Below, one piece after another: positions 1-64,000 of a DNA stretch of 64,000 nucleotides. The notes below the pieces were generated by a model, which was not told the origin of the DNA, did not search any database, and saw only the letters and a list, made by a program, of their open reading frames with translations. Origin of the DNA: Flavobacteriales bacterium. GTDB lineage: Bacteria; Bacteroidota; Bacteroidia; Flavobacteriales_D; Sanyastnellaceae. The first letter of the stretch is position 1. Every line of letters begins with the position of its first letter. The stretch lies in contig PKEB01000016.1 in NCBI GenBank assembly GCA_002863125.1, positions 62,001 through 126,000 of the forward strand. Reading direction: 5' to 3'. The position numbers were made by a program, and so were the translations under genes.

Positions 1-1634
1 GGTACCATGCCTCCGATGAAGAGGGCGGCCAAGACTTTCGCTTTGTAAATGTTAATGCCGTCGATGCCCGTGAAGGTGACATAAGCAGCGAACAACGCCA
101 GGGCTGTCAATGCTGCAGAAGCGATGGCAAAACCTTTACCAATTGCAGCCGTTGTGTTTCCAACCGAATCGAGGATGTCTGTACGCTCACGCACTTCGTC
201 CGGCAACTCACTCATTTCGGCAATGCCGCCTGCGTTATCCGCAATGGGACCAAACGCGTCGATGGCGAGCTGCATTGCAGTCGTGGCCATCATCGCACAT
301 GCAGCGATGGCTACGCCGTAGAAACCGGCGAACTCGTATGCGCCCCAGATGGCACCTGCGAAGAGCAGGATGGGGCCGAACGTCGAGATCATGCCCGTTG
401 CCAGACCAGCGATGATGTTGGTCGCTGCACCGGTTGAAGACTTCTGTACGATGTCCAAGACGGGCTTCTTGCCGAGGCCCGTGTAGTATTCGGTCATGTA
501 GCTGATGGCACCGCCAACAACCAAACCGACCAATACGGCATAGAAGACTTGGATGCTGCCGAACGTGCGGCTGCCTTCTCCGAAGAACTCCATGGTCAAC
601 TGGTCGGGGAGCATGGTGTCGATCAAGAAGTAGCAAGCTATAGCTGTGAGCAAAATGCTGCCCCAGTTGCCGCGGTTCAATGCCGCTTGAACTTCTGCCT
701 CCTTGCCGTCGTTTCCGACGCGAATCACCTGGGCTCCGATGATGGAGAAGATGATGCCGAGTGCAGAGATGACCAAGGGGAGCAACATGGTGGAGATGCC
801 GTACGTGCTGTAGTCGTAAGAGGCGCCCATGTCACGGATGACGTAGTTGCCAAGTACCATGGCAGCCAAAACCGTGGCGACGTATGAGCCGAACAAGTCA
901 GCACCCATGCCCGCCACATCACCTACGTTGTCACCAACGTTATCGGCGATTGTCGCTGGATTCCGGGGGTCATCTTCGGGGATGCCCGCCTCGACCTTAC
1001 CTACCAAGTCAGCACCGACGTCCGCGGCCTTCGTGTAAATGCCGCCGCCCACACGGGCAAACAAGGCGATGCTCTCTGCACCGAGTGAGAAACCGGCGAG
1101 GGCTTCCAACAAGATGGTGAAGGACTCCACATTGCCACCGGCGTAATCCACGCCGAGGATGCTGGTTTGGAAAAGCAAGATGAACAAGGCGCTGAGTCCG
1201 AAGACCGCCAAGCCGGCTACGCCCAATCCCATGACCATGCCGCCTGTGAAGCTGACCTTCAAGCCTTCGCTCAAGCTGGAGCGAGCCGCTTGTGTTGTGC
1301 GGACGTTGGCTTGTGTCGCGATGCGCATGCCGATGTTACCGGCCAATGCGGAGAACACCGCGCCGATGACAAAAGCGACGATGATAAACCAGTGGGTGGT
1401 TTCAACCATGCTGGCCACCAAACCGAGCAATGCTCCGGCGATTACCACGAAGATGGCGAGGATGCGGTACTCCGCGCGAAGGAAGGCGAGGGCGCCTTCG
1501 TGAATGTGGTTGGCGATTTCAGCCATTCGGGCTTCGCCGGCGTCTTGCTTGCGAACCCAAGCAGCCTGCACGGCCATGACGAGCAATCCCAAGATGGCGA
1601 TTGCCGGTACTGAATAAAGCAGCGTTTGATCCAT
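1..1634 (-). CDS. hppA: Membrane-bound K+-dependent ion-pumping pyrophosphatase (partial, C-terminus off the window)
   Basis: Integral membrane pyrophosphatase that couples PPi hydrolysis to H+ and/or Na+ export across the inner membrane. The first about 544 residues are present; the reading frame stays open to base 1. The start is the ATG at 1634, giving MDQTLLYSVPAIAILG as the first helix. The substrate-binding block GGGIYTKAADVGADLVGKVE and the following DNVGDNVGDVAGMGADLFG are intact, and many hydrophobic helices follow. Near base 150 the segment reads GNTTAAIGKG; in this family Ala at that position (instead of Lys in GNTTKA) marks the K+-dependent class. Whether it pumps H+, Na+ or both cannot be decided from what is visible. 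It lies 52 bases after pdhB on the same strand, and no clear TAnnTTTG element sits in the gap, so co-transcription with pdhB is possible. Confidence 0.95.
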   Translation of the reverse strand, partial: MDQTLLYSVPAIAILGLLVMAVQAAWVRKQDAGEARMAEIANHIHEGALAFLRAEYRILAIFVVIAGALLGLVASMVETTHWFIIVAFVIGAVFSALAGNIGMRIATQANVRTTQAARSSLSEGLKVSFTGGMVMGLGVAGLAVFGLSALFILLFQTSILGVDYAGGNVESFTILLEALAGFSLGAESIALFARVGGGIYTKAADVGADLVGKVEAGIPEDDPRNPATIADNVGDNVGDVAGMGADLFGSYVATVLAAMVLGNYVIRDMGASYDYSTYGISTMLLPLVISALGIIFSIIGAQVIRVGNDGKEAEVQAALNRGNWGSILLTAIACYFLIDTMLPDQLTMEFFGEGSRTFGSIQVFYAVLVGLVVGGAISYMTEYYTGLGKKPVLDIVQKSSTGAATNIIAGLATGMISTFGPILLFAGAIWGAYEFAGFYGVAIAACAMMATTAMQLAIDAFGPIADNAGGIAEMSELPDEVRERTDILDSVGNTTAAIGKGFAIASAALTALALFAAYVTFTGIDGINIYKAKVLAALFIGGMV

Positions 1635-1683
1635 AATTGTGTGTGTATGCGCGTGTTCGCGCTGTTGTTTCGGGTTAATTTCC

Positions 1684-1702
1684 AGCTTACGCGACGTAAG
1701 CT
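1684..1702. repeat. Inverted repeat at the 3' end of pdhB
   Basis: AGCTTACG and CGTAAGCT form perfect 8-bp arms with a 3-nt spacer. The element overlaps the last codons and stop of pdhB. It can fold into a hairpin in the pdhB transcript, but no T-run follows, so an intrinsic terminator is not convincing. It may be a processing or pausing hairpin upstream of hppA, or chance. Confidence 0.4.
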
Positions 1703-2667
1703 ACGCTTTTTACGGCCTCCATGATGTCCTTCACTTGCGGAAGAGCCTCGTCGATGAGGGGAGGAGAGAATGCAAAAGGAGTATCGGATTGGCACAACCG
1801 GACGACCGGCGCGTCGAGGTAGTCGAATGCGTTGCGCTGAACACGGTAAGCGACTTCAGAACTGATGCTGGCCACTGGGAAGCTTTCTTCAACGATGACC
1901 AAGCGGTTGGTCTTCTTGATGCTCTCAATGATGGTGTCCAAATCCAGCGGGCGAATGGTCACGAGGTCGATGATTTCAACTTCGATGCCTTCCTTCGCCA
2001 ATTCGTCAGCGGCCGCGTGAACGGTCTTCAGGATTTTACCGAAGGACACAATGGTCACGGCATCGCCCTTGCGGCGGATGTTGGCTTTGCCAATGGGCAC
2101 CAAGAATTCACCCTCGGGGATCAATCCTTTGTCTCCGTACATCTTCTCGCTCTCCATGATGAGGACGGGGTCGTCATCTCGGATGGCGGACTTCAGCAAT
2201 CCTTTCGCTTCGTAAGGCGTGAAGGGAGTAACCACTTTCAAGCCGGGAATCGATGCGTACATGGATTCGAAGGATTGGCTGTGGGTAGCCGCCAACTGGC
2301 CTGCCGTTCCGTTTGGACCGCGGAAGACGATGGGCACGTTGTACTGCCCTCCACTCATCTGCAGCATTTTGGCTGCGTGGTTGATGATTTGGTCAGCGGC
2401 CAAAATCGCGAAGTTCCACGTCATGAATTCAACGATGGGGCGAAGGCCGTTCATCGCTGCACCAACGGCAATACTCGCGAACCCGAGTTCCGCAATCGGC
2501 GTGTCAATGACACGTTCAGGGCCGAACTCGTCGAGCATTCCTTTCGAAGCTTTGTACGCGCCGTTGTATTCGGCGACTTCTTCCCCCATCAAAAAGACGT
2601 TCTTGTCCCTTCGCATTTCCTCGCTCATGGCCTCAGCCACGGCCTCTCTGAATTGTACTTCGCGCAT
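1687..2667 (-). CDS. pdhB: Pyruvate dehydrogenase E1 component, beta subunit
   Basis: Beta subunit of the thiamine-diphosphate-dependent E1 of the pyruvate dehydrogenase complex, which decarboxylates pyruvate and acetylates E2 in the cytoplasm. The 326 residues match the usual length of a separate E1-beta chain. Visible hallmarks are the N-terminal REVQFREAVAEAMSEEM, the cofactor-proximal MGEEVAEYNGAYKASKG, and the mid-protein block FMTWNFAILAADQIINHAAK followed by FRGPNGTAGQLAATHSQ. The branched-chain E1 beta is the main alternative, but the overall pattern is PdhB-like. No E1 alpha or E2 gene lies in the window. A TATCTTTG element stands 23 nt upstream of the ATG. The gene is divergent from etfB with a palindrome in the shared region. 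Confidence 0.93.
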   Translation of the reverse strand: MREVQFREAVAEAMSEEMRRDKNVFLMGEEVAEYNGAYKASKGMLDEFGPERVIDTPIAELGFASIAVGAAMNGLRPIVEFMTWNFAILAADQIINHAAKMLQMSGGQYNVPIVFRGPNGTAGQLAATHSQSFESMYASIPGLKVVTPFTPYEAKGLLKSAIRDDDPVLIMESEKMYGDKGLIPEGEFLVPIGKANIRRKGDAVTIVSFGKILKTVHAAADELAKEGIEVEIIDLVTIRPLDLDTIIESIKKTNRLVIVEESFPVASISSEVAYRVQRNAFDYLDAPVVRLCQSDTPFAFSPPLIDEALPQVKDIMEAVKSVAYVA

Positions 2668-2690
2668 GCGTATCTACTTGAATTGGTCGG

Positions 2691-2698
2691 CAAAGATA
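2691..2698 (-). promoter_or_regulatory. -7 promoter element of pdhB
   Basis: TATCTTTG on the minus strand matches the Bacteroidota consensus TAnnTTTG and ends 23 nt before the pdhB ATG. A recognisable -33 TTG is not evident. Confidence 0.55.
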
Positions 2699-2746
2699 CA
2701 TCAACAAATAAAGGAATAAAACCCTCGTTTTACGGCATGAAAAAAT

Positions 2747-2760
2747 CTATGCATGCATAG
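2747..2760. promoter_or_regulatory. Perfect 14-bp palindrome between pdhB and etfB (possible operator)
   Basis: CTATGCATGCATAG is identical to its own reverse complement. It lies in the 137-base divergent region, with its centre about 50 bp upstream of the predicted etfB transcription start and about 65 bp upstream of that of pdhB. A dimeric regulator acting on one or both genes is an inference from symmetry and position only. Confidence 0.4.
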
Positions 2761-2792
2761 GAAATTCCCGTCGATTTTGGGCGGCAACTTCC

Positions 2793-2800
2793 TACCTTTG
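2793..2800 (+). promoter_or_regulatory. -7 promoter element of etfB, 4 nt before ATG
   Basis: TACCTTTG is a perfect TAnnTTTG match, followed by AACC and then the ATG at 2805. The predicted transcript starts at or next to the start codon. Confidence 0.6.
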
Positions 2801-2804
2801 AACC

Positions 2805-3542
2805 ATGAAATTACTTGTCTGCATGAGCCAAGCACCCGACACGACAAGTCGCATCGCGTTCACCAATGACGACCGTGAGTTCGACTCCAATGGGGTGCAA
2901 TACATCGTCAATCCCTACGATGAATGGTATGCGTTGGTACGCGCCATCGAATTGAAGGAACAACAGGGCGGCACAGTCACCACCATTACAGTCGGTGGCG
3001 CCCAATGCGACCCTACCATCCGCAAGGCCCTGGCCATCGGCGCCGATGATGCCGTGCGCATCGACAGCGAACCCACAGATGCCATGCAAGTGGCGCGCCT
3101 GATTGCAGGATACGCCAACGGCAAAGGTTTCGACGTCATTCTGTGCGGAAAGGAAACCATCGATCACAACGGAGCGGTCGTTCCGGCGATGCTGGCGGAG
3201 CTGCTCGATTGTGGATTTGTGGCGAATGCGACCCATTTGGACGTCAACGGCAGTGAAGCGTCGGTGAAGCGCGAAGCTGCTGGAGGGGAGGAAAACGTCA
3301 CCGTGACGCTGCCCATGGTCCTCAGCGCAGCCAAAGGAATGGCCGAGCAGCGCATCCCCAATATGCGCGGCATCATGTCCGCACGCACCAAGCCCTTGGC
3401 GGTCGAAGCCGCCACTGCGGAGAGCGGTTCGCGCATTGAGCGTTTCGCTCTGCCACCAGAAAAAGGAGCTTGCAAGATCATCGACGCGGAAAACGCCGCT
3501 GAACTCATTCGTTTGCTTCGCGAAGAAGCCAAAGTCATCTAA
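2805..3542 (+). CDS. etfB: Electron transfer flavoprotein, beta subunit
   Basis: Small AMP-binding subunit of the soluble ETF heterodimer, which collects electrons from acyl-CoA and other flavin dehydrogenases and passes them to ETF:quinone oxidoreductase. The 245 residues match the family length. The N-terminus MKLLVCMSQAPDTTSRI and the mid-protein CGKETIDHNGAVVPAMLAEL are characteristic of EtfB. It is followed 3 nt later by etfA, so the pair is surely one operon. The upstream -7 element leaves only 4 nt before the ATG, so the message is predicted to be leaderless or almost so. It ends LLREEAKVI and is complete. Confidence 0.95.
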   Translation: MKLLVCMSQAPDTTSRIAFTNDDREFDSNGVQYIVNPYDEWYALVRAIELKEQQGGTVTTITVGGAQCDPTIRKALAIGADDAVRIDSEPTDAMQVARLIAGYANGKGFDVILCGKETIDHNGAVVPAMLAELLDCGFVANATHLDVNGSEASVKREAAGGEENVTVTLPMVLSAAKGMAEQRIPNMRGIMSARTKPLAVEAATAESGSRIERFALPPEKGACKIIDAENAAELIRLLREEAKVI

Positions 3543-3545
3543 GCC

Positions 3546-4490
3546 ATGTCAGTACTCGCCATCATCAACACCCAGAACGGTTCCGCCACGAAAAGCGGAT
3601 TGGAAGCAGCAAGCTATACAGCGGGACTCGCAGCACAACTCGGAACCGATGCGGTCGGCATCGTGGCCGGACCGTTGAGCAGCGCCGATGCCATCGGTAC
3701 CACAGGCATCACACGCACCTTGCACCACGAAGGCGCCGTTCAGGACAGCGGTCAATGGGCCAAGCTTGCCGCTGCAGCCGCGGAGGCCGCGGGAGCCACG
3801 CATGTCGTGTGCGGCCATGACCATTTTGGACGCGCGGTGGCCCCCCGGGTTGCCGTTCGCATAAACGCCGGCTTGGTTGCAGGCGTGACGCACTTGCCCG
3901 AAGGCGGCACCGTCCGCAAAAACGTATTCTCCGGTAAGGCCATGGCCGACGTCGCTGTGACCACCGACAAGGCGGTCTACACCGTGACGCCCAATGCCTT
4001 CGGCGTAGCAACGGACGGTTCTACCACGGCGTTGGAAGCCTTCAGTGCCGACCTCGGTGCCGCCCGTGAGACCGTCACCGGATTCGAATCGGCAAGCGGG
4101 GACGGCCAAGTGCCACTCCCAGAAGCGGAGTTGGTCGTCAGTGCAGGACGCGGATTGAAAGGCCCCGAGAATTGGGGCATCGTCGAAGAGTTGGCCACAG
4201 CGCTCGGCGCCACAACGGCCTGCTCCCGTCCCGTCTCGGACATCGGGTGGCGCCCTCACCACGAGCACGTGGGACAGACGGGCATCACCATTCGTCCGAA
4301 TCTGTACATCGCCGCGGGCATTTCCGGTGCCATCCAGCACCTCGCTGGCGTGAACCAGTCCAAGACCATCGTCGTCATCAATACCGATCCGGAAGCGCCG
4401 TTCTTCAAGGCTGCAGATTACGGGATCGTTGGTGATGCGTTCGAAGTGTTGCCTAAGCTCACGGCTGCGGCGCATGCACTTGATAGCTGA
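3546..4490 (+). CDS. etfA: Electron transfer flavoprotein, alpha subunit
   Basis: FAD-carrying subunit of ETF. The 314 residues contain the N-terminal ETF domain and the conserved C-terminal FAD-binding region: [19 protein letters not shown], then [19 protein letters not shown] and [20 protein letters not shown]. It starts 3 nt after the etfB stop, which fits stoichiometric co-expression. The protein is full length with no disrupted motif. With menaquinone genes elsewhere in the window, its electrons probably reach the menaquinone pool through an ETF-quinone oxidoreductase not seen here. Confidence 0.96.
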
Positions 4491-4505
4491 TGCTCATTCC
4501 GTTCC

Positions 4506-4513
4506 TACCTTTG
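4506..4513 (+). promoter_or_regulatory. -7 promoter element before the bifunctional nuclease gene
   Basis: TACCTTTG, a perfect TAnnTTTG match, lies just downstream of the etfA stop and 16 nt before the ATG at 4530. It suggests that the next gene is transcribed separately from etfBA. Confidence 0.5.
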
Positions 4514-4529
4514 TAGCAATTCCCACGGA

Positions 4530-5117
4530 ATGAAAAAGGTAGAAGTCGAAGTGTCGGACATTGCCCTGAGCGGTTCCTCCTCAGGAGCTTACGCCATGGT
4601 GCTGAGTGAGGTGGAAGGCAACCGCAAACTGCCCATCGTGATCGGTGGGGCGGAGGCGCAGGCCATTGCCATCGAGATTGAGAAGATGAAAGCCTCGCGT
4701 CCGCTGACGCACGATTTATTCAAGTCGGCATTCGGCGCATTCGGCATTCGCGTGCTTGATGTGATTATCTACAACATGGTAGAAGGGGTGTTCTTCGCTA
4801 AAATGCATTGCGTTTCCGACGAGAAAACCGAGGAAATAGACTGCCGTCCAAGCGACGCCGTGGCCATCGCATATCGATTTGGTTGCCCCATCTACTGCGC
4901 GGAATCCGTCATGAAAATGGCCGGAATCGGCCCGGAAGAAATGGAGCGGGTGGAGCGAGCGGAAGCCGCTGCCGAGGCGGCAGAAGATGAGCCCGCCAAG
5001 GAACGGAGCATTGGAGACTTGAAAAAAGAATTGTCGCAGGCCATTGCGCGAGAGGATTACGAACTCGCCAGCCGCCTGCGCGACGAAATTGACGCCCGAG
5101 AAAAATCCAACTCATAA
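4530..5117 (+). CDS. Bifunctional nuclease (BFN, DUF151) family protein with C-terminal UVR motif
   Basis: Residues 1-135 form a BFN/DUF151 domain: VEVEVSDIALSGSSSGAYAM at the start, LPIVIGGAEAQAIAIEIE in the middle and the signature IDCRPSDAVAIAYRFGCPIY. An Ala/Glu-rich linker follows, and residues about 161-191 (IGDLKKELSQAIAREDYELA and onward) are a UvrB/UvrC-type UVR helical hairpin. Plant and Thermotoga members of the BFN family have reported RNase/DNase activity; the cellular role in Bacteroidota is unknown to me. The UVR hairpin suggests a protein partner. The gene has its own -7 element and is followed 12 nt later by purE. Confidence 0.88.
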   Translation: MKKVEVEVSDIALSGSSSGAYAMVLSEVEGNRKLPIVIGGAEAQAIAIEIEKMKASRPLTHDLFKSAFGAFGIRVLDVIIYNMVEGVFFAKMHCVSDEKTEEIDCRPSDAVAIAYRFGCPIYCAESVMKMAGIGPEEMERVERAEAAAEAAEDEPAKERSIGDLKKELSQAIAREDYELASRLRDEIDAREKSNS

Positions 5118-5129
5118 AACCACACGGCT

Positions 5130-5627
5130 ATGTCACGACCGGTAGTAAGCATCATCATGGGGTCCGCAAGCGACCTTCCTGTCATGGAAAAGGCGGGTGA
5201 AGTACTAAAGGAGTTGGATGTGCCCTTTGAGATGACCGTGGTCTCTGCACACCGCACGCCGGAGCGCATGGTCACCCACGCGGCAGAAGCCGCCGGACGA
5301 GGCATCAAAGTCATCGTTGCGGGCGCCGGAGGTGCAGCGCACTTGCCCGGCATGACCGCATCCTTGACCACCTTGCCTGTCATTGGCGTTCCCATCCACA
5401 GCAGCAACTCCATCGACGGATGGGATTCGGTGCTCAGCATTCTCCAGATGCCTTCGGGCGTGCCGGTCGCAACCGTCGCCTTGGACGGAGGCCGCAACGC
5501 GGGGATCCTGGCTGCTCAGATTGTTGCCACCAGTGATGAAGCGTTGGCAAGTCGATTGGCAGCCTTCAAAGCTACGCTAAAGGACAAGGTGTTGAATTCC
5601 ATCGATACCGTCGAGAAGCACTTCTGA
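5130..5627 (+). CDS. purE: 5-(carboxyamino)imidazole ribonucleotide mutase
   Basis: Class I PurE converts N5-CAIR to CAIR in purine biosynthesis. The 165 residues contain the substrate-binding IIMGSASDLPVMEKAGEVLK, the VSAHRTPERM motif and the C-terminal GGRNAGILAAQIVA typical of class I enzymes. No purK is adjacent; purM lies near the other end of the window. It is followed by a flavin reductase 2 nt after its stop, probably in one transcript. Confidence 0.95.
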   Translation: MSRPVVSIIMGSASDLPVMEKAGEVLKELDVPFEMTVVSAHRTPERMVTHAAEAAGRGIKVIVAGAGGAAHLPGMTASLTTLPVIGVPIHSSNSIDGWDSVLSILQMPSGVPVATVALDGGRNAGILAAQIVATSDEALASRLAAFKATLKDKVLNSIDTVEKHF

Positions 5628-5629
5628 GC

Positions 5630-6541
5630 ATGGCGGAGCACGCATACGCTTCATTCAATCCTACCGAACTCGCAGGGCGCGATTTGCACGGCAAACTCCT
5701 CGGAGGCATCGCCCCGCGTCCCATCGCCTTTGCCAGCACCGTGGACGAAGAAGGCCGCGACAACCTCGCGCCGTTCAGCTATTTCAATGTGTTTTCGGCG
5801 AAGCCGCCCGTGGTCATTTTCAGCCCGGCCCGCCGGATGAAAAACAACACGACCAAGCACACGTTGGAAAACGTGTTGGCGGTGCCGGAAGTCGTCATCA
5901 ACCTCGTCGATTACAACATGGTGCACGCCTGTTCACTGGCCAGCGCCGATTTCGACCGGGGCGTCAGTGAATTTGAAAAGGCCGGCTTGACCGCTTTGCC
6001 GTCAGATACCGTCAAGCCCAAGCGCGTGGCGGAAAGCCCGGTCGCCTTGGAATGCAAAGTCTTGCGCGTGGATTCGCTCGGTGAAGAAGGCGGCGCCGGG
6101 CAATTGGTCGTCTGCGAAATCCAACGGATGCACTTTCGATCGGATGTCCTGAACGAGGCCGGTCAGCCGGTGCCGGCCTTGCTCGATTTGGTCGGGCGTT
6201 GCGGCGGCAATGCGTACGTCCGGGCATCGGGGGCGGCGTTGTTCGAAGTGCCCAAGCCACTGGTTGCACTAGGCATTGGGGTGGACGCCTTGCCGCAAGA
6301 GGTCCGCGAGAGCAAAATTTTGACCGGCAACGACTTGGCCCAGTTGGGTGCCCTGCTCGAAATGCCCAATGAGACGGATGTCAATGACTTCAAGCTCATG
6401 GAGCTCTCCGAGCTGTTCATCGAGCACGAGGGTGACGGGGTGGCGCTGGAGCATGCCGTGCATTCATTCGCTGCGCAATGCATCGCGGATGGAAATGCGG
6501 CGGATGCCTTGAAGGCGGTGATGGCCTTCAATTTGGGTTGA
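5630..6541 (+). CDS. Flavin reductase-like protein, FMN-binding split barrel
   Basis: A 303-residue protein whose first about 200 residues match the flavin reductase-like/DUF447-like split barrel: GKLLGGIAPRPIAFASTVDE, then NLAPFSYFNVFSAKPPVVIF and an N-T-(T)-KHTLENV stretch. These proteins bind FMN and often reduce flavins with NAD(P)H or act as small oxidoreductases. The C-terminal about 100 residues, rich in Glu and Leu, are an extension seen in Bacteroidota members. It starts at the ATG 2 nt after the purE stop. The physiological substrate is unknown. Confidence 0.85.
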   Translation: MAEHAYASFNPTELAGRDLHGKLLGGIAPRPIAFASTVDEEGRDNLAPFSYFNVFSAKPPVVIFSPARRMKNNTTKHTLENVLAVPEVVINLVDYNMVHACSLASADFDRGVSEFEKAGLTALPSDTVKPKRVAESPVALECKVLRVDSLGEEGGAGQLVVCEIQRMHFRSDVLNEAGQPVPALLDLVGRCGGNAYVRASGAALFEVPKPLVALGIGVDALPQEVRESKILTGNDLAQLGALLEMPNETDVNDFKLMELSELFIEHEGDGVALEHAVHSFAAQCIADGNAADALKAVMAFNLG

Positions 6542-6585
6542 TAAAAAAGCCCCGGCCCGTGCCACGGTTTTCGAATGGGCATGAA

Positions 6586-6593
6586 TACCTTCG
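6586..6593 (+). promoter_or_regulatory. -7 promoter element, 4 nt before the DUF3127 gene
   Basis: TACCTTCG (TAnnTTYG) is followed by CACC and then the ATG at 6598. Spacing to the start codon is identical to that of etfB and menD. Confidence 0.55.
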
Positions 6594-6597
6594 CACC

Positions 6598-6969
6598 ATG
6601 AGTTTTGAAATGAAAGGGAAGATCAAAAAGATCTTCGATCAGCAGGATTTTCCAAGTGGGTTTTACAAGCGCGATTTCGTCATCACGACCGAGGACCAGT
6701 ACCCACAAGACGTGAAGTTTACGGCGACCAAAGAGCGCACCGAGCAGATCGCCAAATACAACGAGGGCGATGCCGTGTTGGTCAAATTTGATATCCGCGG
6801 CCGCGAGTACAACGGCAATTTTTACGTCGACTTGAACGCGTGGCGTGTCGAGCCCGGACAGGGGGGAGCTCCTGCTGGACCGGCCGCACCGGGTGTCTCT
6901 GCAGCGCCGCTTCCTGATGTTCCGCCGATGGCCGCTTCGGGTGACGACGAGGACGATTTGCCCTTCTAA
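6598..6969 (+). CDS. DUF3127 protein with SSB-like acidic C-terminal tip
   Basis: The 123 residues begin MSFEMKGKIKKIFDQQDF. The first about 85 residues alternate short beta-strand-like segments (KRDFVITTED, QDVKFTATKERTEQI, GDAVLVKFDIRGREYNG, FYVDLNAWRVE), consistent with an OB-fold; DUF3127 is the Pfam family I recognise. A flexible Gly/Pro/Ala-rich linker follows, and the protein ends in SGDDEDDLPF. That layout of OB-like domain, disordered linker and D-D-x-D-D-[LI]-P-F tip is the same as in single-stranded DNA-binding protein, whose tip docks repair and replication partners. A nucleic-acid role is inferred. The start was chosen at 6598 because the -7 element lies immediately upstream. An in-frame upstream extension would run through the promoter. 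Confidence 0.85.
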   Translation: MSFEMKGKIKKIFDQQDFPSGFYKRDFVITTEDQYPQDVKFTATKERTEQIAKYNEGDAVLVKFDIRGREYNGNFYVDLNAWRVEPGQGGAPAGPAAPGVSAAPLPDVPPMAASGDDEDDLPF

Positions 6970-6977
6970 CCCCCTCT

Positions 6978-8252
6978 ATGGCCGACGTGCTTGAACGCGC
7001 TTTGCCCCACTGGGGGAAAGAAGAGCTCCATACTGCGCAATTCGAAAACGGATTTCGAATCATCTACAAACATGTAGATCGCCCCGTTACGCATTGCGGT
7101 TTGGTCATCAATGCGGGCACACGGGATGAAATTGCTGCGCAGGGCGAAGCCGGTGTCGCGCACTTCATCGAGCACACCCTATTCAAAGGCACCCGCAAAC
7201 GAAAAGCCTTTCACGTCCTGAACCGATTGGATTCGGTGGGGGGTGAATTCAACGCCTACACGTCGAAAGAAGACACGTGGATATACGCCGCCTTTTCCGA
7301 GCAGCACCTCGAGCGGGCGGTGGAGTTGATTACCGACATTACCTTCAATGCGACCTTCCCGGTCAACGAGATCAAGAAGGAGCGCGACGTGATTTTGGAT
7401 GAGCTCAATGCGTACCTCGACAGTCCGGCGGATTCCATTTTTGACGAGTTCGAAGAAAAGCTGTTCGAAGGCCACCCCATGGGCGGCAACATCCTCGGCA
7501 ACACCGATTCAGTGCGCGCCATGAACCGTGCGACCATTGAGGGCTTTGTTGCGCGTCATTACCACCCCAATGAAATGGTGTTTAGCGTCGTGGGAGCTAC
7601 CCCGTGGTCCAAGGTCAAGCGGTTGTGTGAGAAGCACTTCGGACGGATTCAGAGCGGAACTTCCACCCTCAATCGCGTCCCGTTTAAAGGCAGCGCCCCG
7701 TTCGATGTCCGCCTGAAAAAAGACATCCACCAGGTGCACCACGTCATGGGCACCTTGACCCACGGCAGCAACCACCCCGATCGCATAGGCTTGGCGCTCA
7801 TCGCCAACCACCTCGGTGGCCCCACCATGAACAATCGGTTGAGCTTGAACGTGCGGGAACGCCACGGCATGGCGTACAACATCGAATGTGCCTACACGCC
7901 CTACAGTGACGTGGGTGTCTTTAGTGTGTATTTTGGAACGGACAAGCGCCTCCACAAGCGCGCCGAAGCCCTCGTACGCAAGGAGCTTGCCGCGCTTCGG
8001 AAGACCAAGCTCGGTGTGCGCCAGCTGCACAACATCAAACAGCAGATTGTCGGCCACGTGGCCTTGTCGCAGGATTCGGGAAGCAGTGTCATGACGAGTT
8101 TGGGAAAGAGCTTTTTGCTGTACAACCGGGTGGAGCGGCTCGAAACGGTCTTCGAAGCCATTGAAGCCATTACGGCTGAAGACGTATTGCGGCTGGCCAA
8201 TGAAGTGCTGGACGACCGCACCTGGAGTCACTTGGTGTACGCCAACGCCTGA
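6978..8252 (+). CDS. M16 family zinc metallopeptidase
   Basis: Insulinase-type peptidase of 424 residues, the length of a single processing-peptidase-like half-clam. The inverted zinc motif is H62-F-I-E65-H66, and the third ligand Glu142 lies in ERDVILDELNAYLDSP, exactly 76 residues after His66. The C-terminal half carries the characteristic GPTMNNRLSLNVRERHGMAY block. There is no signal peptide, so it is probably cytoplasmic or periplasmic by another route. It follows the DUF3127 gene by 8 nt. Substrates cannot be predicted; bacterial M16B members resemble mitochondrial processing peptidase and PqqF/YmxG. Confidence 0.93.
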   Translation: MADVLERALPHWGKEELHTAQFENGFRIIYKHVDRPVTHCGLVINAGTRDEIAAQGEAGVAHFIEHTLFKGTRKRKAFHVLNRLDSVGGEFNAYTSKEDTWIYAAFSEQHLERAVELITDITFNATFPVNEIKKERDVILDELNAYLDSPADSIFDEFEEKLFEGHPMGGNILGNTDSVRAMNRATIEGFVARHYHPNEMVFSVVGATPWSKVKRLCEKHFGRIQSGTSTLNRVPFKGSAPFDVRLKKDIHQVHHVMGTLTHGSNHPDRIGLALIANHLGGPTMNNRLSLNVRERHGMAYNIECAYTPYSDVGVFSVYFGTDKRLHKRAEALVRKELAALRKTKLGVRQLHNIKQQIVGHVALSQDSGSSVMTSLGKSFLLYNRVERLETVFEAIEAITAEDVLRLANEVLDDRTWSHLVYANA

Positions 8253-8261
8253 GTTCCGGGC

Positions 8262-8669
8262 TCAGCGCCGGGAAATTTTGTGCATGTCGTTGTTGTCCGA
8301 CTCGATCTGGTTTTTGACGGAGCGGATTTTGAGAGCGATTCCGGCCCATTCGCGCTGCCCCGCTTTGATGAGACGCTTGATGGCTTCGTCGTCGTTGTCG
8401 GCGCCGAGGGCCACGTCTTTGAGGTAGTTGAAGCCGAATTTCTCCATCCATTGGATGGCTTGCGCATCGCCCTCTGAGCCGCTCACGAGCGCCATGAGGT
8501 GCGGATGCTGGTTGGCCATGAGCCACGACCGGGCGCTGTCGTCCAGGTGCAGTGCGTGGCAGGTGAGCGCCAACTCGGGGTAGCCGTTTTGCATCAGCCA
8601 ATCGCGGATTTCGCGGTTGCCTGAGATGGCTTCCCCCCACGCCAACAAGACTTTCGCCGGGTATTGCAT
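8262..8669 (-). CDS. Hypothetical protein of tandem 25-residue helical repeats
   Basis: A 135-residue protein I do not recognise. Residues W24, W49, W74 and R99 open four imperfect repeats at exact 25-residue spacing: WLMQNGYPELA, WLMANQHPHLM, WMEKFGFNYLK and RLIKAGQREWA. Acidic turns (LDDSA, GSEGDAQA, DNDDEA) come before each new repeat. This looks like a short alpha-solenoid for protein binding. The C-terminus is basic and polar, and there is no signal peptide. On the minus strand TATCTTGG followed by CTCC precedes the ATG, a 7-of-8 match to the -7 consensus at the 4-nt spacing seen elsewhere in the window. It is convergent with the M16 gene (9-nt gap) and divergent from the MFS gene. Confidence 0.75.
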   Translation of the reverse strand: MQYPAKVLLAWGEAISGNREIRDWLMQNGYPELALTCHALHLDDSARSWLMANQHPHLMALVSGSEGDAQAIQWMEKFGFNYLKDVALGADNDDEAIKRLIKAGQREWAGIALKIRSVKNQIESDNNDMHKISRR

Positions 8670-8673
8670 GGAG

Positions 8674-8681
8674 CCAAGATA
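8674..8681 (-). promoter_or_regulatory. Probable -7 element of the repeat-protein gene
   Basis: TATCTTGG on the minus strand, one mismatch to TAnnTTTG, lies 4 nt (CTCC) before the ATG at 8669. Confidence 0.35.
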
Positions 8682-8689
8682 AGCGGGGG

Positions 8690-8697
8690 TATCTTTG
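8690..8697 (+). promoter_or_regulatory. -7 promoter element of the MFS gene
   Basis: TATCTTTG, a perfect TAnnTTTG match, lies 7 nt before the GTG at 8705 and 40 nt before the alternative ATG at 8738. Confidence 0.5.
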
Positions 8698-8704
8698 CGG
8701 CCAA

Positions 8705-9952
8705 GTGACGAAACAAGCTCCTCCCGAGAACGCCACTATGTTCTCCTCCCAGTTTTGGGTTCTCTGCACCAGCACCGTTCTCTTCATGGCCAGTTTCGGC
8801 ATGGTCATGCCGGAATTGCCTGGGTTTTTGACGGAGTTGGGCCGTCCGGATTTGATCGGTTGGATTGTGGGGCTATTCACGGTGGGTGCCTTCCTTTCGC
8901 GGTTTTTGAGTGGCCGAATTGCCGATCGAGCAGGACGGAGGCCGGTGATGCTGTTTGGTACATGGGTCACCACAATCGCCGGATTGGGCTACATCGGCGT
9001 GGGCGCCATCACGGGCGAAGCAGTCTGGAGTGGAGTGCCGGTCGCCGTGTGGGCGTTCCTGTCCCTGCGCCTGCTGCACGGCATGAGCACCGGATTCCGC
9101 CCTACAGGCACCACGGCTTTCCTCACCGACATCACGCCCCTCAACCGGCGGGGTGAAGCGCTGGGCTACCTCGGTGTGGCCGGCAATGCCGGCATGGCCG
9201 GGGGACCCGCGATCGGGAGTTGGTTGACGGTTGAATACGGCTACAACGCGATGTTCATCGTCTCCACGCTTTTTGGTTTGATAGCCTTGGTCATGACGCT
9301 GAGGTTGCCCGAGACCTTGCCCCAAGGGCGGCGCGTAAAATGGGCGGATTTGCACGTTTGGAAGGGGGATATCATGGACCTGTCTTCGTGGCCAGCGGCG
9401 TTGGGTTTGTTGCCCGTAGCCTTCGCTTTTGGCACGTTTTTGACCATTTCCCCAGACTTCGTGGGTTCGTTGGGGTACGTCTACAAAGGCTCCTTCAACA
9501 CCATCATCGTCATCGCCTCCATCTCGATGCGCTTGATTGCAGGCCGTGCCTCGGACCGCCGTGGCCGGGTGCCGCTCATGCTCATTGGCGGGGCGTTGCT
9601 GGCAGTCGGGATGTTCGGTTTGAGCGTGGCAGAGACCAAGGCGACGGCCGCTTTGTTCGGGGTGATTTACGGGATGTCCATTGGGATCAATATGCCGACC
9701 ATCATGGCTTGGACGGCGGATTTGGCGCGTCCAGGCAGGGTCGCTCTGGCCTTGGGCACCATGCTGATGTCGCTCGAAGTGGGCATTGGCGTTGGCGCCG
9801 TGTTCTCGGGGTATCAATTCCAGGGTGACCTCTCGGCCATCTCATCGTTGTATGCCATCGCAGGTGGCCTCGGGTTGTTCGGTTTTGTGGTGCTCTTGAT
9901 TTTCCGAAAACGCGTGCCGGACCCTCAAGGCGAGGCTGTTCGCGCGGCGTAA
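8705..9952 (+). CDS. Major facilitator superfamily transporter (12-TM, DHA1-like)
   Basis: Inner-membrane secondary transporter of 415 residues with about 12 hydrophobic helices. Two copies of the MFS loop motif are visible: SGRIADRAGRRPVMLFG between helices 2 and 3, and AGRASDRRGRVPLMLIGG in the C-terminal half. The sequence between helices 4 and 5, GMSTGFRPTGTTAFLTDITP, is typical of drug/sugar efflux permeases. The start is GTG at 8705; the ATG at 8738 (MFSSQFWVL) is an equally reasonable start, since the first helix begins there. Substrate unknown. Confidence 0.88.
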   Translation: MTKQAPPENATMFSSQFWVLCTSTVLFMASFGMVMPELPGFLTELGRPDLIGWIVGLFTVGAFLSRFLSGRIADRAGRRPVMLFGTWVTTIAGLGYIGVGAITGEAVWSGVPVAVWAFLSLRLLHGMSTGFRPTGTTAFLTDITPLNRRGEALGYLGVAGNAGMAGGPAIGSWLTVEYGYNAMFIVSTLFGLIALVMTLRLPETLPQGRRVKWADLHVWKGDIMDLSSWPAALGLLPVAFAFGTFLTISPDFVGSLGYVYKGSFNTIIVIASISMRLIAGRASDRRGRVPLMLIGGALLAVGMFGLSVAETKATAALFGVIYGMSIGINMPTIMAWTADLARPGRVALALGTMLMSLEVGIGVGAVFSGYQFQGDLSAISSLYAIAGGLGLFGFVVLLIFRKRVPDPQGEAVRAA

Positions 9953-10040
9953 GGCCGGGTTGTTGAAATGAACGGCAAAAGGTGGAAAAGTGCCGAGCAC
10001 GTCTGTTGGCAAGGGCATGCGCGTCCGCGTTATTTGTATT

Positions 10041-10250
10041 ATGGAAGATCTCATGGTCCAACTCGAAACCGCTCGTCAAGAGCGCGTGCAGACGCTGAAG
10101 GAATTCATGCGCCTCAAAAATGAATTGGCACGTGCACAACGCCGATGCGATGAGTTGCGCTTGGAAAATGGCAAATTGAAGGAAGCGCTGTTGGTTGCGG
10201 AGAACGAGGTGCAAAGCCTTCACGCCTACGCTGCGGAAATCGTGATGTAA
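10041..10250 (+). CDS. Small coiled-coil protein
   Basis: A 69-residue protein beginning MEDLMVQLETARQERVQTLK. From residue 3 to about 62 it is a continuous heptad-like helix (LKNELARAQRRCDELRLENG and onward) with no Gly or Pro break except one Gly. There is no signal or membrane segment. It could be a dimeric coiled coil acting as adaptor or anti-sigma-like helix, but nothing specific can be said. The ATG at 10041 was preferred over an in-frame start at 9990 because the upstream residues are low-complexity and not helical. A strong terminator follows 24 nt after the stop. Confidence 0.6.
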   Translation: MEDLMVQLETARQERVQTLKEFMRLKNELARAQRRCDELRLENGKLKEALLVAENEVQSLHAYAAEIVM

Positions 10251-10273
10251 GCGTTCGACAAATAGACAAGCAA

Positions 10274-10305
10274 TAAAAAAAGCGAGCACTGGGCTCGCTT
10301 TTTTT
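10274..10305. terminator. Bidirectional intrinsic terminator
   Basis: An A-run, AGCGAGC, the loop ACTG, the complementary arm GGCTCGCT and a T-run of 7 form a stem flanked by A and T tracts on both sides. It can end both the coiled-coil gene (plus) and fabD (minus), which converge here. Confidence 0.85.
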
Positions 10306-10327
10306 GTGTCCGGTTGCGCGGTGCGGA

Positions 10328-11209
10328 TCAGAGTTCCGCTCCGGAAACGGCAAAGGCGCGGTCCACCTTTTTGAAGAGGCCTTGCAACACTTTGCCAGGA
10401 CCCACTTCAATCGCTTCGGTCGCTCCCAGTTCAATCATCTTGTGCATGCTTTGCGTCCACCGCACGGGTGCAGTCAATTGAGCGATGAGGTTCTCGCGAA
10501 TGACTTCTGGGTCGGTTTCCGGCGAGGCGTTTACGTTTTGGACCACCGGGCAGCGCGGCGACTGGAATGGTGCGGCAGCAATTGCGGCTGCCAGACGCTC
10601 CCGGGCGGACTCCATCAGCGGCGAGTGGAATGCACCTCCTACAGGCAACACGAGTGCCCGTCGCGCACCGGCCTCCGTAAGGGCGGCACAAGCCGCTTCA
10701 ATGGCCGAGACTTCTCCAGAGATCACGAGCTGACCTGGGCAGTTGTAATTGGCCGCGACCACCACACCATCGGTGGAGTTGCAGACGTCCTCAACGACGT
10801 TGTCCTCGAGACCGAGTACGGCCGCCATGGTGCTGGGCGTTTCATCGCACGCCGCCTGCATGGCTTGAGCACGCTCCGAAACCAGCTTGAGGCCGTCTTC
10901 AAATGAGAGGGCGCCGGCAGCGACTAAGGCTGAGAATTCACCCAAGCTGTGGCCAGCGACCACGTCTGGTTGAAAGGCATCGCCCAACGCCTCCGCCAAC
11001 ACCACCGAATGGATGAAGATGGCGGGTTGGGTCACCGAGGTTTGCTTGAGGTCTTCGGGGCTGCCATTGAACATGGTATCGGCAATGTCAAAGCCGAGGA
11101 TTTCATTGGCCAATTCGAAACGCGCTTTCAAAGCGTCCGAATGATCGTACAGGTCTTTTCCCATTCCGGGAAATTGGGCGCCTTGGCCCGGGAATACGTA
11201 TGCTTTCAT
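10328..11209 (-). CDS. fabD: Malonyl-CoA:ACP transacylase
   Basis: Transfers malonyl from CoA to acyl carrier protein for fatty-acid elongation. The 293 residues start MKAYVFPGQGAQFPGMGKDL, the classic FabD N-terminus. The nucleophile Ser88 lies in GHSLGEFSA and the catalytic His in GGAFHSPLM. A further in-frame ATG exists 19 codons upstream, but the -7 element TACTTTTG lies between it and 11209, so the shorter start is correct. The gene stands alone in its promoter unit and ends at the shared bidirectional terminator. Confidence 0.95.
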   Translation of the reverse strand: MKAYVFPGQGAQFPGMGKDLYDHSDALKARFELANEILGFDIADTMFNGSPEDLKQTSVTQPAIFIHSVVLAEALGDAFQPDVVAGHSLGEFSALVAAGALSFEDGLKLVSERAQAMQAACDETPSTMAAVLGLEDNVVEDVCNSTDGVVVAANYNCPGQLVISGEVSAIEAACAALTEAGARRALVLPVGGAFHSPLMESARERLAAAIAAAPFQSPRCPVVQNVNASPETDPEVIRENLIAQLTAPVRWTQSMHKMIELGATEAIEVGPGKVLQGLFKKVDRAFAVSGAEL

Positions 11210-11230
11210 GGAATTGGTGTGAATGCGGCG

Positions 11231-11238
11231 CAAAAGTA
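11231..11238 (-). promoter_or_regulatory. -7 promoter element of fabD
   Basis: TACTTTTG on the minus strand, a perfect TAnnTTTG match, lies 21 nt before the fabD ATG. It overlaps the 3' end region between DUF3078 and fabD. Confidence 0.55.
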
Positions 11239-11243
11239 AGCGC

Positions 11244-12218
11244 TCAAACTTGAATGGACAGCCCAACGGAGAGGACCTGTTTCAACTGAAGGCCCGGGCC
11301 GATGTTGGGAACGAGCACGCCTTCGATGACTTCTGGGTTTTTGGTCAACTGGATGTCATCGTCGTAGATCAGCGTCGCAGAAATGGACGTGGACAGCCAC
11401 GGGTTGACCTTCAACAACAGGACGTGGTCGGAATACACGTCAATGTTTTGCGGGTTGTCAAGGAAATTCGAAAACAAGTCGAGCCGGACGGCATAGCTGA
11501 TTTCTTCGCTGAAGTCCTTCTTGAAATTCAACTTCAGGTAACCGCCCATCTCGTAGCGGCTGCGCTCCCCGGGTTCCACACCGAACGCCCCGGCGGCCGA
11601 AAGCGAATCATCGAGTACCCAGGTGGATTTGATGGTGATGGGAGCCAAGAACAACGCCAGTCCGCCTTTGGGGGTTTTGTAGTCCATGCCACCTGCCAAG
11701 ACCCCGTAACCGGGCGCGAGGAAGTTTGAATTCAAAATGTCGCGCACAGGGATGCCATTTTCCATCGCGTAACCCGGGGCGAATTGCGACCGGAAATGCG
11801 CCATAAACGTCACGAAACCCGACTCGGTCGTGCGGTACCCCAACTTGGTTGACCATTCGATGCGGTCGTCTGTCTTGATGATGACCCGGTCCTCCGGCCG
11901 ATGCAACAGGCCAAAAGCCAGGTGCAGCTCACTGTCCCAGCCGAACCGCCCCCGGTCGTAGTTCCAGTTCTGGTCAAACTTGGTGAGCAGGGAGATGTTG
12001 CTCTGGCCGCCCGCAGCCCAGTTGCTCAGTTGGACTTGGCTGAAATGGATGTTGAACTCGCCCTTGCTTACTTGGAGCAAGGTGTCGGTGGTCGGTGCCG
12101 CCGAACTGCGCAGCGCCTGCTCCTCAGCGGCAGTGAGTTTTGGGGTGTCAGTTTGCCCCCAGACGAGGGTGGTCCATCCCAAGAGGATTGCTATGATTCC
12201 AATGCCTTTATGCTGCAT
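11244..12218 (-). CDS. DUF3078 outer-membrane beta-barrel protein
   Basis: A 324-residue secreted protein. The signal peptide is MQHKGIGIIAILLGWTTLVW with cleavage after WG-Q. The mature part has alternating aromatic strands such as FSQVQLSNWAAGGQSNISL and ends QLKQVLSVGLSIQV, a typical outer-membrane barrel C-terminus. The QLSNWAAGG motif is the mark of the DUF3078 family of Bacteroidota. Function unknown. Its ATG overlaps the stop of the upstream dehydrogenase gene in a TAATG arrangement, implying translational coupling and a shared role at the cell envelope. Confidence 0.85.
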   Translation of the reverse strand: MQHKGIGIIAILLGWTTLVWGQTDTPKLTAAEEQALRSSAAPTTDTLLQVSKGEFNIHFSQVQLSNWAAGGQSNISLLTKFDQNWNYDRGRFGWDSELHLAFGLLHRPEDRVIIKTDDRIEWSTKLGYRTTESGFVTFMAHFRSQFAPGYAMENGIPVRDILNSNFLAPGYGVLAGGMDYKTPKGGLALFLAPITIKSTWVLDDSLSAAGAFGVEPGERSRYEMGGYLKLNFKKDFSEEISYAVRLDLFSNFLDNPQNIDVYSDHVLLLKVNPWLSTSISATLIYDDDIQLTKNPEVIEGVLVPNIGPGLQLKQVLSVGLSIQV

Positions 12219-13621
12219 TACTTCATCTCCATGGGTTCGAGGTGCACGACGGTGCCAGCGCCCTCAATTGCAACGAATACTTCTCCTTTTGAATTGCGTG
12301 CGATGTCCCGAACCCGACCGGCGCCTTCGAGCAAGCGCTCGCGGTCGACCACGCGGTTGTCCTTCAATTGAAGGCGTTCGAGGTATTCAAAACTCAGCGA
12401 CCCCACAAGCAGGTTGTTCTGCCACGATGCGGGCCAGCTGTCGCCGTACACGACGTCCATGCCACAGGCCCCAATGGAGGGGAGCCAATAATAGAGCGGC
12501 TGCTCCATGCCCACCATCGCCGTGTCCTTGGTGATGATGGTACCGATGTAGTTACGGCCAAACGTGATTTTCGGCCAGCCGTAATTGTTGCCCGGCTCCG
12601 GGATGTTGATCTCGTCGCCGCCCTTGGGCCCGTGTTCGTGGGTCCAGATGGTGCCGGTCTCCGGATGGCAAAACATGCCCTGCGGGTTGCGGTGGCCCCA
12701 CGACCAGATCGACGGCACCGCGTCGGGTTGATTCACGAACGGGTTGTCTTCGGGAATGCTGCCGTCGGGGTTGAACCGGTGCACCTTTCCTGGAGAGGTC
12801 CGCAAGGTCTGCGGATGCACGTCCCTGCGGCCGCGTTCGCCACACGTCAGGTACAACTTGCCGTCTCCACCAATCTCGACGCGGCTGCCGTAGTGGTGGT
12901 GGGTCTTTTCGTACGGCGTGGCGACGAACAACTCCTCCCATGCCTCGATGCTTTCTGTTTCGGCCGACCACGGTGCGCGCACCAGCACCGTCGCCGATTG
13001 GCCGGCATCACCCGGTCGGTCCTTGCTGTAGGTCAAGTACACCCATTCTTCTTCCGCATCGTTGTCCCGCCAGTGCATGACATCCAATAAACCGCCTTGG
13101 CCCTTCACGTGGATGTCATCTGGGAGCCCCTCGATGGAAACGAGCTGCCCCGCCTCCAGTTTCCACAGCCGCCCTTCCCGCTCGGTGATGAGCAAGGTGG
13201 TGTCGTTGACAAAATCCATGCCCCACGGCGTTTCAAGTCCGTCGACAATCGTGTTGGCACGGAGGGTCAAATCGCTGCTCTCGATCAGCTCCGGCGCGGT
13301 GGGTTTGAACCCGCGCTTGGATGCGGCTTGTTCCATGACGAATGCTGCGATGGAATCGATTTCACTCGCAGAGAGGGTTGAGCCATAGGCGGGCATGCCC
13401 AGCAGCTCGTGGCCTTCTTCAATGACGCGGCGAACCGCATCGGCCGTGCTGCCCAATTTCCAATCGCGGTCAACGAAATCCCGGCCTTCCGGACCGTGGC
13501 AACTGCTGCACCACTGCGTGTAGGCTTCGGGCGCCGGGGACTCAGACGGAGTGGAGTCGATCCAACCCAATGAAGCGGCAACGATGCCAACCGGCAGCAG
13601 GAGAACAAGGGGATAGCGCAT
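12218..13621 (-). CDS. PQQ-type sugar/sorbosone dehydrogenase fused to an N-terminal cytochrome c domain
   Basis: The 467 residues begin with a hydrophobic export segment (MRYPLVLLLPVGIVAASLGW). Next comes a short cytochrome c-like domain with heme motif C-S-S-C-H at about residues 38-42 (QWCSSCHGPEGRDF) and an axial Met candidate in LLGMPAYGS. From about residue 105 there is a six-bladed propeller of the glucose/sorbosone dehydrogenase family: GLETPWGMDFVNDTTLLITE, HHHYGSRVEIGGDGKLYLT, SIWSWGHRNPQGMFCHP, WTHEHGPKGGDEINIPEPG. It probably oxidises an aldose in the periplasm and passes electrons to its own heme. The start codon overlaps the stop of the methyltransferase gene (TGATG). Confidence 0.9.
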   Translation of the reverse strand: MRYPLVLLLPVGIVAASLGWIDSTPSESPAPEAYTQWCSSCHGPEGRDFVDRDWKLGSTADAVRRVIEEGHELLGMPAYGSTLSASEIDSIAAFVMEQAASKRGFKPTAPELIESSDLTLRANTIVDGLETPWGMDFVNDTTLLITEREGRLWKLEAGQLVSIEGLPDDIHVKGQGGLLDVMHWRDNDAEEEWVYLTYSKDRPGDAGQSATVLVRAPWSAETESIEAWEELFVATPYEKTHHHYGSRVEIGGDGKLYLTCGERGRRDVHPQTLRTSPGKVHRFNPDGSIPEDNPFVNQPDAVPSIWSWGHRNPQGMFCHPETGTIWTHEHGPKGGDEINIPEPGNNYGWPKITFGRNYIGTIITKDTAMVGMEQPLYYWLPSIGACGMDVVYGDSWPASWQNNLLVGSLSFEYLERLQLKDNRVVDRERLLEGAGRVRDIARNSKGEVFVAIEGAGTVVHLEPMEMK

Positions 13622-14229
13622 CAGGCGGGTTTTTGAGCTATGAATTGAATGATGTATGCTGGACCCTGGTGGTAGGGCCCTTCGTCCAAGACGACCGAGG
13701 CTGTCTCGTTTTTGAGGATTTCCAGTCCGGCAAAATCAGCAGCCAGCATCGCCGGTGTGAAAAGCATGGCTTCATCCTTGGGACCACCGGAGGGCAGGCC
13801 CAATTGGCGTGGTTCGAATCCCTCAAGGATGACGCGGCCGCCCGGGCGCAGCCAGCCAGTCGCGAGTTCGTGAAATGGCAACCGGAGGTGAGGGGGCATG
13901 TGGGCGTAGAACAAGCCGACAACGTCGAATCCGGCCGCGTCTCCCTCAAATTCAAACGCATCCGCGTGGTGGGTGCGCACCTCGACACCGGCCTCAGCGG
14001 CCCAGCGTTGGCAGGTCTTCATGGCCACGCTGCTGCCGTCAAACGCATCGACGGTCCACCCGTTCCGCGCCGCCCAAACGGCATTTCTTCCTTCCCCCTC
14101 GCACGGCAACAACAGCCGGTTACCGGCATGGGGCGGAGACAAGCGTTCGAGCTCCCGCACCCAAAACGGGTTGGGCGCTTTGCCGTACACCCCTTCTTGT
14201 TGGTATCGTTCATCCCAAAACCGGTGCAT
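13621..14229 (-). CDS. Class I SAM-dependent methyltransferase (TehB/thiopurine-type)
   Basis: A 202-residue cytoplasmic protein starting MHRFWDERYQQEGVYGKAPN. The SAM-binding motif I reads RLLLPCEGEGRNAVWAARNG, followed by VDAFDGSSVAM (motif post-I) and GFDVVGLFYAHMPP (motif II). This is the short TehB/thiopurine-like form that detoxifies small nucleophiles or metalloids; substrate unknown. It heads a three-gene operon whose junctions overlap by one base each (TGATG, TAATG). Confidence 0.85.
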   Translation of the reverse strand: MHRFWDERYQQEGVYGKAPNPFWVRELERLSPPHAGNRLLLPCEGEGRNAVWAARNGWTVDAFDGSSVAMKTCQRWAAEAGVEVRTHHADAFEFEGDAAGFDVVGLFYAHMPPHLRLPFHELATGWLRPGGRVILEGFEPRQLGLPSGGPKDEAMLFTPAMLAADFAGLEILKNETASVVLDEGPYHQGPAYIIQFIAQKPA

Positions 14230-14300
14230 GGGGTGAATTTCCCCAGAATCATGAGGAATTTGGGGGTGGTCGTTGTTAGTTTGCTACAAATCCATTGTTC

Positions 14301-15728
14301 ATGACGCATTCCATTTTGCCCGTTGCTCCTGAGGTGGAGGTAATCGAGAAAACCTTCGCAGGGCTCAAGTCGCGTGTTCCGCAGCAGCGTGCCCTCAACG
14401 CCAAGGAACGCATCGCCCGCTTGGATTCGTTGTATAATGAAGTGTTGAGACGCCGGGATGACCTCAAAACGGCCATGTGGAACGATTTCCGCAAGCCGCC
14501 GGAGGAGGTGGACTTGACCGAGATTTTTGTCGTCAAGAGCGAAATAAAAGCAGTGAAGCGCGGCCTGCGCAGGTGGATGCGACCCAAGCGCGTGCCGGGT
14601 GGACTGGCCCAAATCGGCAGTGCCTCTTGGGTACGCCCCGAGGCCAAAGGCGTGGCGCTGATCATTTCGCCGTGGAACTACCCCATGCAACTGGTCTTCC
14701 GTCCGTTGATTGCCGCGATCGCTGCGGGATGTACAGCCATAGTAAAGCCTTCTGAGCTTACCGGCGAGACGGCACAATTGGTCGCGGAAATCGTTTCGGC
14801 GGCGTTCAACCCGGACGAGGTCGCGGTGGTGCAAGGCGGGGTGGAAACCGCCACACATTTGCTCAACCTGCCGTTCAACCACATTTACTTCACCGGCTCA
14901 CCTGCGGTGGGCAAAATTGCCATGAAGGCGGCGTCTCAGCACCCGTGCAGCGTCACGTTGGAATTGGGGGGGAAGTCTCCAGTCATCGTCGATGACCTCA
15001 AGTCCATGCGGGATGTGGCCAAGAAGGTGGCGTGGGCCAAGCTCTCGAACGCGGGTCAAATCTGCGTCGCACCCGATTATGTGCTGGTGCCCGCTAACCG
15101 CGAGGCGGACTTTGTCGCTGCCGTCAAAGAGGCCATGACGGAGATGTACCCGGGCGAAGCTTCGGCCAACAAGGATTACCAACGCATTGTCGCGACGCAC
15201 CACGCAGAGCGCATCTCGAAGTTGGTCGACGACGCCATTGTCCGAGGCGCCAAGTGCGTGATGGGTGGTGAGGTGGATGCACAAGGTTGCTATGTGGCGC
15301 CCACGGTTCTAACTGGCATCGATCCAAATGCGGAGATTTTGGAGGAAGAAATTTTCGGCCCAGTCTTGCCCATCATTCCCTACACGGCGTTCGACGAAGT
15401 CGTCCGGTTCGTCAACGACCGCCCAACGCCACTTGCGTTGTACGTGTTCAGCAAGCGCAAGCGGTTCGTCGAATCGGTCTTGACCCAGATCCAATCCGGT
15501 GGGGCCTCCATCAACAACTGCGTCATCCACGTTTCGAGCAATCACTTGCCGTTTGGCGGGTTGGGCAACAGCGGCATTGGCTCCGGCCATGGCGAGTATG
15601 GATTCACCGAGTTCACCCACCTTCGGGGGGTATACGAACAGCGTTTTGACGGTGCCGGAGCCTTGCTCATGCCGCCGCACACCCCGTGGAAAACCAAGCT
15701 GGTCGACCGGCTCTTGCGCTGGCTGTAA
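14301..15728 (+). CDS. Aldehyde dehydrogenase, class 3 (fatty aldehyde type)
   Basis: NAD(P)-dependent oxidation of aldehydes to acids. The 475 residues contain ISPWNYPMQLVFRPLIAAIA (cofactor fold), FTGSPAVGKIAMKAA, the general-base Glu in LELGGKSPVIV and the catalytic Cys in NAGQICVAPDYVLV. There is no CoA-acylating feature. The C-terminus PWKTKLVDRLLRWL is an amphipathic tail like that of class 3 (ALDH3) enzymes, which use it at membranes. The ATG at 14301 was chosen; a TTG two codons upstream is possible. Divergent from the methyltransferase operon and followed by the amylase gene after 28 nt. Confidence 0.92.
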   Translation: MTHSILPVAPEVEVIEKTFAGLKSRVPQQRALNAKERIARLDSLYNEVLRRRDDLKTAMWNDFRKPPEEVDLTEIFVVKSEIKAVKRGLRRWMRPKRVPGGLAQIGSASWVRPEAKGVALIISPWNYPMQLVFRPLIAAIAAGCTAIVKPSELTGETAQLVAEIVSAAFNPDEVAVVQGGVETATHLLNLPFNHIYFTGSPAVGKIAMKAASQHPCSVTLELGGKSPVIVDDLKSMRDVAKKVAWAKLSNAGQICVAPDYVLVPANREADFVAAVKEAMTEMYPGEASANKDYQRIVATHHAERISKLVDDAIVRGAKCVMGGEVDAQGCYVAPTVLTGIDPNAEILEEEIFGPVLPIIPYTAFDEVVRFVNDRPTPLALYVFSKRKRFVESVLTQIQSGGASINNCVIHVSSNHLPFGGLGNSGIGSGHGEYGFTEFTHLRGVYEQRFDGAGALLMPPHTPWKTKLVDRLLRWL

Positions 15729-15756
15729 TTGCGAATTCCGCTTTTTCTTTGCGGGC

Positions 15757-17631
15757 ATGCTGAAACGCTTGCTCCACCTCATTGTGCTCCTGTTGCTCAC
15801 GGCGACCGCTCCGCTCCACCTCGCGGCTCAATCCTTCATTGAACACTTGGATCCGCCGTTTTGGTGGGTGGACATGCCGGTGGACACGGTGCAGATCATG
15901 GTGTACGGTGACCGCGTGGCACAGTTGGCGCCGGTGGTGGATTACCCGGGGGTGAACATCGCCCGCGTGGTGCACGGCGACGGGCCGAATTACGCGTTCA
16001 TCTACTTGCACATCGCCCCGGATACCCAGCCGGGCACCCTTGCCATCCAATGGCGGGATGCCACCAACCGCAAAGGCAAAACCGTGGGGCGGACAGCGTT
16101 TGAATTGAAACCGCGTGAAGAACGCCCGATCCAAGGTTATACAGCCGCGGATGCCATTTACTTGATTACGCCAGACCGCTTCTCGAATGGCAATCCGGCG
16201 AACGATGAGGTCGCGGGCATGAAGGAGGGGCTCAACCGCGCTGACGACCACGGTCGCCATGGCGGGGATGTCGCCGGCATCCAGCAGCAATTGGACTACT
16301 TAAACAACATGGGCTTCACGGCCGTTTGGCTCAATCCCATTTTGGAAAACGACCAGCCCCAGTGGTCGTACCACGGCTACGCCACCACGGATTATTACCA
16401 GGTGGACCGCCGGTTTGGAAGCAATGAAGAATACAAAGCGCTCGTGGACGCGGCACGCGCCAAAGGCATGAAGGTCATCATGGACATGATCATGAACCAT
16501 TGTGGTTCGGAGCATTGGTGGATGGAGGAGTTGCCAACAGCAGATTGGATTAACAACGGCGGTGTCTATACACAGACGACCCATCGCCGGACGACGCTAC
16601 GCGACCCGTATGCCGCTCGGATCGATGCCGAAGGATTTTCTGACGGGTGGTTTGTGGAGGAAATGCCCGATTTGAACCAGCGGCAACCGCTGCTCGCGGA
16701 TTACCTCATCCAGAATACGTTGTGGTGGATTGAATACTTGGGATTGAGCGGCATTCGGATGGATACGTACCCGTATTCGGACGCAGCGTTCATGAGCGAT
16801 TGGAGCTGCGCGGTCATGAATGCGTATCCGGATTTCAATATTTGTGGGGAGGAGTGGAGCTTGAACCCGGCGGTGCTGGCGTATTGGCAGCGTGACAAGG
16901 TGAACCCGGACGGCTACACGTCGTGCCTGCCTGGCCTGCTTGACTTCCCGCTGCACCATGCCTTCATGCAATGCTTGACGGAAGAGGAGTCATGGCACTC
17001 CAACTGGGTTCGGCTGTACGAGATGCTAGGCAACGATTTCCTGTATGCGCATCCAGCGGACCATGTCATCTTCCCAGACAACCACGATATGAGCCGGGTG
17101 CACACCCAGCTCGGCGACGACGTGCGCAAGACGCAGTTGGCCGCCTATTTCTTCGCGACGACGCGTGGCATTCCGCAGTTTTACTACGGCACCGAGATCC
17201 TCATGTCCAACACCGGCAATGACAGCCACGGCAACATCCGCAGTGACTTTCCGGGTGGTTGGGCCGAGGACGGGGACGCCGTCAATGGGTTTGCGGCCGT
17301 CGGCCTCACCGAGGAAGCCCGCGCCTTTCAAGCGGAACTTCGGACGTTACTGAATTGGCGGCGCACCGCCACCGCAGTCCACATGGGTACGCTCAAGCAC
17401 TACGTGCCGGTCGCCGGCAGCTACGTGTATTTCAGAGAGTCAGCCGGTCAAACCGTCATGGTCATCCTAAACCAAGGGGATGCCTCAGAAACGCTCGATT
17501 TGGTGCGGTTTGATGAGGTGCTGCGGGGCCGTCGCCAGCTGGTGGACGCCCTTACCGGAGAGTCGCTCAATGCCGGTGAAACGCTCGACGTGCCCGGTTG
17601 GAAGGCGTGGGTGCTGGAGGTGCAGGATTGA
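15757..17631 (+). CDS. Secreted GH13 alpha-amylase family enzyme (neopullulanase/cyclomaltodextrinase-like)
   Basis: A 624-residue enzyme acting on alpha-glucans. The signal peptide MLKRLLHLIVLLLLTATAPL ends at LAA-Q. An N-terminal cyclomaltodextrinase-type beta-sandwich (FWWVDMPVDTVQIMVYGD and onward) precedes the catalytic barrel, which begins at IYLITPDRFSNG about residue 132. The four GH13 regions are intact: DMIMNH near 243-248, GIRMD336 (nucleophile), CGEE(365-366)W (acid/base) and DNHD441-444. A C-terminal all-beta domain follows. The arrangement resembles SusA-type periplasmic neopullulanases of Bacteroidota. No SusC/SusD neighbours are present. The start at 15757 is set by the signal peptide; upstream in-frame codons overlap the ALDH gene. 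Confidence 0.93.
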   Translation: MLKRLLHLIVLLLLTATAPLHLAAQSFIEHLDPPFWWVDMPVDTVQIMVYGDRVAQLAPVVDYPGVNIARVVHGDGPNYAFIYLHIAPDTQPGTLAIQWRDATNRKGKTVGRTAFELKPREERPIQGYTAADAIYLITPDRFSNGNPANDEVAGMKEGLNRADDHGRHGGDVAGIQQQLDYLNNMGFTAVWLNPILENDQPQWSYHGYATTDYYQVDRRFGSNEEYKALVDAARAKGMKVIMDMIMNHCGSEHWWMEELPTADWINNGGVYTQTTHRRTTLRDPYAARIDAEGFSDGWFVEEMPDLNQRQPLLADYLIQNTLWWIEYLGLSGIRMDTYPYSDAAFMSDWSCAVMNAYPDFNICGEEWSLNPAVLAYWQRDKVNPDGYTSCLPGLLDFPLHHAFMQCLTEEESWHSNWVRLYEMLGNDFLYAHPADHVIFPDNHDMSRVHTQLGDDVRKTQLAAYFFATTRGIPQFYYGTEILMSNTGNDSHGNIRSDFPGGWAEDGDAVNGFAAVGLTEEARAFQAELRTLLNWRRTATAVHMGTLKHYVPVAGSYVYFRESAGQTVMVILNQGDASETLDLVRFDEVLRGRRQLVDALTGESLNAGETLDVPGWKAWVLEVQD

Positions 17632-17699
17632 TTCATCGGTAGGGTGCTGAGCTGCCAACGGCTGATTGTGGATTTTTAAATTAATTCCCACAGCATTAA

Positions 17700-17730
17700 G
17701 CGTTTGCAGCGGCTAAATTCGCTCAAACGC
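17700..17730. promoter_or_regulatory. Inverted repeat enclosing a -7 element
   Basis: GCGTTTG-c-AGCG and CGCT-CAAACGC form two 11-base arms with one bulged base. The sequence between them holds TAAATTCG (17714-17721), a TAnnTTYG -7 element 21 nt before the ATG at 17743. A symmetric site wrapped round the -7 box is where a repressor would be expected to sit. The function is inferred. Confidence 0.4.
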
Positions 17731-17742
17731 ATTTCTGTGAAG

Positions 17743-18363
17743 ATGAAACAATTTTTGAATTCGATGTTTTTGATGGTTGCTGTAGGGGCAGCGTCCATGG
17801 TCGTTGCCCAAGCGGAATCAAGCGCGACGTGGCAACCGGATTTCAACGATGACCGCTTGCTTTCGATGCCTGATCTGCTGCCTTTGTTGGGTCACTTTGG
17901 CTCACAGTGGGGAAGCACGGAGGACGGCAACGAGGCGCCAAAGTCCAACGTGGTGGAACTCAATTGGAGCGGTCAGGAATCCGAGGCGTTGAAACTTCCG
18001 TTCGACGCCGATATGGTCATTCTTACCCCGGGGATCAACGACTTATCGGATCCCGATCAACGGTCCGTTTCGATTCGGCACATCCTGGTCGAGAGCTACG
18101 TGATCAATGAAGGGGGTACGGCGAGTACAACCCAAGTACACACTGCCATGCCCATGAAGCAACAATTATTGTTTCTGAACCAGGGCACGGACCTCCATGG
18201 CGTTCCTATGCCGCACGGGACCCGGTACATCTTGCACATGCCAGATGGAAGCAAAGGCGAAGTATCGACCAACAGCATGGGCTCTGTGAGCGTTTCAGGA
18301 AAACCCCTCCGCACGATGGCCTCGCTTGTTCACGCGGGAGGCCAAGTGTATTTCGCGCAATGA
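17743..18363 (+). CDS. Secreted protein with dockerin-like calcium-binding loop
   Basis: A 206-residue protein I cannot assign. The signal peptide is MKQFLNSMFLMVAVGAASMV with cleavage at VAQ-A. Residues 31-55 contain an EF-hand/dockerin type loop with ligands D33, N35, D37 and D44 in the D-x-N-x-D-6x-D pattern, followed by LLPLLGHFGSQWG. Such single loops occur near the ends of many exported Bacteroidota proteins. The rest looks beta-rich with short strands and a C-terminal VSVSGKPLRTMASLVHAGGQ. It follows the GH13 gene by 111 nt with its own -7 element, and runs convergently into the helicase gene. Confidence 0.7.
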   Translation: MKQFLNSMFLMVAVGAASMVVAQAESSATWQPDFNDDRLLSMPDLLPLLGHFGSQWGSTEDGNEAPKSNVVELNWSGQESEALKLPFDADMVILTPGINDLSDPDQRSVSIRHILVESYVINEGGTASTTQVHTAMPMKQQLLFLNQGTDLHGVPMPHGTRYILHMPDGSKGEVSTNSMGSVSVSGKPLRTMASLVHAGGQVYFAQ

Positions 18364-18378
18364 CCGAACGCCAAGGGC

Positions 18379-19998
18379 TTACTTGCGCCCCTTTTTCTTC
18401 TTCTTGAATTTGGCAAAAGGCGCTTCCTCTCGCTTATTGGAGCTGGTAGCGCCCCGGCGATCAGAACGCGAGCGACGGCTGTAGCGTGGGTCGCCATCAT
18501 CTGCCGGCGCAAACGGCGTGCGCTGGCTGAATTTTTTCTTGCCCGGCTTTTTGCGCTTGTCGTTTTCGGCGCGTGCGGGACGTTGGCGTTTTTCGAACGG
18601 GCGTCCCGAGGGGCGTCCTGCATGGCGGCCCGTTGAACGTCCTGTTGTGCGGCCGCTGCTTCGTCCGCCGCCCTCGTCCGTCCAGTTCAAATCCTTGCCG
18701 CGCGTCACGTGCAGTTTGGACAACTCCAGGCTCACGAGCCGGTTGAGCAAGGCATCCTTGGAGACCCCTTCAAACCGTTCTTGCATGGCAAACCAAAGGT
18801 CCATCGGGAGCCCTTGGTTTTCCTCGCGGTCCATCACGACTTGGGCCCAGCGGTCCAAGCGCGCCGCGGCGATGGCTTTGGCATCCGGGATGGAAATGGG
18901 CGTGAAGTCGATGCCCAGTGCGTTTTCCATCCGACCGATGAAGGCCTTTTCGCGCCGGCTGATGAAGGCGATGGATACGCCCTTCTTGCCCGCGCGGGCG
19001 GTGCGGCCGGAGCGGTGGGTGTAGTAGGCGTTGTCGTTGGGCAGGTTGAAATGGAAGACGTGGGTCACGTCCTGCACATCGATGCCGCGCGCCGCCACAT
19101 CGGTTGCGATGAGGACCTGCAGGTGCTTCAGTTTGAACCGCTTCATCACACGGTCGCGCTGCGGTTGGGAGAGGTCGCCGTGAAGGGCATCGGCTCGGTA
19201 GCCTTTTTTCATAAGTCCCTCAGCCAATTCCTGGGTGTCGCGCTTTGTGCGGCAAAACACCACGCCGAAGAGGTCCTCATTCAAATCCATGAACCGGGTG
19301 AGCGCCTCGGCCTTGTCGGCATTGCGCACCATGGCGTAGCGGTGCTCAATCTGTTCGTTGACGGCAGTCTTCGGATCGATGCGGACTTCATACGGGTCCG
19401 ACATGTACTGCTTGACCAAGCGCCGAATCTCCTTGGGCATGGTAGCGGAAAACAGCCAGGTGCGCTTCTTGTCCGGCGTCATAGCCAAAATCGTGTCGAG
19501 CTCTTCCTTGAACCCCATGTTGAGCATTTCGTCCGCCTCGTCGAGAACGACGCATTCGATTTGGTCTAGGGCGATGGCTCCGCGCTTGGCGAGGTCGATC
19601 AACCGGCCGGGTGTGGCGATGACCACTTGGCACGCCTTGCGGAGTTGACTGATCTGCGTCGCGATGTTGGCGCCGCCGTAGACGGCTGTGGTGCGGATGC
19701 CCTCGTCGTATTTGGCAAACAGCTCGATCTGCTGGGCGATTTGCTGGCCCAATTCACGCGTGGGCGCCAGCACCAGCGCTTGCACATGCGGCTGGGAAGG
19801 GTCGAGTCGCTCGAGGAGGGGCAGGCCAAATGCTGCGGTCTTGCCCGTCCCGGTCTGCGCCAGGCCGATGAAGTCGCGTTCACCGCTCAGCAGGTGCGGG
19901 ATGGCTTGCGCCTGGATGTCGGTGGGCGTCTCGAATCCGAGTTGCTCGATGGCTTGGAGGACGTTCTGCGAAAGTCCGAGGCGTTGAAATTGTTCCAA
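18379..19998 (-). CDS. DEAD-box ATP-dependent RNA helicase
   Basis: RNA helicase of about 539 residues (from the proposed TTG start). All motifs are present: Q motif (FQRLGLSQNVLQAIEQLGFE...PTDIQAQAIP), AQTGTGKTAAFG, PTRELGQQ, TPGRLIDL, DEAD, SAT, ATDVAARGID and HRSGRTARAG. A DbpA-like segment (KDLNWTDEGG) is followed by a basic tail of repeated GR dipeptides and Lys runs, ending FKKKKKGRK, for RNA binding. The start is uncertain. The reading frame is open to 20235, but two minus-strand -7 elements (20120-20127 and 20066-20073) lie inside that extension. The TTG at 19998 begins MEQFQRLGLS, matching the family N-terminus; TTG at 20046 is the alternative. A leader of 60-115 nt is implied. Confidence 0.88.
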   Translation of the reverse strand: MEQFQRLGLSQNVLQAIEQLGFETPTDIQAQAIPHLLSGERDFIGLAQTGTGKTAAFGLPLLERLDPSQPHVQALVLAPTRELGQQIAQQIELFAKYDEGIRTTAVYGGANIATQISQLRKACQVVIATPGRLIDLAKRGAIALDQIECVVLDEADEMLNMGFKEELDTILAMTPDKKRTWLFSATMPKEIRRLVKQYMSDPYEVRIDPKTAVNEQIEHRYAMVRNADKAEALTRFMDLNEDLFGVVFCRTKRDTQELAEGLMKKGYRADALHGDLSQPQRDRVMKRFKLKHLQVLIATDVAARGIDVQDVTHVFHFNLPNDNAYYTHRSGRTARAGKKGVSIAFISRREKAFIGRMENALGIDFTPISIPDAKAIAAARLDRWAQVVMDREENQGLPMDLWFAMQERFEGVSKDALLNRLVSLELSKLHVTRGKDLNWTDEGGGRSSGRTTGRSTGRHAGRPSGRPFEKRQRPARAENDKRKKPGKKKFSQRTPFAPADDGDPRYSRRSRSDRRGATSSNKREEAPFAKFKKKKKGRK

Positions 19999-20119
19999 AC
20001 GATTGGGGATAGCGGAGCAGGCGAGCGGCGAGGTATTAACACCCAAAAGGCCTGCAAATGAGCCGCGAAGGTAGGGCGGAAGCCACGCCTTTTGACGGTG
20101 GGACCGCCCGTTCTCTGCA

Positions 20120-20127
20120 CAAAGGTA
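20120..20127 (-). promoter_or_regulatory. -7 promoter element of the DEAD-box helicase
   Basis: TACCTTTG on the minus strand, a perfect TAnnTTTG match. A second TACCTTCG lies at 20066-20073. Either places the helicase start codon well downstream and leaves an untranslated leader. The rest of the 215-base divergent region shows no other recognisable element apart from weak TA-rich sequences on the plus strand (TAGATTTT at 20186-20193). Confidence 0.5.
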
Positions 20128-20213
20128 TTGTGAAAGCTCGGGTTTTGGCCCCTCGCGCGTTCCCTGTTGTTGCAGTATCTTGCGGTAGATTTTAACGCAA
20201 AAACTTAGAAATC

Positions 20214-20663
20214 CTGGGAAGGTCACAGCAATCATTCGGTAAGCGAGAACGAGAATTGAAGCGCGAGAAGAAGCGCAAAGAGAAAGAAGCCAAAAAGTTG
20301 GCGCGTGCTGAGAACAAAAACAGCCTCGACGACGACAGCATGATTGCGTACGTTGACCAGTACGGCAACATCACCGATACGCCGCCCGATCCGGAGGAGC
20401 GCGAGGAGATCAACGCCGAGGATATTGAGTTGGGCATCCCCAAGAAGGAAAAAATCGAAGGCGACGAGATCCGCGAAGGCATCGTCTCCTTCTTCAACCA
20501 CGACAAAGGGTTCGGTTTCATCCGCGACCTCGGCTCGGGCGAAAGCATTTTCGTTCACATCAACAACGTCCAAGGCGACGAGTTGAACGAAAACAACCGC
20601 GTCACCTTCGAAGTGGAGCAAGGCCCCCGCGGGCTCGCTGCCATCAAGGTCAACAAGGCCTAA
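20214..20663 (+). CDS. Cold-shock domain protein with basic N-terminal extension; probable CTG start
   Basis: A 149-residue protein. The C-terminal about 65 residues are a cold-shock domain: GIVSFFNHDKGFGFIRDL contains an RNP1-like core, followed by ESIFVHINNVQ and VTFEVEQGPRGLAAIKV. The N-terminus is a highly charged helix (KRERELKREKKRKEKEAKK) and a linker with MIAYVDQYGNITDTPPDP, the known architecture of a Bacteroidota Csp family. Family members start M-[AG]-R-S-Q; here the frame reads CTG GGA AGG TCA CAG CAA from 20214, with an in-frame stop at 20193-20195 and no ATG, GTG or TTG between. The first conventional start (TTG at 20256) would remove the conserved GRSQQSF. Divergent from an RNA helicase, which suggests an RNA-remodelling pair. 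Confidence 0.85.
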   Translation: MGRSQQSFGKRERELKREKKRKEKEAKKLARAENKNSLDDDSMIAYVDQYGNITDTPPDPEEREEINAEDIELGIPKKEKIEGDEIREGIVSFFNHDKGFGFIRDLGSGESIFVHINNVQGDELNENNRVTFEVEQGPRGLAAIKVNKA

Positions 20664-20666
20664 GGG

Positions 20667-22037
20667 TTACTTTCCGATACAGAAGTTACTGAAGATGTGA
20701 TCCAGGATGTCCTCTGGGTCAATCTCCCCGGTGATGCTGCCGAGGTGGTGCAACGCCTGGCGCACATCACTCGCCACAAGGTCGCCGGGGATGCCATTCT
20801 GCAACCCTGAGCGCGTTGCTTCAAGTGCGGTTCGCGCCTCCACCAAGGCCTCGTAATGGCGGAAATTGGTCACCATCAGCGCGTCTGAAACATGGCTTTC
20901 ACTGCCCCATTCTGCGAGCCAGTTCTTCAGCTCTTCTATGCCCAATCCTTGCGCGGCAGACACGTGAAACTCCAGGTCGCAGCGATTGCCGGGGGCCGCG
21001 GCGAGGTCCGTCTTGTTCCAGACAATGGCCGTCTGAGCCTCGGGCCCAATGGCGGCCGCTTCGAGCGCTTGGTCCACGGTTTCAGCACCGTCGACCGAAG
21101 TATCAAACAAGTACAGCACGATGGAAGCGCTTTGGGCTTTGTCGAGGGCGCGGCGGATGCCTTCGCTTTCGATTTCATCGGTGGTTTCGCGGATGCCCGC
21201 GGTGTCCATAAAGCGGAATTTCTTGCCGCCGATGATGCAGGTGTCTTCGATGGTGTCGCGCGTGGTGCCGGCGTTGGCGCTCACGATGGCGCGTTCGTCA
21301 CCTAGCAAGGCATTCAAGAGGGTGGACTTGCCGCGGTTGGGCGCGCCAATGATGGCAACAGGGATGCCTTCGCGGATGGCGTTTCCGGTGCGGAAGGAGT
21401 CGGCCAAAGATCCCACCTTGCCGAGCAAGTCGCCGAGCAGCGCATCGAATTGGCTACGGTCCGCAAATTCCACGTCTTCCTCCGCAAAGTCCAATTCCAA
21501 TTCCAGCAGTCCCGCAAAGCCGATGAGACCCTCGCGCAACTCGCCGATTGCGCGTGCAAAATCCCCGCGCAGTTGGTTCATCGCGAGGCGATGCGCCCCG
21601 GCGTGATCGGCGGCGATGAGGTCGCCCACGGCTTCGGCCTGCGTGAGGTCGAGCTTGCCGCTGAGGAAGGCCCGCGCCGTGAATTCGCCCGGCCCGGCGT
21701 GCCGGCACCCGGCGTCGATGAGCCAGCGGACGAGTTCGGTTTGGATGAAAGTGGAGCCGTGGACGGCGATTTCCACAGTGTCCTCGCCGGTGAAGGTGCC
21801 GGGCGCCCGAAATACGGTGGCGAGGCATTCGTCGAGTACCTCATCGCCGCGAACGATTTTACCAAACGCCGCCTTGTGGCTTTCGAGGCTTTCCAAGTCA
21901 CGAGAGAACAGGCCGTTGGCGATGCGGATGGCCTCCGGTCCAGAGACGCGAACGACCGCGATGCCGCCCATTCCGGCCGGCGTCGAAATCGCGCAGATGG
22001 TTTTTCCATCAATTGCTCCAACAATTCCTCGGTTCAT
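20667..22037 (-). CDS. mnmE: tRNA uridine-5-carboxymethylaminomethyl modification GTPase
   Basis: With MnmG it builds the cmnm5 group on U34 of several tRNAs. The 456 residues contain the N-terminal folate-binding domain ([20 protein letters not shown]), a central helical part, the inserted G domain ([20 protein letters not shown] for the P-loop, DTAGIR for G3 and NKTD for G4) and the invariant C-terminal FCIGK whose Cys is needed for modification. Complete. It converges on the cold-shock gene with a 3-nt gap. Just upstream of the ATG the minus strand reads GAATTTCG-CGCC, a weak -7 match at 4-nt spacing. Confidence 0.95.
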
Positions 22038-22052
22038 GGCGCGAAATTCGAC

Positions 22053-22060
22053 TAAATTCG
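22053..22060 (+). promoter_or_regulatory. -7 promoter element of sucD
   Basis: TAAATTCG (TAnnTTYG) lies 24 nt before the ATG at 22085 in the short region shared with mnmE. Confidence 0.45.
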
Positions 22061-22084
22061 CGGCGCGAACAACAACCGATTCCC

Positions 22085-22954
22085 ATGAGCGTACTCGTCA
22101 ACAAGCATTCAAAAATCATCGTCCAAGGTTTTACAGGTGGAGAAGGAACATTCCACGCCGGTCAGATGATCGATTACGGTACGCAAGTGGTTGGCGGTGT
22201 GACCCCAGGAAAAGGCGGCCAGGAGCACCTCGGTAAGCCGGTGTTCAACACCGTCAGCGAAGCGGTTGAAGCGACCGGTGCTGATACCAGCATCATTTTC
22301 GTGCCGCCCGCATTTGCAGGCGACGCCATCATGGAAGCCGCAGACGCAGGCATCAAGGTCATCGTGGCCATCACCGAGGGCATTCCCGTAGCGGACATGA
22401 CCAAGGTCAAGGCGTACATCGACCAACGCGATTGCACCCTCATCGGCCCGAACTGCCCCGGCATCATCACAGCGGGCGAAGCCAAAGTCGGAATCATGCC
22501 CGGCTTCATCTTCAACCCCGGCCGCATCGGCATCGTTTCCAAGTCCGGAACGTTGACCTACGAAGCGGTGGACCAAGTGACCAAAGCCGGCATGGGCCAA
22601 TCCACGGCCATTGGCATCGGCGGTGACCCCATCATCGGCACCACCACCCTCGAAGCGGTTCAACTTTTGATGGCCGACGACGAGACCGACGGCATCATCA
22701 TGATCGGTGAAATCGGCGGCGACCTCGAGATCAAAGCCGCGCGCTGGATTCAGGAGCACGGCACCAAGCCCGTCGTCGGATTCATTGCAGGCGTCACGGC
22801 ACCCAAAGGCCGCACCATGGGCCACGCAGGCGCCATTGTAAGTGGAGAAGAGGAGAGTGCCGAAGCGAAGAAGCGCGTGCTCCGCGAGTGCGGCGTTCAC
22901 GTTGTTGACAGCCCAGCGGACATCGGCGATAAAATGGCCGAGCTGTTGGCCTGA
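22085..22954 (+). CDS. sucD: Succinyl-CoA ligase, alpha subunit
   Basis: Alpha subunit of the TCA-cycle enzyme that makes ATP or GTP from succinyl-CoA. The 289 residues begin [20 protein letters not shown] and carry the CoA-binding Rossmann domain ([19 protein letters not shown]), [18 protein letters not shown] and the phosphorylated His in [18 protein letters not shown]. The start at 22085 is the family start; an in-frame region upstream overlaps mnmE. No sucC is adjacent, so the beta subunit must be encoded elsewhere. It ends 4 nt from the converging GH109 gene. Confidence 0.95.
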
Positions 22955-22958
22955 GGCC

Positions 22959-24374
22959 TTAAGCGTCCAACGAACGGTTGACCGGGTGGGGCACCGATTG
23001 CTTCCACCGTCCGGCGGTCATGTCCGGAATGTCCATGCGCTTGGAACCGGCGGCCACCGAGGCCTCCGATAGGGCGCCGACCATGGACCACATTGCTCCG
23101 TCGTATACGTTCAAATCGAGCGGTTGTCCGAGGTTCAAGCAGCGAATCAAGCGGTACATCATCACGAAATCCATGCCGCCGTGTCCTTGTGGGTGCTCTG
23201 CTGCCAACTTCTGGAGGCGATCCCACAACGGGTGCTCGTAGCGGTCCTGGTACTCGGCCTTTTCGGCATCTTCCAACCAGCGGTGACCACCCCAGTCGGC
23301 CCCGTGGTCGATGTACAACCGGGAGGGGTAGCCGTAATGCGTGGCCTTGGAACCAACGACCTTGTCGAGGCGATTGTACGGTCTCCCGCTGTGCACGTCA
23401 AATTGCAGCATGATGGAACGGCCTTTGGCGGTTCCGATCAATGTCGTGTTGACATCCCCGCACACCACGTCTTTGGCCATCTTCTGTAGCTTCTTGTCTT
23501 TCGAATTGCGCAAGGCTTCAGACAAGGCCGCTTCCTTCGAACTCATGGAAGTCAAATGCGTCAAGGTGTCCCCGCGCAGGATGTCGAAGTACATGCAGAC
23601 CGGACCCAACCCGTGGGTCGTGTACAGGTTGCCGTTGCGCGCCAGGTGGTGCTTGAGGCGCCACTGGTCTTCGTAGTACGTAGGATCAAGCATCAGGGCA
23701 CGCAGGTCGTGCAGGTAGGCACATTCAGCGTGGGTCACCGTGCCGAAGACGCCGTCCTGGATCATGTTGAGCAGCCACAGTTCTTCGCGGTTGTAGCAGC
23801 AGTTTTCCAGCATGATGCAATGCCGTTGCGTTTCCTCGGCTACTTGGACCAATTCCACGCAGGCCTCCGGGGTGTACGCGATGGGCACTTCCGACGCCGC
23901 GTGCATGCCGCCGAGCATGGCTGCGACCGCCATCGGCGCGTGCAGTTCCCACGGGGTGCAAATCAAGGCCACGTCTGCCACGTCGTCCGACATGGCTTCC
24001 ATCCAAGCGTCCGGCGTACCGGTGAAGACCCGGGGCGCGGATTGTTGGAATTCGGCGATTTGCTGTTGGGCGCGGCTGATTTTGGTCGGGTTGATGTCGC
24101 TGATGGCCGTGATTTCGGCGTGGCCTTCTTGCACGAGCCAATTCAGCATGTCAATGAGGCTCTGGCCTCGGTTGCCCAATCCGAAGACCGCAACGCGCAC
24201 CCGCGAGATGGGGGCGACGGACAAGTCAAAGGCACTGCCGGTGAGGCCGGCGGTTTTGATTTTGGTGGCGAGGACTTCATCCAATGAAGCCGCTTCTGTA
24301 GGGCGGGAAAACGAACTCAGCACGCCGCCGAGCCCAAGCAATCCGCCCATCCGTAGAAAGTCGAGTCTGCGCAT
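22959..24374 (-). CDS. GH109-type Gfo/Idh/MocA enzyme (alpha-N-acetylgalactosaminidase family)
   Basis: A 471-residue exported oxidoreductase-fold glycosidase. The N-terminus MRRLDFLRMGGLLGLGGVLS has an RRxDFL twin-arginine-like motif and a hydrophobic core, suggesting Tat export with cofactor bound. The NAD-binding GLGNRG of RVRVAVFGLGNRG follows. Family landmarks are MLENCCYNREELWLLNMIQD, TVTHAECAYLHDLRALML and HHLARNGNLYTTHGLGPVCM, which match GH109 enzymes that remove terminal alpha-GalNAc through an NAD+-dependent oxidation/elimination cycle. The exact glycan specificity is not predictable. TATCTTCG followed by GTGC precedes the ATG. Confidence 0.88.
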   Translation of the reverse strand: MRRLDFLRMGGLLGLGGVLSSFSRPTEAASLDEVLATKIKTAGLTGSAFDLSVAPISRVRVAVFGLGNRGQSLIDMLNWLVQEGHAEITAISDINPTKISRAQQQIAEFQQSAPRVFTGTPDAWMEAMSDDVADVALICTPWELHAPMAVAAMLGGMHAASEVPIAYTPEACVELVQVAEETQRHCIMLENCCYNREELWLLNMIQDGVFGTVTHAECAYLHDLRALMLDPTYYEDQWRLKHHLARNGNLYTTHGLGPVCMYFDILRGDTLTHLTSMSSKEAALSEALRNSKDKKLQKMAKDVVCGDVNTTLIGTAKGRSIMLQFDVHSGRPYNRLDKVVGSKATHYGYPSRLYIDHGADWGGHRWLEDAEKAEYQDRYEHPLWDRLQKLAAEHPQGHGGMDFVMMYRLIRCLNLGQPLDLNVYDGAMWSMVGALSEASVAAGSKRMDIPDMTAGRWKQSVPHPVNRSLDA

Positions 24375-24378
24375 GCAC

Positions 24379-24386
24379 CGAAGATA
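24379..24386 (-). promoter_or_regulatory. -7 promoter element, 4 nt before the GH109 gene
   Basis: TATCTTCG on the minus strand, then GTGC, then the ATG at 24374. The spacing matches that of etfB, menD and others in the window. Confidence 0.5.
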
Positions 24387-24400
24387 GGAAAAGCGGCGCC

Positions 24401-25039
24401 TTACGCTTTCAATTCATAGACCCCGGGTTTGCGAGGCGTCAGGACGAGTTCGGCCAAACGTTCCGCGTCGCCCTTGCGCTTGACAAAATCGATGTCAGAC
24501 GTGTCAATCCAGAGGATGCGGGATCCCCGCGCATACCGGTAATGCCGTTGGTAGTGGTACGCGATTTTGTCGAGGTATTCTTGGGGCATGTCCTGTTCAT
24601 AGGACCGGCCGCGCTTTTTGATCTGCTGCTGAATTTTCTCCGCGTTCGGATCGAGAATGGCCACTACTTCCGGCTTGGCGATCTGCGCGTCCATCAGCTT
24701 GAACATGGTTTGAAACAAGCGGAATTCTTCTGCAGGCAAATTGGCCTTGGCAAAAATCTGGGACTTGACAAAGCTGTAATCCGCAATCAGCAACTGCCGA
24801 AACAAATTGCGCGCGCCCAGTCGCTCGCGGAGCTGACGGTACCGGTCACTGACAAAGGCCAACTCCACGCTCAAGGCAAAGCGCTCGGGATCGGCGTAAA
24901 ATTTTTCCAAAAAAGGATTCTCCTGAAACTGCTCCAGCAGCACATCCCCACCAAGGTGCTCGGCCAGCCACGTGGCAAACGTGGTCTTGCCGGCGCCGAT
25001 GTTGCCTTCGATGGCGATGTATGCGTAGGGGGATTTCAC
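24401..25039 (-). CDS. Deoxynucleoside kinase
   Basis: Phosphorylates salvage deoxynucleosides in the cytoplasm. The 212 residues from the GTG at 25039 begin MKSPYAYIAIEGNIGAGKTT, containing the P-loop GNIGAGKTT. Further family signals are the VELAFVSDRYRQLRERLG segment and a lid region with basic residues (QQQIKKRGRSYEQDM). The GTG overlaps the folK stop in GTGA, so start and coupling support each other; an upstream in-frame ATG would lie inside folK. Specificity (dA/dG or dC/dT) is not clear. Confidence 0.9.
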   Translation of the reverse strand: MKSPYAYIAIEGNIGAGKTTFATWLAEHLGGDVLLEQFQENPFLEKFYADPERFALSVELAFVSDRYRQLRERLGARNLFRQLLIADYSFVKSQIFAKANLPAEEFRLFQTMFKLMDAQIAKPEVVAILDPNAEKIQQQIKKRGRSYEQDMPQEYLDKIAYHYQRHYRYARGSRILWIDTSDIDFVKRKGDAERLAELVLTPRKPGVYELKA

Positions 25040-25548
25040 GGCGTGGTTTCCAGGCGTTGAACAGCGGATTCGTCTGCACAAGTTCGCAACAATTCCGCTG
25101 CCGTGGGGCCGTCCGCAGTCAATTGCAGTTCGGGTGCCAGCTCCGCCAACGGCGCCAACACAAACCGGCGCAGGTGCATCCGCGGATGGGGCAGGGTCAA
25201 GGCTTCTGTTTCCATGCGCACCCCTTCGACTGCGAGCAGGTCGAGGTCAATGGAACGCGATTGGTACCCCTCGGCCTTGGCAGCGCGGTGCCGGCCCAGC
25301 TTCTGCTCGATGGCCAACAATGCGTCCAACACGAACAGTGGCTCAACGGCCTCCGGCAATGAAATCGAAATGACTTGATTCAAAAAGGCCGGGGTGCCGG
25401 GCGCCATGCCCCAGGCGGGGGTTTCGAATCGGCTCGAACGCTCCTGAACACAGGGAAAGGCCAGCTGAATTTCATTCAACGCCGCGTCGAGCAGCGCATG
25501 GCGGTTGCCCAAGTTGCCGCCCAGTCCGATGAAGTGCCTTCGGTTCAT
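25036..25548 (-). CDS. folK: 2-amino-4-hydroxy-6-hydroxymethyldihydropteridine pyrophosphokinase
   Basis: HPPK transfers pyrophosphate from ATP to the pterin in folate synthesis. The 170 residues show the N-terminal IGLGGNLGNRHALLDAAL, the ATP/pterin motif ETPAWGMAPGTPAFLNQV and the signature RSIDLDLLAVEGVRM followed by LPHPRMHLRRFVLAPLAEL. It is co-transcribed and translationally coupled with the downstream deoxynucleoside kinase (4-base overlap). CAATTTTG (one mismatch) lies 4 nt before its ATG. Divergent from sppA. Confidence 0.95.
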   Translation of the reverse strand: MNRRHFIGLGGNLGNRHALLDAALNEIQLAFPCVQERSSRFETPAWGMAPGTPAFLNQVISISLPEAVEPLFVLDALLAIEQKLGRHRAAKAEGYQSRSIDLDLLAVEGVRMETEALTLPHPRMHLRRFVLAPLAELAPELQLTADGPTAAELLRTCADESAVQRLETTP

Positions 25549-25552
25549 TCAG

Positions 25553-25560
25553 CAAAATTG
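25553..25560 (-). promoter_or_regulatory. Probable -7 element of folK
   Basis: CAATTTTG on the minus strand, 7 of 8 matches to TAnnTTTG, followed by CTGA and the ATG at 25548. Confidence 0.35.
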
Positions 25561-25594
25561 GGTAAAAATGTAGGGCGTGCAGCGGAGCATCGCA

Positions 25595-25602
25595 TACTTT
25601 TG
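25595..25602 (+). promoter_or_regulatory. -7 promoter element of sppA
   Basis: TACTTTTG, a perfect TAnnTTTG match, lies 17 nt before the ATG at 25620. Confidence 0.55.
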
Positions 25603-25619
25603 CGCAAAACCTTGATTTC

Positions 25620-27497
25620 ATGTCATTCTTAAAGAACGTCGCATCCTCATTTGTCGGTTCGACTTTGGCTTTCCTCATCGCAGGAACCATTTTGATTTTT
25701 GTATTTATCGGCGCCTTGGTGGGCGGATTGGTGTCGGCTGCGGCCGGCGGCGAAGCCTCCGACCAGGAGGCTGTGAGCAAAGCAAACACCGTACTCAAAA
25801 TCGACTTTAGTCAGCCGATCAGCGAGCGATCAACGAACGACGCGAATTTTGATTTGACTGGATTTCAATCGAATTCAACCATGGGCTTGCGCGACTTTAC
25901 GGAAGTGCTTCAGGAGGCGGCCGAAGACGAGGATGTCGAAGGCCTGTACTTGAATGTTGAATCGGTGGCGGCTGCGCCTTCCACCATGGCCGATTTGCGC
26001 GATGCACTCGAGGCGTTCAAATCTTCCGGCAAATGGGTCGTGGGATGGGCCGAATCGATGAGCATGGGGGCGTTGTACCTCACCTCAATTGCGGACGAAT
26101 TGTACCTGCACCCCAACGGTGGGGCGGACTTCGCTGGCATGCGCCTGCAGACCACCTACTACAAGGGCATGCTCGAGAAGCTCGGCGTCGGCATGACGGT
26201 GCTTCGCGGACCGGACAACGAATACAAAAGTGCGGTGGAGCCATTCACCCGCAAGAGCATGAGCGCCTCCAACCGCGAGCAGTTGACCGCTTTGCTTGAG
26301 GATTTCTGGTCGGAAGTTCGCGGCGGCATCGCCGAGGGACGAGGCATCTCCGAGGAACGGTTGGATGAAGCCGCCGAAAGCCTAGCCTTGCGCACGGCAG
26401 AGGATGCCGTGGAGTGGGAGTTTTTTGACGGCTTGTTGTACGAGGATGAACTCAAGGAACGCATCAAAGAACTGCTCGACGGGGAGGATCCGGTGTACGT
26501 TGGTTTGGGGGAATACATGAACCCCAATCCGATGGAAGGATTTGCGGCAGAATTCGATTTCAGCATTTTCGAATTGATGAACGATGACTCGTACGGAGAA
26601 TCCGAAGAGGCGGAGCCCTTGGGGGGATCGCTCGCGGTCATCTACGCTACAGGTGGCATCGAGATGGGCAACGGGGACAACCAGACCATCGGTTCAGTCA
26701 CGCTTGCTGAAGCCATCCGCGAAGCCCGCCTCGCACCAGATGTTGAAGCGGTCGTTTTGCGCGTGAGCAGCCCCGGTGGTTCAGCCCTCGCCAGTGACAT
26801 CATCTGGCGCGAAACTGAATTGCTCAAAGAAGCCGGCAAGACATTCGTCGTCAGCATGGGCGACTACGCGGCTTCAGGAGGTTACTACATCAGCGCAGGA
26901 GCGGAAAAAATCTTCGCCTCTCCCAATACCATCACGGGATCCATCGGCGTATTCGGTATGTTGCCTTACGCCCAGGAATTGCTCGAGGACAAGATGGGAT
27001 TGGCATACGACGACGTGCGCACGCACTCCCATGCTGGCGTGGGATTGGAAGCGAAATTGGATGACGTTCAAATGGAAGCGATCAACGAGAGCATCACGGA
27101 CATTTACGAGGAATTCATTGGCGTCGTCGCTGAAGGACGTGGCATGACCTACGATGAGGTGGATACCATTGCCCGAGGCCGGGTGTGGACCGGTCAGGAT
27201 GCCCTTATAATTGGCTTGGTTGATGAGCTCGGAAACCTCCAAGACGCGATGGACGAAGCAGCAGCCATGGCGGGGTTGGATTCGTTGAGTGAAGACGATG
27301 TCGTTTTTTTGCCCGAGGCCAAAGACCCGCTCGAACAGTTCATCGAGGAGTTGGCTGGGGCAGAAGTCTTGACCGATGCGTTGGTTCAAGTCGGGTTGTC
27401 GCGTCAGCAACTCGAACACATCGTGGCCGTGCGCCGCATGCTTGAGTCGGATGATCGCATTCAAGCGCGCCTTCCGTACTTCATCGAAATCCAGTAA
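25620..27497 (+). CDS. sppA: Signal peptide peptidase SppA, 67-kDa type
   Basis: Membrane-anchored serine protease that degrades cleaved signal peptides. The 625 residues match the long duplicated form. An N-terminal anchor (FVGSTLAFLIAGTILIFVFI) is followed by two S49 halves. The presumed catalytic Lys lies in the first half (RGPDNEYKSAVEPF) and the Ser in the second (YAASGGYYISAGAEKIFASP), with the oxyanion region VLRVSSPGGSALASDI. Complete, with its own -7 element. It opens a plus-strand run that continues with a lipoprotein and a glycosyltransferase. Confidence 0.94.
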   Translation: MSFLKNVASSFVGSTLAFLIAGTILIFVFIGALVGGLVSAAAGGEASDQEAVSKANTVLKIDFSQPISERSTNDANFDLTGFQSNSTMGLRDFTEVLQEAAEDEDVEGLYLNVESVAAAPSTMADLRDALEAFKSSGKWVVGWAESMSMGALYLTSIADELYLHPNGGADFAGMRLQTTYYKGMLEKLGVGMTVLRGPDNEYKSAVEPFTRKSMSASNREQLTALLEDFWSEVRGGIAEGRGISEERLDEAAESLALRTAEDAVEWEFFDGLLYEDELKERIKELLDGEDPVYVGLGEYMNPNPMEGFAAEFDFSIFELMNDDSYGESEEAEPLGGSLAVIYATGGIEMGNGDNQTIGSVTLAEAIREARLAPDVEAVVLRVSSPGGSALASDIIWRETELLKEAGKTFVVSMGDYAASGGYYISAGAEKIFASPNTITGSIGVFGMLPYAQELLEDKMGLAYDDVRTHSHAGVGLEAKLDDVQMEAINESITDIYEEFIGVVAEGRGMTYDEVDTIARGRVWTGQDALIIGLVDELGNLQDAMDEAAAMAGLDSLSEDDVVFLPEAKDPLEQFIEELAGAEVLTDALVQVGLSRQQLEHIVAVRRMLESDDRIQARLPYFIEIQ

Positions 27498-27507
27498 TTT
27501 CCGCGCC

Positions 27508-27924
27508 GTGGAAAATCGGCGCATAGGGATCCTGATGTGCCTGTTCTTAGTAACAGGCATGCTGTTCATGGCTGCCTGCCAAGACCAACGAGGTCTACCC
27601 GGTGCGGCCTTGGATTGGTCGAAGCCACCGTCTGCACCGCTTGATGTGATGCAGGCTTCCATCCAAGGCGATTCACTTGTGGTTCAGGTGGCCTACAGTG
27701 GGGGGTGCGCGGAGCATGCATTCGAACTCGTCGCTGCCGGACCTCAGGTGCGGTCGCTGCCGCCAAAGCAACCGTTGATGATTGCGCATGAGGCAAACGG
27801 CGATGCCTGCCGCTCCCGCATCGAGGAAATCCTTGCCTTCGACCTGCGTCCCCATCGCATGAGTCCCACAGGCCTGACGGTTATCCTGTTCAACGACTCC
27901 ACGCTGATGTACCGTTATGAATGA
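27508..27924 (+). CDS. Small predicted lipoprotein
   Basis: A 138-residue protein of unknown function. From the GTG at 27508 it reads MENRRIGILMCLFLVTGMLF and then the lipobox MAAC, giving a charged n-region, hydrophobic core and lipidation Cys; the ATG at 27535 would drop the basic residues. The mature part contains SLVVQVAYSGGCAEHAFELV, resembling small Bacteroidota lipoproteins with two conserved Cys (here SGGC and GDAC). It begins 10 nt after sppA and its last 8 bases overlap the glycosyltransferase start, so it is part of that operon. Confidence 0.75.
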   Translation: MENRRIGILMCLFLVTGMLFMAACQDQRGLPGAALDWSKPPSAPLDVMQASIQGDSLVVQVAYSGGCAEHAFELVAAGPQVRSLPPKQPLMIAHEANGDACRSRIEEILAFDLRPHRMSPTGLTVILFNDSTLMYRYE

Positions 27925-29026
27925 GTGGGTCGCACTATTGGCGGCCTGCGCTGTGGCTTATCTCGCGCACGCGGTGGCCTTGACTCGGGCTTGCTTGCGT
28001 GCGCTGTGTTCTCGCGCATCCATTGGTGAGCAGCCCACCGTCAGTGTCATAGTGTGCATCAAAGATGACGCCGAGCATTGGCCGGCGTGGTGGACGGCGA
28101 TGAAATGTCAACAATGGCCAGCAGGCACGGAGGTCATCGCCATTGACGACGGCTCAGCCGACGAATTGCCTGCGCTGTTGACGCGAGCGGCGCAAGATGA
28201 GGTGGCATTTGCCTTTTCCCACCATCGGTTGGATGGGACATCCCCCGGAAAGCGCGATGCCCTGTTTTTCGGTGTGGGGCAGGCCTCTGGAGAATGGCTG
28301 TTGTTCACGGATGTGGATTGCCAGCCTGCGGGTCCTGCTTGGGCTTCGGAAATGACCGCCGGCCATCCCGATGACGTGGCCGCGGTGTTGGGGGTCAGCT
28401 GGCCAAAGGATGGTGCCCCAGCGACAGGGCTTTCTCGCGTGCAGGCCTTAGATGCGTTGTACATCTTGCGCTCGTATGTGGGGTGGGCGAAGCGGGGCAA
28501 ACCGTACATGGGGGTGGGCCGCAACCTGGCCATTCGCCGATCGGTATTTCCGGGTTTTTCCAACGCAGCACCGACCGCTTCAGGCGACGACGACATGGTG
28601 ATTCAAGCCCTCGCCAGCGCGCCCGACGTGCGCATAGCAGTCACCGGGCACCGGGCTGCGCACATGGATGCGACCATGCCGGCTACGTGGTCGGATTGGT
28701 TGGCGCAAAAGCGCCGGCACTGGACCACAGCACCGCATTACAAAGCCGCTGACCAGTGGCGATTGGCCGTGCCGAAGGTGTTGCGCACAGGTGCGCTTTT
28801 GGCCGCGGTTTTGGCAGTGGTTGTTCACAATTCGCTATGGATTACAGGTGCGCTGTTGGGGGCCATGTGGTTGGGTGAGCTGCTTAACTTTCGGTCCATC
28901 ACCAAAGCCTATCAAGCCCCAGATTCTTGGCGAAACCGGGGCGGTTTGCTTCCAATCTGGTCGGCGTGGAGCGCATGGATCGCGCTGTCGTTGATGTGGA
29001 AACGGCAAGACAAACGACACTGGTAG
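27917..29026 (+). CDS. Membrane-associated family 2 glycosyltransferase
   Basis: A 369-residue GT2 enzyme. An N-terminal hydrophobic segment (ALLAACAVAYLAHAVAL) is followed by the GT-A domain: PTVSVIVCIKDDAEHWPAW, VIAIDDGSADEL, the DVD metal motif in LLFTDVDCQPAG, GDDDMVIQALA and a QKRRHW motif similar to the QxxRW of processive enzymes. Two or three C-terminal membrane helices (ALLAAVLAVVVHNSLWITGA and following) anchor it. The sugar and acceptor are unknown; the architecture suits lipid or polysaccharide glycosylation at the inner membrane. The start overlaps the lipoprotein stop. Confidence 0.88.
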   Translation: MNEWVALLAACAVAYLAHAVALTRACLRALCSRASIGEQPTVSVIVCIKDDAEHWPAWWTAMKCQQWPAGTEVIAIDDGSADELPALLTRAAQDEVAFAFSHHRLDGTSPGKRDALFFGVGQASGEWLLFTDVDCQPAGPAWASEMTAGHPDDVAAVLGVSWPKDGAPATGLSRVQALDALYILRSYVGWAKRGKPYMGVGRNLAIRRSVFPGFSNAAPTASGDDDMVIQALASAPDVRIAVTGHRAAHMDATMPATWSDWLAQKRRHWTTAPHYKAADQWRLAVPKVLRTGALLAAVLAVVVHNSLWITGALLGAMWLGELLNFRSITKAYQAPDSWRNRGGLLPIWSAWSAWIALSLMWKRQDKRHW

Positions 29027-29063
29027 CTGGGGTGGTGAAGCAAAACCAAGCCCGCATACCACC

Positions 29064-29672
29064 ATGGACGTCAATCCCAACCTCTCCGACAAAGCCCGTT
29101 ACGACTACGCGCTGGTGTTGCGTGTGACCAAGGAGAACGACCAGCGGGCATTTGGTGAATTGATGGAGCGCTACCGCGATTCCATTTTTCACATGATCAA
29201 TAAGATGGTGTTCAGTTCCGACGATGCCGAAGACCTGACCATGGAAACCTTCACCAAGGCATTCAACCGATTGCACCAATACACACCGGCATTTGCCTTT
29301 TCGACGTGGTTGTTCAAAATCGGTTCGAACCACACCATTGACTTCATTCGCAAAAAGCGCATCAACGCGCTGTCGCTGGACCAAGGATTCCGCAACGAAG
29401 ACGGTGAAGCCATGGAGATTCACATCGCAGACGACAAGCTGGACCCCATCCAAACCCTCGAAAAAAAGGAGCGCATCGAGTTGCTCCGTGACGTGGTGAG
29501 CAAGATGAAGCCCAAGTACCGCGAGTTGGTGGAGTTGCGCTACTTCGAGGAGAAGAGCTACGACGAAATCGCGGAGGAATTGGATCGATCCCTCGGAACG
29601 GTGAAGGCGCAGCTGCACCGTGCGCGCGAGGCCCTGGAAGCGATGTTGGGGCAGGTCCGCGAAACCATTTGA
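29064..29672 (+). CDS. ECF-type RNA polymerase sigma factor (sigma-70 family)
   Basis: A 202-residue group 4 sigma factor. Region 2 spans about residues 25-95: FGELMERYRDSIFHMINKMV, DAEDLTMETFTKAFNRL and FSTWLFKIGSNHTIDFIRKK. Region 4 spans about 140-195: YRELVELRYFEEKSYDEIAE followed by GTVKAQLHRAREAL (helix-turn-helix recognising -35). No anti-sigma factor gene is next to it, which is unusual for a stress-responsive ECF factor; Bacteroidota do carry housekeeping-like ECF factors without one. The stop overlaps the rsmG TTG start (TTGA). Confidence 0.93.
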   Translation: MDVNPNLSDKARYDYALVLRVTKENDQRAFGELMERYRDSIFHMINKMVFSSDDAEDLTMETFTKAFNRLHQYTPAFAFSTWLFKIGSNHTIDFIRKKRINALSLDQGFRNEDGEAMEIHIADDKLDPIQTLEKKERIELLRDVVSKMKPKYRELVELRYFEEKSYDEIAEELDRSLGTVKAQLHRAREALEAMLGQVRETI

Positions 29673-30295
29673 ACGTGGACTACCGGACCTTCATTCCGGA
29701 GCTTTCGGACGAGTCGGTGGCGCAACTCGGCAAGCTCAAGGCCCTTTACACCGAGTGGAATGCGGCCATCAATGTGATTTCTCGGAAGGACATGGACGCG
29801 TTTGACGAACGCCACGTCTTGCACAGCCTCGCCCTCGTGAAAGCGATGAAGTTCGCGCCGGGCAGCGATGTGCTCGATGTAGGGACTGGGGGAGGATTCC
29901 CTGGTATTCCATTGGCCATCGTGTACCCTGAAGTAAACTTCGTTTTGTGCGATAGCATTGGCAAAAAGATGAAGGTGGTCCGCGCAGTGGTCCAAGCCCT
30001 CGGGTTGACCAACGTCACCGTTCACCACGGACGAGCTGAGGACATCAACGGCCAATTCGACTTCGTAGTCAGCCGGGCAGTGACGCGCATGAACCGGTTC
30101 ATTCCGTGGGTGCAAGGCAAAATCAAGAAGCAATCCATCAATCCTTGGCCCAATGGCATACTCGCATTGAAAGGCGGGGATTTGAGCGAAGAGCTGGAGG
30201 AAGTGGATTTCCCGACGGAGCGGTTGCCCATTTCAGAATGGCTGGATCAACCGTTTTTCGAGACCAAGCAGGTGGTCTACGTCAAGCTCCAGTAA
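29669..30295 (+). CDS. rsmG: 16S rRNA (guanine527-N7)-methyltransferase
   Basis: RsmG/GidB methylates G527 of 16S rRNA. The 208 residues contain the SAM-binding core VLDVGTGGGFPGIPLAIVYP, VNFVLCDSIGKKMKVV and the TVHHGRAEDI motif, with FVVSRAVTRM downstream. The start is TTG at 29669, overlapping the sigma factor stop; GTG at 29675 is a close alternative. Full length. It ends before a weak hairpin at 30324-30351. Confidence 0.93.
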   Translation: MNVDYRTFIPELSDESVAQLGKLKALYTEWNAAINVISRKDMDAFDERHVLHSLALVKAMKFAPGSDVLDVGTGGGFPGIPLAIVYPEVNFVLCDSIGKKMKVVRAVVQALGLTNVTVHHGRAEDINGQFDFVVSRAVTRMNRFIPWVQGKIKKQSINPWPNGILALKGGDLSEELEEVDFPTERLPISEWLDQPFFETKQVVYVKLQ

Positions 30296-30323
30296 CTGCA
30301 GACTACAAAGGCCCAAAATGAAA

Positions 30324-30351
30324 GAAGGGGAATCCCATCGGACCCCCCTTC
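30324..30351. terminator. Possible weak convergent terminator hairpin
   Basis: GAAGGGG pairs with CCCCTTC across a 14-nt loop, between rsmG (plus) and the response regulator gene (minus). No T-run follows on the plus strand; the minus side is slightly T-rich. Beyond this the 192-base gap (30296-30487) shows nothing recognisable. Confidence 0.35.
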
Positions 30352-30487
30352 AATAACCTGCAAGAAATTGAAACCAACACAGTATTCTCAGACCGTGTCT
30401 GCACAATAGACGGACGCGACAACCGATGGTTGCCTTTTTTGTTCAAAAAAAGCAACACAGCCGGTTAAACAAATGTAAATCAGTTGA

Positions 30488-31201
30488 TTAACCTGCGTTA
30501 AATTTGTAGCCAACACCCCGGACAGAGGTGAAGTGGACCGGATTTTTGGGGTCCTTCTCGAAGTATTTGCGAAACGTAACGATGTGGTTGTCGATGGTTC
30601 GGGTGTTCGGGAAGGCGTGGTAGCCCCAAACAACTTCGAGGATTTCTTCGCGGCTGACGACCTGTCCGGCTTTGGAAATCAAGAGCCGCAGGAGTTGGCT
30701 TTCCCGTTTGGAGATGCGCTGGGCTTCGCCTGCGTGGGTCACAATTTCGAACGCATCAAAATCGATGGAGCCGCCGTCGTCAAACGTGAACGACTGGAGC
30801 ACCTCCGTGGCCTCGTTATTTTGGGAGCGAAGCAGCCGTTGCACCCGCAAGATCAACTCCTCAAGGTGAAAGGGTTTACCCAGGTAATCATCGCCTCCTG
30901 CCTTCAGGCCCTCTATTCGGTCTTCGCCGTCGTTTTTGGCGGTTAAAAACAGAATGGGCAGCCGGGAACCTTCCGTGCGGAGGGATTTGCACACAGCGAT
31001 GCCATCCAACTTCGGCATCATGACGTCCAACACTGCAGCGTCTAACCGGTGCTGCCTTGCCAGAGCCAGCGCTTCTTCACCGTTCTCAGCTTCCACCACA
31101 AACCAGCCTTCCCGCACGAAATTGAGCTTCACCGCTTTGCGCATGGCCGCGTCGTCTTCCGCGAGGAGGATGCGCACTTGCTGTTGGTCGGGGCTATCCA
31201 T
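30488..31201 (-). CDS. OmpR-family response regulator (orphan)
   Basis: A 237-residue two-component transcription factor. The receiver domain (residues 9-125) has the acidic pocket E15-D16-D17, phosphoacceptor D59 in AAVLDVMMPKLDG and Lys in LFLTAKND. The C-terminal winged helix ends with RTIDNHIVTFRKYFEKD and VRGVGYKFNAG, the OmpR wing. The start at 31201 (MDSPDQQQVRILLAEDDAAM) places the receiver correctly; an upstream in-frame start adds 17 unlikely residues. No histidine kinase lies next to it, so its partner is elsewhere. Divergent from the men operon with a 35-base gap. Confidence 0.93.
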   Translation of the reverse strand: MDSPDQQQVRILLAEDDAAMRKAVKLNFVREGWFVVEAENGEEALALARQHRLDAAVLDVMMPKLDGIAVCKSLRTEGSRLPILFLTAKNDGEDRIEGLKAGGDDYLGKPFHLEELILRVQRLLRSQNNEATEVLQSFTFDDGGSIDFDAFEIVTHAGEAQRISKRESQLLRLLISKAGQVVSREEILEVVWGYHAFPNTRTIDNHIVTFRKYFEKDPKNPVHFTSVRGVGYKFNAG

Positions 31202-31236
31202 GGCGTAAATTTCGGACGAAATTGAATCCCTCTGAG

Positions 31237-31650
31237 ATGGACACCAAATCAAACGACCTGCGCGGTGTGCCCACCATTGCCGATGCCATCGGATTGGAGG
31301 TGCTCGAAGTAAATGGAGAGCAGGTCAAGGGGCGACTCCCAGCCGATCATAGGACGCACCAGCCCTATGGCTTGCTGCACGGTGGGGCCAGTGTGGTCCT
31401 GGCGGAGACGCTTGGTTCGGTTGGCTCGCATTATTTAGTCGCCGACCAGAACAAAGCAGCCGTGGGCGTTGAGGTCAACGCCAACCACGTGCGCAGCGTA
31501 CGCAGCGGTTGGGTCTACGGCGTGGCGAACCTGGTCCATAAAGGGGGGAAGATGCACGTGTGGTCCATTGACATTCGCGATGAGCAAGAGCGCTTGGTGT
31601 GCACCAGCCGACTCACGGTCATGATCATCAACAAGCCAAACCAAGGGTAA
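31237..31650 (+). CDS. menI: Hotdog-fold thioesterase, probable DHNA-CoA thioesterase
   Basis: A 137-residue PaaI/YdiI-like hotdog protein with the active-site region HQPYGLLHGGASVVLAETLG, in which the HGG and following Glu form the catalytic site, and VGVEVNANHVRSVRSGWVYG. Proteins of this family hydrolyse 1,4-dihydroxy-2-naphthoyl-CoA in menaquinone synthesis. The assignment rests on position: it starts the men gene run and menF begins 2 nt after its stop. A general acyl-CoA thioesterase is possible on sequence alone. The ATG at 31237 is used; a TTG 15 bases upstream is also open. Confidence 0.82.
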   Translation: MDTKSNDLRGVPTIADAIGLEVLEVNGEQVKGRLPADHRTHQPYGLLHGGASVVLAETLGSVGSHYLVADQNKAAVGVEVNANHVRSVRSGWVYGVANLVHKGGKMHVWSIDIRDEQERLVCTSRLTVMIINKPNQG

Positions 31651-31651
31651 A

Positions 31652-32626
31652 TTGAGCGAACAAGCGGGGGGAATATGGTGGCGGCGACCGGGTGAACAGC
31701 ACGTAAACCGACTGCAATTGGCTGAAGACGGCGATGTGGTTTTTCGGTTTGCCCCATTTCAAACCACTCCAGCATGTCCGTCGCTGCAGCTGACAGGACG
31801 AACCGTGACCACCGAGTTTCCGCAGCCGGGTACCATCACCGCGCTCGCTGAAGGTTCCTGCGAAGGGGCAAGTCAGCAGGAGCACGAGCACGCGGTTCAG
31901 GAGGCCCTGAATGCCATCGAAGCCGGCACCCTCGAAAAGGTCGTGGTGAGCCGCTCCGAATTCTGGACCACCCAACGGACGCCTGAGGAAGTCTTCCAGG
32001 CAAAATGCACTGCCTACCCCGACGCGTTTGTCTATTTGTTCGCGCATGCCTCAGCCGGCGTGTGGATTGGAGCGACACCCGAGGTCTTGCTCGTCCGAGC
32101 AGGTGAGCAGTATGAAACGACCGCCTTGGCGGGGACGAAGGCGGATGTACAGGGCGAATGGACGGACAAAGAGCGCCACGAACAAGCCGTGGTTGCCGAC
32201 TTCATCGAGCAGAATGTCCGCTGCGGAAACGCTTCCGATGTGACCGTCAGCCAAGCGAAGTCCATGGCCTACGGCTCACTGCAGCACTTGCAATCCAACA
32301 TCACGTTTCGCTCGGAAGAGGACGAGGACTTTTGGCTGAATGCTTTGCACCCCACTCCGGCGGTTGGAGGAACGCCTCGGAAGAAGGCGCTTGATTTCAT
32401 CGCCAACCACGAAGCCGGCGACCGCAGGTACTACACGGGTTTTTTGGGAACCATCGAAGGCGATCAGGCCGCGTTTTACGTCAACCTGCGGTGCATGCAG
32501 TGTTTTGCGAATGGCTTTCGCTTGTTTGCCGGTGGCGGCATCGTTGCGGGCTCCGACCCGGCGAAGGAGTGGAAAGAGACCCGCGATAAGATCGAATCCA
32601 TCCGAACGGGCATCGGCGCGCAATAG
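31652..32626 (+). CDS. menF: Isochorismate synthase
   Basis: Converts chorismate to isochorismate, the first committed step towards menaquinone. The 324 residues contain the chorismate-binding fold: LEKVVVSRSEFW, the active-site region WIGATPEVLLVRAGEQYETTALAGTK, LHPTPAVGGTPRKKALDFI and the C-terminal FAGGGIVAGSDPAKEWKETRDK. It is shorter than the E. coli enzyme at the N-terminus, as is usual in Bacteroidota. The start is TTG at 31652, directly after the menI stop. The next gene, menD, uses the product. Confidence 0.92.
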   Translation: MSEQAGGIWWRRPGEQHVNRLQLAEDGDVVFRFAPFQTTPACPSLQLTGRTVTTEFPQPGTITALAEGSCEGASQQEHEHAVQEALNAIEAGTLEKVVVSRSEFWTTQRTPEEVFQAKCTAYPDAFVYLFAHASAGVWIGATPEVLLVRAGEQYETTALAGTKADVQGEWTDKERHEQAVVADFIEQNVRCGNASDVTVSQAKSMAYGSLQHLQSNITFRSEEDEDFWLNALHPTPAVGGTPRKKALDFIANHEAGDRRYYTGFLGTIEGDQAAFYVNLRCMQCFANGFRLFAGGGIVAGSDPAKEWKETRDKIESIRTGIGAQ

Positions 32627-32640
32627 CTTGAATCGCGCCG

Positions 32641-32648
32641 TACCTTTG
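32641..32648 (+). promoter_or_regulatory. -7 promoter element of menD, 4 nt before ATG
   Basis: TACCTTTG then CGGC then the ATG at 32653. This gives the menDACE-rdgB run a possible promoter of its own inside the larger operon. Confidence 0.55.
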
Positions 32649-32652
32649 CGGC

Positions 32653-34317
32653 ATGTTAACGACCGACCACCTCGGGGCATCCGTTTTATTGAAAACGTGG
32701 GTGGCGTGCGGCCTTCGGGACGTGGTCGTTTCCCCAGGTTCACGAAATGCGCCCTTGGTCATCGCGGCACACGCCCATCCTGAAATCCGGTTGGTCACCG
32801 CATTGGACGAGCGCTCGGCTGGCCACATCGCTCTCGGCATGGCCTTGTCGACGAGGCGGCCTGCTGCGGTGGTGAGCACCTCCGGCACCGCTGCTGTTAA
32901 CCACGGTCCGGCACTGGCAGAAGCATACTTCAGCGGCGTCCCACTTTTGAGTGTGACCGCTGATCGCCCCGTCGCCGCTCGCCCCACGGGCCCCGGCCAA
33001 TATGTGCGTCAGGCCAATTTATTCGCGGCCCACACGGTGTTATCTCTCGAGGTCGACGAGGCTACTCAGGGGGAATCTGACATTGAACAGCAAGCCTTGG
33101 CGGCTTGGACGGCCACAGCCAAGGGTCCCGTCCACGTCAACGTCCCATTCGAAGAGCCCCTGTACGGAACGGTCGAGGCAACCCCGACGTCCGCCAGTGT
33201 GCCTGTTATCCGAGCAGAGGAAACGCCCATGCCCGAGGAATTGCTCGACGCATTGAGTTGCCACGATCCACGTGTCTTGGTTCACATAGGTTCCCTCGGC
33301 GAAGGCCAATTGGATGCGGACGGTGTGCGGGCCTTGGAGGAACGGTTTGCGCTGGTGGTTGATGCTTTTGCTTGCACACAACCCGATGCCGAAAGCAGTA
33401 CCATGCGTTGGATGTGTGGGTGGGACGAAACGTGCGCTACATCCCTCGCTCCGCAGGCCATTGTAACGGTTGGTTTGCCCCCGATGGACAAAGCCTTCCG
33501 GGCACAGCTCAGGCGCTGGAACGTGCCGCATTTTCACATCGGCACGGAGGCCCTCAGTTGGGATATGTTTGAAACGCCCGTGAACCGCTGGAAGATTTCC
33601 ACCAAAGCGGGGCTCGCTGAATTGACGGATGCTGCACCTGCGATCAATGCCTACGCGCAAGCTTGGTCGGTCCGCAAGTCTCAGCTCGAAGTGGCTGATG
33701 AGGCGTCGCATGGGAACGAATGGGTGGATTACGAAGTGTACCGCTGGCTTGCCGCTCAATTGCCCGCCGCATCGCGCATTCATTTTGCCAATTCCACGTC
33801 GGCGAGGTATGCGCAGTGGTTCGACTGGCAGGGCAGCACGTTGCACGCCAACCGAGGCGTGGCCGGCATCGACGGATGCTTGAGCACGGCGGTAGGGGAT
33901 GCGTTGCAAAACCCCGATGCGCAGACGGTCCTGATCGCGGGAGATGCGGCCTGGTTGTACGACACGAATGGCTTGCACGTGAATCCGCGGCCAAAGAGGC
34001 TGAAAATCATTGTCATCAACAACGGCGGCGGCAACATTTTTAGGTGGCTCAAAGGGCCGGAGGAAACCGGCCTGCTCGAAGCGCACTTTGAGGCCGGTTT
34101 CGCTACCGATGTCTCGGCCAGTGCCCAGCAACTCGGCCTGGAATATGCCTGCGCACAGGATTGGGAATCGTTGGAAGTTGCGTTCGCATCATGGCTCAAC
34201 AATGCCGCGCCAGGGTTGTTAGAAATCCAAACGCCCGGTGCGGCTTCGGCTGAATTTTTGGCATCCAAATTGACCGCGATTTCCGAGGCCATGAAACGCA
34301 TTCAAACCCCAGAATAA
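32653..34317 (+). CDS. menD: SEPHCHC synthase (2-succinyl-5-enolpyruvyl-6-hydroxy-3-cyclohexene-1-carboxylate synthase)
   Basis: Thiamine-diphosphate enzyme that joins 2-oxoglutarate and isochorismate. The 554 residues show the N-terminal VVVSPGSRNAPLVIAAHAHP and DERSAGHIALGMALSTRRP, STSGTAAVNHGPALAEAYF and LLSVTADRP, and the C-terminal cofactor-binding block AGDAAWLYDTNGLHVNPRP continuing IIVINNGGGNIFRWL. A perfect -7 element ends 5 nt before the ATG. Complete; menA starts 7 nt later. Confidence 0.96.
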   Translation: MLTTDHLGASVLLKTWVACGLRDVVVSPGSRNAPLVIAAHAHPEIRLVTALDERSAGHIALGMALSTRRPAAVVSTSGTAAVNHGPALAEAYFSGVPLLSVTADRPVAARPTGPGQYVRQANLFAAHTVLSLEVDEATQGESDIEQQALAAWTATAKGPVHVNVPFEEPLYGTVEATPTSASVPVIRAEETPMPEELLDALSCHDPRVLVHIGSLGEGQLDADGVRALEERFALVVDAFACTQPDAESSTMRWMCGWDETCATSLAPQAIVTVGLPPMDKAFRAQLRRWNVPHFHIGTEALSWDMFETPVNRWKISTKAGLAELTDAAPAINAYAQAWSVRKSQLEVADEASHGNEWVDYEVYRWLAAQLPAASRIHFANSTSARYAQWFDWQGSTLHANRGVAGIDGCLSTAVGDALQNPDAQTVLIAGDAAWLYDTNGLHVNPRPKRLKIIVINNGGGNIFRWLKGPEETGLLEAHFEAGFATDVSASAQQLGLEYACAQDWESLEVAFASWLNNAAPGLLEIQTPGAASAEFLASKLTAISEAMKRIQTPE

Positions 34318-34324
34318 CCTCACT

Positions 34325-35263
34325 TTGAACGGTTCTACTCAAGCCTTCCTGCTCGCCTCTCGCCTGCGCACGTTGCCCTTGGCTTCCGCCTGCGTGATGG
34401 TCGGAGCGGCAGTGGCTTACCCCCGGGTGACAGCTGTCAACGATAGCACAGGCGCGTTTTGGCGTGTCTTCGGACTGATTCTCTTGACCGTTGTGTTGCT
34501 GCAAACGCTGAGCAACTGGGCCAATGATCTGGGGGACTACGAAAACGGGGCCGATGGAGCGGATCGCACGGATCGCATGGTGGCCTCGGGCCAGCTCTCA
34601 CCGGTGGTCATGAAACGCGCCATCGTCGCCTTGGGGGTGCTGGCCTTTGGTTGCGGTCTTGCCGCAGTCGGTGCGGCGTTTTGGGGCACTTCGCTCCTCG
34701 TTGAGGCGCTGGCAATGGTGGGGCTGGGTGTGCTCGCCATCGGCGCGGCCTACCGCTACACGGTGGGCAAAAATCCATACGGCTACCGGGGTCTGGGCGA
34801 CCTGATGGTGCTGGTGTTTTTTGGATGGGTCGGAGTTGGAGGGACGGCTTTTTTGCTGGCCGGTGAATGGGACTTCGCTTGGCTGCTGCCGGGAACGTGG
34901 ACCGGATTGATGAGCACGGCCGTGTTGAATTTGAACAACATGCGCGATCACGTGAAAGATGAAAAAGCCGGAAAGCGAACCGTTGTCGTCGCAATGGGCT
35001 GGGACCGAGCCAAGGTTTACCATGGCGCGTGTTTTGTGATCGGTTGGGCTGCTTGGTGGGCGTTTGCTTTGGCGGTGGAACCGGGTCAGTGGCGGGGAAT
35101 GGGGTGGATTGCCATCATCAATGCCTTCCACTTTACGCACGCATGGCGGGTGTGGCGCTGCGAGGACCCGGCTGCGCTGGATCCTGAATTGAAGCGCGTG
35201 GCCCTGTCCACAGCGGTGGCTGCCCTCTTCATTTTGTTGGCTCAAACTGGTGGTGCGGCATGA
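34325..35263 (+). CDS. menA: 1,4-dihydroxy-2-naphthoate polyprenyltransferase
   Basis: Integral membrane UbiA-family enzyme that attaches the isoprenoid tail to DHNA. The 312 residues have about eight or nine membrane helices and both Asp-rich prenyl-diphosphate motifs: NWANDLGDYENGADGADR and LNLNNMRDHVKDEKAGKR. The start is TTG at 34325 (MNGSTQAFLLASRLRTLPL), 7 nt after menD. The stop overlaps the menC ATG (ATGA). Confidence 0.94.
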   Translation: MNGSTQAFLLASRLRTLPLASACVMVGAAVAYPRVTAVNDSTGAFWRVFGLILLTVVLLQTLSNWANDLGDYENGADGADRTDRMVASGQLSPVVMKRAIVALGVLAFGCGLAAVGAAFWGTSLLVEALAMVGLGVLAIGAAYRYTVGKNPYGYRGLGDLMVLVFFGWVGVGGTAFLLAGEWDFAWLLPGTWTGLMSTAVLNLNNMRDHVKDEKAGKRTVVVAMGWDRAKVYHGACFVIGWAAWWAFALAVEPGQWRGMGWIAIINAFHFTHAWRVWRCEDPAALDPELKRVALSTAVAALFILLAQTGGAA

Positions 35264-36348
35264 CCTTACGACCACGTATTGCCCGCGTGGATGTGTTCCC
35301 TTGGAACCTTGCATTCAAACGCCCCGCCAAAACGTCGAGGGACACCTTGACCCACAAGCCATCTTGGTTCATCAAGTTGACAGACGAAAACGGTCGCGAA
35401 GGGTGGGGCGAATGCAGCATTATTCCGGGATTGAGCCTGGACGATCCGGCGGCCATTGCTGCGTTCTTCTCGAAGGCCCAAACTGATCCTCCGAAGCGGG
35501 CGGAGGAAATCCCGGCGTCGCTCCCAGCGGTTCAATTTGCGTTCGAAATGGCGCTGAACGACCTGCGCAACGGGGATGACCTGCGCTTCTTCCCGGGTTC
35601 GTTTGCCGATGGTCAGTCGCCGATTGACATCAACGGATTGATTTGGATGGCGGATGCCGAGGGCATGCTGGACCAGGCCCGTGGTTTGTTGAGCCGCGGA
35701 TTCACCACCTTAAAGATGAAGGTGGGAACCTTGCCGTTCGACGCTGAGTTGGAATGGCTGACCGCCTTGCGCAACGAAGCTGGGCCCGACGTTGTTTTGC
35801 GCACGGATGCAAACGGGGCGTTTTCCAAGGATGAAGCGGGTTGGCCCCCCTTTCAGAAGTTGGAGGCCCTGGCCAAATTGGATTTTCACTCGATTGAGCA
35901 ACCGCTTCACCCGTCTGACGTGAGCGGATTGTCGGCGCTGTGCGCCACCTCACCATTGCCCATCGCGTTGGATGAATCGCTCATTGGAGTGCGCGGCCGT
36001 GAAAGCAAAACAGAACTGCTCGATGCAGTCCGGCCGCAGTTTGTCATTTTAAAGCCCAGCTTGCTTGGCGGTTTTGCTGAAAGTCAGGAATGGGTGGACC
36101 TCGCGGAAGAACGCGGAATGGGGTGGTGGGCAACCTCCGCCTTGGAATCCAACCTCGGCTTGTACGCCATCGCACAATGGGCCAACAACGGTGTGCGCAC
36201 GCGTAATCCATTGCTGCTGCAGGGCTTGGGAACCGGGGGGCTCTTCACCAACAACGTACCCGGTACCCTTGAAGTGGAAGGCGGCCAATTGATCAACCAT
36301 GCAGGCGGTCAGTGGCCGAACCTGACCGAATTTTTTACCACGGGATGA
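35260..36348 (+). CDS. menC: o-Succinylbenzoate synthase
   Basis: Enolase-superfamily dehydratase that converts SHCHC to o-succinylbenzoate. The 362 residues keep the catalytic set: the K-M-K motif with K154 (TTLKMKVG), metal ligands Asp in RTDANGAF, Glu in SIEQPL and Asp in ALDESL, and the second Lys in FVILKPSLLGG. It is coupled to menA and menE by 4-base overlaps at both ends. Confidence 0.94.
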   Translation: MTLRPRIARVDVFPWNLAFKRPAKTSRDTLTHKPSWFIKLTDENGREGWGECSIIPGLSLDDPAAIAAFFSKAQTDPPKRAEEIPASLPAVQFAFEMALNDLRNGDDLRFFPGSFADGQSPIDINGLIWMADAEGMLDQARGLLSRGFTTLKMKVGTLPFDAELEWLTALRNEAGPDVVLRTDANGAFSKDEAGWPPFQKLEALAKLDFHSIEQPLHPSDVSGLSALCATSPLPIALDESLIGVRGRESKTELLDAVRPQFVILKPSLLGGFAESQEWVDLAEERGMGWWATSALESNLGLYAIAQWANNGVRTRNPLLLQGLGTGGLFTNNVPGTLEVEGGQLINHAGGQWPNLTEFFTTG

Positions 36349-37382
36349 GGGGTACGTTGACATTTGCCGGCCAACGCTGGCCCATGCAGCCGGACTCCTT
36401 GGAGTCAATGCGCAGTGCCGTGCAAGCGCCTTGGCAAGGTGCCATTGTGGATTTTCTGGAGCGTTGGTGGGGGGAAGAAGTGACCATCGCTGTCCATACC
36501 TCAGGTTCAACGGGCGAACCCCGACCGCTGTCGCATGCCAAGTCGGACATGGTCGAAAGCGCCCGCCGCACCATCGCTCACTTCGGATTGACACCCGGCA
36601 CGCAGGCGGGATTGGCCATGCCCGTTCAATTCATTGGAGGCATGATGATGGTGGTGCGCGCAGATGTGGGCGGATGGAACCTCACCGCAGTGCAGCCCCA
36701 AGCGACCCCGCAGTTGGGTGCCGACCTTGACTTCGCAGCGCTGACTCCAGCACAAGCGCAAGCGTGGCAGCAGGCGTATCCGGACGAATGGGCCAGCTGC
36801 AAACAGCTGCTCGTTGGAGGGGGGCAAGCCCCGGTAGCTTGGCTCAACGGAGCCCAAGGCGGTCCGGTGGTCCATGAGGGGTTCGGGATGACGGAAACGA
36901 TCAGCCATTTTGCGGTGCGGCAACTGCACCCGAATCACGAAGACACCTTTCAATGCCTTCCCGGATTTACCGTCTCAACCGCTGACCGGAACGCCCTGCG
37001 CCTTGAAGGTCCGGACGGTCGAACACTCCAGACGAACGACGCGGCCGAAGTCCAGAACGCTCAGTCGTTCCGTTGGCTCGGTCGTTTGGACGACGTGATC
37101 AATTCAGGGGGCATCAAAATCCATCCCGCAGCGGTTGAGCGCGAGTTGGCCTCCACCATCGACGGGCCGTTCAAGTGCTACGGCGAACCCCATCCACAGT
37201 GGGGACAAGCCCTGGTGCTCCGTATCCACGCAGCAGGCGAACCCGCCGATGCCGAACGGGAACGAGAACGCATTACGGAGTGGGCACGGACGAACTTGCC
37301 GCCACACCACGCCCCGAAGCGCATTGAATGGATGCCCATCGAAACCACCGCGAGCGGCAAATGGAAACGACCAAGAACATGA
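36345..37382 (+). CDS. menE: o-Succinylbenzoate-CoA ligase (short form)
   Basis: Adenylate-forming ligase that activates OSB. The 345 residues are shorter than the about 480 of Bacillus MenE but typical of Bacteroidota. Motifs: phosphate loop VHTSGSTGEPRP, HEGFGMTETISHFAVR, hinge RWLGRLDDVINSGGIKIHP and the C-terminal catalytic Lys in TTASGKWKRPR. The ATG at 36345 overlaps the menC stop. The stop overlaps the rdgB ATG. Confidence 0.93.
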   Translation: MRGTLTFAGQRWPMQPDSLESMRSAVQAPWQGAIVDFLERWWGEEVTIAVHTSGSTGEPRPLSHAKSDMVESARRTIAHFGLTPGTQAGLAMPVQFIGGMMMVVRADVGGWNLTAVQPQATPQLGADLDFAALTPAQAQAWQQAYPDEWASCKQLLVGGGQAPVAWLNGAQGGPVVHEGFGMTETISHFAVRQLHPNHEDTFQCLPGFTVSTADRNALRLEGPDGRTLQTNDAAEVQNAQSFRWLGRLDDVINSGGIKIHPAAVERELASTIDGPFKCYGEPHPQWGQALVLRIHAAGEPADAERERERITEWARTNLPPHHAPKRIEWMPIETTASGKWKRPRT

Positions 37383-37978
37383 AGAATTCTGCAGAAAAAC
37401 CCGTGCTAGTGTTTGCGACCCACAACCCCAACAAAGCCCGTGAGGTGCAGCAAATGTTGGGGGATGCTTATGTCATCAAGACCCTCACTGACATTGGGTG
37501 CCACGAAGCGATTCCTGAGACCGCGGAAACGCTTGAAGGCAATGCGCGCATCAAAGCCATGCACGTGGTGGAACACTATGGATTGGATTGTTTTGCCGAC
37601 GATACCGGCCTCGAGGTAGAGGCGTTGAATGGCCGTCCCGGAGTACGCACTGCGCGGTATGCTGGGGAAGATGCCGATGCAACGCAAAACATGGCCAAAC
37701 TGTTGGCGGAACTGGGCGGTACCGAGCACCGTGGAGCGCAATTCCGAACGTCGATTTGCCTGGTGCGCGGCGGAGTTGAGGAGTGGGTCGAGGGAATATG
37801 CAAAGGGCACATCGCGCAGGAGCGGAGCGGGGCCGATGGATTTGGCTACGACCCGGTGTTCATTCCGGAAGGGGAGAACCGCACGTTTGCCGAGATGAGT
37901 CCTGCCGAAAAAAACGCCATCAGCCACCGCGGAATTGCCGTCCGAAATATGGTGGAGACCTTGTTAGCAAGCCAATGA
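37379..37978 (+). CDS. rdgB: XTP/dITP pyrophosphatase (RdgB/HAM1 family)
   Basis: Hydrolyses deaminated purine triphosphates to keep them out of DNA and RNA. The 199 residues contain VFATHNPNKAREVQQML, the substrate region DCFADDTGLEVEALNGRPGV, DGFGYDPVFIPEG and the C-terminal SHRGIAVRNMVETL. The ATG at 37379 overlaps the menE stop (ATGA), which favours it over the ATG 18 bases upstream. Though not a menaquinone gene, it is translationally coupled to the men operon. Confidence 0.95.
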   Translation: MKNSAEKPVLVFATHNPNKAREVQQMLGDAYVIKTLTDIGCHEAIPETAETLEGNARIKAMHVVEHYGLDCFADDTGLEVEALNGRPGVRTARYAGEDADATQNMAKLLAELGGTEHRGAQFRTSICLVRGGVEEWVEGICKGHIAQERSGADGFGYDPVFIPEGENRTFAEMSPAEKNAISHRGIAVRNMVETLLASQ

Positions 37979-38009
37979 TTCCTGATGCTTTCGGCTTAAA
38001 AAGTTGTTG

Positions 38010-38017
38010 CATCTTTG
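38010..38017 (+). promoter_or_regulatory. Probable -7 element of accA
   Basis: CATCTTTG, one mismatch to TAnnTTTG, lies 21 nt before the ATG at 38039. Confidence 0.35.
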
Positions 38018-38038
38018 ATCTTGCAAAACCTTCCATGC

Positions 38039-38992
38039 ATGAACTACTTGGAATTTGAAGAGCCGATTCGTCAGCTGCGGGAACAACTCACGCAGGCACG
38101 CGACTTGCAGGAACAGAGTGACGTTAACATGGAGTCGCTCGCGCAAGATTTGGAAAGCAAAATCCGAGAAGTCACCGAACAGGTGTACTCCAACTTGACG
38201 CCGTGGCAGCGAGTTCAAGTCAGCCGTCACCCAGATCGTCCGTATACCTTGAACTACATCGAAGCGCTCACCGAAGGCAACTTCATGGAGCTCCATGGCG
38301 ACCGAACGGTGAAGGACGACAAGGCGATGGTGGGTGGATTTGGATTCATCGACGGCCAGAGCGTCATGTTTATCGGCCAGCAAAAAGGCGTCAATACGAA
38401 GATGCGCCAGTACCGAAACTTCGGCATGGCCAACCCCGAAGGTTACCGCAAGGCCCTGCGCCTCATGAAATTGGCGGAGAAATTCAACCGTCCCATCGTG
38501 ACCTTGATCGACACCCCGGGGGCCTTTCCCGGGTTGGAGGCTGAGGAGCGAGGACAAGGCGAGGCAATTGCGCGCAACTTGATTGAAATGTGCCAATTGC
38601 GCGTGCCGGTCATCTGCATTGTCATCGGCGAAGGAGCTTCCGGAGGTGCCTTGGGCATCGGCATCGGTGACCGCGTGTTGATGTTGGAGAACACGTGGTA
38701 CTCGGTCATCAGCCCTGAGTCCTGTTCGTCGATTCTCTGGCGCAATTGGGACCACAAGATGGAAGCGGCAGAAGCGTTGAAACTGACCGGTACCGACATG
38801 CAGAAATTGGGCCTCGTAGACGGCATCATTCCCGAGCCGCTTGGCGGCGCGCATGCCGACCGTGACGCCATGTTTGCACAGGTCAAAAAGGAAATCAAAA
38901 GGCACCTCAACAAGCTGGTGCCGATGGACGCCGGTAAGCGAATTGACCAGCGCATCCGGAAGTTTGCCTCCATGGGCGTTGTAAATAGCTGA
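38039..38992 (+). CDS. accA: Acetyl-CoA carboxylase carboxyltransferase, alpha subunit
   Basis: Transfers carboxyl from biotin to acetyl-CoA to form malonyl-CoA, the substrate that FabD uses. The 317 residues begin [17 protein letters not shown]. They contain the N-terminal helical part and the carboxyltransferase domain: [58 protein letters not shown] and [20 protein letters not shown]. The ATG at 38039 fits the family start; a TTG eight codons upstream is less likely. Confidence 0.95.
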
Positions 38993-39010
38993 GGATGTGC
39001 GGAGATTCCG

Positions 39011-39018
39011 TAGTTTTG
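39011..39018 (+). promoter_or_regulatory. -7 promoter element of the TPR lipoprotein gene
   Basis: TAGTTTTG, a perfect TAnnTTTG match, lies 28 nt before the ATG at 39047. Confidence 0.5.
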
Positions 39019-39046
39019 TCTCGAATTTGAAGATTCACAATAAAGC

Positions 39047-40759
39047 ATGAACTGTTACACCAACCCAAGCAAGTGGTCCTTCGCAGGCCTCGTTGCTTCC
39101 CTTTTATTTTTAGCGGGCTGCGCCGGATTGGGCAGCATGGAAAAAGAAATCGAAGCCATGGGCCTCGAGGCCTCTCCTGAGCCCCTCATTCTCCGTGGCG
39201 ACCAAGTTGAATTGGAAGTGACGGGCCGATTCCCAGCGAAGTACTTCGGCAAGAAGGTCAGCGTGGAAGCCACCCCGGTTCTGACCTGGGAAGGCGGTAG
39301 TGCTTCCTTTGAAAGCGAGGGTTTCCAGGGCGAGGATGCTGCTGGCAACTTCACGGTCGTGCCGTTTGAGTCGGGTAAGTCCTTTTCCTACTCGTCATCG
39401 GTACCGTTTGATCCAGCCATGGAGGACGCCGCCGAGTTGGCCGTTGTCATCTCAGGAACGCAGGGCAACAAGAGCGCCAAGTTCGCTCCGTTTGTTGTAG
39501 GAGCCGGGGTCATCACCACCCCACTATGGGTTCAAGCTGACGACCAATTCATTCCCGTGGAAGACAACTTTCAGCGGGTCATCACGTACACGCAGGAGGT
39601 GACGGTGAACTACAGCGTCAATTCATCAACCGTTCGTTCGGGTGAGCTGCGCGATGCTGATTGGAAAGCGTTGAAGGAGTTGATTCAACTGTCCGTAGAC
39701 GCCGATAGCGTCACCATTACTGGAGCACGCATCGAAGCCTATGCATCACCTGAAGGCGAGATCACCTTAAATGAGGATTTGGCCAGCGACCGCGCGAATT
39801 CTGCAGCAGCGTCCATGACCCGCGAGATGAAGCGCAAGAAGTTGACCGCTGACGAGGCCTTCTACGATTTGGTTCCCAAAGGGGAAGACTGGCAGGGATT
39901 CAAGTCCTTGATGCAGGCGTCTGAAATCGAAGACAAGAACTTGATTCTGCGCGTGCTCGAAATGTACTCGGACAAAAACAAGCGCGAAGAAGAAATTCGA
40001 AACATCGCCAAGACGTACAAAACAATCGAGAAGGAAATCCTTCCTGCGCTGCGTCGTTCGCAGGTGGTTGTCTCGTACGATGTTGAGGGATACACCGACG
40101 AGGAGTTGATGGATTACTGCATGAGCATGCCGGATTCATTGACCGCTGATGAGCTGCTTTACGCGGCTACCTTGTTCGCGGACCTCAACGACAAGTTGAC
40201 CATTTACCAAAGCGCCGCTCGTGTGCACGCCGACGACTTCCGTGGCTACAACAACGCCGGTTGGTGCTTGGCGCAAATGGGTCGCATGAACCAAGCAGGT
40301 GAGGTGTTCCAGCAAGCGCTTGAGTTGGAGCGCAACAAAGCAGTCGTCAACAACGTGGCGGCGTTGACGCGCCAAAATGGTGACATCGACGGAGCGATGA
40401 AGTTGTTGAATGAGGCGGCGGGTGCCGGTCCTGAAGTGGGCTACAACAAGGGAATCATTCTCATCCAAAAGGGCGATTACGCGTCTGCCATTTCGAACAT
40501 GGGCCGTATGAGCTCTGTGAATGTGGCATTGGCTAAGATGCTGAACGGCGATGCTGCCGGAGCGAAGACAGCATTGGAAAACGCCGACGACGATAGCGCT
40601 GTTGCGAGCTACGTAATGGCCGTTGCCTGTGCGCGCTTGAACGACTCAGCGGGCGTCAAGAAGCACTTGGGCGAGGCATTGGCCAAAGATCCCAACCTCC
40701 GCCAGAAGGCCGAGAAGGATTTGGAATTCCGTGACATGCGGGATGCCATCGGCCTCTAA
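39047..40759 (+). CDS. Predicted envelope lipoprotein with beta-rich N-terminus, OmpA-like segment and TPR repeats
   Basis: A 570-residue protein of unknown function. The signal ends in the lipobox LAGC with lipidation Cys25. Residues about 35-190 are beta-rich (GDQVELEVTGRFPAKYFGKK and onward). Residues about 195-350 contain VTITGARIEAYASPEGEITL and ASDRANSAAASM, which resemble the core of an OmpA/MotB peptidoglycan-binding domain interrupted by an insertion. From about 370 to 520 there are several tetratricopeptide-like helical pairs (GYNNAGWCLAQMGRMNQAGE, VGYNKGIILIQKGDYASAIS). A scaffold in the outer-membrane periplasmic face is a reasonable guess. Own promoter, and a strong terminator after the stop, so it is monocistronic. 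Confidence 0.8.
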   Translation: MNCYTNPSKWSFAGLVASLLFLAGCAGLGSMEKEIEAMGLEASPEPLILRGDQVELEVTGRFPAKYFGKKVSVEATPVLTWEGGSASFESEGFQGEDAAGNFTVVPFESGKSFSYSSSVPFDPAMEDAAELAVVISGTQGNKSAKFAPFVVGAGVITTPLWVQADDQFIPVEDNFQRVITYTQEVTVNYSVNSSTVRSGELRDADWKALKELIQLSVDADSVTITGARIEAYASPEGEITLNEDLASDRANSAAASMTREMKRKKLTADEAFYDLVPKGEDWQGFKSLMQASEIEDKNLILRVLEMYSDKNKREEEIRNIAKTYKTIEKEILPALRRSQVVVSYDVEGYTDEELMDYCMSMPDSLTADELLYAATLFADLNDKLTIYQSAARVHADDFRGYNNAGWCLAQMGRMNQAGEVFQQALELERNKAVVNNVAALTRQNGDIDGAMKLLNEAAGAGPEVGYNKGIILIQKGDYASAISNMGRMSSVNVALAKMLNGDAAGAKTALENADDDSAVASYVMAVACARLNDSAGVKKHLGEALAKDPNLRQKAEKDLEFRDMRDAIGL

Positions 40760-40779
40760 GGCCTCCCGAAACGAATTTG

Positions 40780-40809
40780 AAAAGCCCCGGCACACCGCTG
40801 GGGCTTTTT
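40780..40809 (+). terminator. Intrinsic terminator after the TPR lipoprotein gene
   Basis: AAAGCCCC and GGGGCTTT form a stem with a GGCACACCGCT loop region, followed by a T-run. It starts 21 nt after the stop. Confidence 0.85.
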
Positions 40810-40834
40810 AATTGCAGGGCCGGTCGGAGTAAGG

Positions 40835-40842
40835 TACCTTGA
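40835..40842 (+). promoter_or_regulatory. Probable -7 element, 4 nt before the S37 peptidase gene
   Basis: TACCTTGA (7 of 8 consensus positions, counting TAnnTTTG) is followed by CTCC and the ATG at 40847. Confidence 0.35.
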
Positions 40843-40846
40843 CTCC

Positions 40847-42172
40847 ATGATACAAACTGCTCGATGGATGGCGCTGACTGCGATGGTTGTTGCCATTCCG
40901 TTCACCTCGTGGACGCAAGATGAAGGACGCTCCTGCGAAGCGCTTTTATTTGATATGCCCGGCATTCGGTTTGAACCAATGGCCGCCCCCTGGGCTCCTT
41001 CCGAAACAGCGTGGGCACTGCAGTTTGAACAGCCCTTGGACCACGCCAATCCGGAGGCTGGGAGTTTTTACCAGCGCGTGTACGTAACGGAAATGGACCC
41101 CGCCCGTCCAACGGTCCTCGTGACAGAGGGGTACGACCGCAGCATCAATTACCCGAGTGAACTGGCGACGTCGATTGGAGCCAACCAAGTCATCGTTGAG
41201 CACCGGTATTACGGAGAAAGCGTGCCCGATTCGATGGACTATGCGTACTTGAACATCACGCAGGCCGCGCAGGACCTGCACCGCATCCGCACTGTGCTCG
41301 GTGAATACTTCACCGGACCTTGGGTGGCTTCTGGCATCAGCAAAGGAGGCCAGACGACCATTTTCTACCGGTATTTTTTCCCGGAAGATGTCGCAGCGAG
41401 TGTGCCGTACGTGGCGCCCGTGAACTTGGCGCTGGAGGACGAACGGATCTACGCCTTCCTCAACAGCGTGGGCTCGCGCAAATGCCGAAAAAACATTGAA
41501 GCCATCCAACGGCGCATCTTGACCGATTACGATGAGAGCCTGTTGCGCTTGCGTTGGCACGCCAAGGGGCAAGAATTGCGGTTCAACTACTTATCCGTTG
41601 AGGAGGCGTTTGAGTATGCGGTGTTGGAGTATCCGTTTTCGTTTTGGCAATGGGGGGCGGATTGCGACGCCATTCCCGATGCGGACGGGCCGCTTGATGA
41701 AGTTTTGGACCATTTTCTGGACGTGAGCGGGTTGTCCTTCTTCTCGGATGATGGCATGGAAGACTACGCCTCGCATTATTACCAATGTGCGGTGGAGTAT
41801 GGGTATTACGGATATGAAACGGAAGCCTTTGAAGGCCTGCTGCGAGCATTGCCCATTTCGCCGCACCCATCAGCCATCTTCACGCCGGAGCGCATGGAGG
41901 TGCCATACGACGGGGGCGAGCTGGCCCAAAACGTCTACGACTGGGTGCAGGCCAACGGGGATGCATTTATCTACATCAACGGCGCGTTGGACACCTGGAG
42001 TGCCACCGCCATGCCGCCCAACGACGCACGGGACGCCTTGTACTATTTCTTGGAAGACCAAAGCCACGGCACCGCGCGCATCCGCAACATGACGGATGAG
42101 CAGCAAGACGAAGTCAAGGCAAACTTGGAACGGTGGTTGGGCATGCCGGTGACCGGCAGCCTGGCTGATTGA
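40847..42172 (+). CDS. S37 (PS-10) family tripeptidyl aminopeptidase-like serine peptidase
   Basis: A 441-residue exported alpha/beta-hydrolase peptidase. The signal peptide MIQTARWMALTAMVVAIPFT ends near SWT-Q. The nucleophile Ser165 lies in ASGISKGGQTT. The conserved VIVEHRYYGESVPDSMDY, the VPYVAPVNLALED that follows the nucleophile, and a C-terminal DTWSA and DQSHGTARI (His candidate) fit the Streptomyces-type PS-10 peptidase family found in many Bacteroidota. It probably releases N-terminal di/tripeptides from proteins in the periplasm. Its stop codon abuts directly, base to base, the stop of the converging trmH-family gene. Confidence 0.88.
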   Translation: MIQTARWMALTAMVVAIPFTSWTQDEGRSCEALLFDMPGIRFEPMAAPWAPSETAWALQFEQPLDHANPEAGSFYQRVYVTEMDPARPTVLVTEGYDRSINYPSELATSIGANQVIVEHRYYGESVPDSMDYAYLNITQAAQDLHRIRTVLGEYFTGPWVASGISKGGQTTIFYRYFFPEDVAASVPYVAPVNLALEDERIYAFLNSVGSRKCRKNIEAIQRRILTDYDESLLRLRWHAKGQELRFNYLSVEEAFEYAVLEYPFSFWQWGADCDAIPDADGPLDEVLDHFLDVSGLSFFSDDGMEDYASHYYQCAVEYGYYGYETEAFEGLLRALPISPHPSAIFTPERMEVPYDGGELAQNVYDWVQANGDAFIYINGALDTWSATAMPPNDARDALYYFLEDQSHGTARIRNMTDEQQDEVKANLERWLGMPVTGSLAD

Positions 42173-42691
42173 TTACGCGGGCAGACCGATTTTCTGCGCG
42201 GCGTCCCACAACACGATGCCGCCGCACACGCTGACATTCAGGCTCTGCTTGACCCCGAATTGCGGTAGTTCCAAAGCCACATCGCAGGCGTCCACCGTGT
42301 CGGCTTCAACCCCGCGCACTTCATTGCCAAAAACGAAGGCCCATTTGCTGCCAGGCTCAGGGTGCCAATCCAGGAGGGAGGTGCTGTTTTCGGTCTGCTC
42401 AATGGCAGCGATGGCAAATCCTTGCTCCCGCAGCGCGGCGATGGCATCCAACGCGTTTTCGTGCGCCGTCCACGCGACGTGTTCGGTGGCGCCGAGCGCG
42501 CTTTTGAGGATGTCGCGTTGCGGTGGATGTGCGGTGTACCCGCACAAGTCGATGCCGTCAATGCGCAGGGAGTCCCCGGTGCGAAAGAACGCCCCCACGT
42601 TCAAGCCCGAACGGATGTTCTCCAGCACGACGCGCAACTGCGTTTTCTGCGCTTCGCGAAAGGCGTCAGGGGTGAGTCGGTTGGGTGTCAT
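42173..42691 (-). CDS. SpoU/TrmH-family RNA 2'-O-methyltransferase
   Basis: A 172-residue knotted SPOUT methyltransferase. Motif 1 is [20 protein letters not shown], motif 2 [20 protein letters not shown] and motif 3 [20 protein letters not shown], the SAM-binding trefoil knot. It lacks an N-terminal substrate-binding extension, so the target (tRNA or rRNA position) cannot be named. The start overlaps the uvrB stop by 4 bases (ATGA), so it is the second gene of a uvrB operon. Confidence 0.9.
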
Positions 42692-44709
42692 TGCGCGGCT
42701 TTTCGCTTGTCCATGATTTCCTTCAAGGCAAAGTACTCATCGCGGAGGCGTGCTGCCTCCATGAAGTCCAACTCTTTTGCCGCTGCCTCCATGCGCTGCT
42801 TGGTGTGCAAGGTGGACTTTTCGAGGGCCTCGTCACTCATGGTCTCCCACACCGGGTCGGTCGGTGCCGGTCCGGGTTCGGCTGCAATGTGACGCGGGCG
42901 GTCATCCACTTGCGGACTCTGCTCGAAGATGGTCTTCTTCTGCTTGCGGATTTGTTGCGGTTCAATCCCGTGCTCCGCGTTGAAGGCTTCTTGTTTCTTG
43001 CGCCGCCGCTGCGTCTCGTCGATGGTGCGCGCCATGGATTCCGTAATGGAGTCCGCGTACATGATGACGCGGCCGTTGACATTCCGCGCAGCACGTCCCG
43101 CTGTTTGGGTCAGGGAGCGATCGGAGCGCAGGAAGCCTTCTTTGTCGGCGTCCATGATGGCCACCAACGAAACTTCGGGAATGTCCAAGCCCTCCCGCAA
43201 AAGGTTGACGCCGACCAGCACATCAAACACGCCGTCCCGCAGTTCGCGGATGATTTCGACGCGGTCCAATGTTTTCACGTCGGAGTGGATGTACCGAGCG
43301 GGGATGCTGAGTCGGTCGAGGTATTTAGTGAGCTCTTCAGCCATACGCTTGGTCAAAGTGGTGACTAACACGCGGTCGCCTTGCTCGATGGTCGTGCGGA
43401 TTTCTCCGATGAGGTCGTCCACTTGGTGGGTGCAGGGCCGCACGTCAATCGGCGGATCGAGCAAGCCCGTTGGGCGGATGACCTGTTCGACAATGATGCC
43501 CTCGGACTGCTCCAATTCGTAATCCGCAGGCGTGGCGGAGACGTAGACGACTTGGTTGGTGATGGTGTCGAATTCATCCGCCTTCAGTGGGCGGTTGTCC
43601 AAGGCAGATGGCAAGCGAAATCCGTATTCCACCAATGAGGTCTTGCGCGAACGGTCCCCGCCGAACATCGCGCCGATTTGTGGCACCGTCACGTGGCTCT
43701 CATCAACGACGAGCAAGAAGTCATCGGCGAAGTAGTCGAGCAGGCAGAACGGACGTTCACCGGGTTGGCGCCGGTCGAAGTAGCGGCTGTAATTCTCGAT
43801 GCCGTTGCAGAATCCAATTTCCTTGATCATCTCCAGGTCGTACAGCGTGCGTTCCTCGAGTCGCTTGGCTTCGAGGTATTTGGCTTGTTCGGTGAAGAAT
43901 TGCTTTTGCTTTTCGAGGTCTTGCTGGATTTCCCACACGGCTTGATCGGTGGTGGATTTGCTGGAGACAAAAAGGTTAGCTGGGTAAATGATGATGTCGT
44001 CAAACCCGTGAAGCCGCGACCCTGATTCCGGATCAATGGTTTCCAATTGCTCAATCTCATCGCCCCAAAAATGCACACGCAACGCGTGGTCGGCGTAGGC
44101 GAGAAAAATGTCAACGGTATCGCCTTGGACCCGGAAGGTTCCACGCTTGAACTCCGCACGCGTGCGGCTGTAGAGCCCGCTGACCAATGTGTGGAGGAAG
44201 GCGTTGCGGCCCCATTTCTGTCCCACCTTCAACGGAATCACACTCTTGTGGAATTCCACTGGGTTGCCGATGCCGTAGATGCAGCTGATGGAGGCCACCA
44301 CAATGACGTCGCGCCGCCCGCTGAGAAGCGCCGACGTGGTGCTCAGCCGGAGCTTTTCGATTTCCTCGTTGATGGCGAGGTCTTTCTCAATGTAGGTGTT
44401 GGTCGTGGCGATGTACGCCTCCGGCTGGTAATAGTCGTAGTAGCTAACGAAGTACTCCACGAGGTTGTTGGGGAAGAATTCCTTGAACTCGCTGTAGAGC
44501 TGAGCGGCGAGGGTCTTGTTGTGGCTCAGAACCAAGGTGGGCCGTCCGGTCTCTGCTATGACGTTGGCCATTGTGAAGGTCTTGCCGGACCCCGTGACGC
44601 CGAGGAGGGTTTGCGCTTGGGTTCCGTTGTTGACCCCCTCAACCAATTCGGCGATCGCCTGGGGCTGATCGCCGGCTGGCTGGTATTCACTTTGGAGGAC
44701 GAACTTCAT
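42688..44709 (-). CDS. uvrB: Excinuclease ABC subunit B
   Basis: Damage-verifying helicase-like subunit of nucleotide excision repair. The 673 residues begin [20 protein letters not shown]. They contain the Walker [16 protein letters not shown], the beta-hairpin region [54 protein letters not shown], motif [19 protein letters not shown] and a C-terminal UVR hairpin ([19 protein letters not shown]) for UvrC. The ATG at 44709 is confirmed by the -7 element TAACTTTG 6 nt upstream; the in-frame ATG further up lies beyond that promoter. Confidence 0.97.
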
Positions 44710-44715
44710 CTTAAA

Positions 44716-44723
44716 CAAAGTTA
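44716..44723 (-). promoter_or_regulatory. -7 promoter element of uvrB
   Basis: TAACTTTG on the minus strand, then TTTAAG and the ATG at 44709. The predicted leader is only one or a few nucleotides. Confidence 0.5.
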
Positions 44724-44760
44724 AGGTGGGGACAGCAGCATGAGGGAGACGGTCGGGCAC

Positions 44761-44790
44761 AAAAAAAGCCAGACCGAGGGCCTGGCTTTT
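44761..44790 (-). terminator. Intrinsic terminator of the rpsF-rpsR-rplI operon
   Basis: On the minus strand AAAAGCCAG and CTGGCTTTT form a GC-containing stem followed by a T-run (seven Ts in total). It lies 18 nt after the rplI stop and before the uvrB promoter. Confidence 0.88.
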
Positions 44791-44808
44791 CCTTGCAATG
44801 CTGTAGAA

Positions 44809-45255
44809 TCAGTCGGCGACGACTTCGAATTTCACGGTGGCCGTGACTTCCTTGTGCAGCTTTACAACTGCTTCGTATTCGCCGAGTTCTTTGATGCTGT
44901 CTTCTGCGATGTTGATCGTCTTGCGCTCCACGTCGTATCCGGCTGCCTGAATGGCTTCCGCGATTTGGATGGAGTTGACAGAACCAAAAATCTTTCCGCT
45001 CTCACCGGCCTTCGCTCCAATCTTGAGTGACAAGCCTTCGAGCTTGGTGGCCAATGCCTGCGCTTCTTCCATCGCTTTCGCGGCTTTGTGCGCTTGCTGC
45101 TTGATCACCTCTGCAACCACCTTCTTGGCGGAGGGTGTCGCCGCAATCGCCATGCCCTGGGGGATGAGGAAGTTGCGGGCGTATCCGCTCTTCACGGTCA
45201 CGGTATCGTGCTTGCTGCCGAGTCGATCGACGTCTTGCTTGAGAATAATTTCCAT
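44809..45255 (-). CDS. rplI: 50S ribosomal protein L9
   Basis: A 148-residue large-subunit protein that binds 23S rRNA near the L1 stalk. It begins MEIILKQDVDRLGSKHDTVT and has the signature GYARNFLIPQGMAIAATPSA. A long central helix (VVAEVIKQQAHKAAKAMEEA and onward) connects to the C-terminal rRNA-binding domain. It is the third gene of the S6-S18-L9 operon and is followed by a strong terminator. Confidence 0.97.
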   Translation of the reverse strand: MEIILKQDVDRLGSKHDTVTVKSGYARNFLIPQGMAIAATPSAKKVVAEVIKQQAHKAAKAMEEAQALATKLEGLSLKIGAKAGESGKIFGSVNSIQIAEAIQAAGYDVERKTINIAEDSIKELGEYEAVVKLHKEVTATVKFEVVAD

Positions 45256-45267
45256 GATCGTTGAAGA

Positions 45268-45531
45268 TTATCGGAGGTTATCCGCCACGTAAGGCATCAA
45301 GGCCAGGTGGCGTGCTTTTTTGATTGCTTGAGACGCCTTGCGCTGGTACTTCAATGAAGTTCCAGTCAAGCGGCGTGGCAAAATCTTGCCTTGCTCGTTG
45401 CACAACATCAGCAGGAAGTCCGCGTCTTTGTAGTCGATGTACTTGATTCCCTTCTTTTTGAAGCGACAGTACTTCTCCTTTTGCGTGTCAATGCTGATGG
45501 GGTTCAGGTAACGTACGTTCTTGTCAGCCAT
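45268..45531 (-). CDS. rpsR: 30S ribosomal protein S18
   Basis: An 87-residue small-subunit protein that pairs with S6 on the platform. The S18 signature lies in [20 protein letters not shown] followed by [20 protein letters not shown]. The gene lies between rpsF and rplI with gaps of 19 and 12 bases, the canonical order. It is complete, ending MPYVADNLR. Confidence 0.97.
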
Positions 45532-45550
45532 GGTAGTGTCGTTTTAAGAA

Positions 45551-45919
45551 TTAAGCCTCTTCGGTGGTTTCGGGAGCGGAGGCAGGAGCCTCTTTGGATT
45601 TGTTGCGACGCGATTCAGCGTAGGCAACGTGGTACTTGTCCATTCGCGTAGTCAAAAAGCGAATGACGCGCTCGTCCCGACGGAATTCAGTTTCGAAGGG
45701 CAGGATAACAGATGCATCGGCTTCAAACTCCAGCAACTGGTAGAAACCAGTAGATTTTTTCTGGATGGGATAAGCCAGCTTCCGCAAGCCCCAGGCCTCC
45801 TCGTGCACAATGATTCCTTTGTGCTCTTTGAGAAACGCCTTGTACTTCTCTACTGTTTCCGCTACCTGCTCGGCAGATAGCACGGGAGTCATGATGAAAA
45901 CAGTTTCGTAACGGTTCAT
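45551..45919 (-). CDS. rpsF: 30S ribosomal protein S6
   Basis: A 122-residue small-subunit protein. From the ATG at 45919 it reads [20 protein letters not shown] and contains [20 protein letters not shown] and [20 protein letters not shown]. The C-terminal tail is Ala/Glu-rich, as common in S6. An in-frame ATG ten codons upstream would run to the promoter region, so 45919 is preferred. It heads the ribosomal operon. The predicted leader is about 22 nt, too short for the classic S6:S18 autoregulatory RNA structure. Confidence 0.96.
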
Positions 45920-45946
45920 GTAGAACGGGTTTAAATTTATGGGGGG

Positions 45947-45954
45947 CAAAAGTA
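45947..45954 (-). promoter_or_regulatory. -7 promoter element of the ribosomal S6 operon
   Basis: TACTTTTG on the minus strand, 27 nt before the rpsF ATG. A TTG lies about 20 bases upstream of it (45975-45977, read on the minus strand), close to the expected -33 position. Confidence 0.6.
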
Positions 45955-45977
45955 CAGATAAGAACCTTAAAAACCAA

Positions 45978-45998
45978 AGGTTTCTCCGTGGGAAACCT
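45978..45998. repeat. Inverted repeat between rpsF and dnaX
   Basis: AGGTTTC and GAAACCT are perfect 7-bp arms with a 7-nt spacer. The site lies just upstream of the rpsF -33 region in the 133-base divergent gap and could be a binding site for a regulator of either gene. Function unknown. Confidence 0.4.
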
Positions 45999-46052
45999 GT
46001 TCATAAAGCGGTTTGGCGATGCGTTCGAATGCGTGCGATATTCGCATGAACA

Positions 46053-47825
46053 ATGGAAGCCGCTCAACAACCGCAATATACCGTGTCTGCACGGAAGTAC
46101 CGCCCGCAACACTGGGACGCGGTCGTCGGGCAAGACAGCATCACGCGCACCCTCAAGCAGGCCATTGACCAAGAGCAAATCGCCCAAGCGTACCTCTTCT
46201 GCGGTCCGCGGGGCGTGGGTAAGACCACGTCGGCGCGCATTTTTGCCCGTGCCATCAACGGGTTTGACGCGAACGACCAGGAGGATTACGCGTTCAACGT
46301 TTTCGAGCTGGATGCCGCTTCTAACAACAAGGTCGAAGACATCCGGTCGATTGTGGATCAAGTGCGCATCCCCCCGCAACAAGGACAGTACAAGGTCTAC
46401 ATCATCGACGAGGTGCACATGCTGTCGCAGGCGGCTTTCAATGCGTTTTTGAAGACGCTCGAAGAACCACCGCCGCATGCGGTCTTCATCTTGGCCACCA
46501 CCGAAAAGCACAAGATCCTTCCGACCATCTTGTCGAGATGCCAAATCTTCGACTTCCACCGCATCACCGTGCCGGACATGGTGGAGCACCTGAAGGGCAT
46601 CTGCGCGAAGGAGGGGATAGAAGCCGAAGAAGCCGCGCTGCATGTAGTAGCCGTTAAGGCAGATGGCGCGCTCCGCGATGCGTTGAGCATTTTTGACCAG
46701 CTCGTCGCTTTTGCCGGCAAAAAACTCGACTACGCCACCGTTGCGGAACACCTGCACGTCCTCGACCAACAAACCTACTTCGATGTGGTCGACGCCGTCC
46801 GAGAAGCGGAAGTCGCCAAAGCGCTGCTCATCCTCGACGGCATCATTTCGCGCGGCTTCGATCCGCACCACTTCATCACGGGGCTCGGGGCGCACTTGCG
46901 CAACTTGCTCATGAGCAAAGACGCCAGCACGGTGGCTTTGATGGAAGTGACGGACGATGTCAAAGTGCAATTCAGCACCCAGTCCGCGAGTGTGGATCTG
47001 CGGTTCTTGGTGCGAGCATTGGATGCGGTCAACCAAGCCGACGTGCAGTACAAGGGAAGCAACCACCAACGGCTGCTTGTCGAATTGACCTTGATGCAGC
47101 TCGCTTCGTTTACGGAGGCTGAAAAAAAAAAGCCTGAACTGACGCCCATTGAAGCCGGCGCATGGTCGGCCGACGCTCCACCAACGAAAGCTCCGGCGAA
47201 TCCTGTGCCCGCCGCCGCCGCGCCGCATGCGCCTGCCCCGGTATCAGCCCCTGAGCCCGAGCCTGCGCCCGCAGCGGAGCAACCCAAAACCGAAGAGCCG
47301 CAACAGCCGGCGCCAGCCCCAGACCCGGTTCGCGAAAAGCCGAAAGCGCCTGAGGTACAGGCGGTTCCGTCGCTTGGCATTGCCGCCCCTTCAACCTTGA
47401 TGGATGTGGCGAAGCCCGTGGAGACGGCTGAGCCCGCTACTGGGCGAGAGCAACCGGTCACCGGAGAGGCCGTTGAAAAGGCATGGGAAACGTTCATCAT
47501 GACCGTAGAGTCGGAAGGGCAATTCAACCTCCACACGACGCTCAAGGCGACCACGATGGGTTTTGAGGACTCCACCATCACCCTAAACGTGCTGAATCAA
47601 TTGCAAACTGAGCAGATTCGGGAGATCCAGTTGCGTCTGAATCAATACTTCGCTGACCAGCTTCAAAACGACACCTTGAAGTTGGTTATTGAAATGGCTG
47701 AGCTTGAATCCGCTGCGGCCTCCGCGGAATTCATGAACGACCGCGAGCGGTACGATGAGATGGTGAAGAAGAACCCAAAGCTGGACGAATTGCGCAAGCG
47801 ATTGGATCTTGATTTACTGGGTTGA
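46053..47825 (+). CDS. dnaX: DNA polymerase III subunits tau (and probably gamma by frameshifting)
   Basis: Clamp-loader ATPase. The 590 residues contain the AAA+ domain with Walker A GPRGVGKTT (51-59), DEVH (119-122) and the sensor region TILSRCQIFDFHRI. The usual four-cysteine zinc module after Walker A is absent; residues 69-85 read NGFDANDQEDYAFNVFE, a state I associate with Flavobacteriales. Domain III ends about residue 355. Then comes a run of ten A (47122-47131) holding the heptamer A AAA AAG in frame, followed by a Pro/Ala-rich linker (about 370-470) and the tau C-terminal domain. A -1 shift on the heptamer reads GCC TGA and would end a 361-residue gamma. The ATG at 46053 gives MEAAQQPQYTVSARKYRPQH. 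Confidence 0.95.
   Translation: MEAAQQPQYTVSARKYRPQHWDAVVGQDSITRTLKQAIDQEQIAQAYLFCGPRGVGKTTSARIFARAINGFDANDQEDYAFNVFELDAASNNKVEDIRSIVDQVRIPPQQGQYKVYIIDEVHMLSQAAFNAFLKTLEEPPPHAVFILATTEKHKILPTILSRCQIFDFHRITVPDMVEHLKGICAKEGIEAEEAALHVVAVKADGALRDALSIFDQLVAFAGKKLDYATVAEHLHVLDQQTYFDVVDAVREAEVAKALLILDGIISRGFDPHHFITGLGAHLRNLLMSKDASTVALMEVTDDVKVQFSTQSASVDLRFLVRALDAVNQADVQYKGSNHQRLLVELTLMQLASFTEAEKKKPELTPIEAGAWSADAPPTKAPANPVPAAAAPHAPAPVSAPEPEPAPAAEQPKTEEPQQPAPAPDPVREKPKAPEVQAVPSLGIAAPSTLMDVAKPVETAEPATGREQPVTGEAVEKAWETFIMTVESEGQFNLHTTLKATTMGFEDSTITLNVLNQLQTEQIREIQLRLNQYFADQLQNDTLKLVIEMAELESAAASAEFMNDRERYDEMVKKNPKLDELRKRLDLDLLG
47114..47137 (+). promoter_or_regulatory. Candidate programmed -1 frameshift / slippage site in dnaX
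   Basis: In the dnaX frame the codons read GAA AAA AAA AAG CCT GAA. The last seven bases of the A-run plus G form A AAA AAG (47126-47132), the same heptamer and phase as the E. coli dnaX site. In the -1 frame the next codons are GCC and TGA (stop at 47135-47137). GGAGG (47114-47118) lies 7 nt upstream, similar to the stimulatory Shine-Dalgarno-like element in E. coli, though Bacteroidota ribosomes use such sites poorly. A short GCCG/CGGC stem (47154-47170) lies downstream. Confidence 0.6.
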
Positions 47826-47855
47826 TACCGGATTCGAGAATCTTCATTCCGGTAT
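47825..47855 (+). repeat. Hairpin after dnaX
   Basis: ATACCGGA and TCCGGTAT form perfect 8-bp arms with a 15-nt spacer, starting at the dnaX stop. There is no T-run, so termination would need a factor. The rest of the 109-base gap to the receptor gene has no clear promoter. Confidence 0.35.
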
Positions 47856-47934
47856 TGTTGCGTCCTGCACTGAAAATTGTCGGCTTTTTTAAGCGAACAA
47901 TTGAACGCAACCAGCAGGGGCTTGTTATCAAACC

Positions 47935-50352
47935 ATGAATTGGAAATTGTGCGCCGTTTTCGGTACTGCTTTGTTCTTTTTTAACGCCTCTGCAGCGGCC
48001 CAATCCTTGGGCATCATCCGAGGCCGGGTAAACGATTTACAGACAAACGAAGCCATCCCATTTGCCAATGTGGTTTTGCAAGGGTCGACGGTGGGCACAA
48101 CGACTGATTTTGATGGCAACTACGAGCTAATGGATGTGCCCGCAGGCATCCAAAACATCCAAGTCAGCTTCGTGGGCTACGAGCCCAAAATGGTGTTCGA
48201 AATCGAGGTAACACCGGCGCGACCGGCCGCAGTAAACGTAGTCCTCAAGCCAGCCTCGATCGCGATAGAAGAGGCAGAAGTGGTGGGCAGTCGACGGCCC
48301 AATGTCGCAGAAGCGCCCCTGAGTGTGCGCAGCCTTGGTACCAATGAAATCAAACGAAACCCGGGCGGCGGACGTGACATCAGCCGCGCCCTCCGCACCT
48401 TGCCGGGTGTTGCGGCCATTCCGAGTTTCCGCAACGACATCGTCATCCGCGGCGGCGCACCGAACGAGAACCGTTTCTACATCGACGGCATTGAGATCCC
48501 CAACATCAACCACTTCGCCACCCAAGGCGCGAGCGGCGGACCGGTGGGGATGATCAACGTCGATTTGGTGGAGAACATCGATTTCTACGCAGGGGCCTTT
48601 CCAGCCGCCCGCGGCAATGCGCTCAGCTCGGTGATGGAGTTCAGTTTCAAAGAAGCCCGTACGGACGAATGGACGGCGAACATGATCGTCGGAACCAGCG
48701 ACCTCGGCCTGACGTTGGAGGGGCCGACCGGTGAGAATTCCTCGCTCATCTTGAGCATGCGCAGGAGCTACCTGCAGTTTGTTTTTGAAGCATTGGGGCT
48801 CCCGTTTTTGCCCATTTACAACGACTACCAATTCAAGTGGACTGCGCGCCCCAATGACAAAAACGCCATCACGGTCATCGGCCTTGGTGCACTCGATGAC
48901 TTCGAATTGAACTTGGGCATAGCGGACGATACCTCGGCGACCAATTACCTTGATCAGGTCGCCATCCTGGGCGCCTTGGATGTCCAAAAGCAGTGGAATT
49001 ACACCCAGGGCATCCGGTGGGACAACTACCGGGATAACGGCAAATGGACTTTGGTGGCCAGCCGGAATATGCTGAACAACCGTGCGTACAAGCACCTCGA
49101 CAACGACGAGGATGCTCCGCTGATCCGAGACTACCTCTCGCAGGAAATTGAGAACAAATTGCGCATGGAGCGCAAACTTTTCGGAGATGCGGGGTGGGAG
49201 GCCACGTTGGGCGCGGGGTATGAATACGTCAAGTACAACAACAGCACCTCCGAACAGCGGTACAATCCCGCCGAAGGCACGTTGGATTCCGTGGCGTTTG
49301 CCTCGGATTTGAAAGCACACAAGTACGGAGTCTTCGGCACCGTCAACCGCAAAGTTTTGGACGAGCGCTTGACGTTATCAGCGGGTTTTCGAGCGGACGG
49401 ATCCACCTTGGGCGAGGGCCTGCGCAATCCGCTTCAGCAATTCTCTCCGCGTTTTTCGGCGTCGTACGCATTCGCACCCGGATGGACGCTCAGCGCAAAC
49501 ACTGGCCGCTACTTCCAATTGCCCGCCTACACCATCCTCGGGTATTTGGAGGACGGAGAGCGCATCAATGCAGGAGCCGACGCTCGGCACTTGAGCAACA
49601 CGCAGGCCGTTGCTGGCATTCGCTGGGAGGGGGGCAAACGCAACATCGTGGCTTCCCTTGAAGGCTTTTGGAAGGGCTATCAAAACGCACCCGTAAGCAT
49701 GCGGCAAGGCGTACCGCTCGCCAACTTGGGGGCAGATTTCGGAGTGGTCGGAAATGAAGCCGTGGCCTTCAATGGCATCGGGCGCTCCTACGGGGCGGAG
49801 GTGCTCCTCCAGCAACGGCTTTACCAGGGGTTTTACGGCTTGCTGGCGTACACGTTTGTGCGCAGCGAGTATGCCGTCGATGGAGGAGAATTCGTGCCCT
49901 CCAGCTGGGACAACCGGCACATCTTGAGTGTCACGGGCGGCAAGAAATTCAAAGGCGGTTGGGAAATTGGCTCGCGCTTGCTCTTCAGCGGAGGGCTGCC
50001 CTATACGCCCGTCGACATGGAATCGCTTGCGGTCGAAACGTGGAACTTTTACGGGCGACCATTGCTGGACTACAGCCTGCTCAACACCGAACGCAACGGT
50101 GCGTTTCACCAGTTGGACATCCGCATTGACAAGAAGTGGTTTTTCGAGCGGTGGTCGCTTGATGTTTTCGTTGAAGTGCAAAACGCCACGGGTGCAGCCG
50201 TTCCGCAGCCCACGTTCATCGACGTGGTCCGCAACTCACTCAATGGTCAACCCGTGCCGTCCGTCACTCAGCTTGGGTACTACGATGCGCGGGAATTGGA
50301 CCCAAGCACGGGCGCCGTCTTGCCGGCATTGGGCTTGATTATCGAACTTTGA
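47935..50352 (+). CDS. TonB-dependent outer-membrane receptor with carboxypeptidase-like N-terminal domain
   Basis: An 805-residue transporter. The signal peptide MNWKLCAVFGTALFFFNASA ends at AA-Q. Residues about 25-105 are a CarboxypepD_reg-like domain (GRVNDLQTNEAIPFANVVLQ, TTDFDGNYELMDVPAG). A plug domain follows from about 130 (RALRTLPGVAAIPSFRNDIV, IRGGAPNENRFYIDGIEIPN), then a 22-strand-type barrel ending in GAVLPALGLIIEL. No SusD partner is adjacent, so a small ligand such as a siderophore, vitamin or oligomer is as likely as a glycan. Followed by three small genes with gaps of 3, 3 and 10 bases, probably co-transcribed. Confidence 0.92.
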   Translation: MNWKLCAVFGTALFFFNASAAAQSLGIIRGRVNDLQTNEAIPFANVVLQGSTVGTTTDFDGNYELMDVPAGIQNIQVSFVGYEPKMVFEIEVTPARPAAVNVVLKPASIAIEEAEVVGSRRPNVAEAPLSVRSLGTNEIKRNPGGGRDISRALRTLPGVAAIPSFRNDIVIRGGAPNENRFYIDGIEIPNINHFATQGASGGPVGMINVDLVENIDFYAGAFPAARGNALSSVMEFSFKEARTDEWTANMIVGTSDLGLTLEGPTGENSSLILSMRRSYLQFVFEALGLPFLPIYNDYQFKWTARPNDKNAITVIGLGALDDFELNLGIADDTSATNYLDQVAILGALDVQKQWNYTQGIRWDNYRDNGKWTLVASRNMLNNRAYKHLDNDEDAPLIRDYLSQEIENKLRMERKLFGDAGWEATLGAGYEYVKYNNSTSEQRYNPAEGTLDSVAFASDLKAHKYGVFGTVNRKVLDERLTLSAGFRADGSTLGEGLRNPLQQFSPRFSASYAFAPGWTLSANTGRYFQLPAYTILGYLEDGERINAGADARHLSNTQAVAGIRWEGGKRNIVASLEGFWKGYQNAPVSMRQGVPLANLGADFGVVGNEAVAFNGIGRSYGAEVLLQQRLYQGFYGLLAYTFVRSEYAVDGGEFVPSSWDNRHILSVTGGKKFKGGWEIGSRLLFSGGLPYTPVDMESLAVETWNFYGRPLLDYSLLNTERNGAFHQLDIRIDKKWFFERWSLDVFVEVQNATGAAVPQPTFIDVVRNSLNGQPVPSVTQLGYYDARELDPSTGAVLPALGLIIEL

Positions 50353-50355
50353 TGC

Positions 50356-50808
50356 ATGCACAATGAGCATTGGAGCGAAGGACAAAGTTGGTCGTGCCTG
50401 CCGCATGCGGTGGCGTGTTTCGCATTGACCTTTTGGATTCAAGCGAACGTGGGGGTGGCCTGGTCGGCTGCGCCGCTCGCCTTGGGTCTGGCGTTCATGG
50501 CGTGTGAGTCCGGTTTTGTGTGGGATGCCGAGGCGCGTCGAGGCCGCTCGTACACCGGGTGGATTGTGGGGGGCAAACTCGTGGCGTGGGGGAAATGGAG
50601 GGCCGTACCCACCGCTTCGGCCGTGCATTTGGAACGCACCCGGGAATCGATGATGAACCGCCGAGGGGCGCCGCGCTCCGTTAAAATCGATTCGTGGGAA
50701 TTGCAGTGGCAAGATGAGCAAGGCCGTTGGCACCCGCTCCATGATTTCACCGATCGGCACTTGGCGCAGAGCGCTCTGGCCGCCGTTCGACAATCCCTTA
50801 ACTGCTGA
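50356..50808 (+). CDS. Hypothetical protein with two N-terminal membrane segments
   Basis: A 150-residue protein I do not recognise. Residues about 14-60 hold two hydrophobic stretches (LPHAVACFALTFWIQANVGV and SAAPLALGLAFMACESGF). The remaining about 90 residues are soluble and basic/aromatic (GRSYTGWIVGGKLVAWGKWR, SWELQWQDEQGRWHPLHDF), looking like a small beta-rich PH-like module. It lies 3 nt after the TonB receptor and 3 nt before the S4 protein, so it is in that operon. No function can be given. Confidence 0.7.
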   Translation: MHNEHWSEGQSWSCLPHAVACFALTFWIQANVGVAWSAAPLALGLAFMACESGFVWDAEARRGRSYTGWIVGGKLVAWGKWRAVPTASAVHLERTRESMMNRRGAPRSVKIDSWELQWQDEQGRWHPLHDFTDRHLAQSALAAVRQSLNC

Positions 50809-50811
50809 GCC

Positions 50812-51174
50812 ATGCGGGTCGACAAATTCCTGTGGTGCATTCGTGCGTTCAAGACCCGTTCCCTGGCGACCAACCACTGTCGGGAAGGGAAGGTGTTTAT
50901 GGGCCAGAAGGCGGTAAAACCCGCTCAAGAAGTCCATGTAGGCGATATCATTCGGGTCCGTAAAGGAGCCGTTTACTTTGAATGGGAGGTGGTTGAGTTC
51001 CCCCGGAGCCGCGTGGCGGCGGCGCTCGTGCCTGCGTATGCACGGGACATTACGCCTGAATCCCAACGCCATAAACTCGAAGAAATCCGCGCGGCACAAC
51101 GCGACATCATGCGACCGGTTGGCCGCCCCACCAAACGCGATCGCCGCGATTGGGAGAAGTACTTCGAGGATTAA
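50812..51174 (+). CDS. S4-domain RNA-binding protein (Hsp15/RqcP-like)
   Basis: A 120-residue protein whose first about 60 residues are an S4 domain (MRVDKFLWCIRAFKTRSLAT, then REGKVFMGQKAVKPAQEVHVGD). The C-terminal part is basic and helical (SQRHKLEEIRAAQRDIM, GRPTKRDRRDWEKYFED), as in Hsp15. Proteins of this type bind 50S-peptidyl-tRNA complexes in ribosome rescue or recycling. Its place beside a TonB receptor is not informative. Confidence 0.88.
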   Translation: MRVDKFLWCIRAFKTRSLATNHCREGKVFMGQKAVKPAQEVHVGDIIRVRKGAVYFEWEVVEFPRSRVAAALVPAYARDITPESQRHKLEEIRAAQRDIMRPVGRPTKRDRRDWEKYFED

Positions 51175-51184
51175 TCCATTCACC

Positions 51185-51643
51185 ATGTTCGAAGCCCGTT
51201 CCATTGCCGCTGCTGAAACGCGGTCCTTGCGCCACCGGGTGCTGTGGCCGCACAAACCCAGCCCCGACGTCTGCACCATTGACGTGGACGAAGCGGAGCA
51301 CGCGCATCACGTTGGGGCGTTCAACGCGAAGGGTGAGCATGTCGGAGTCTGCTCCCTGTTTCACCAGCGTTCTGACCGGTTTCCAGGAGCCCTTCCGGTC
51401 GATGATGACGTCTACCGGCTGCGTGTCATGGGTACTTTGCCCGAAGTCCGCGGCCGTGGAGCAGGGGCAGCCATCATTCGGTATGCGGCGAAATGGAGCC
51501 GCGAGCAGGGGGCTGTCTGGCTGTGGTGCGACGCCCGCGAAGTGGCCTTTCCATTTTACGAGCGCATGGGGTTCAAATTTGTCTCCGAGGGCTATCACGT
51601 CCCGGAGATCGGACCCCATCGGATGATGGCGCTGAAGCTCTAA
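51185..51643 (+). CDS. GNAT-family N-acetyltransferase
   Basis: A 152-residue acetyl-CoA-dependent transferase. From the ATG at 51185 it starts MFEARSIAAAETRSLRHRVL. The acetyl-CoA pyrophosphate-binding loop is VRGRGAGAAIIRYAAKW, and the C-terminal FYERMGFKFVSEGYHVPEIG completes the fold. The substrate is unknown. Its TAA stop forms the first three bases of the -7 element of the next gene. Confidence 0.88.
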   Translation: MFEARSIAAAETRSLRHRVLWPHKPSPDVCTIDVDEAEHAHHVGAFNAKGEHVGVCSLFHQRSDRFPGALPVDDDVYRLRVMGTLPEVRGRGAGAAIIRYAAKWSREQGAVWLWCDAREVAFPFYERMGFKFVSEGYHVPEIGPHRMMALKL

Positions 51644-51648
51644 ATTTG
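51641..51648 (+). promoter_or_regulatory. -7 promoter element of the aminotransferase gene
   Basis: TAAATTTG, a perfect TAnnTTTG match, begins with the TAA stop codon of the GNAT gene and ends 18 nt before the ATG at 51667. Confidence 0.5.
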
Positions 51649-51666
51649 CTCGCACACATTTAATTC

Positions 51667-52866
51667 ATGCCGGACATTTCTGCCAAGGGCAAGGCCATGC
51701 CTGATAGCCCGATTCGCAAGCTTGCCCCTTTCGCGAACGCCGCCAAAGAACGCGGCACGTACGTCATTCATTTGAACATTGGCCAACCGGACATCGCGAC
51801 GCCCGAGGTGGCGATGGATGCGGTGCGCAACGTGGACCGTACTGTATTGGAATACAGCCCGAGCGAAGGTTTTGCTCGGTACCGAGAACGGCTGGCTCGA
51901 TACTACAACGGAGTCGGAGTGGACGTAACGGCCGATGAGGTCCTGGTCACCACGGGTGGTTCAGAGGCGTTGGTGTTTGCCTTCATGTCGTGCTTGGATG
52001 CTGGAGATGAGGTCATCATTCCCGAGCCTTTTTATGCCAACTACAACGGCTTCGCTACGCTGGCAGGCATCAAAATTGTACCCGTAACGGCGCGCATTGA
52101 AGACGGGTTTTCGCTCCCGCCCATGGCTGAATTTGAACGTGCCATCACCGACCGCACCAAAGCCATTTTGATTTGCAACCCGGGCAATCCGACAGGAACC
52201 AAGTACCCCGATTCAGCCCTCGAGGCGTTGGCCGCACTGGTGCAGGAAAAGGACTTGTTCCTCTTCGCGGACGAAGTCTACCGGGAGTTCACGTATGACG
52301 GGTCAAATGCCCGTAGCGTCCTGACAGTTCCCGGACTGGAACAACACGCGGTGGTTGTTGACAGCGTCTCCAAGCGCTACTCCATGTGCGGTGCGCGCAT
52401 CGGTGCGTTGGTAACCCGGAACCATGCAGTCCGCCGCACGGCGATGAAATTTGCCATGGCCCGATTGAGTCCGCCGACGCTCGCGCAAATCGCCGCTGAA
52501 GCCGCCCTCGATACGCCGGATGCCTACTTTGATGAGGTGCGCACTTCGTACCGTGACCGGCGCGACGCACTCGTCGACGGGCTCGCAGCCATAGACGGGG
52601 TAACGTGCCCAAAACCGGGTGGGGCCTTTTATGCGGTCGCCAAGCTGCCCATTGACGATGCGGATGCGTTCTGCCAGTGGATGCTGGAGTCATTCGAACA
52701 CGAAGGGGCGACGGTGATGATGGCGCCCAATACCGGTTTTTACGCCACCCCAGGCCTCGGCAAACAAGAAGTCCGCATGGCGTATGTCCTGGAGCGTGAG
52801 GAAATTGAGAAGGCAGTGGCCTGCCTGCGAGCGGCCTTGTCTGCGTACCCAGGCAAGGTGAAGTGA
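51667..52866 (+). CDS. Pyridoxal-phosphate aminotransferase, class I (aspartate/aromatic type)
   Basis: A 399-residue fold-type I aminotransferase. It has the N-terminal HLNIGQPDIATPEVAMDAV, the substrate/PLP motif ILICNPGNPTGTKYPDSAL, DEVYREFTYDG and the cofactor Lys236 in DSVSKRYSMCGARIGALV. The C-terminal Arg in GKQEVRMAYVL binds the substrate carboxylate. It resembles I-gamma aspartate aminotransferases; the precise amino acid is uncertain. Confidence 0.92.
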   Translation: MPDISAKGKAMPDSPIRKLAPFANAAKERGTYVIHLNIGQPDIATPEVAMDAVRNVDRTVLEYSPSEGFARYRERLARYYNGVGVDVTADEVLVTTGGSEALVFAFMSCLDAGDEVIIPEPFYANYNGFATLAGIKIVPVTARIEDGFSLPPMAEFERAITDRTKAILICNPGNPTGTKYPDSALEALAALVQEKDLFLFADEVYREFTYDGSNARSVLTVPGLEQHAVVVDSVSKRYSMCGARIGALVTRNHAVRRTAMKFAMARLSPPTLAQIAAEAALDTPDAYFDEVRTSYRDRRDALVDGLAAIDGVTCPKPGGAFYAVAKLPIDDADAFCQWMLESFEHEGATVMMAPNTGFYATPGLGKQEVRMAYVLEREEIEKAVACLRAALSAYPGKVK

Positions 52867-52927
52867 TTGAGGGTTGGGCAGGCGGATGCGCATTTGTATC
52901 TTCCCTGCCAAACCAGAATCACCGACC

Positions 52928-55900
52928 ATGCGCATTACCCTTGCTGTCCTGTTCAGTGCTCTGTTGAGCACGCAATCTTTTGCCCAAGATCCCGATACCA
53001 CATGGGTTCAGACCTACACGTGGGAAGCCCAAAACAATCCTGCAACAGCTTACGATAGCCCGGGCCGCCGCTGGTTTGATTTCCCAGCCAGTGACAACGA
53101 TACGTCGTACCAGAAAGTGCTGATGTATTACAACCTCAAGTGCTTTGAGGACGGAACTGCAGGTAACCTCGGGTATGCCTGTGGCGAGTGGGATTACTTG
53201 ACCTACACGTATTTGTTTGACCACACGGGCATGTTGGACAGCAATTTGCTCACCCATCCGCATTGGTTGATCGACGACCTCGATTTCATGTCGGACACGT
53301 TGGTCACTGAAGTTGCAGAAGTTCCTATGGACACCGTGCGCTGGACGTATACCAACTACGCGCTATCCGGAGCGTTATCGACCGGTGAAGTCAACGGCAG
53401 TTCCACGGCAACATCATCTGATCTTGGATGGGAGAGTGGCCGGGGCCGCATGCAATGGCTGTGGACGGCGGATGAACTGCAGGCCATGGGCTGGAATGGA
53501 ACATCCGGCGTAGGGCTTGAATGGCCAGCCGTGGCACCCTTAGTGGACGCCCGGGATGCCGTGCAATGGAACCTTTACTGGTCTGAGGCCGATACGCTCG
53601 ACGGCTTCCACACGGGGCCGGTAGCAGCCTCGAGCAAGGTGTCGGATGCTTCGACGCCGGGGCGTTTTGTGTTGGATGCACCGCTGGAGTGGGATGGCGC
53701 CAGCCACCTCGTCGTTGAGGTGTTGATGCAATTGGATGATGCGCCCGCTTGGGAAGGCGATTGGGCGGGTGATGCGGCTCCGCAAAAGACATGGCAAGCC
53801 ACCACGGCCGGCACCTACGTGCATTTCGATGGCAACGACCGCATCGAGGTAGCGGTGGAGGAAATCAACGCCATTGAGGATGCCGTAACAGTTGAGTTTT
53901 GGTCCCGCGGGACGCCAGAATTCCAGCCGGAGAACAACTCGATTTGCGAGGGCATGAACGCCAGCAATCAACGCGAAATCAACATTCACCAACCTTGGTC
54001 CAACGGCCGCATCTACTGGGATGCCGGGGGGCAAGGAGGCTACGACCGCATCGATCAAGCGGCAAGCGCCAACCAGTATGAGGGCGAATGGCACCACTGG
54101 GCTTTCACCAAAGACGTCGCGACGGAAACCATGGCCATTTACTTCGACGGAGCTTTGTGGCACTCGGGTACCGACAAAGACAACTTGTTCGGGGAAATGG
54201 TCCGCTTCCACATCGGGTGCAATGGAAATGGGGGCAATGACTACCGAGGAGATGTCGATGAATTCCGCATGTGGAACGCGGCATTGACGCCGACCACGGT
54301 GGCCGCATACTTTGATCGCTCTCTGGACGCCTCTCATCCCAACGCTGACGACTTATTGCTCGATCTTTCGATGGACATCAACCCGGTTCTCAACGCCATC
54401 GGCGATGGCGTGACCCATTTCTCACACGGCAATGCCGGTGCACGGTCGTATGCGGCGAATGAGGCATTTTGGCACCCCGGCGAGATGCCGCAAAGTGTGC
54501 GTCCGGGGCTGATTTGGTGGTCGGGTGGTGATGCGGTTGTGGCGGACCCTGTGGTCGTGGACCACGTGGAAGCCATTCCGGCAACCAGCATTGCGGAGTG
54601 GGCGGTAGAAGGCAACGCCGTTTCGTGGGAATCATTGGACTATGGATGGCCGGTCGAAACCGTTCGCACGATCCGCACCCCAGAGGGTGAAGTTTTGGCG
54701 ACGTATCCGCTTGAGGGCGAGGCTACGGCATTCTTGAACGACACCTTAACGTATTACTCGGTGCCTTTCGAAGTGGTGGATCGCTATGAATTGGCCCGGT
54801 ACATTACGCCGTATGGCATTGGATTGACGTTGGACGATGACGGCTGGACCTGGATTTTTGACGTATCCGATTATGTTCACCTCTTGCGCGACAGTGTCGA
54901 ACTGCAGGCGGGCAACTGGCAAGAGCTGTTGGACATGAAATTCGCGTTCATTCACGGCACCCCACCACGGGACGTGAAGCGCATGGACGCCTTCTGGAAA
55001 GGCCAATACGCCCTCTCGACATTTGATGGCAACGTGACCGACCACGCGTTCACCCCAGAAGAAGGTGAGTCCATGTTCCGACTGAAAACCCGCGCGAGTG
55101 GGCACGGCTTCGGTTCTGGAAACAACTGCGCGGAATTCTGCTACAACACGCACTCTGTCAAGGTCAACGGCGACACCCAGTGGAGCTGGGAAATCATGCG
55201 CGAATGCGCGGACAACGCTTTGTACCCTCAGGGCGGTACGTGGATTTACGATCGGGCCGGTTGGTGCCCGGGTGCTGTAGTGGATACGAAGGATTTTGAA
55301 TTGACGCCGCTGGTGGCCGGTCAAGATGAATTCTCGGTGGATTACGATATCACCTACGACCCTGACGGGAACTACCGCTTTGAGGGACAAATCGTCGCGT
55401 ACGGCGATCCCAACATGGAATACGATGTGGAGATCAGCCAAATCCTGTCGCCATCCGACGACAAGTTGGAATCGCGTTGGAATCCCATCTGCGAATCACC
55501 GACTGTGCGCATTCGCAACAACGGTTCCCAGCTGTTGACCTCCTGCCAATTTAGCTACGGCATTGAAGGCGGCGCGACGGCCACGTACGAGTGGACGGGC
55601 AACCTGGCTTTTCTCGAGTCGGTGGAAGTGGAATTGCCGTACGACAATCCGACGTTGTACGAAGGAGACGACGAGGAGTGGGTACTGTTTGAAGTTGAAG
55701 TCAACCAGCCCAACGGCATGGTCGACGAGGAGCCGCGCAACAACAAAGCGAATTCCCGATTCCACCGCGTACCGACGTGGTCGTATCCCGATTTGGATGA
55801 CAACCGACTCATCGTTTGGACCAAGACCAACCAGGTGGCGTGGGAGACCTCCGTTGAGCTGCTCGATGCCGCCGGAAATGTGGTGTGGGAGCGCGGGTAC

Positions 55901-56404
55901 CCCACGGCCAACACAACATTCAAGGACACATTGTCTCTGAACCAAGGTTGCTACCGCTTCACTGTCAACGATGTGGGCGATGATGGTCAGAGCTTCTGGG
56001 CCAACAGCGACGGTTCCGGGTACACGCGCCTGAAAAAAGTGGCCGGGGGCAACTTCATCAACTTCGAACCCGATTTTGGTCGGTACATCTCGCAAGCCTT
56101 CTTCTTCCAGACAAACTTGGTTGCGGTGGAGGAGGAGTTGCCTGTTTCGCCTGCCTCGATGGTGGTGTTCCCGAACCCGTCAGACGGCGTGTTCCAGGTA
56201 TCTCTCAGTGGGCTTCAAGTTGGACAGGCGCTCGATTGGCAGTGCTTCGATGCCATGGGCCGGCTCATCCAAACGGGCCAGTGGCGGGTTCAATCCGGAC
56301 TGCTGCAAACCGTGGATCTATCAACGTTGCCCGCTGGAACGTATGCCCTTGTCTGTTTCGATGAACAAGGTCAAAAGTTGAGCAAGTGGATTCAAAAACG
56401 GTGA
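52928..56404 (+). CDS. Secreted PNGase F-like protein with inserted LamG domain and T9SS sorting domain
   Basis: A 1158-residue exported protein. The signal peptide MRITLAVLFSALLSTQSFAQ gives the start at 52928. Residues about 50-110 have YNLKCFEDG and ACGEWDYLTYTYLFDHTG, typical of the N-terminal domain of peptide-N-glycosidase F relatives. Residues about 295-460 are a LamG/concanavalin-like domain (YVHFDGNDRIEVAVEEINAI to DEFRMWNAAL). About 715-800 carry the PNGase F C-terminal domain landmarks (NNCAEFCYNTHSVKVNG, YPQGGTWIYDRAGWCPG). A CARDB-like beta region follows, and the last about 80 residues (VVFPNPSDGVFQVSLSG to KLSKWIQKR) are a type A T9SS sorting domain. Probably a cell-surface or secreted N-glycan amidase; catalytic residues were not verified. 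Confidence 0.86.
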   Translation: MRITLAVLFSALLSTQSFAQDPDTTWVQTYTWEAQNNPATAYDSPGRRWFDFPASDNDTSYQKVLMYYNLKCFEDGTAGNLGYACGEWDYLTYTYLFDHTGMLDSNLLTHPHWLIDDLDFMSDTLVTEVAEVPMDTVRWTYTNYALSGALSTGEVNGSSTATSSDLGWESGRGRMQWLWTADELQAMGWNGTSGVGLEWPAVAPLVDARDAVQWNLYWSEADTLDGFHTGPVAASSKVSDASTPGRFVLDAPLEWDGASHLVVEVLMQLDDAPAWEGDWAGDAAPQKTWQATTAGTYVHFDGNDRIEVAVEEINAIEDAVTVEFWSRGTPEFQPENNSICEGMNASNQREINIHQPWSNGRIYWDAGGQGGYDRIDQAASANQYEGEWHHWAFTKDVATETMAIYFDGALWHSGTDKDNLFGEMVRFHIGCNGNGGNDYRGDVDEFRMWNAALTPTTVAAYFDRSLDASHPNADDLLLDLSMDINPVLNAIGDGVTHFSHGNAGARSYAANEAFWHPGEMPQSVRPGLIWWSGGDAVVADPVVVDHVEAIPATSIAEWAVEGNAVSWESLDYGWPVETVRTIRTPEGEVLATYPLEGEATAFLNDTLTYYSVPFEVVDRYELARYITPYGIGLTLDDDGWTWIFDVSDYVHLLRDSVELQAGNWQELLDMKFAFIHGTPPRDVKRMDAFWKGQYALSTFDGNVTDHAFTPEEGESMFRLKTRASGHGFGSGNNCAEFCYNTHSVKVNGDTQWSWEIMRECADNALYPQGGTWIYDRAGWCPGAVVDTKDFELTPLVAGQDEFSVDYDITYDPDGNYRFEGQIVAYGDPNMEYDVEISQILSPSDDKLESRWNPICESPTVRIRNNGSQLLTSCQFSYGIEGGATATYEWTGNLAFLESVEVELPYDNPTLYEGDDEEWVLFEVEVNQPNGMVDEEPRNNKANSRFHRVPTWSYPDLDDNRLIVWTKTNQVAWETSVELLDAAGNVVWERGYPTANTTFKDTLSLNQGCYRFTVNDVGDDGQSFWANSDGSGYTRLKKVAGGNFINFEPDFGRYISQAFFFQTNLVAVEEELPVSPASMVVFPNPSDGVFQVSLSGLQVGQALDWQCFDAMGRLIQTGQWRVQSGLLQTVDLSTLPAGTYALVCFDEQGQKLSKWIQKR

Positions 56405-56415
56405 TTTTGAAGTTT

Positions 56416-56437
56416 ACCCCCTAAAAAATGAGGGGGT
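56416..56437. promoter_or_regulatory. Upstream inverted-repeat operator candidate of glnN
   Basis: ACCCCCT, 8 nt, AGGGGGT: perfect 7-bp arms, 12 nt after the PNGase-like gene. A second copy with the same right arm lies 51 bp downstream. It could alternatively fold as a terminator hairpin, but no T-run follows. Confidence 0.5.
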
Positions 56438-56465
56438 GTTCGTAACATTTTGGTGTTTTTGGTGA

Positions 56466-56495
56466 TTGACCCTATGAATTTAGGGGGTAATTTTG
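56466..56495 (+). promoter_or_regulatory. glnN promoter with operator between -33 and -7
   Basis: TTG (56466-56468), exactly 19 bases, then TAATTTTG (56488-56495): a full match to the Bacteroidota TTG-N19-TAnnTTTG promoter, 21 nt before the ATG at 56517. The spacer is almost wholly taken by a second inverted repeat, CCCTA-N6-TAGGG extended to AGGGGGT (56469-56488). Confidence 0.7.
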
Positions 56496-56516
56496 CGCAG
56501 AACCAAAAACTGCCAA

Positions 56517-58703
56517 ATGAGCATTTCGCGCCAAAAAGCCCTTGAAGACGTCCTGGAACGCACGCCAAGCACGGTCGAGCGCCCGGACAACAAAATTTCC
56601 AATTACTACGGAGAGAACGTATTTAACCTTACCATGATGCGGGAGTACCTCACCGATGAGGCGTGCGACAGCATTGTGGATGCGATGGAAAACCATACCT
56701 CCATCAGCCGAGCCATCGCGGATCAGGTCGCGTCGGCCATGAAGGAATGGGCGATTTCGCGGGGTGCGACCCACTACACGCACTGGTTCCAGCCGCTCAC
56801 AGGAGCGACCGCTGAAAAGCACGACAGCTTCATCACCCCAACTTCCGATGGCCGGGTGATTGAGAAGTTTGACGGTTCGCTGCTGGTGCAACAGGAACCC
56901 GATGCCAGTTCGTTTCCGAATGGCGGCATTCGCAACACCTTTGAGGCGCGTGGTTACACCCTCTGGGATCCCACATCGCCGGCGTTTGTTTGGGAAAATA
57001 CCTTGTGCATCCCTACTATTTTCATCAGCTACACGGGGTTTGCACTGGACAACAAAACCCCGCTGTTGAAGGCCCTGGCCAAAGTAGATGATGCGGCAAC
57101 ATCCGTGTGCCAATACTTCGACAAGAACATCACCAAGGTGGTGGCGACGTTGGGGTGGGAGCAGGAGTACTTCCTGGTGGACAAGGCGCTGCACGCTGCG
57201 CGCCCTGACCTGCAGTTGGCTGGTCGTGCGCTGTTTGGTGCTGCGCCTGCCAAGGGACAGCAACTCGACGATCACTACTTCGGTAGCATTCCTGCACGCG
57301 CTACGGCATACATGAAGGAGTTTGAGTTGGAATGCCACAAGCTGGGCATTCCTGTGACGACGCGTCACAACGAGGTGGCGCCCAACCAATTTGAGTGTGC
57401 CCCCGTTTTTGAAGAAGCCAACCTCGCCAATGACCACAACCTCTTGCTCATGGAGGTGATGGAGCAGGTGGCCCGCAAGCACAACTTCCGCGTGCTCTTG
57501 CACGAAAAGCCCTACCCAGGGCTCAATGGCTCGGGCAAGCACAACAACTGGTCCCTCGGAACGAACACCGGCGTCAACCTTTTGAAGCCGGGCAACAATC
57601 CCAAGACCAACTTGCGTTTCTTGACGTTCTTCGTCAACACGCTCGCGGCGTTGCATAAGCGTGCAGACGTCGTCCGCGCGGCCATTGCATCGGTGGGCAA
57701 CGACCACCGCTTGGGTGCCAACGAAGCGCCCCCGGCCATCATCAGCGCTTTCATCGGTTCGCAGCTGTCATCGCTCCTCGATGAGCTCGAAACCAGCATC
57801 AAGGCGGGCAAACTGACGCCTGAAGACAAGACCGCGTTGAAATTGGAAATCGGTCGCATTCCTGAAGTGTTGCTCGACAACACCGACCGCAACCGCACCT
57901 CTCCATTCGCCTTCACCGGGAACAAATTCGAATTGCGTGCAGTCGGCAGCACAGCCAACTGCGCCGTACCGATGACCGTGTTGAACACAATCGTTGCAGA
58001 GCAATTGAACGACTTCAAGGCCGCCGTGGACGCACGCATCGCCGGCGGTGACAAAAAGGACGACGCCATTTTGAAGGAATTGCAGAAGCTCATCGCCGAA
58101 AGCAAGGCCATTCGATTTGAAGGCAACGGCTACTCCGACGAGTGGGTGAAGGAAGCGAAGAAGCGCGGGTTGTCGAACCTCCGCACCACGCCAGAAGCCC
58201 TCGCGGTATTTAGCCGCAAAGAAGTGGTTTCGCTCTTCGAAGACCTCGGCGTTTTGCGCAAAGAGGAACTCGCCGCTCGCGTTGAGGTCGAGCTCGAGAA
58301 TTACATTATGAAGCGGCAAATCGAGTACCGCGTGCTCCTCGGCATGTGCAAGAACTCGGTGCTTCCTGCGGCCATCCGCTACCAAAATGGTTTGCTCGCC
58401 AACGTGGAGCAGCTGAACTCGGTATTGGGCAAGCAGGCCGCCAAGTTCTCAGGAGCACAAATTGAAATGGTGAAGGAGGCCGGTCAGCTCATCCAAGATC
58501 TGTACGCGGCGACGGCCAATATGGAGGCGGTCCACGACAAGGCCGAGTCGGCGAAAGACGCCCTGGCCAGTGCCAAAGCATTCGCTGATAAGGTGGTGCC
58601 GAGCATGGATGCAGCGGCTGAGATCTGCGCCCAACTCGAGTCCTTGGTCGACGATGCGGAATGGCCTCTGCCGAAATTCTCTGAATTGCTGTTCACACGC
58701 TAA
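56517..58703 (+). CDS. glnN: Glutamine synthetase, type III
   Basis: ATP-dependent ammonium assimilation into glutamine. The 728 residues match the long GSIII class found in Bacteroidota and cyanobacteria, which forms dodecamers. Visible motifs: GATHYTHWFQPLTGATAEKH, LGWEQEYFLVDKAL (metal Glu), the VTTRHNEVAPNQFECAPVFE loop, LHEKPYPGLNGSGKHNNWSL (ATP site) and VGNDHRLGANEAPPAIISAF. The C-terminal about 170 residues are helical, as in the family. The ATG at 56517 follows a perfect promoter. Two inverted repeats upstream point to repression, presumably by nitrogen status. A strong terminator follows. Confidence 0.96.
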   Translation: MSISRQKALEDVLERTPSTVERPDNKISNYYGENVFNLTMMREYLTDEACDSIVDAMENHTSISRAIADQVASAMKEWAISRGATHYTHWFQPLTGATAEKHDSFITPTSDGRVIEKFDGSLLVQQEPDASSFPNGGIRNTFEARGYTLWDPTSPAFVWENTLCIPTIFISYTGFALDNKTPLLKALAKVDDAATSVCQYFDKNITKVVATLGWEQEYFLVDKALHAARPDLQLAGRALFGAAPAKGQQLDDHYFGSIPARATAYMKEFELECHKLGIPVTTRHNEVAPNQFECAPVFEEANLANDHNLLLMEVMEQVARKHNFRVLLHEKPYPGLNGSGKHNNWSLGTNTGVNLLKPGNNPKTNLRFLTFFVNTLAALHKRADVVRAAIASVGNDHRLGANEAPPAIISAFIGSQLSSLLDELETSIKAGKLTPEDKTALKLEIGRIPEVLLDNTDRNRTSPFAFTGNKFELRAVGSTANCAVPMTVLNTIVAEQLNDFKAAVDARIAGGDKKDDAILKELQKLIAESKAIRFEGNGYSDEWVKEAKKRGLSNLRTTPEALAVFSRKEVVSLFEDLGVLRKEELAARVEVELENYIMKRQIEYRVLLGMCKNSVLPAAIRYQNGLLANVEQLNSVLGKQAAKFSGAQIEMVKEAGQLIQDLYAATANMEAVHDKAESAKDALASAKAFADKVVPSMDAAAEICAQLESLVDDAEWPLPKFSELLFTR

Positions 58704-58727
58704 GACGCGGTATGCACTTTCGATAGG

Positions 58728-58761
58728 AAACGGCTGGGAGCAATCCCGGCCGTTTTCTGTT
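58728..58761 (+). terminator. Intrinsic terminator of glnN
   Basis: AAACGGCTGGGA, loop GCAA, TCCCGGCCGTTT: a 12-bp stem with one T-G pair and a GNRA-type loop, followed by a T-rich tract. It begins 24 nt after the stop. Confidence 0.9.
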
Positions 58762-58837
58762 TGACCTTTTTCAGCGATGCGAGTCCGCGAATGGTCACTT
58801 TGCCTTACATTCGGGGATTGAATTAAAGCGTTTGGAA

Positions 58838-60838
58838 ATGCACAACTACCTGCAAGCAAGTTGGAAGCGGACCGGCCTTCTCGGTTTGCTCATGTTCTTC
58901 ACCTTCGGTTTCGTTTCAGCCCAAAGCGATTTGGCTGAAGAGGCGGACCTGGCCTACAACCGAGGTGCCTACAGCACATCCCTGCAAGAATACATCAAGG
59001 CCTACCCCAAGGTTAAAGACATCGACGAGAAGGGTCGCATTGCCTTCATGGCGGGAGAGAGCTTCTTGAAATTGATGGAGCCAACGGGTGCTGAGGAGTG
59101 GTACGATAAGGCCATCGGTCTGCGTTACGGATTGGAGAATTCAGAGGTTTACTTGCACTACGGACAAGCGATGTCCATGCAGCAGGAGTTTGACGAAGCC
59201 ATTGAGTGGTACATCACTTACAAGGAAAACGGAGGCGATCCATCTGTGGCGGATGCCATGATTGAGCAAGCGGACAATGACGCCCTCGAGTTGATGGAGC
59301 CATCCAGCCGCTACATCGTCGACAACTTGCTACGATTGAATTCAACCAGCTACGATTACGGTGCCGGATTTGCCTCCAAAAAGGCGGACGCTATCGTCTT
59401 CGCTTCCTCACGCGAATCGTCCACCGGTTTTGGCGAGGATCCCATCACGGGACAGCGGTACATGGATTTGTTTACCGCCGAACAAGACAAAAAGGACAAC
59501 TGGAGCACACCAGAGCCGCTCAACTCCACCATCAACACCGAGTACAACGAGGGTACGGTGACGTTTGACAAGAACTACCGTTCCATCTACTTCACGCGGT
59601 GTATTTCCGACGATGACAATTCGTACGCGTGTGACGTCTACCGTTCGAGCTCCATGGGCAACAAGTACGGTCCCTCTGAGGTGGTTGAATTGATCAACCG
59701 CGACGATGACGACAGCTCGCAAGTGGGCCATCCGAGCTTCACCGTGGACAACGACTTTTTGATGTTCGTTTCGGACATGGATGGCGGTTTCGGCGGCAAG
59801 GACATTTGGTATGTCGCCTATGACGAGAAGGAGGACACATTCGGTGAGCCCGTCAACATGGGCCCCAATGTGAATTCAGCAGGTGACGAGATGTTCCCTG
59901 CGATGCGCTACGACGGGGCTTTGTACTACGCCTCTTCAACGCTCGGCAAAATGGGTGGCTTGGACATCGTTCGCGCGCTCCCTGCTGAGGGCACGATGCA
60001 GTTCGAAAAAGCCGAACCGATGCCGTACCCAATCAACAGTTCAGGGGACGACTTCAGCATGATTTTCAAGGACGATGAAGATGCAGGGATTTTCACTTCC
60101 AGCCGTCCCGGCGGAAAGGGAAAGGACGACCTCTATTCGTTCCGTCTTCCCGAAATGGAATTCTGCTACCAAGGCGACGTGTTTGATTCGTACACCGGCA
60201 ACCCACTTGGTGCGACCGTAACCATCAACGGTTCCAACGGTGATTCCTTCACGGTGACCGCTGACGGCGACGGTACGTTCGCGCTTTGCGATAAGGAAAT
60301 CAAGAACAACACCACGTACGACGTTGAAGTCAAATACGAAGGCTACATCGTAACCGGCGATCGTTTCTCAACGGTAGGGTTGAGCAACAGCACGACCATG
60401 ACCCGCGAATTCCCGATGAAGGAGGTGGTGTTGGACGTGGAGTACGACATGCCATTGGTACTCTATCCTTTCAATGAATCTGAGTTGCTCATCAACGATG
60501 AAGTCAACAGCGCCGATTCGTTGAATTACCTGCTGAGCATCATGGAGCGCAACGAAACATTCGTGGTGCAGCTCGAGTCCCATACGGACAGCCGTGGCAA
60601 CGCGAGCTACAACAAAGAGCTCTCACAGAAGCGTGCGCAGACGTGTGTGGGCTACCTGATCAGCCGCGGCGTCGCACGCGATCGCCTGGTTGCAGTGGGA
60701 CACGGCAAGGAGCGTTTGCTCATCTCCGATGCGGACATTGCCAAGATGCGCACCGAAGATGAAAAGGAACGGGCTCACCAGGCCAACCGCCGTACGGTGT
60801 TCCGCATCTTGCGTTTTGATTACGAGCCGGGTAACTAA
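58838..60838 (+). CDS. PorE-like envelope protein: TPR, PD40 propeller, carboxypeptidase-regulatory and OmpA domains
   Basis: A 666-residue exported protein. The signal peptide ends FVSA-Q with no lipobox Cys. Domains in order: TPR-like helices at about 30-150 (AYNRGAYSTSLQEYIKAYP, EVYLHYGQAMSMQQEFDEA), PD40-type beta-propeller repeats at about 165-430 (FASSRESSTGF, HPSFTVDNDFLMFVSDMDG), a CarboxypepD_reg-like fold at about 440-515 (QGDVFDSYTGNPLGATVTI) and an OmpA C-terminal peptidoglycan-binding domain from about 540 (QLESHTDSRGNASYNKELSQ). This is the architecture of PorE, a type IX secretion component; other OmpA proteins of Bacteroidota share it, so the role is inferred. The ATG at 58838 is used over a TTG two codons earlier. 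Confidence 0.88.
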   Translation: MHNYLQASWKRTGLLGLLMFFTFGFVSAQSDLAEEADLAYNRGAYSTSLQEYIKAYPKVKDIDEKGRIAFMAGESFLKLMEPTGAEEWYDKAIGLRYGLENSEVYLHYGQAMSMQQEFDEAIEWYITYKENGGDPSVADAMIEQADNDALELMEPSSRYIVDNLLRLNSTSYDYGAGFASKKADAIVFASSRESSTGFGEDPITGQRYMDLFTAEQDKKDNWSTPEPLNSTINTEYNEGTVTFDKNYRSIYFTRCISDDDNSYACDVYRSSSMGNKYGPSEVVELINRDDDDSSQVGHPSFTVDNDFLMFVSDMDGGFGGKDIWYVAYDEKEDTFGEPVNMGPNVNSAGDEMFPAMRYDGALYYASSTLGKMGGLDIVRALPAEGTMQFEKAEPMPYPINSSGDDFSMIFKDDEDAGIFTSSRPGGKGKDDLYSFRLPEMEFCYQGDVFDSYTGNPLGATVTINGSNGDSFTVTADGDGTFALCDKEIKNNTTYDVEVKYEGYIVTGDRFSTVGLSNSTTMTREFPMKEVVLDVEYDMPLVLYPFNESELLINDEVNSADSLNYLLSIMERNETFVVQLESHTDSRGNASYNKELSQKRAQTCVGYLISRGVARDRLVAVGHGKERLLISDADIAKMRTEDEKERAHQANRRTVFRILRFDYEPGN

Positions 60839-60849
60839 GCACCATTTTC

Positions 60850-62022
60850 GTGGAGGAATCGAGATACGCAAGCAGAGGTGTCTCCGCTGGCAAGGAGGAG
60901 GTACATGCTGCGATAGAGGGGGTGGATAAGGGCCTGTTCCCCAAGGCTTTCTGTAAAATTGTTCCGGACTACTTGACCGGCAGCGACGAACATTGTGTCG
61001 TCATGCACGCCGATGGGGCAGGTACCAAGTCTTCCTTGGCTTACATGTACTGGAAAGAAACGGGCGATCTGTCCGTCTGGAAGGGCATTGCGCAGGACGC
61101 GTTGGTCATGAATTTGGATGACCTACTGTGCGTCGGGGCGACTGGACCGATTTTGCTTTCGAGCACCATTGGCCGCAACAAGCATTTGATCACGGGCGAG
61201 GTCATCAAGGTCATCATTCAAGGCACCGAGGAATTGCTCGAGGAGCTGCGCGGGCACGGAGTTGACATCCGCAGCACCGGTGGCGAAACGGCCGACGTCG
61301 GTGACTTGGTGCGGACGGTCATTGTCGACTCAACGGTTGTCGCACGCATGAAGCGATCGGAGGTGATTGACAACTCGAGAATTGCACCCGGTCAAGTTGT
61401 CGTGGGATTGGCGAGCCACGGTCAAGCCAACTGGGAACGTGAATACAATGGCGGCATGGGATCCAATGGACTGACCAGCGCCCGCCACGACGTGTTCAAC
61501 AAATCCTTGATGGCGCAGTACCCCGAGAGTTTTGATCCCGAAACCGACCAGCAGTGGGTGTACACCGGAACCCATGGGCTGCAGGATGCCGTTGACGGCG
61601 TGCCATTGGATGCGGGAAAATTGGTGCTCTCGCCCACCCGGACCTACGCCCCGCTCATTGCTCGAATCTTGCCGGAATGGCGCCACCGCATTAGCGGGAT
61701 GGTGCATTGCTCCGGAGGCGCTCAAACCAAAGTTTTGCACTTCGTCGATGATGTCCACGTGGTCAAGGACCGATTGTTCGAGACGCCCCCGCTGTTCAAG
61801 ATGATCCAATCGAGTTCAGGGACGGACTGGAAGGAGATGTACAAGGTCTTCAACATGGGGCACCGCATGGAGATTTACACCGACCAAGAGGCGGCCGAAT
61901 CCATCATCGCCGAATCGAAAGCGATGGGGGTAGAGGCGCAGATCATTGGCCATTGCGAGCCGCATACAGGCCGCCGCGTCACCGTGACAGGCGAGCATGG
62001 CACCTTCGAATACAACCATTAG
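60850..62022 (+). CDS. purM: Phosphoribosylformylglycinamidine cyclo-ligase (AIR synthetase)
   Basis: Closes the imidazole ring in purine synthesis. The 390 residues, longer than the about 345 of E. coli, begin at GTG 60850 with MEESRYASRGVSAGKEEVHA. Core motifs: VVMHADGAGTKSSLAYMYW (ATP-binding), MNLDDLLCVGATGPILLSST, DIRSTGGETADVGDLVRTV and the later SGMVHCSGGAQTKVLHFVDD. It lies 11 nt after the PorE-like gene and 8 nt before prfA, so the run purM-prfA-pyrF is probably one operon. Confidence 0.95.
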   Translation: MEESRYASRGVSAGKEEVHAAIEGVDKGLFPKAFCKIVPDYLTGSDEHCVVMHADGAGTKSSLAYMYWKETGDLSVWKGIAQDALVMNLDDLLCVGATGPILLSSTIGRNKHLITGEVIKVIIQGTEELLEELRGHGVDIRSTGGETADVGDLVRTVIVDSTVVARMKRSEVIDNSRIAPGQVVVGLASHGQANWEREYNGGMGSNGLTSARHDVFNKSLMAQYPESFDPETDQQWVYTGTHGLQDAVDGVPLDAGKLVLSPTRTYAPLIARILPEWRHRISGMVHCSGGAQTKVLHFVDDVHVVKDRLFETPPLFKMIQSSSGTDWKEMYKVFNMGHRMEIYTDQEAAESIIAESKAMGVEAQIIGHCEPHTGRRVTVTGEHGTFEYNH

Positions 62023-62030
62023 CTGGCGAG

Positions 62031-63113
62031 ATGAAAGCAGAGGACACCTTGATGCAAAAGTTGGCCTCCATCTCGGACCGTTTTCAAGAAGTCGAAAAAC
62101 AAGTCGGAGACCCGGAGGTAATCGCGGACCAACGCAAGTACCGGGATTTGATGCGGGAGTACAAACGCCTTGAGCCCATTGTCGACCACTTTAAGCAGCT
62201 TTCCGCCTGGCGCGCCGACCGCGATCAAGCCGAAGAATGGGCTGCAGGAGACGACGCTGATTTCAAAGAATTGGCCGAAGTCGAATTGCCGGAAATCAAG
62301 TCCAAGCTTGAAGCAGGACTGGAGGAAGCTCGCATCTTATTGTTGCCCAAAGACGAGGTAGATGACCGCCCCGTGATGATGGAATTCCGCGCGGGAACCG
62401 GCGGGGATGAAGCCGCCATTTTTGCGGGTGACCTCTACCGCATGTACCAACGGCATTGCGAGGGCAAGGGCTGGCGTTGGGAATTGGTCAATGCCAATGA
62501 AGGAACTGCGGGTGGTTTCAAGGAGATTACAGTACGTGTTGAGGGTGAGGGCGTTTACGGCTGGCTGAAATACGAAAGCGGCGTGCACCGGGTGCAACGG
62601 GTGCCGGAAACAGAGTCCCAAGGACGTGTGCACACAAGTGCGGCCACCGTTGCTGTGCTCCCTGTCGCGGAGGACGTTGACGTTCAACTGGATCTCACCG
62701 ATGTACGGCGCGACACATACCGGGCAAGCGGAGCGGGCGGTCAGCACGTCAACAAAACGGAATCTGCCGTGCGCCTCACCCACGAGCCTACGGGCATCGT
62801 TGTGGAATGCCAAGATGGCCGTTCGCAGCACCAGAATTACGAGCACGCCCTGGAGGTTTTGCGCACGCGCCTCTTCGAACGGGAACGCGAAAAGCAAATC
62901 TCCGAACAAGCAGAGCAGCGCAAGTCGCTGGTCTCAACCGGTGACCGTTCGGCCAAAATCCGCACCTACAACTACCCGCAGGGGCGGGTCACCGATCACC
63001 GCATCCAATTCACATCGCACGCTTTGACCGCCATCATGGGCGGAGACATCGAGGCCGTCATCAATGCATTGCGGCTTGCGGAGCAGGCTGAATTATTGGC
63101 CGCGCAAACCTAA
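62031..63113 (+). CDS. prfA: Peptide chain release factor 1
   Basis: Terminates translation at UAA and UAG. The 360 residues show the N-terminal helical domain, the codon-recognition tripeptide P192-E193-T194 (PxT, the RF1 class) within RVPETESQGRVHTSAATVAV, and the catalytic GGQ at 236-238 in RASGAGGQHVNKTESAVR. The ATG at 62031 (MKAEDTLMQKLASIS) is used; the ATG at 62052 would also give a normal RF1. Confidence 0.96.
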   Translation: MKAEDTLMQKLASISDRFQEVEKQVGDPEVIADQRKYRDLMREYKRLEPIVDHFKQLSAWRADRDQAEEWAAGDDADFKELAEVELPEIKSKLEAGLEEARILLLPKDEVDDRPVMMEFRAGTGGDEAAIFAGDLYRMYQRHCEGKGWRWELVNANEGTAGGFKEITVRVEGEGVYGWLKYESGVHRVQRVPETESQGRVHTSAATVAVLPVAEDVDVQLDLTDVRRDTYRASGAGGQHVNKTESAVRLTHEPTGIVVECQDGRSQHQNYEHALEVLRTRLFEREREKQISEQAEQRKSLVSTGDRSAKIRTYNYPQGRVTDHRIQFTSHALTAIMGGDIEAVINALRLAEQAELLAAQT

Positions 63114-63122
63114 TTTTGACCC

Positions 63123-63944
63123 ATGACCAATCGCCAGAGTTTGTACGAGATGATGAAGCGCAAAGCCTCGTGCTTGTGCGTGGGGTTGGACCCGGATCCC
63201 GATCGAATTCCCGCGCACCTGGGCACCGGTGTGGAGGCGATGGAGACGTTTTGCCACGGCATCGTGCAAGCAACCCACCGGCATGCGGCGGCCTTCAAAC
63301 CCAACCTCGCCTTTTTCGAACAATACGGCGCCGCCGGATGGGCAGCGCTTGAGCGCATCGTAGCCGCCATGCCCGAGGATGTTTTGGTCATTGCCGACGC
63401 CAAGCGCGGCGACATAGGCAACACAGCGAAGCGCTACGCCAAGGCCATGTTCGAAGGGCTGGGTGCCCACGCCATCACCGTCGCACCATACATGGGCGAG
63501 GACAGCGTGGCTCCTTTTATGGATGGCTATTCGGATCGTTGGACCATTGTGCTGGCCTTGACGTCCAATGCAGGAGCCGATGACTTTGAATTTCATGGAA
63601 CGCCGCCCTTGTACGAGCGGGTGGTGGAGCGATGCCAAACCTGGGGCTCACCCGATGAACTGATGTTCGTTGTTGGCGCCACCCGTCCTGAGCAGTTGCG
63701 CGCCATTCGCAGCTTGGCGCCCGACCACTTCTTTTTGGTGCCCGGCGTCGGCGCACAAGGCGGTCGCATCGAGGACGTTATGGAGGCAGGGTGGATTGAG
63801 GGGGCCGGCGGGCTCCTGATCAATGCCTCTCGCAGCATTCTGTATGCCAGCGCCGGGGAAGACTATGCGGCTGCTGCTGCTGTGGAAGCGCAGAAGTTGC
63901 AAGAAGCTACTGCACCGTATTTTACCCGAACAGCAAGCGCATGA
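63123..63944 (+). CDS. pyrF: Orotidine 5'-phosphate decarboxylase
   Basis: Last step of UMP synthesis. The 273 residues match the type 2 PyrF. Motifs are SCLCVGLDPDPDRIPAHLG, AFKPNLAFFEQYGAAGW, the catalytic VIADAKRGDIGNTAKRYA, TVAPYMGEDSVAPFMD, FLVPGVGAQGG and GLLINASRSILYAS. It starts 9 nt after prfA. The stop overlaps the ATG of the next, truncated gene (ATGA). Confidence 0.95.
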   Translation: MTNRQSLYEMMKRKASCLCVGLDPDPDRIPAHLGTGVEAMETFCHGIVQATHRHAAAFKPNLAFFEQYGAAGWAALERIVAAMPEDVLVIADAKRGDIGNTAKRYAKAMFEGLGAHAITVAPYMGEDSVAPFMDGYSDRWTIVLALTSNAGADDFEFHGTPPLYERVVERCQTWGSPDELMFVVGATRPEQLRAIRSLAPDHFFLVPGVGAQGGRIEDVMEAGWIEGAGGLLINASRSILYASAGEDYAAAAAVEAQKLQEATAPYFTRTASA

Positions 63945-64000
63945 ATCCATCCGCCAAACGCCTGAGAATCGCAGCAATTCTATTGGGAAGTGTGGTGTGC
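63941..64000 (+). CDS. Start of an unidentified gene, cut by the window edge
   Basis: ATG overlaps the pyrF stop in ATGA, and the frame stays open to the end: MNPSAKRLRIAAILLGSVVC. A basic n-region followed by a hydrophobic stretch suggests a signal peptide or membrane anchor, possibly a lipoprotein if the last Cys is a lipobox. Too short to identify. Confidence 0.55.
   Translation, partial: MNPSAKRLRIAAILLGSVVC

Follow-up and report, generated by a model that had tools for sequence, protein, structure and literature searches.

A ten-adenine run in dnaX of a Flavobacteriales bacterium as a probable site of RNA-polymerase slippage, and the changing frame of tau among its relatives

The window, a stretch of 64,000 nucleotides from a Flavobacteriales bacterium, carries on its forward strand the gene dnaX (46053..47825), which encodes a clamp-loader subunit with a full-length tau of 590 aa. 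The assignment is based on the open reading frame and on NCBIfam and Pfam matches: TIGR02397 (dnaX_nterm) scores 388 bits with a cut-off of 250, and NF011531 spans residues 8–588 with 638 bits, under its cut-off of 685. The Pfam match to clamp-loader domain III ends with residue 356, and at codon 357 starts a run of ten A (47122..47131), the proposed RNA-polymerase slippage site, across which the in-frame codons read GAA AAA AAA AAG CCT GAA. The last part of the run and the following G form the heptamer A_AAA_AAG in frame (47126..47132), a possible ribosomal −1 site, and upstream of it lies the Shine-Dalgarno (SD)-like sequence GGAGG (47114..47118), a putative stimulator with a duplex energy of −8.8, which is 7 nt away from the heptamer and 3 nt from the run. 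Behind the run, the −1 frame reads GCC TGA and is closed by the TGA at 47135..47137, and the +1 frame is closed by a TGA at 47140..47142, 8 nt from the run end. Tau itself continues with a Pro/Ala-rich linker recognized in the translation (47133..47417, its end being approximate) and a C-terminal part (47418..47822, its start being approximate), which was traced by tblastn with residues 456–590 and by a model test, and which is kept in the relatives in whichever frame. The preliminary description of this DNA had reported the ten A with the in-frame heptamer, the −1 GCC TGA, the products of 361 and 590 aa, and the position of the run where the clamp-loader part ends and the Pro/Ala-rich extension starts, all of which are borne out by the sequence, the open reading frame and the domain match; its distance of 7 nt for GGAGG is correct when counted to the heptamer. 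The stop in the +1 frame is an addition to that description, which had only the −1 stop.

E. coli DnaX has a four-cysteine zinc module after the P-loop; in the present protein, the stretch past the P-loop (FCGPRGVGKTTSARIFARAINGFDANDQEDYAFNVFELDAASNN; 46053-46400, DnaX residues about 45–115) shows no such module. In the family f25, most DnaX matches start only at residue 79 or 80 and two at residue 8, perhaps owing to an insert in that region of DnaX. In addition, an antisense open frame of 501 codons (45723-47228, minus strand) overlaps dnaX and the neighbouring gene, and is probably a by-product of codon use.

When different lengths of the run were simulated in this gene, A10 gave 590 aa, A11 361 aa, A9 362 aa and A12 363 aa, and more generally A7, A10 and A13 gave 589–591 aa and A8, A9, A11 and A12 gave 360–363 aa. 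Thus one extra A leads to the same stop as a −1 shift, as had been proposed before. The gamma-like product of 361 aa (46053..47137) predicted from an A11 mRNA or from a −1 ribosomal shift would end in ...EAEKKKA, and a second one of 362–363 aa (46053..47142), predicted from an A9 or A12 mRNA, would end in ...KKSLN. In the proposed mechanism, the A:T hybrid would slip during transcription of the run and give mRNAs with fewer or more A; those with A10 (or A7, A13) would be read through to give tau, and those in either other frame would meet a stop 3 or 8 nt past the run, so that translation would end with gamma-like proteins of about 360–363 aa. The frames of such slipped mRNAs are given by the sequence, and the gamma-like products would follow from their translation.

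The run in dnaX is the sole run of nine or more A on either strand of the window. By itself it is not improbable in 64 kb, as the number of A9 matches was reached in 39 of 100 shuffled versions of the window, and since the number of runs alone leaves chance possible, the argument was moved to the relatives. The whole genome (2.27 Mb) has five A10/T10 runs including that in dnaX. Two of the other four, at the loci L363 and L364 (contigs C10 and C13), appear to be close to the 5′ end of extended open frames; these frames look like dnaA and carB, names that come from translations judged by eye. One of the remaining runs is in no open frame above 80 codons and one is in a 112-codon open frame.

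For the comparison, the DnaX protein of the window was searched in overlapping sets of 22 genomes of the genus, 114 of the family, 110 of the order and 148 of the phylum, as well as in named genome contigs. Loci were taken from 99 of the 102 genomes with a match in the family set, and from 60 of 71 and 60 of 143 further genomes with a match in the order and phylum sets, respectively; the named set consists of the best 80 loci of a capped list, and a pattern search contributed 7 selected regions. Seven of the last 20 regions were selected for odd run lengths or flanks, which introduces a bias, and one turned out not to be dnaX. A total of 306 loci were gathered, of which two with a contig end before the site, one without DnaX and one duplicate were dropped. 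In the other 302 the site could be read, the search for it covering the 230 nt that follow residue 335. The frame that stays open longest past the run was assigned to tau; it was readable in 257 loci, and nine more run-bearing loci were too short. The loci are related, and their counts are not independent; moreover, besides the single exact duplicate removed, some genomes may occur in both the named and the unnamed set, and chance may account for a few of the runs found in A-rich loci within the 230-nt search span.

A run of nine or more A is present behind domain III in 266 of the 302 loci, with exactly ten A in 210 of them, and the named carriers include Flavobacterium, Chryseobacterium, Pedobacter, Hymenobacter, Aquimarina and Crocinitomicaceae. 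The named relatives closest to the window are in keeping with its origin from a Flavobacteriales-like member of Bacteroidota. In the 36 run-less loci, the zero frame is open for more than 300 nt in 27, among them gut Bacteroidales and distant families from the phylum search, the contig ends in 2, and an early zero-frame stop occurs in 7; L171 and L172 are run-less loci with such an early stop. The codon phase of the run is distributed as 172, 48 and 46 of the 266 loci over the three phases, the base after the run varies among relatives, and A_AAA_AAG is in frame in 93 of the 266 run-bearing loci, while the weaker A_AAA_AAA is in frame in all of them. The genus g57 resembles Flavobacterium in its flanks, and a pattern of seven or more A between constant flanking bases was found in 199 of its 299 genomes; a hand count of the 150 matches listed, few of which were checked singly, gave 144 A10, 3 A11 and 2 A9, and one A8 match is not dnaX.

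In the genus of the window, the run is in the same phase in 14 of the 15 members with A10, and all of these 14 have AAA AAA AAG without any synonymous change and both off-frame stops within 20 nt, although the mean synonymous difference among them is 0.52 over the 133 degenerate codons of the stretch. The Pro codon after the run shows no synonymous change either, and the next two codons have values of 0.17 and 0.14; these codons with little synonymous change are those that spell both stops. In dnaX of the genus, Lys is encoded less often by AAA (0.39) than by AAG, yet all 14 members use AAA at the first two Lys positions of the run. The heptamer is kept in 14 of the 19 genus members, and the members with A11 do not have it. 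The preliminary description had suspected selection on the run and had named mixed AAG codons or a missing −1 stop in the relatives as signs against its view; the uniform spelling and the two stops in the 14 members are the opposite of this, and the comparison of relatives supports the selection that the run by itself could not establish.

The frame of tau relative to the preceding part of the gene is 0 in 138, −1 in 83 and +1 in 36 of the 257 loci. Thus in 119 of the 257 relatives no tau is possible without a shift, as the zero frame ends soon behind the run. We considered whether tau has been lost in the shifted species and rejected this, because 116 of 117 tested shifted tau parts (of the 119) match a model built only from unshifted genes, with L279 as the single miss and no match from reversed decoys. 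The frames are consistent within clades: all 12 readable loci of g20 have tau in +1 and all 8 of g3 have it in −1. On a tree of the N-terminal part, nine frame changes were counted in the family of the window (90 labelled loci; mean of 35 with shuffled labels), and 37 on the whole, quickly built tree of 257 loci (shuffled mean of 100), so the states are inherited rather than noise and yet unstable. In g57, loci with near-identical flanks have tau in frame 0 with A11 (two loci), in +1 with A9 (two loci) and in −1 with A10 (G211 and G252). In the genus of the window, the locus L021 (G013) reads A10-CATAG at the position of A11-TAG in its sisters; this difference places tau in +1 and is either a very recent switch or a sequencing error. 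G024 has apparent indels near the site relative to its sisters.

In 239 of the 257 loci, each of the two non-tau frames meets a stop no more than 30 nt past the run, compared with 46–61 of 257 at five control positions farther downstream in these genes. The third frame, which a single ribosomal shift could not use, is closed in 127 of 138 loci with tau in 0, in 82 of 83 with tau in −1 and in 32 of 36 with tau in +1, while after shuffling of the tau codons the proportions are 0.39, 0.64 and 0.35, respectively. When each group contributes a single locus for each frame, it is closed in 55 of 60. An exception is G223, where the +1 frame is open for 258 nt.

Elements known to assist ribosomal frameshifting were also sought. 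No enrichment of a downstream stem-loop was seen over 257 loci (mean z of −0.34 and −0.25 in the control, p 0.64), and the fold downstream of the run in dnaX of the window has a z of +1.3, without a stem-loop signal; z is below −2 in 3 of 18 genus members, which do not include the window. The SD-like pairing upstream of the site surpasses that in most other segments of these genes, and it exceeds synonymous shuffles when related loci are counted singly; with one value per group, however, the codon-level excess is not significant (30 of 51 groups negative, p 0.17), and the score of a scrambled probe is almost as good. In the assembly of 35 contigs, 33 tRNA matches were found with one tRNA-Lys, anticodon TTT (UUU), but tRNA-Ile is absent from this list, so other tRNA genes may be missing from the assembly. 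In 20 genomes examined for tRNA-Lys, only TTT was found in 15, and 5 gave no match. It has been reported that Bacteroidia ribosomes do not recognise SD sequences, the anti-SD being sequestered (PMC9976891), and that F. johnsoniae frameshifts poorly at prfB (PMC12421855).

Taking these data together, we consider it very likely that two DnaX forms are made, which agrees with the earlier suggestion for this lineage, and we assign a probability of about 0.78 to the reading that A10 is a programmed RNA-polymerase slippage site and the main route to the two forms. From the anatomy of the site and the pattern of its conservation, we infer that the polymerase slips, that both proteins exist and that they take the roles of tau and gamma in the clamp loader. 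Polymerase slippage is favoured because the run is kept while the direction of the shift, the phase and the heptamer drift; a fixed homopolymer with a free direction of shift has been used as an indication of slippage in transcription (Antonov 2013, PMC3711429). With every frame supplied by slippage, there would be no need to conserve the one in the DNA, and related lineages with tau in 0, −1 or +1 indeed keep the run, both off-frame stops and the tau C-terminal part. The preliminary description had called the site "E. coli-like" and had left ribosomal and polymerase slippage side by side; the heptamer and the −1 stop are present as it said, but the comparison shifts the weight to the polymerase. 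An E. coli-type −1 ribosomal frameshift on A_AAA_AAG, helped by GGAGG, could make gamma without any slipping of the polymerase, and it would account for the heptamer and −1 stop kept in 14 of 19 genus members, for A_AAA_AAA in frame in every run-bearing locus, for the SD-like pairing of −8.8 that is above most control windows overall, and for the single detected tRNA-Lys(UUU), which as in E. coli would favour slipping on AAG. However, such a pure −1 shift explains neither the 36 loci that would require a +1 shift nor the closing of a frame that a −1 shift never enters; moreover, the heptamer is in frame in only 93 of 266 loci, the downstream structure is lacking both in the window and over the 257 loci, the codon-level SD excess falls short of significance with one value per group and is nearly matched by a scrambled probe, and the ribosomes of the class are reported to be blind to SD sequences (PMC9976891). 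We thus regard it as unlikely as the sole route. In the family f9, three loci have lost the long run yet keep a shifted tau, which means that another route must exist there. Of these, L237 (G176) retains A7, spelling A_AAA_AAG in frame with tau in −1, which fits ribosomal shifting and is a candidate switch to the ribosome; in L239 (G182) and L314 (G139) the run has decayed and tau is intact in −1, and a search of G139 by eye revealed no convincing slippery or shift site. A combination, in which slipping of the polymerase creates the mixed mRNAs and ribosomes contribute a further −1 shift at runs that end in A_AAA_AAG, overlaps with our main reading and is less likely than not. The parts for each route are present (the heptamer, GGAGG and the single detected tRNA-Lys(UUU), the stem-loop excepted), and in some f9 lineages a shifted tau persists although the run is largely or wholly gone, as if the routes were exchangeable, but the gene of the window needs no second route, and the A11 members of its genus do without the heptamer.

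The remaining explanations do without any programmed slippage. That tau alone is made and the run is a neutral Lys stretch agrees with the run being not improbable in 64 kb and with the 29 of 302 run-less loci without an early zero-frame stop (27 open for more than 300 nt, 2 with contig ends), but it would leave the choice of the rarer AAA in 14 of 14, the crowding of off-frame stops behind the run and the shift required for any tau in 119 of 257 relatives without a reason, and we judge it very improbable. Sequencing errors or phase variation in the DNA could also be thought of as the source of the differences in run length and frame, as homopolymers are error-prone, many of the sources are metagenome bins and there are single odd loci such as G013, G042 and G024; with the frames being consistent in g20 and g3, the stops being placed correctly for each frame and the run length being nearly fixed at ten, this has the least credit of all, and sequencing error as a general explanation was rejected on the consistency within clades.

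Polymerase slippage at dnaX has an experimental precedent in Thermus thermophilus, where it occurs in transcription on A9 (PMC1088944, PMC5009743). As far as these reports describe it, the gene of the window resembles it in the poly-A run, tau in frame 0 and nearby stops in both other frames, and differs in having ten A, in one tRNA-Lys found compared with two in Thermus (PMC5009743), in the relatives with tau in all three frames and in that slippage is deduced here from sequence. Like the Thermus gene, dnaX of the window has a single uninterrupted tau frame, which 119 of the 257 relatives do not. In a set of 17 genes with −1 frameshifts, slippage has also been proposed for two-ORF dnaX genes with ten A, nine of which are reported (Antonov 2013, PMC3711429), and the 83 loci with gamma in 0 and tau in −1 share their arrangement. 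Compared with what is given of that set, 0, −1 and +1 all occur here and the third frame is closed, although the species may overlap (PMC3711429); tau solely by recoding does not apply to the gene of the window, with tau in frame 0, but does to the 119 relatives. The E. coli gene, with its −1 ribosomal frameshifting (PMC5009743, PMC3711429), shares with the present one, in the features described there, A_AAA_AAG, a −1 stop one codon later, an upstream SD-like sequence and one tRNA-Lys, and is unlike it in that here the stem-loop is not enriched, the heptamer and direction are not conserved, the run is longer and the +1 frame is closed too. Slippage at dnaX is thus already known, while a drift over three frames was not found described in the open-access literature searched, mostly at the level of summaries, and this wide drift among the relatives is more surprising than the gene of the window itself.

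We consider it probable, with somewhat less assurance than the slippage at this site, that dnaX is frame-agnostic across much of Bacteroidota and neighbours: an ancient A10 slippage would supply three frames, the frame in the DNA would be nearly neutral and would have wandered without constraint between the three ever since the phylum arose, and tau of many species would depend on the slipping of the polymerase. The frame that each mechanism never needs separates here two mechanisms that are inseparable from single sequences. Annotation of the shifted species may record dnaX as a pseudogene or as a short gene for gamma alone, and may list tau as absent. If the reading is true, polymerase slippage would be an ordinary expression route of an essential replication gene in much of a phylum.
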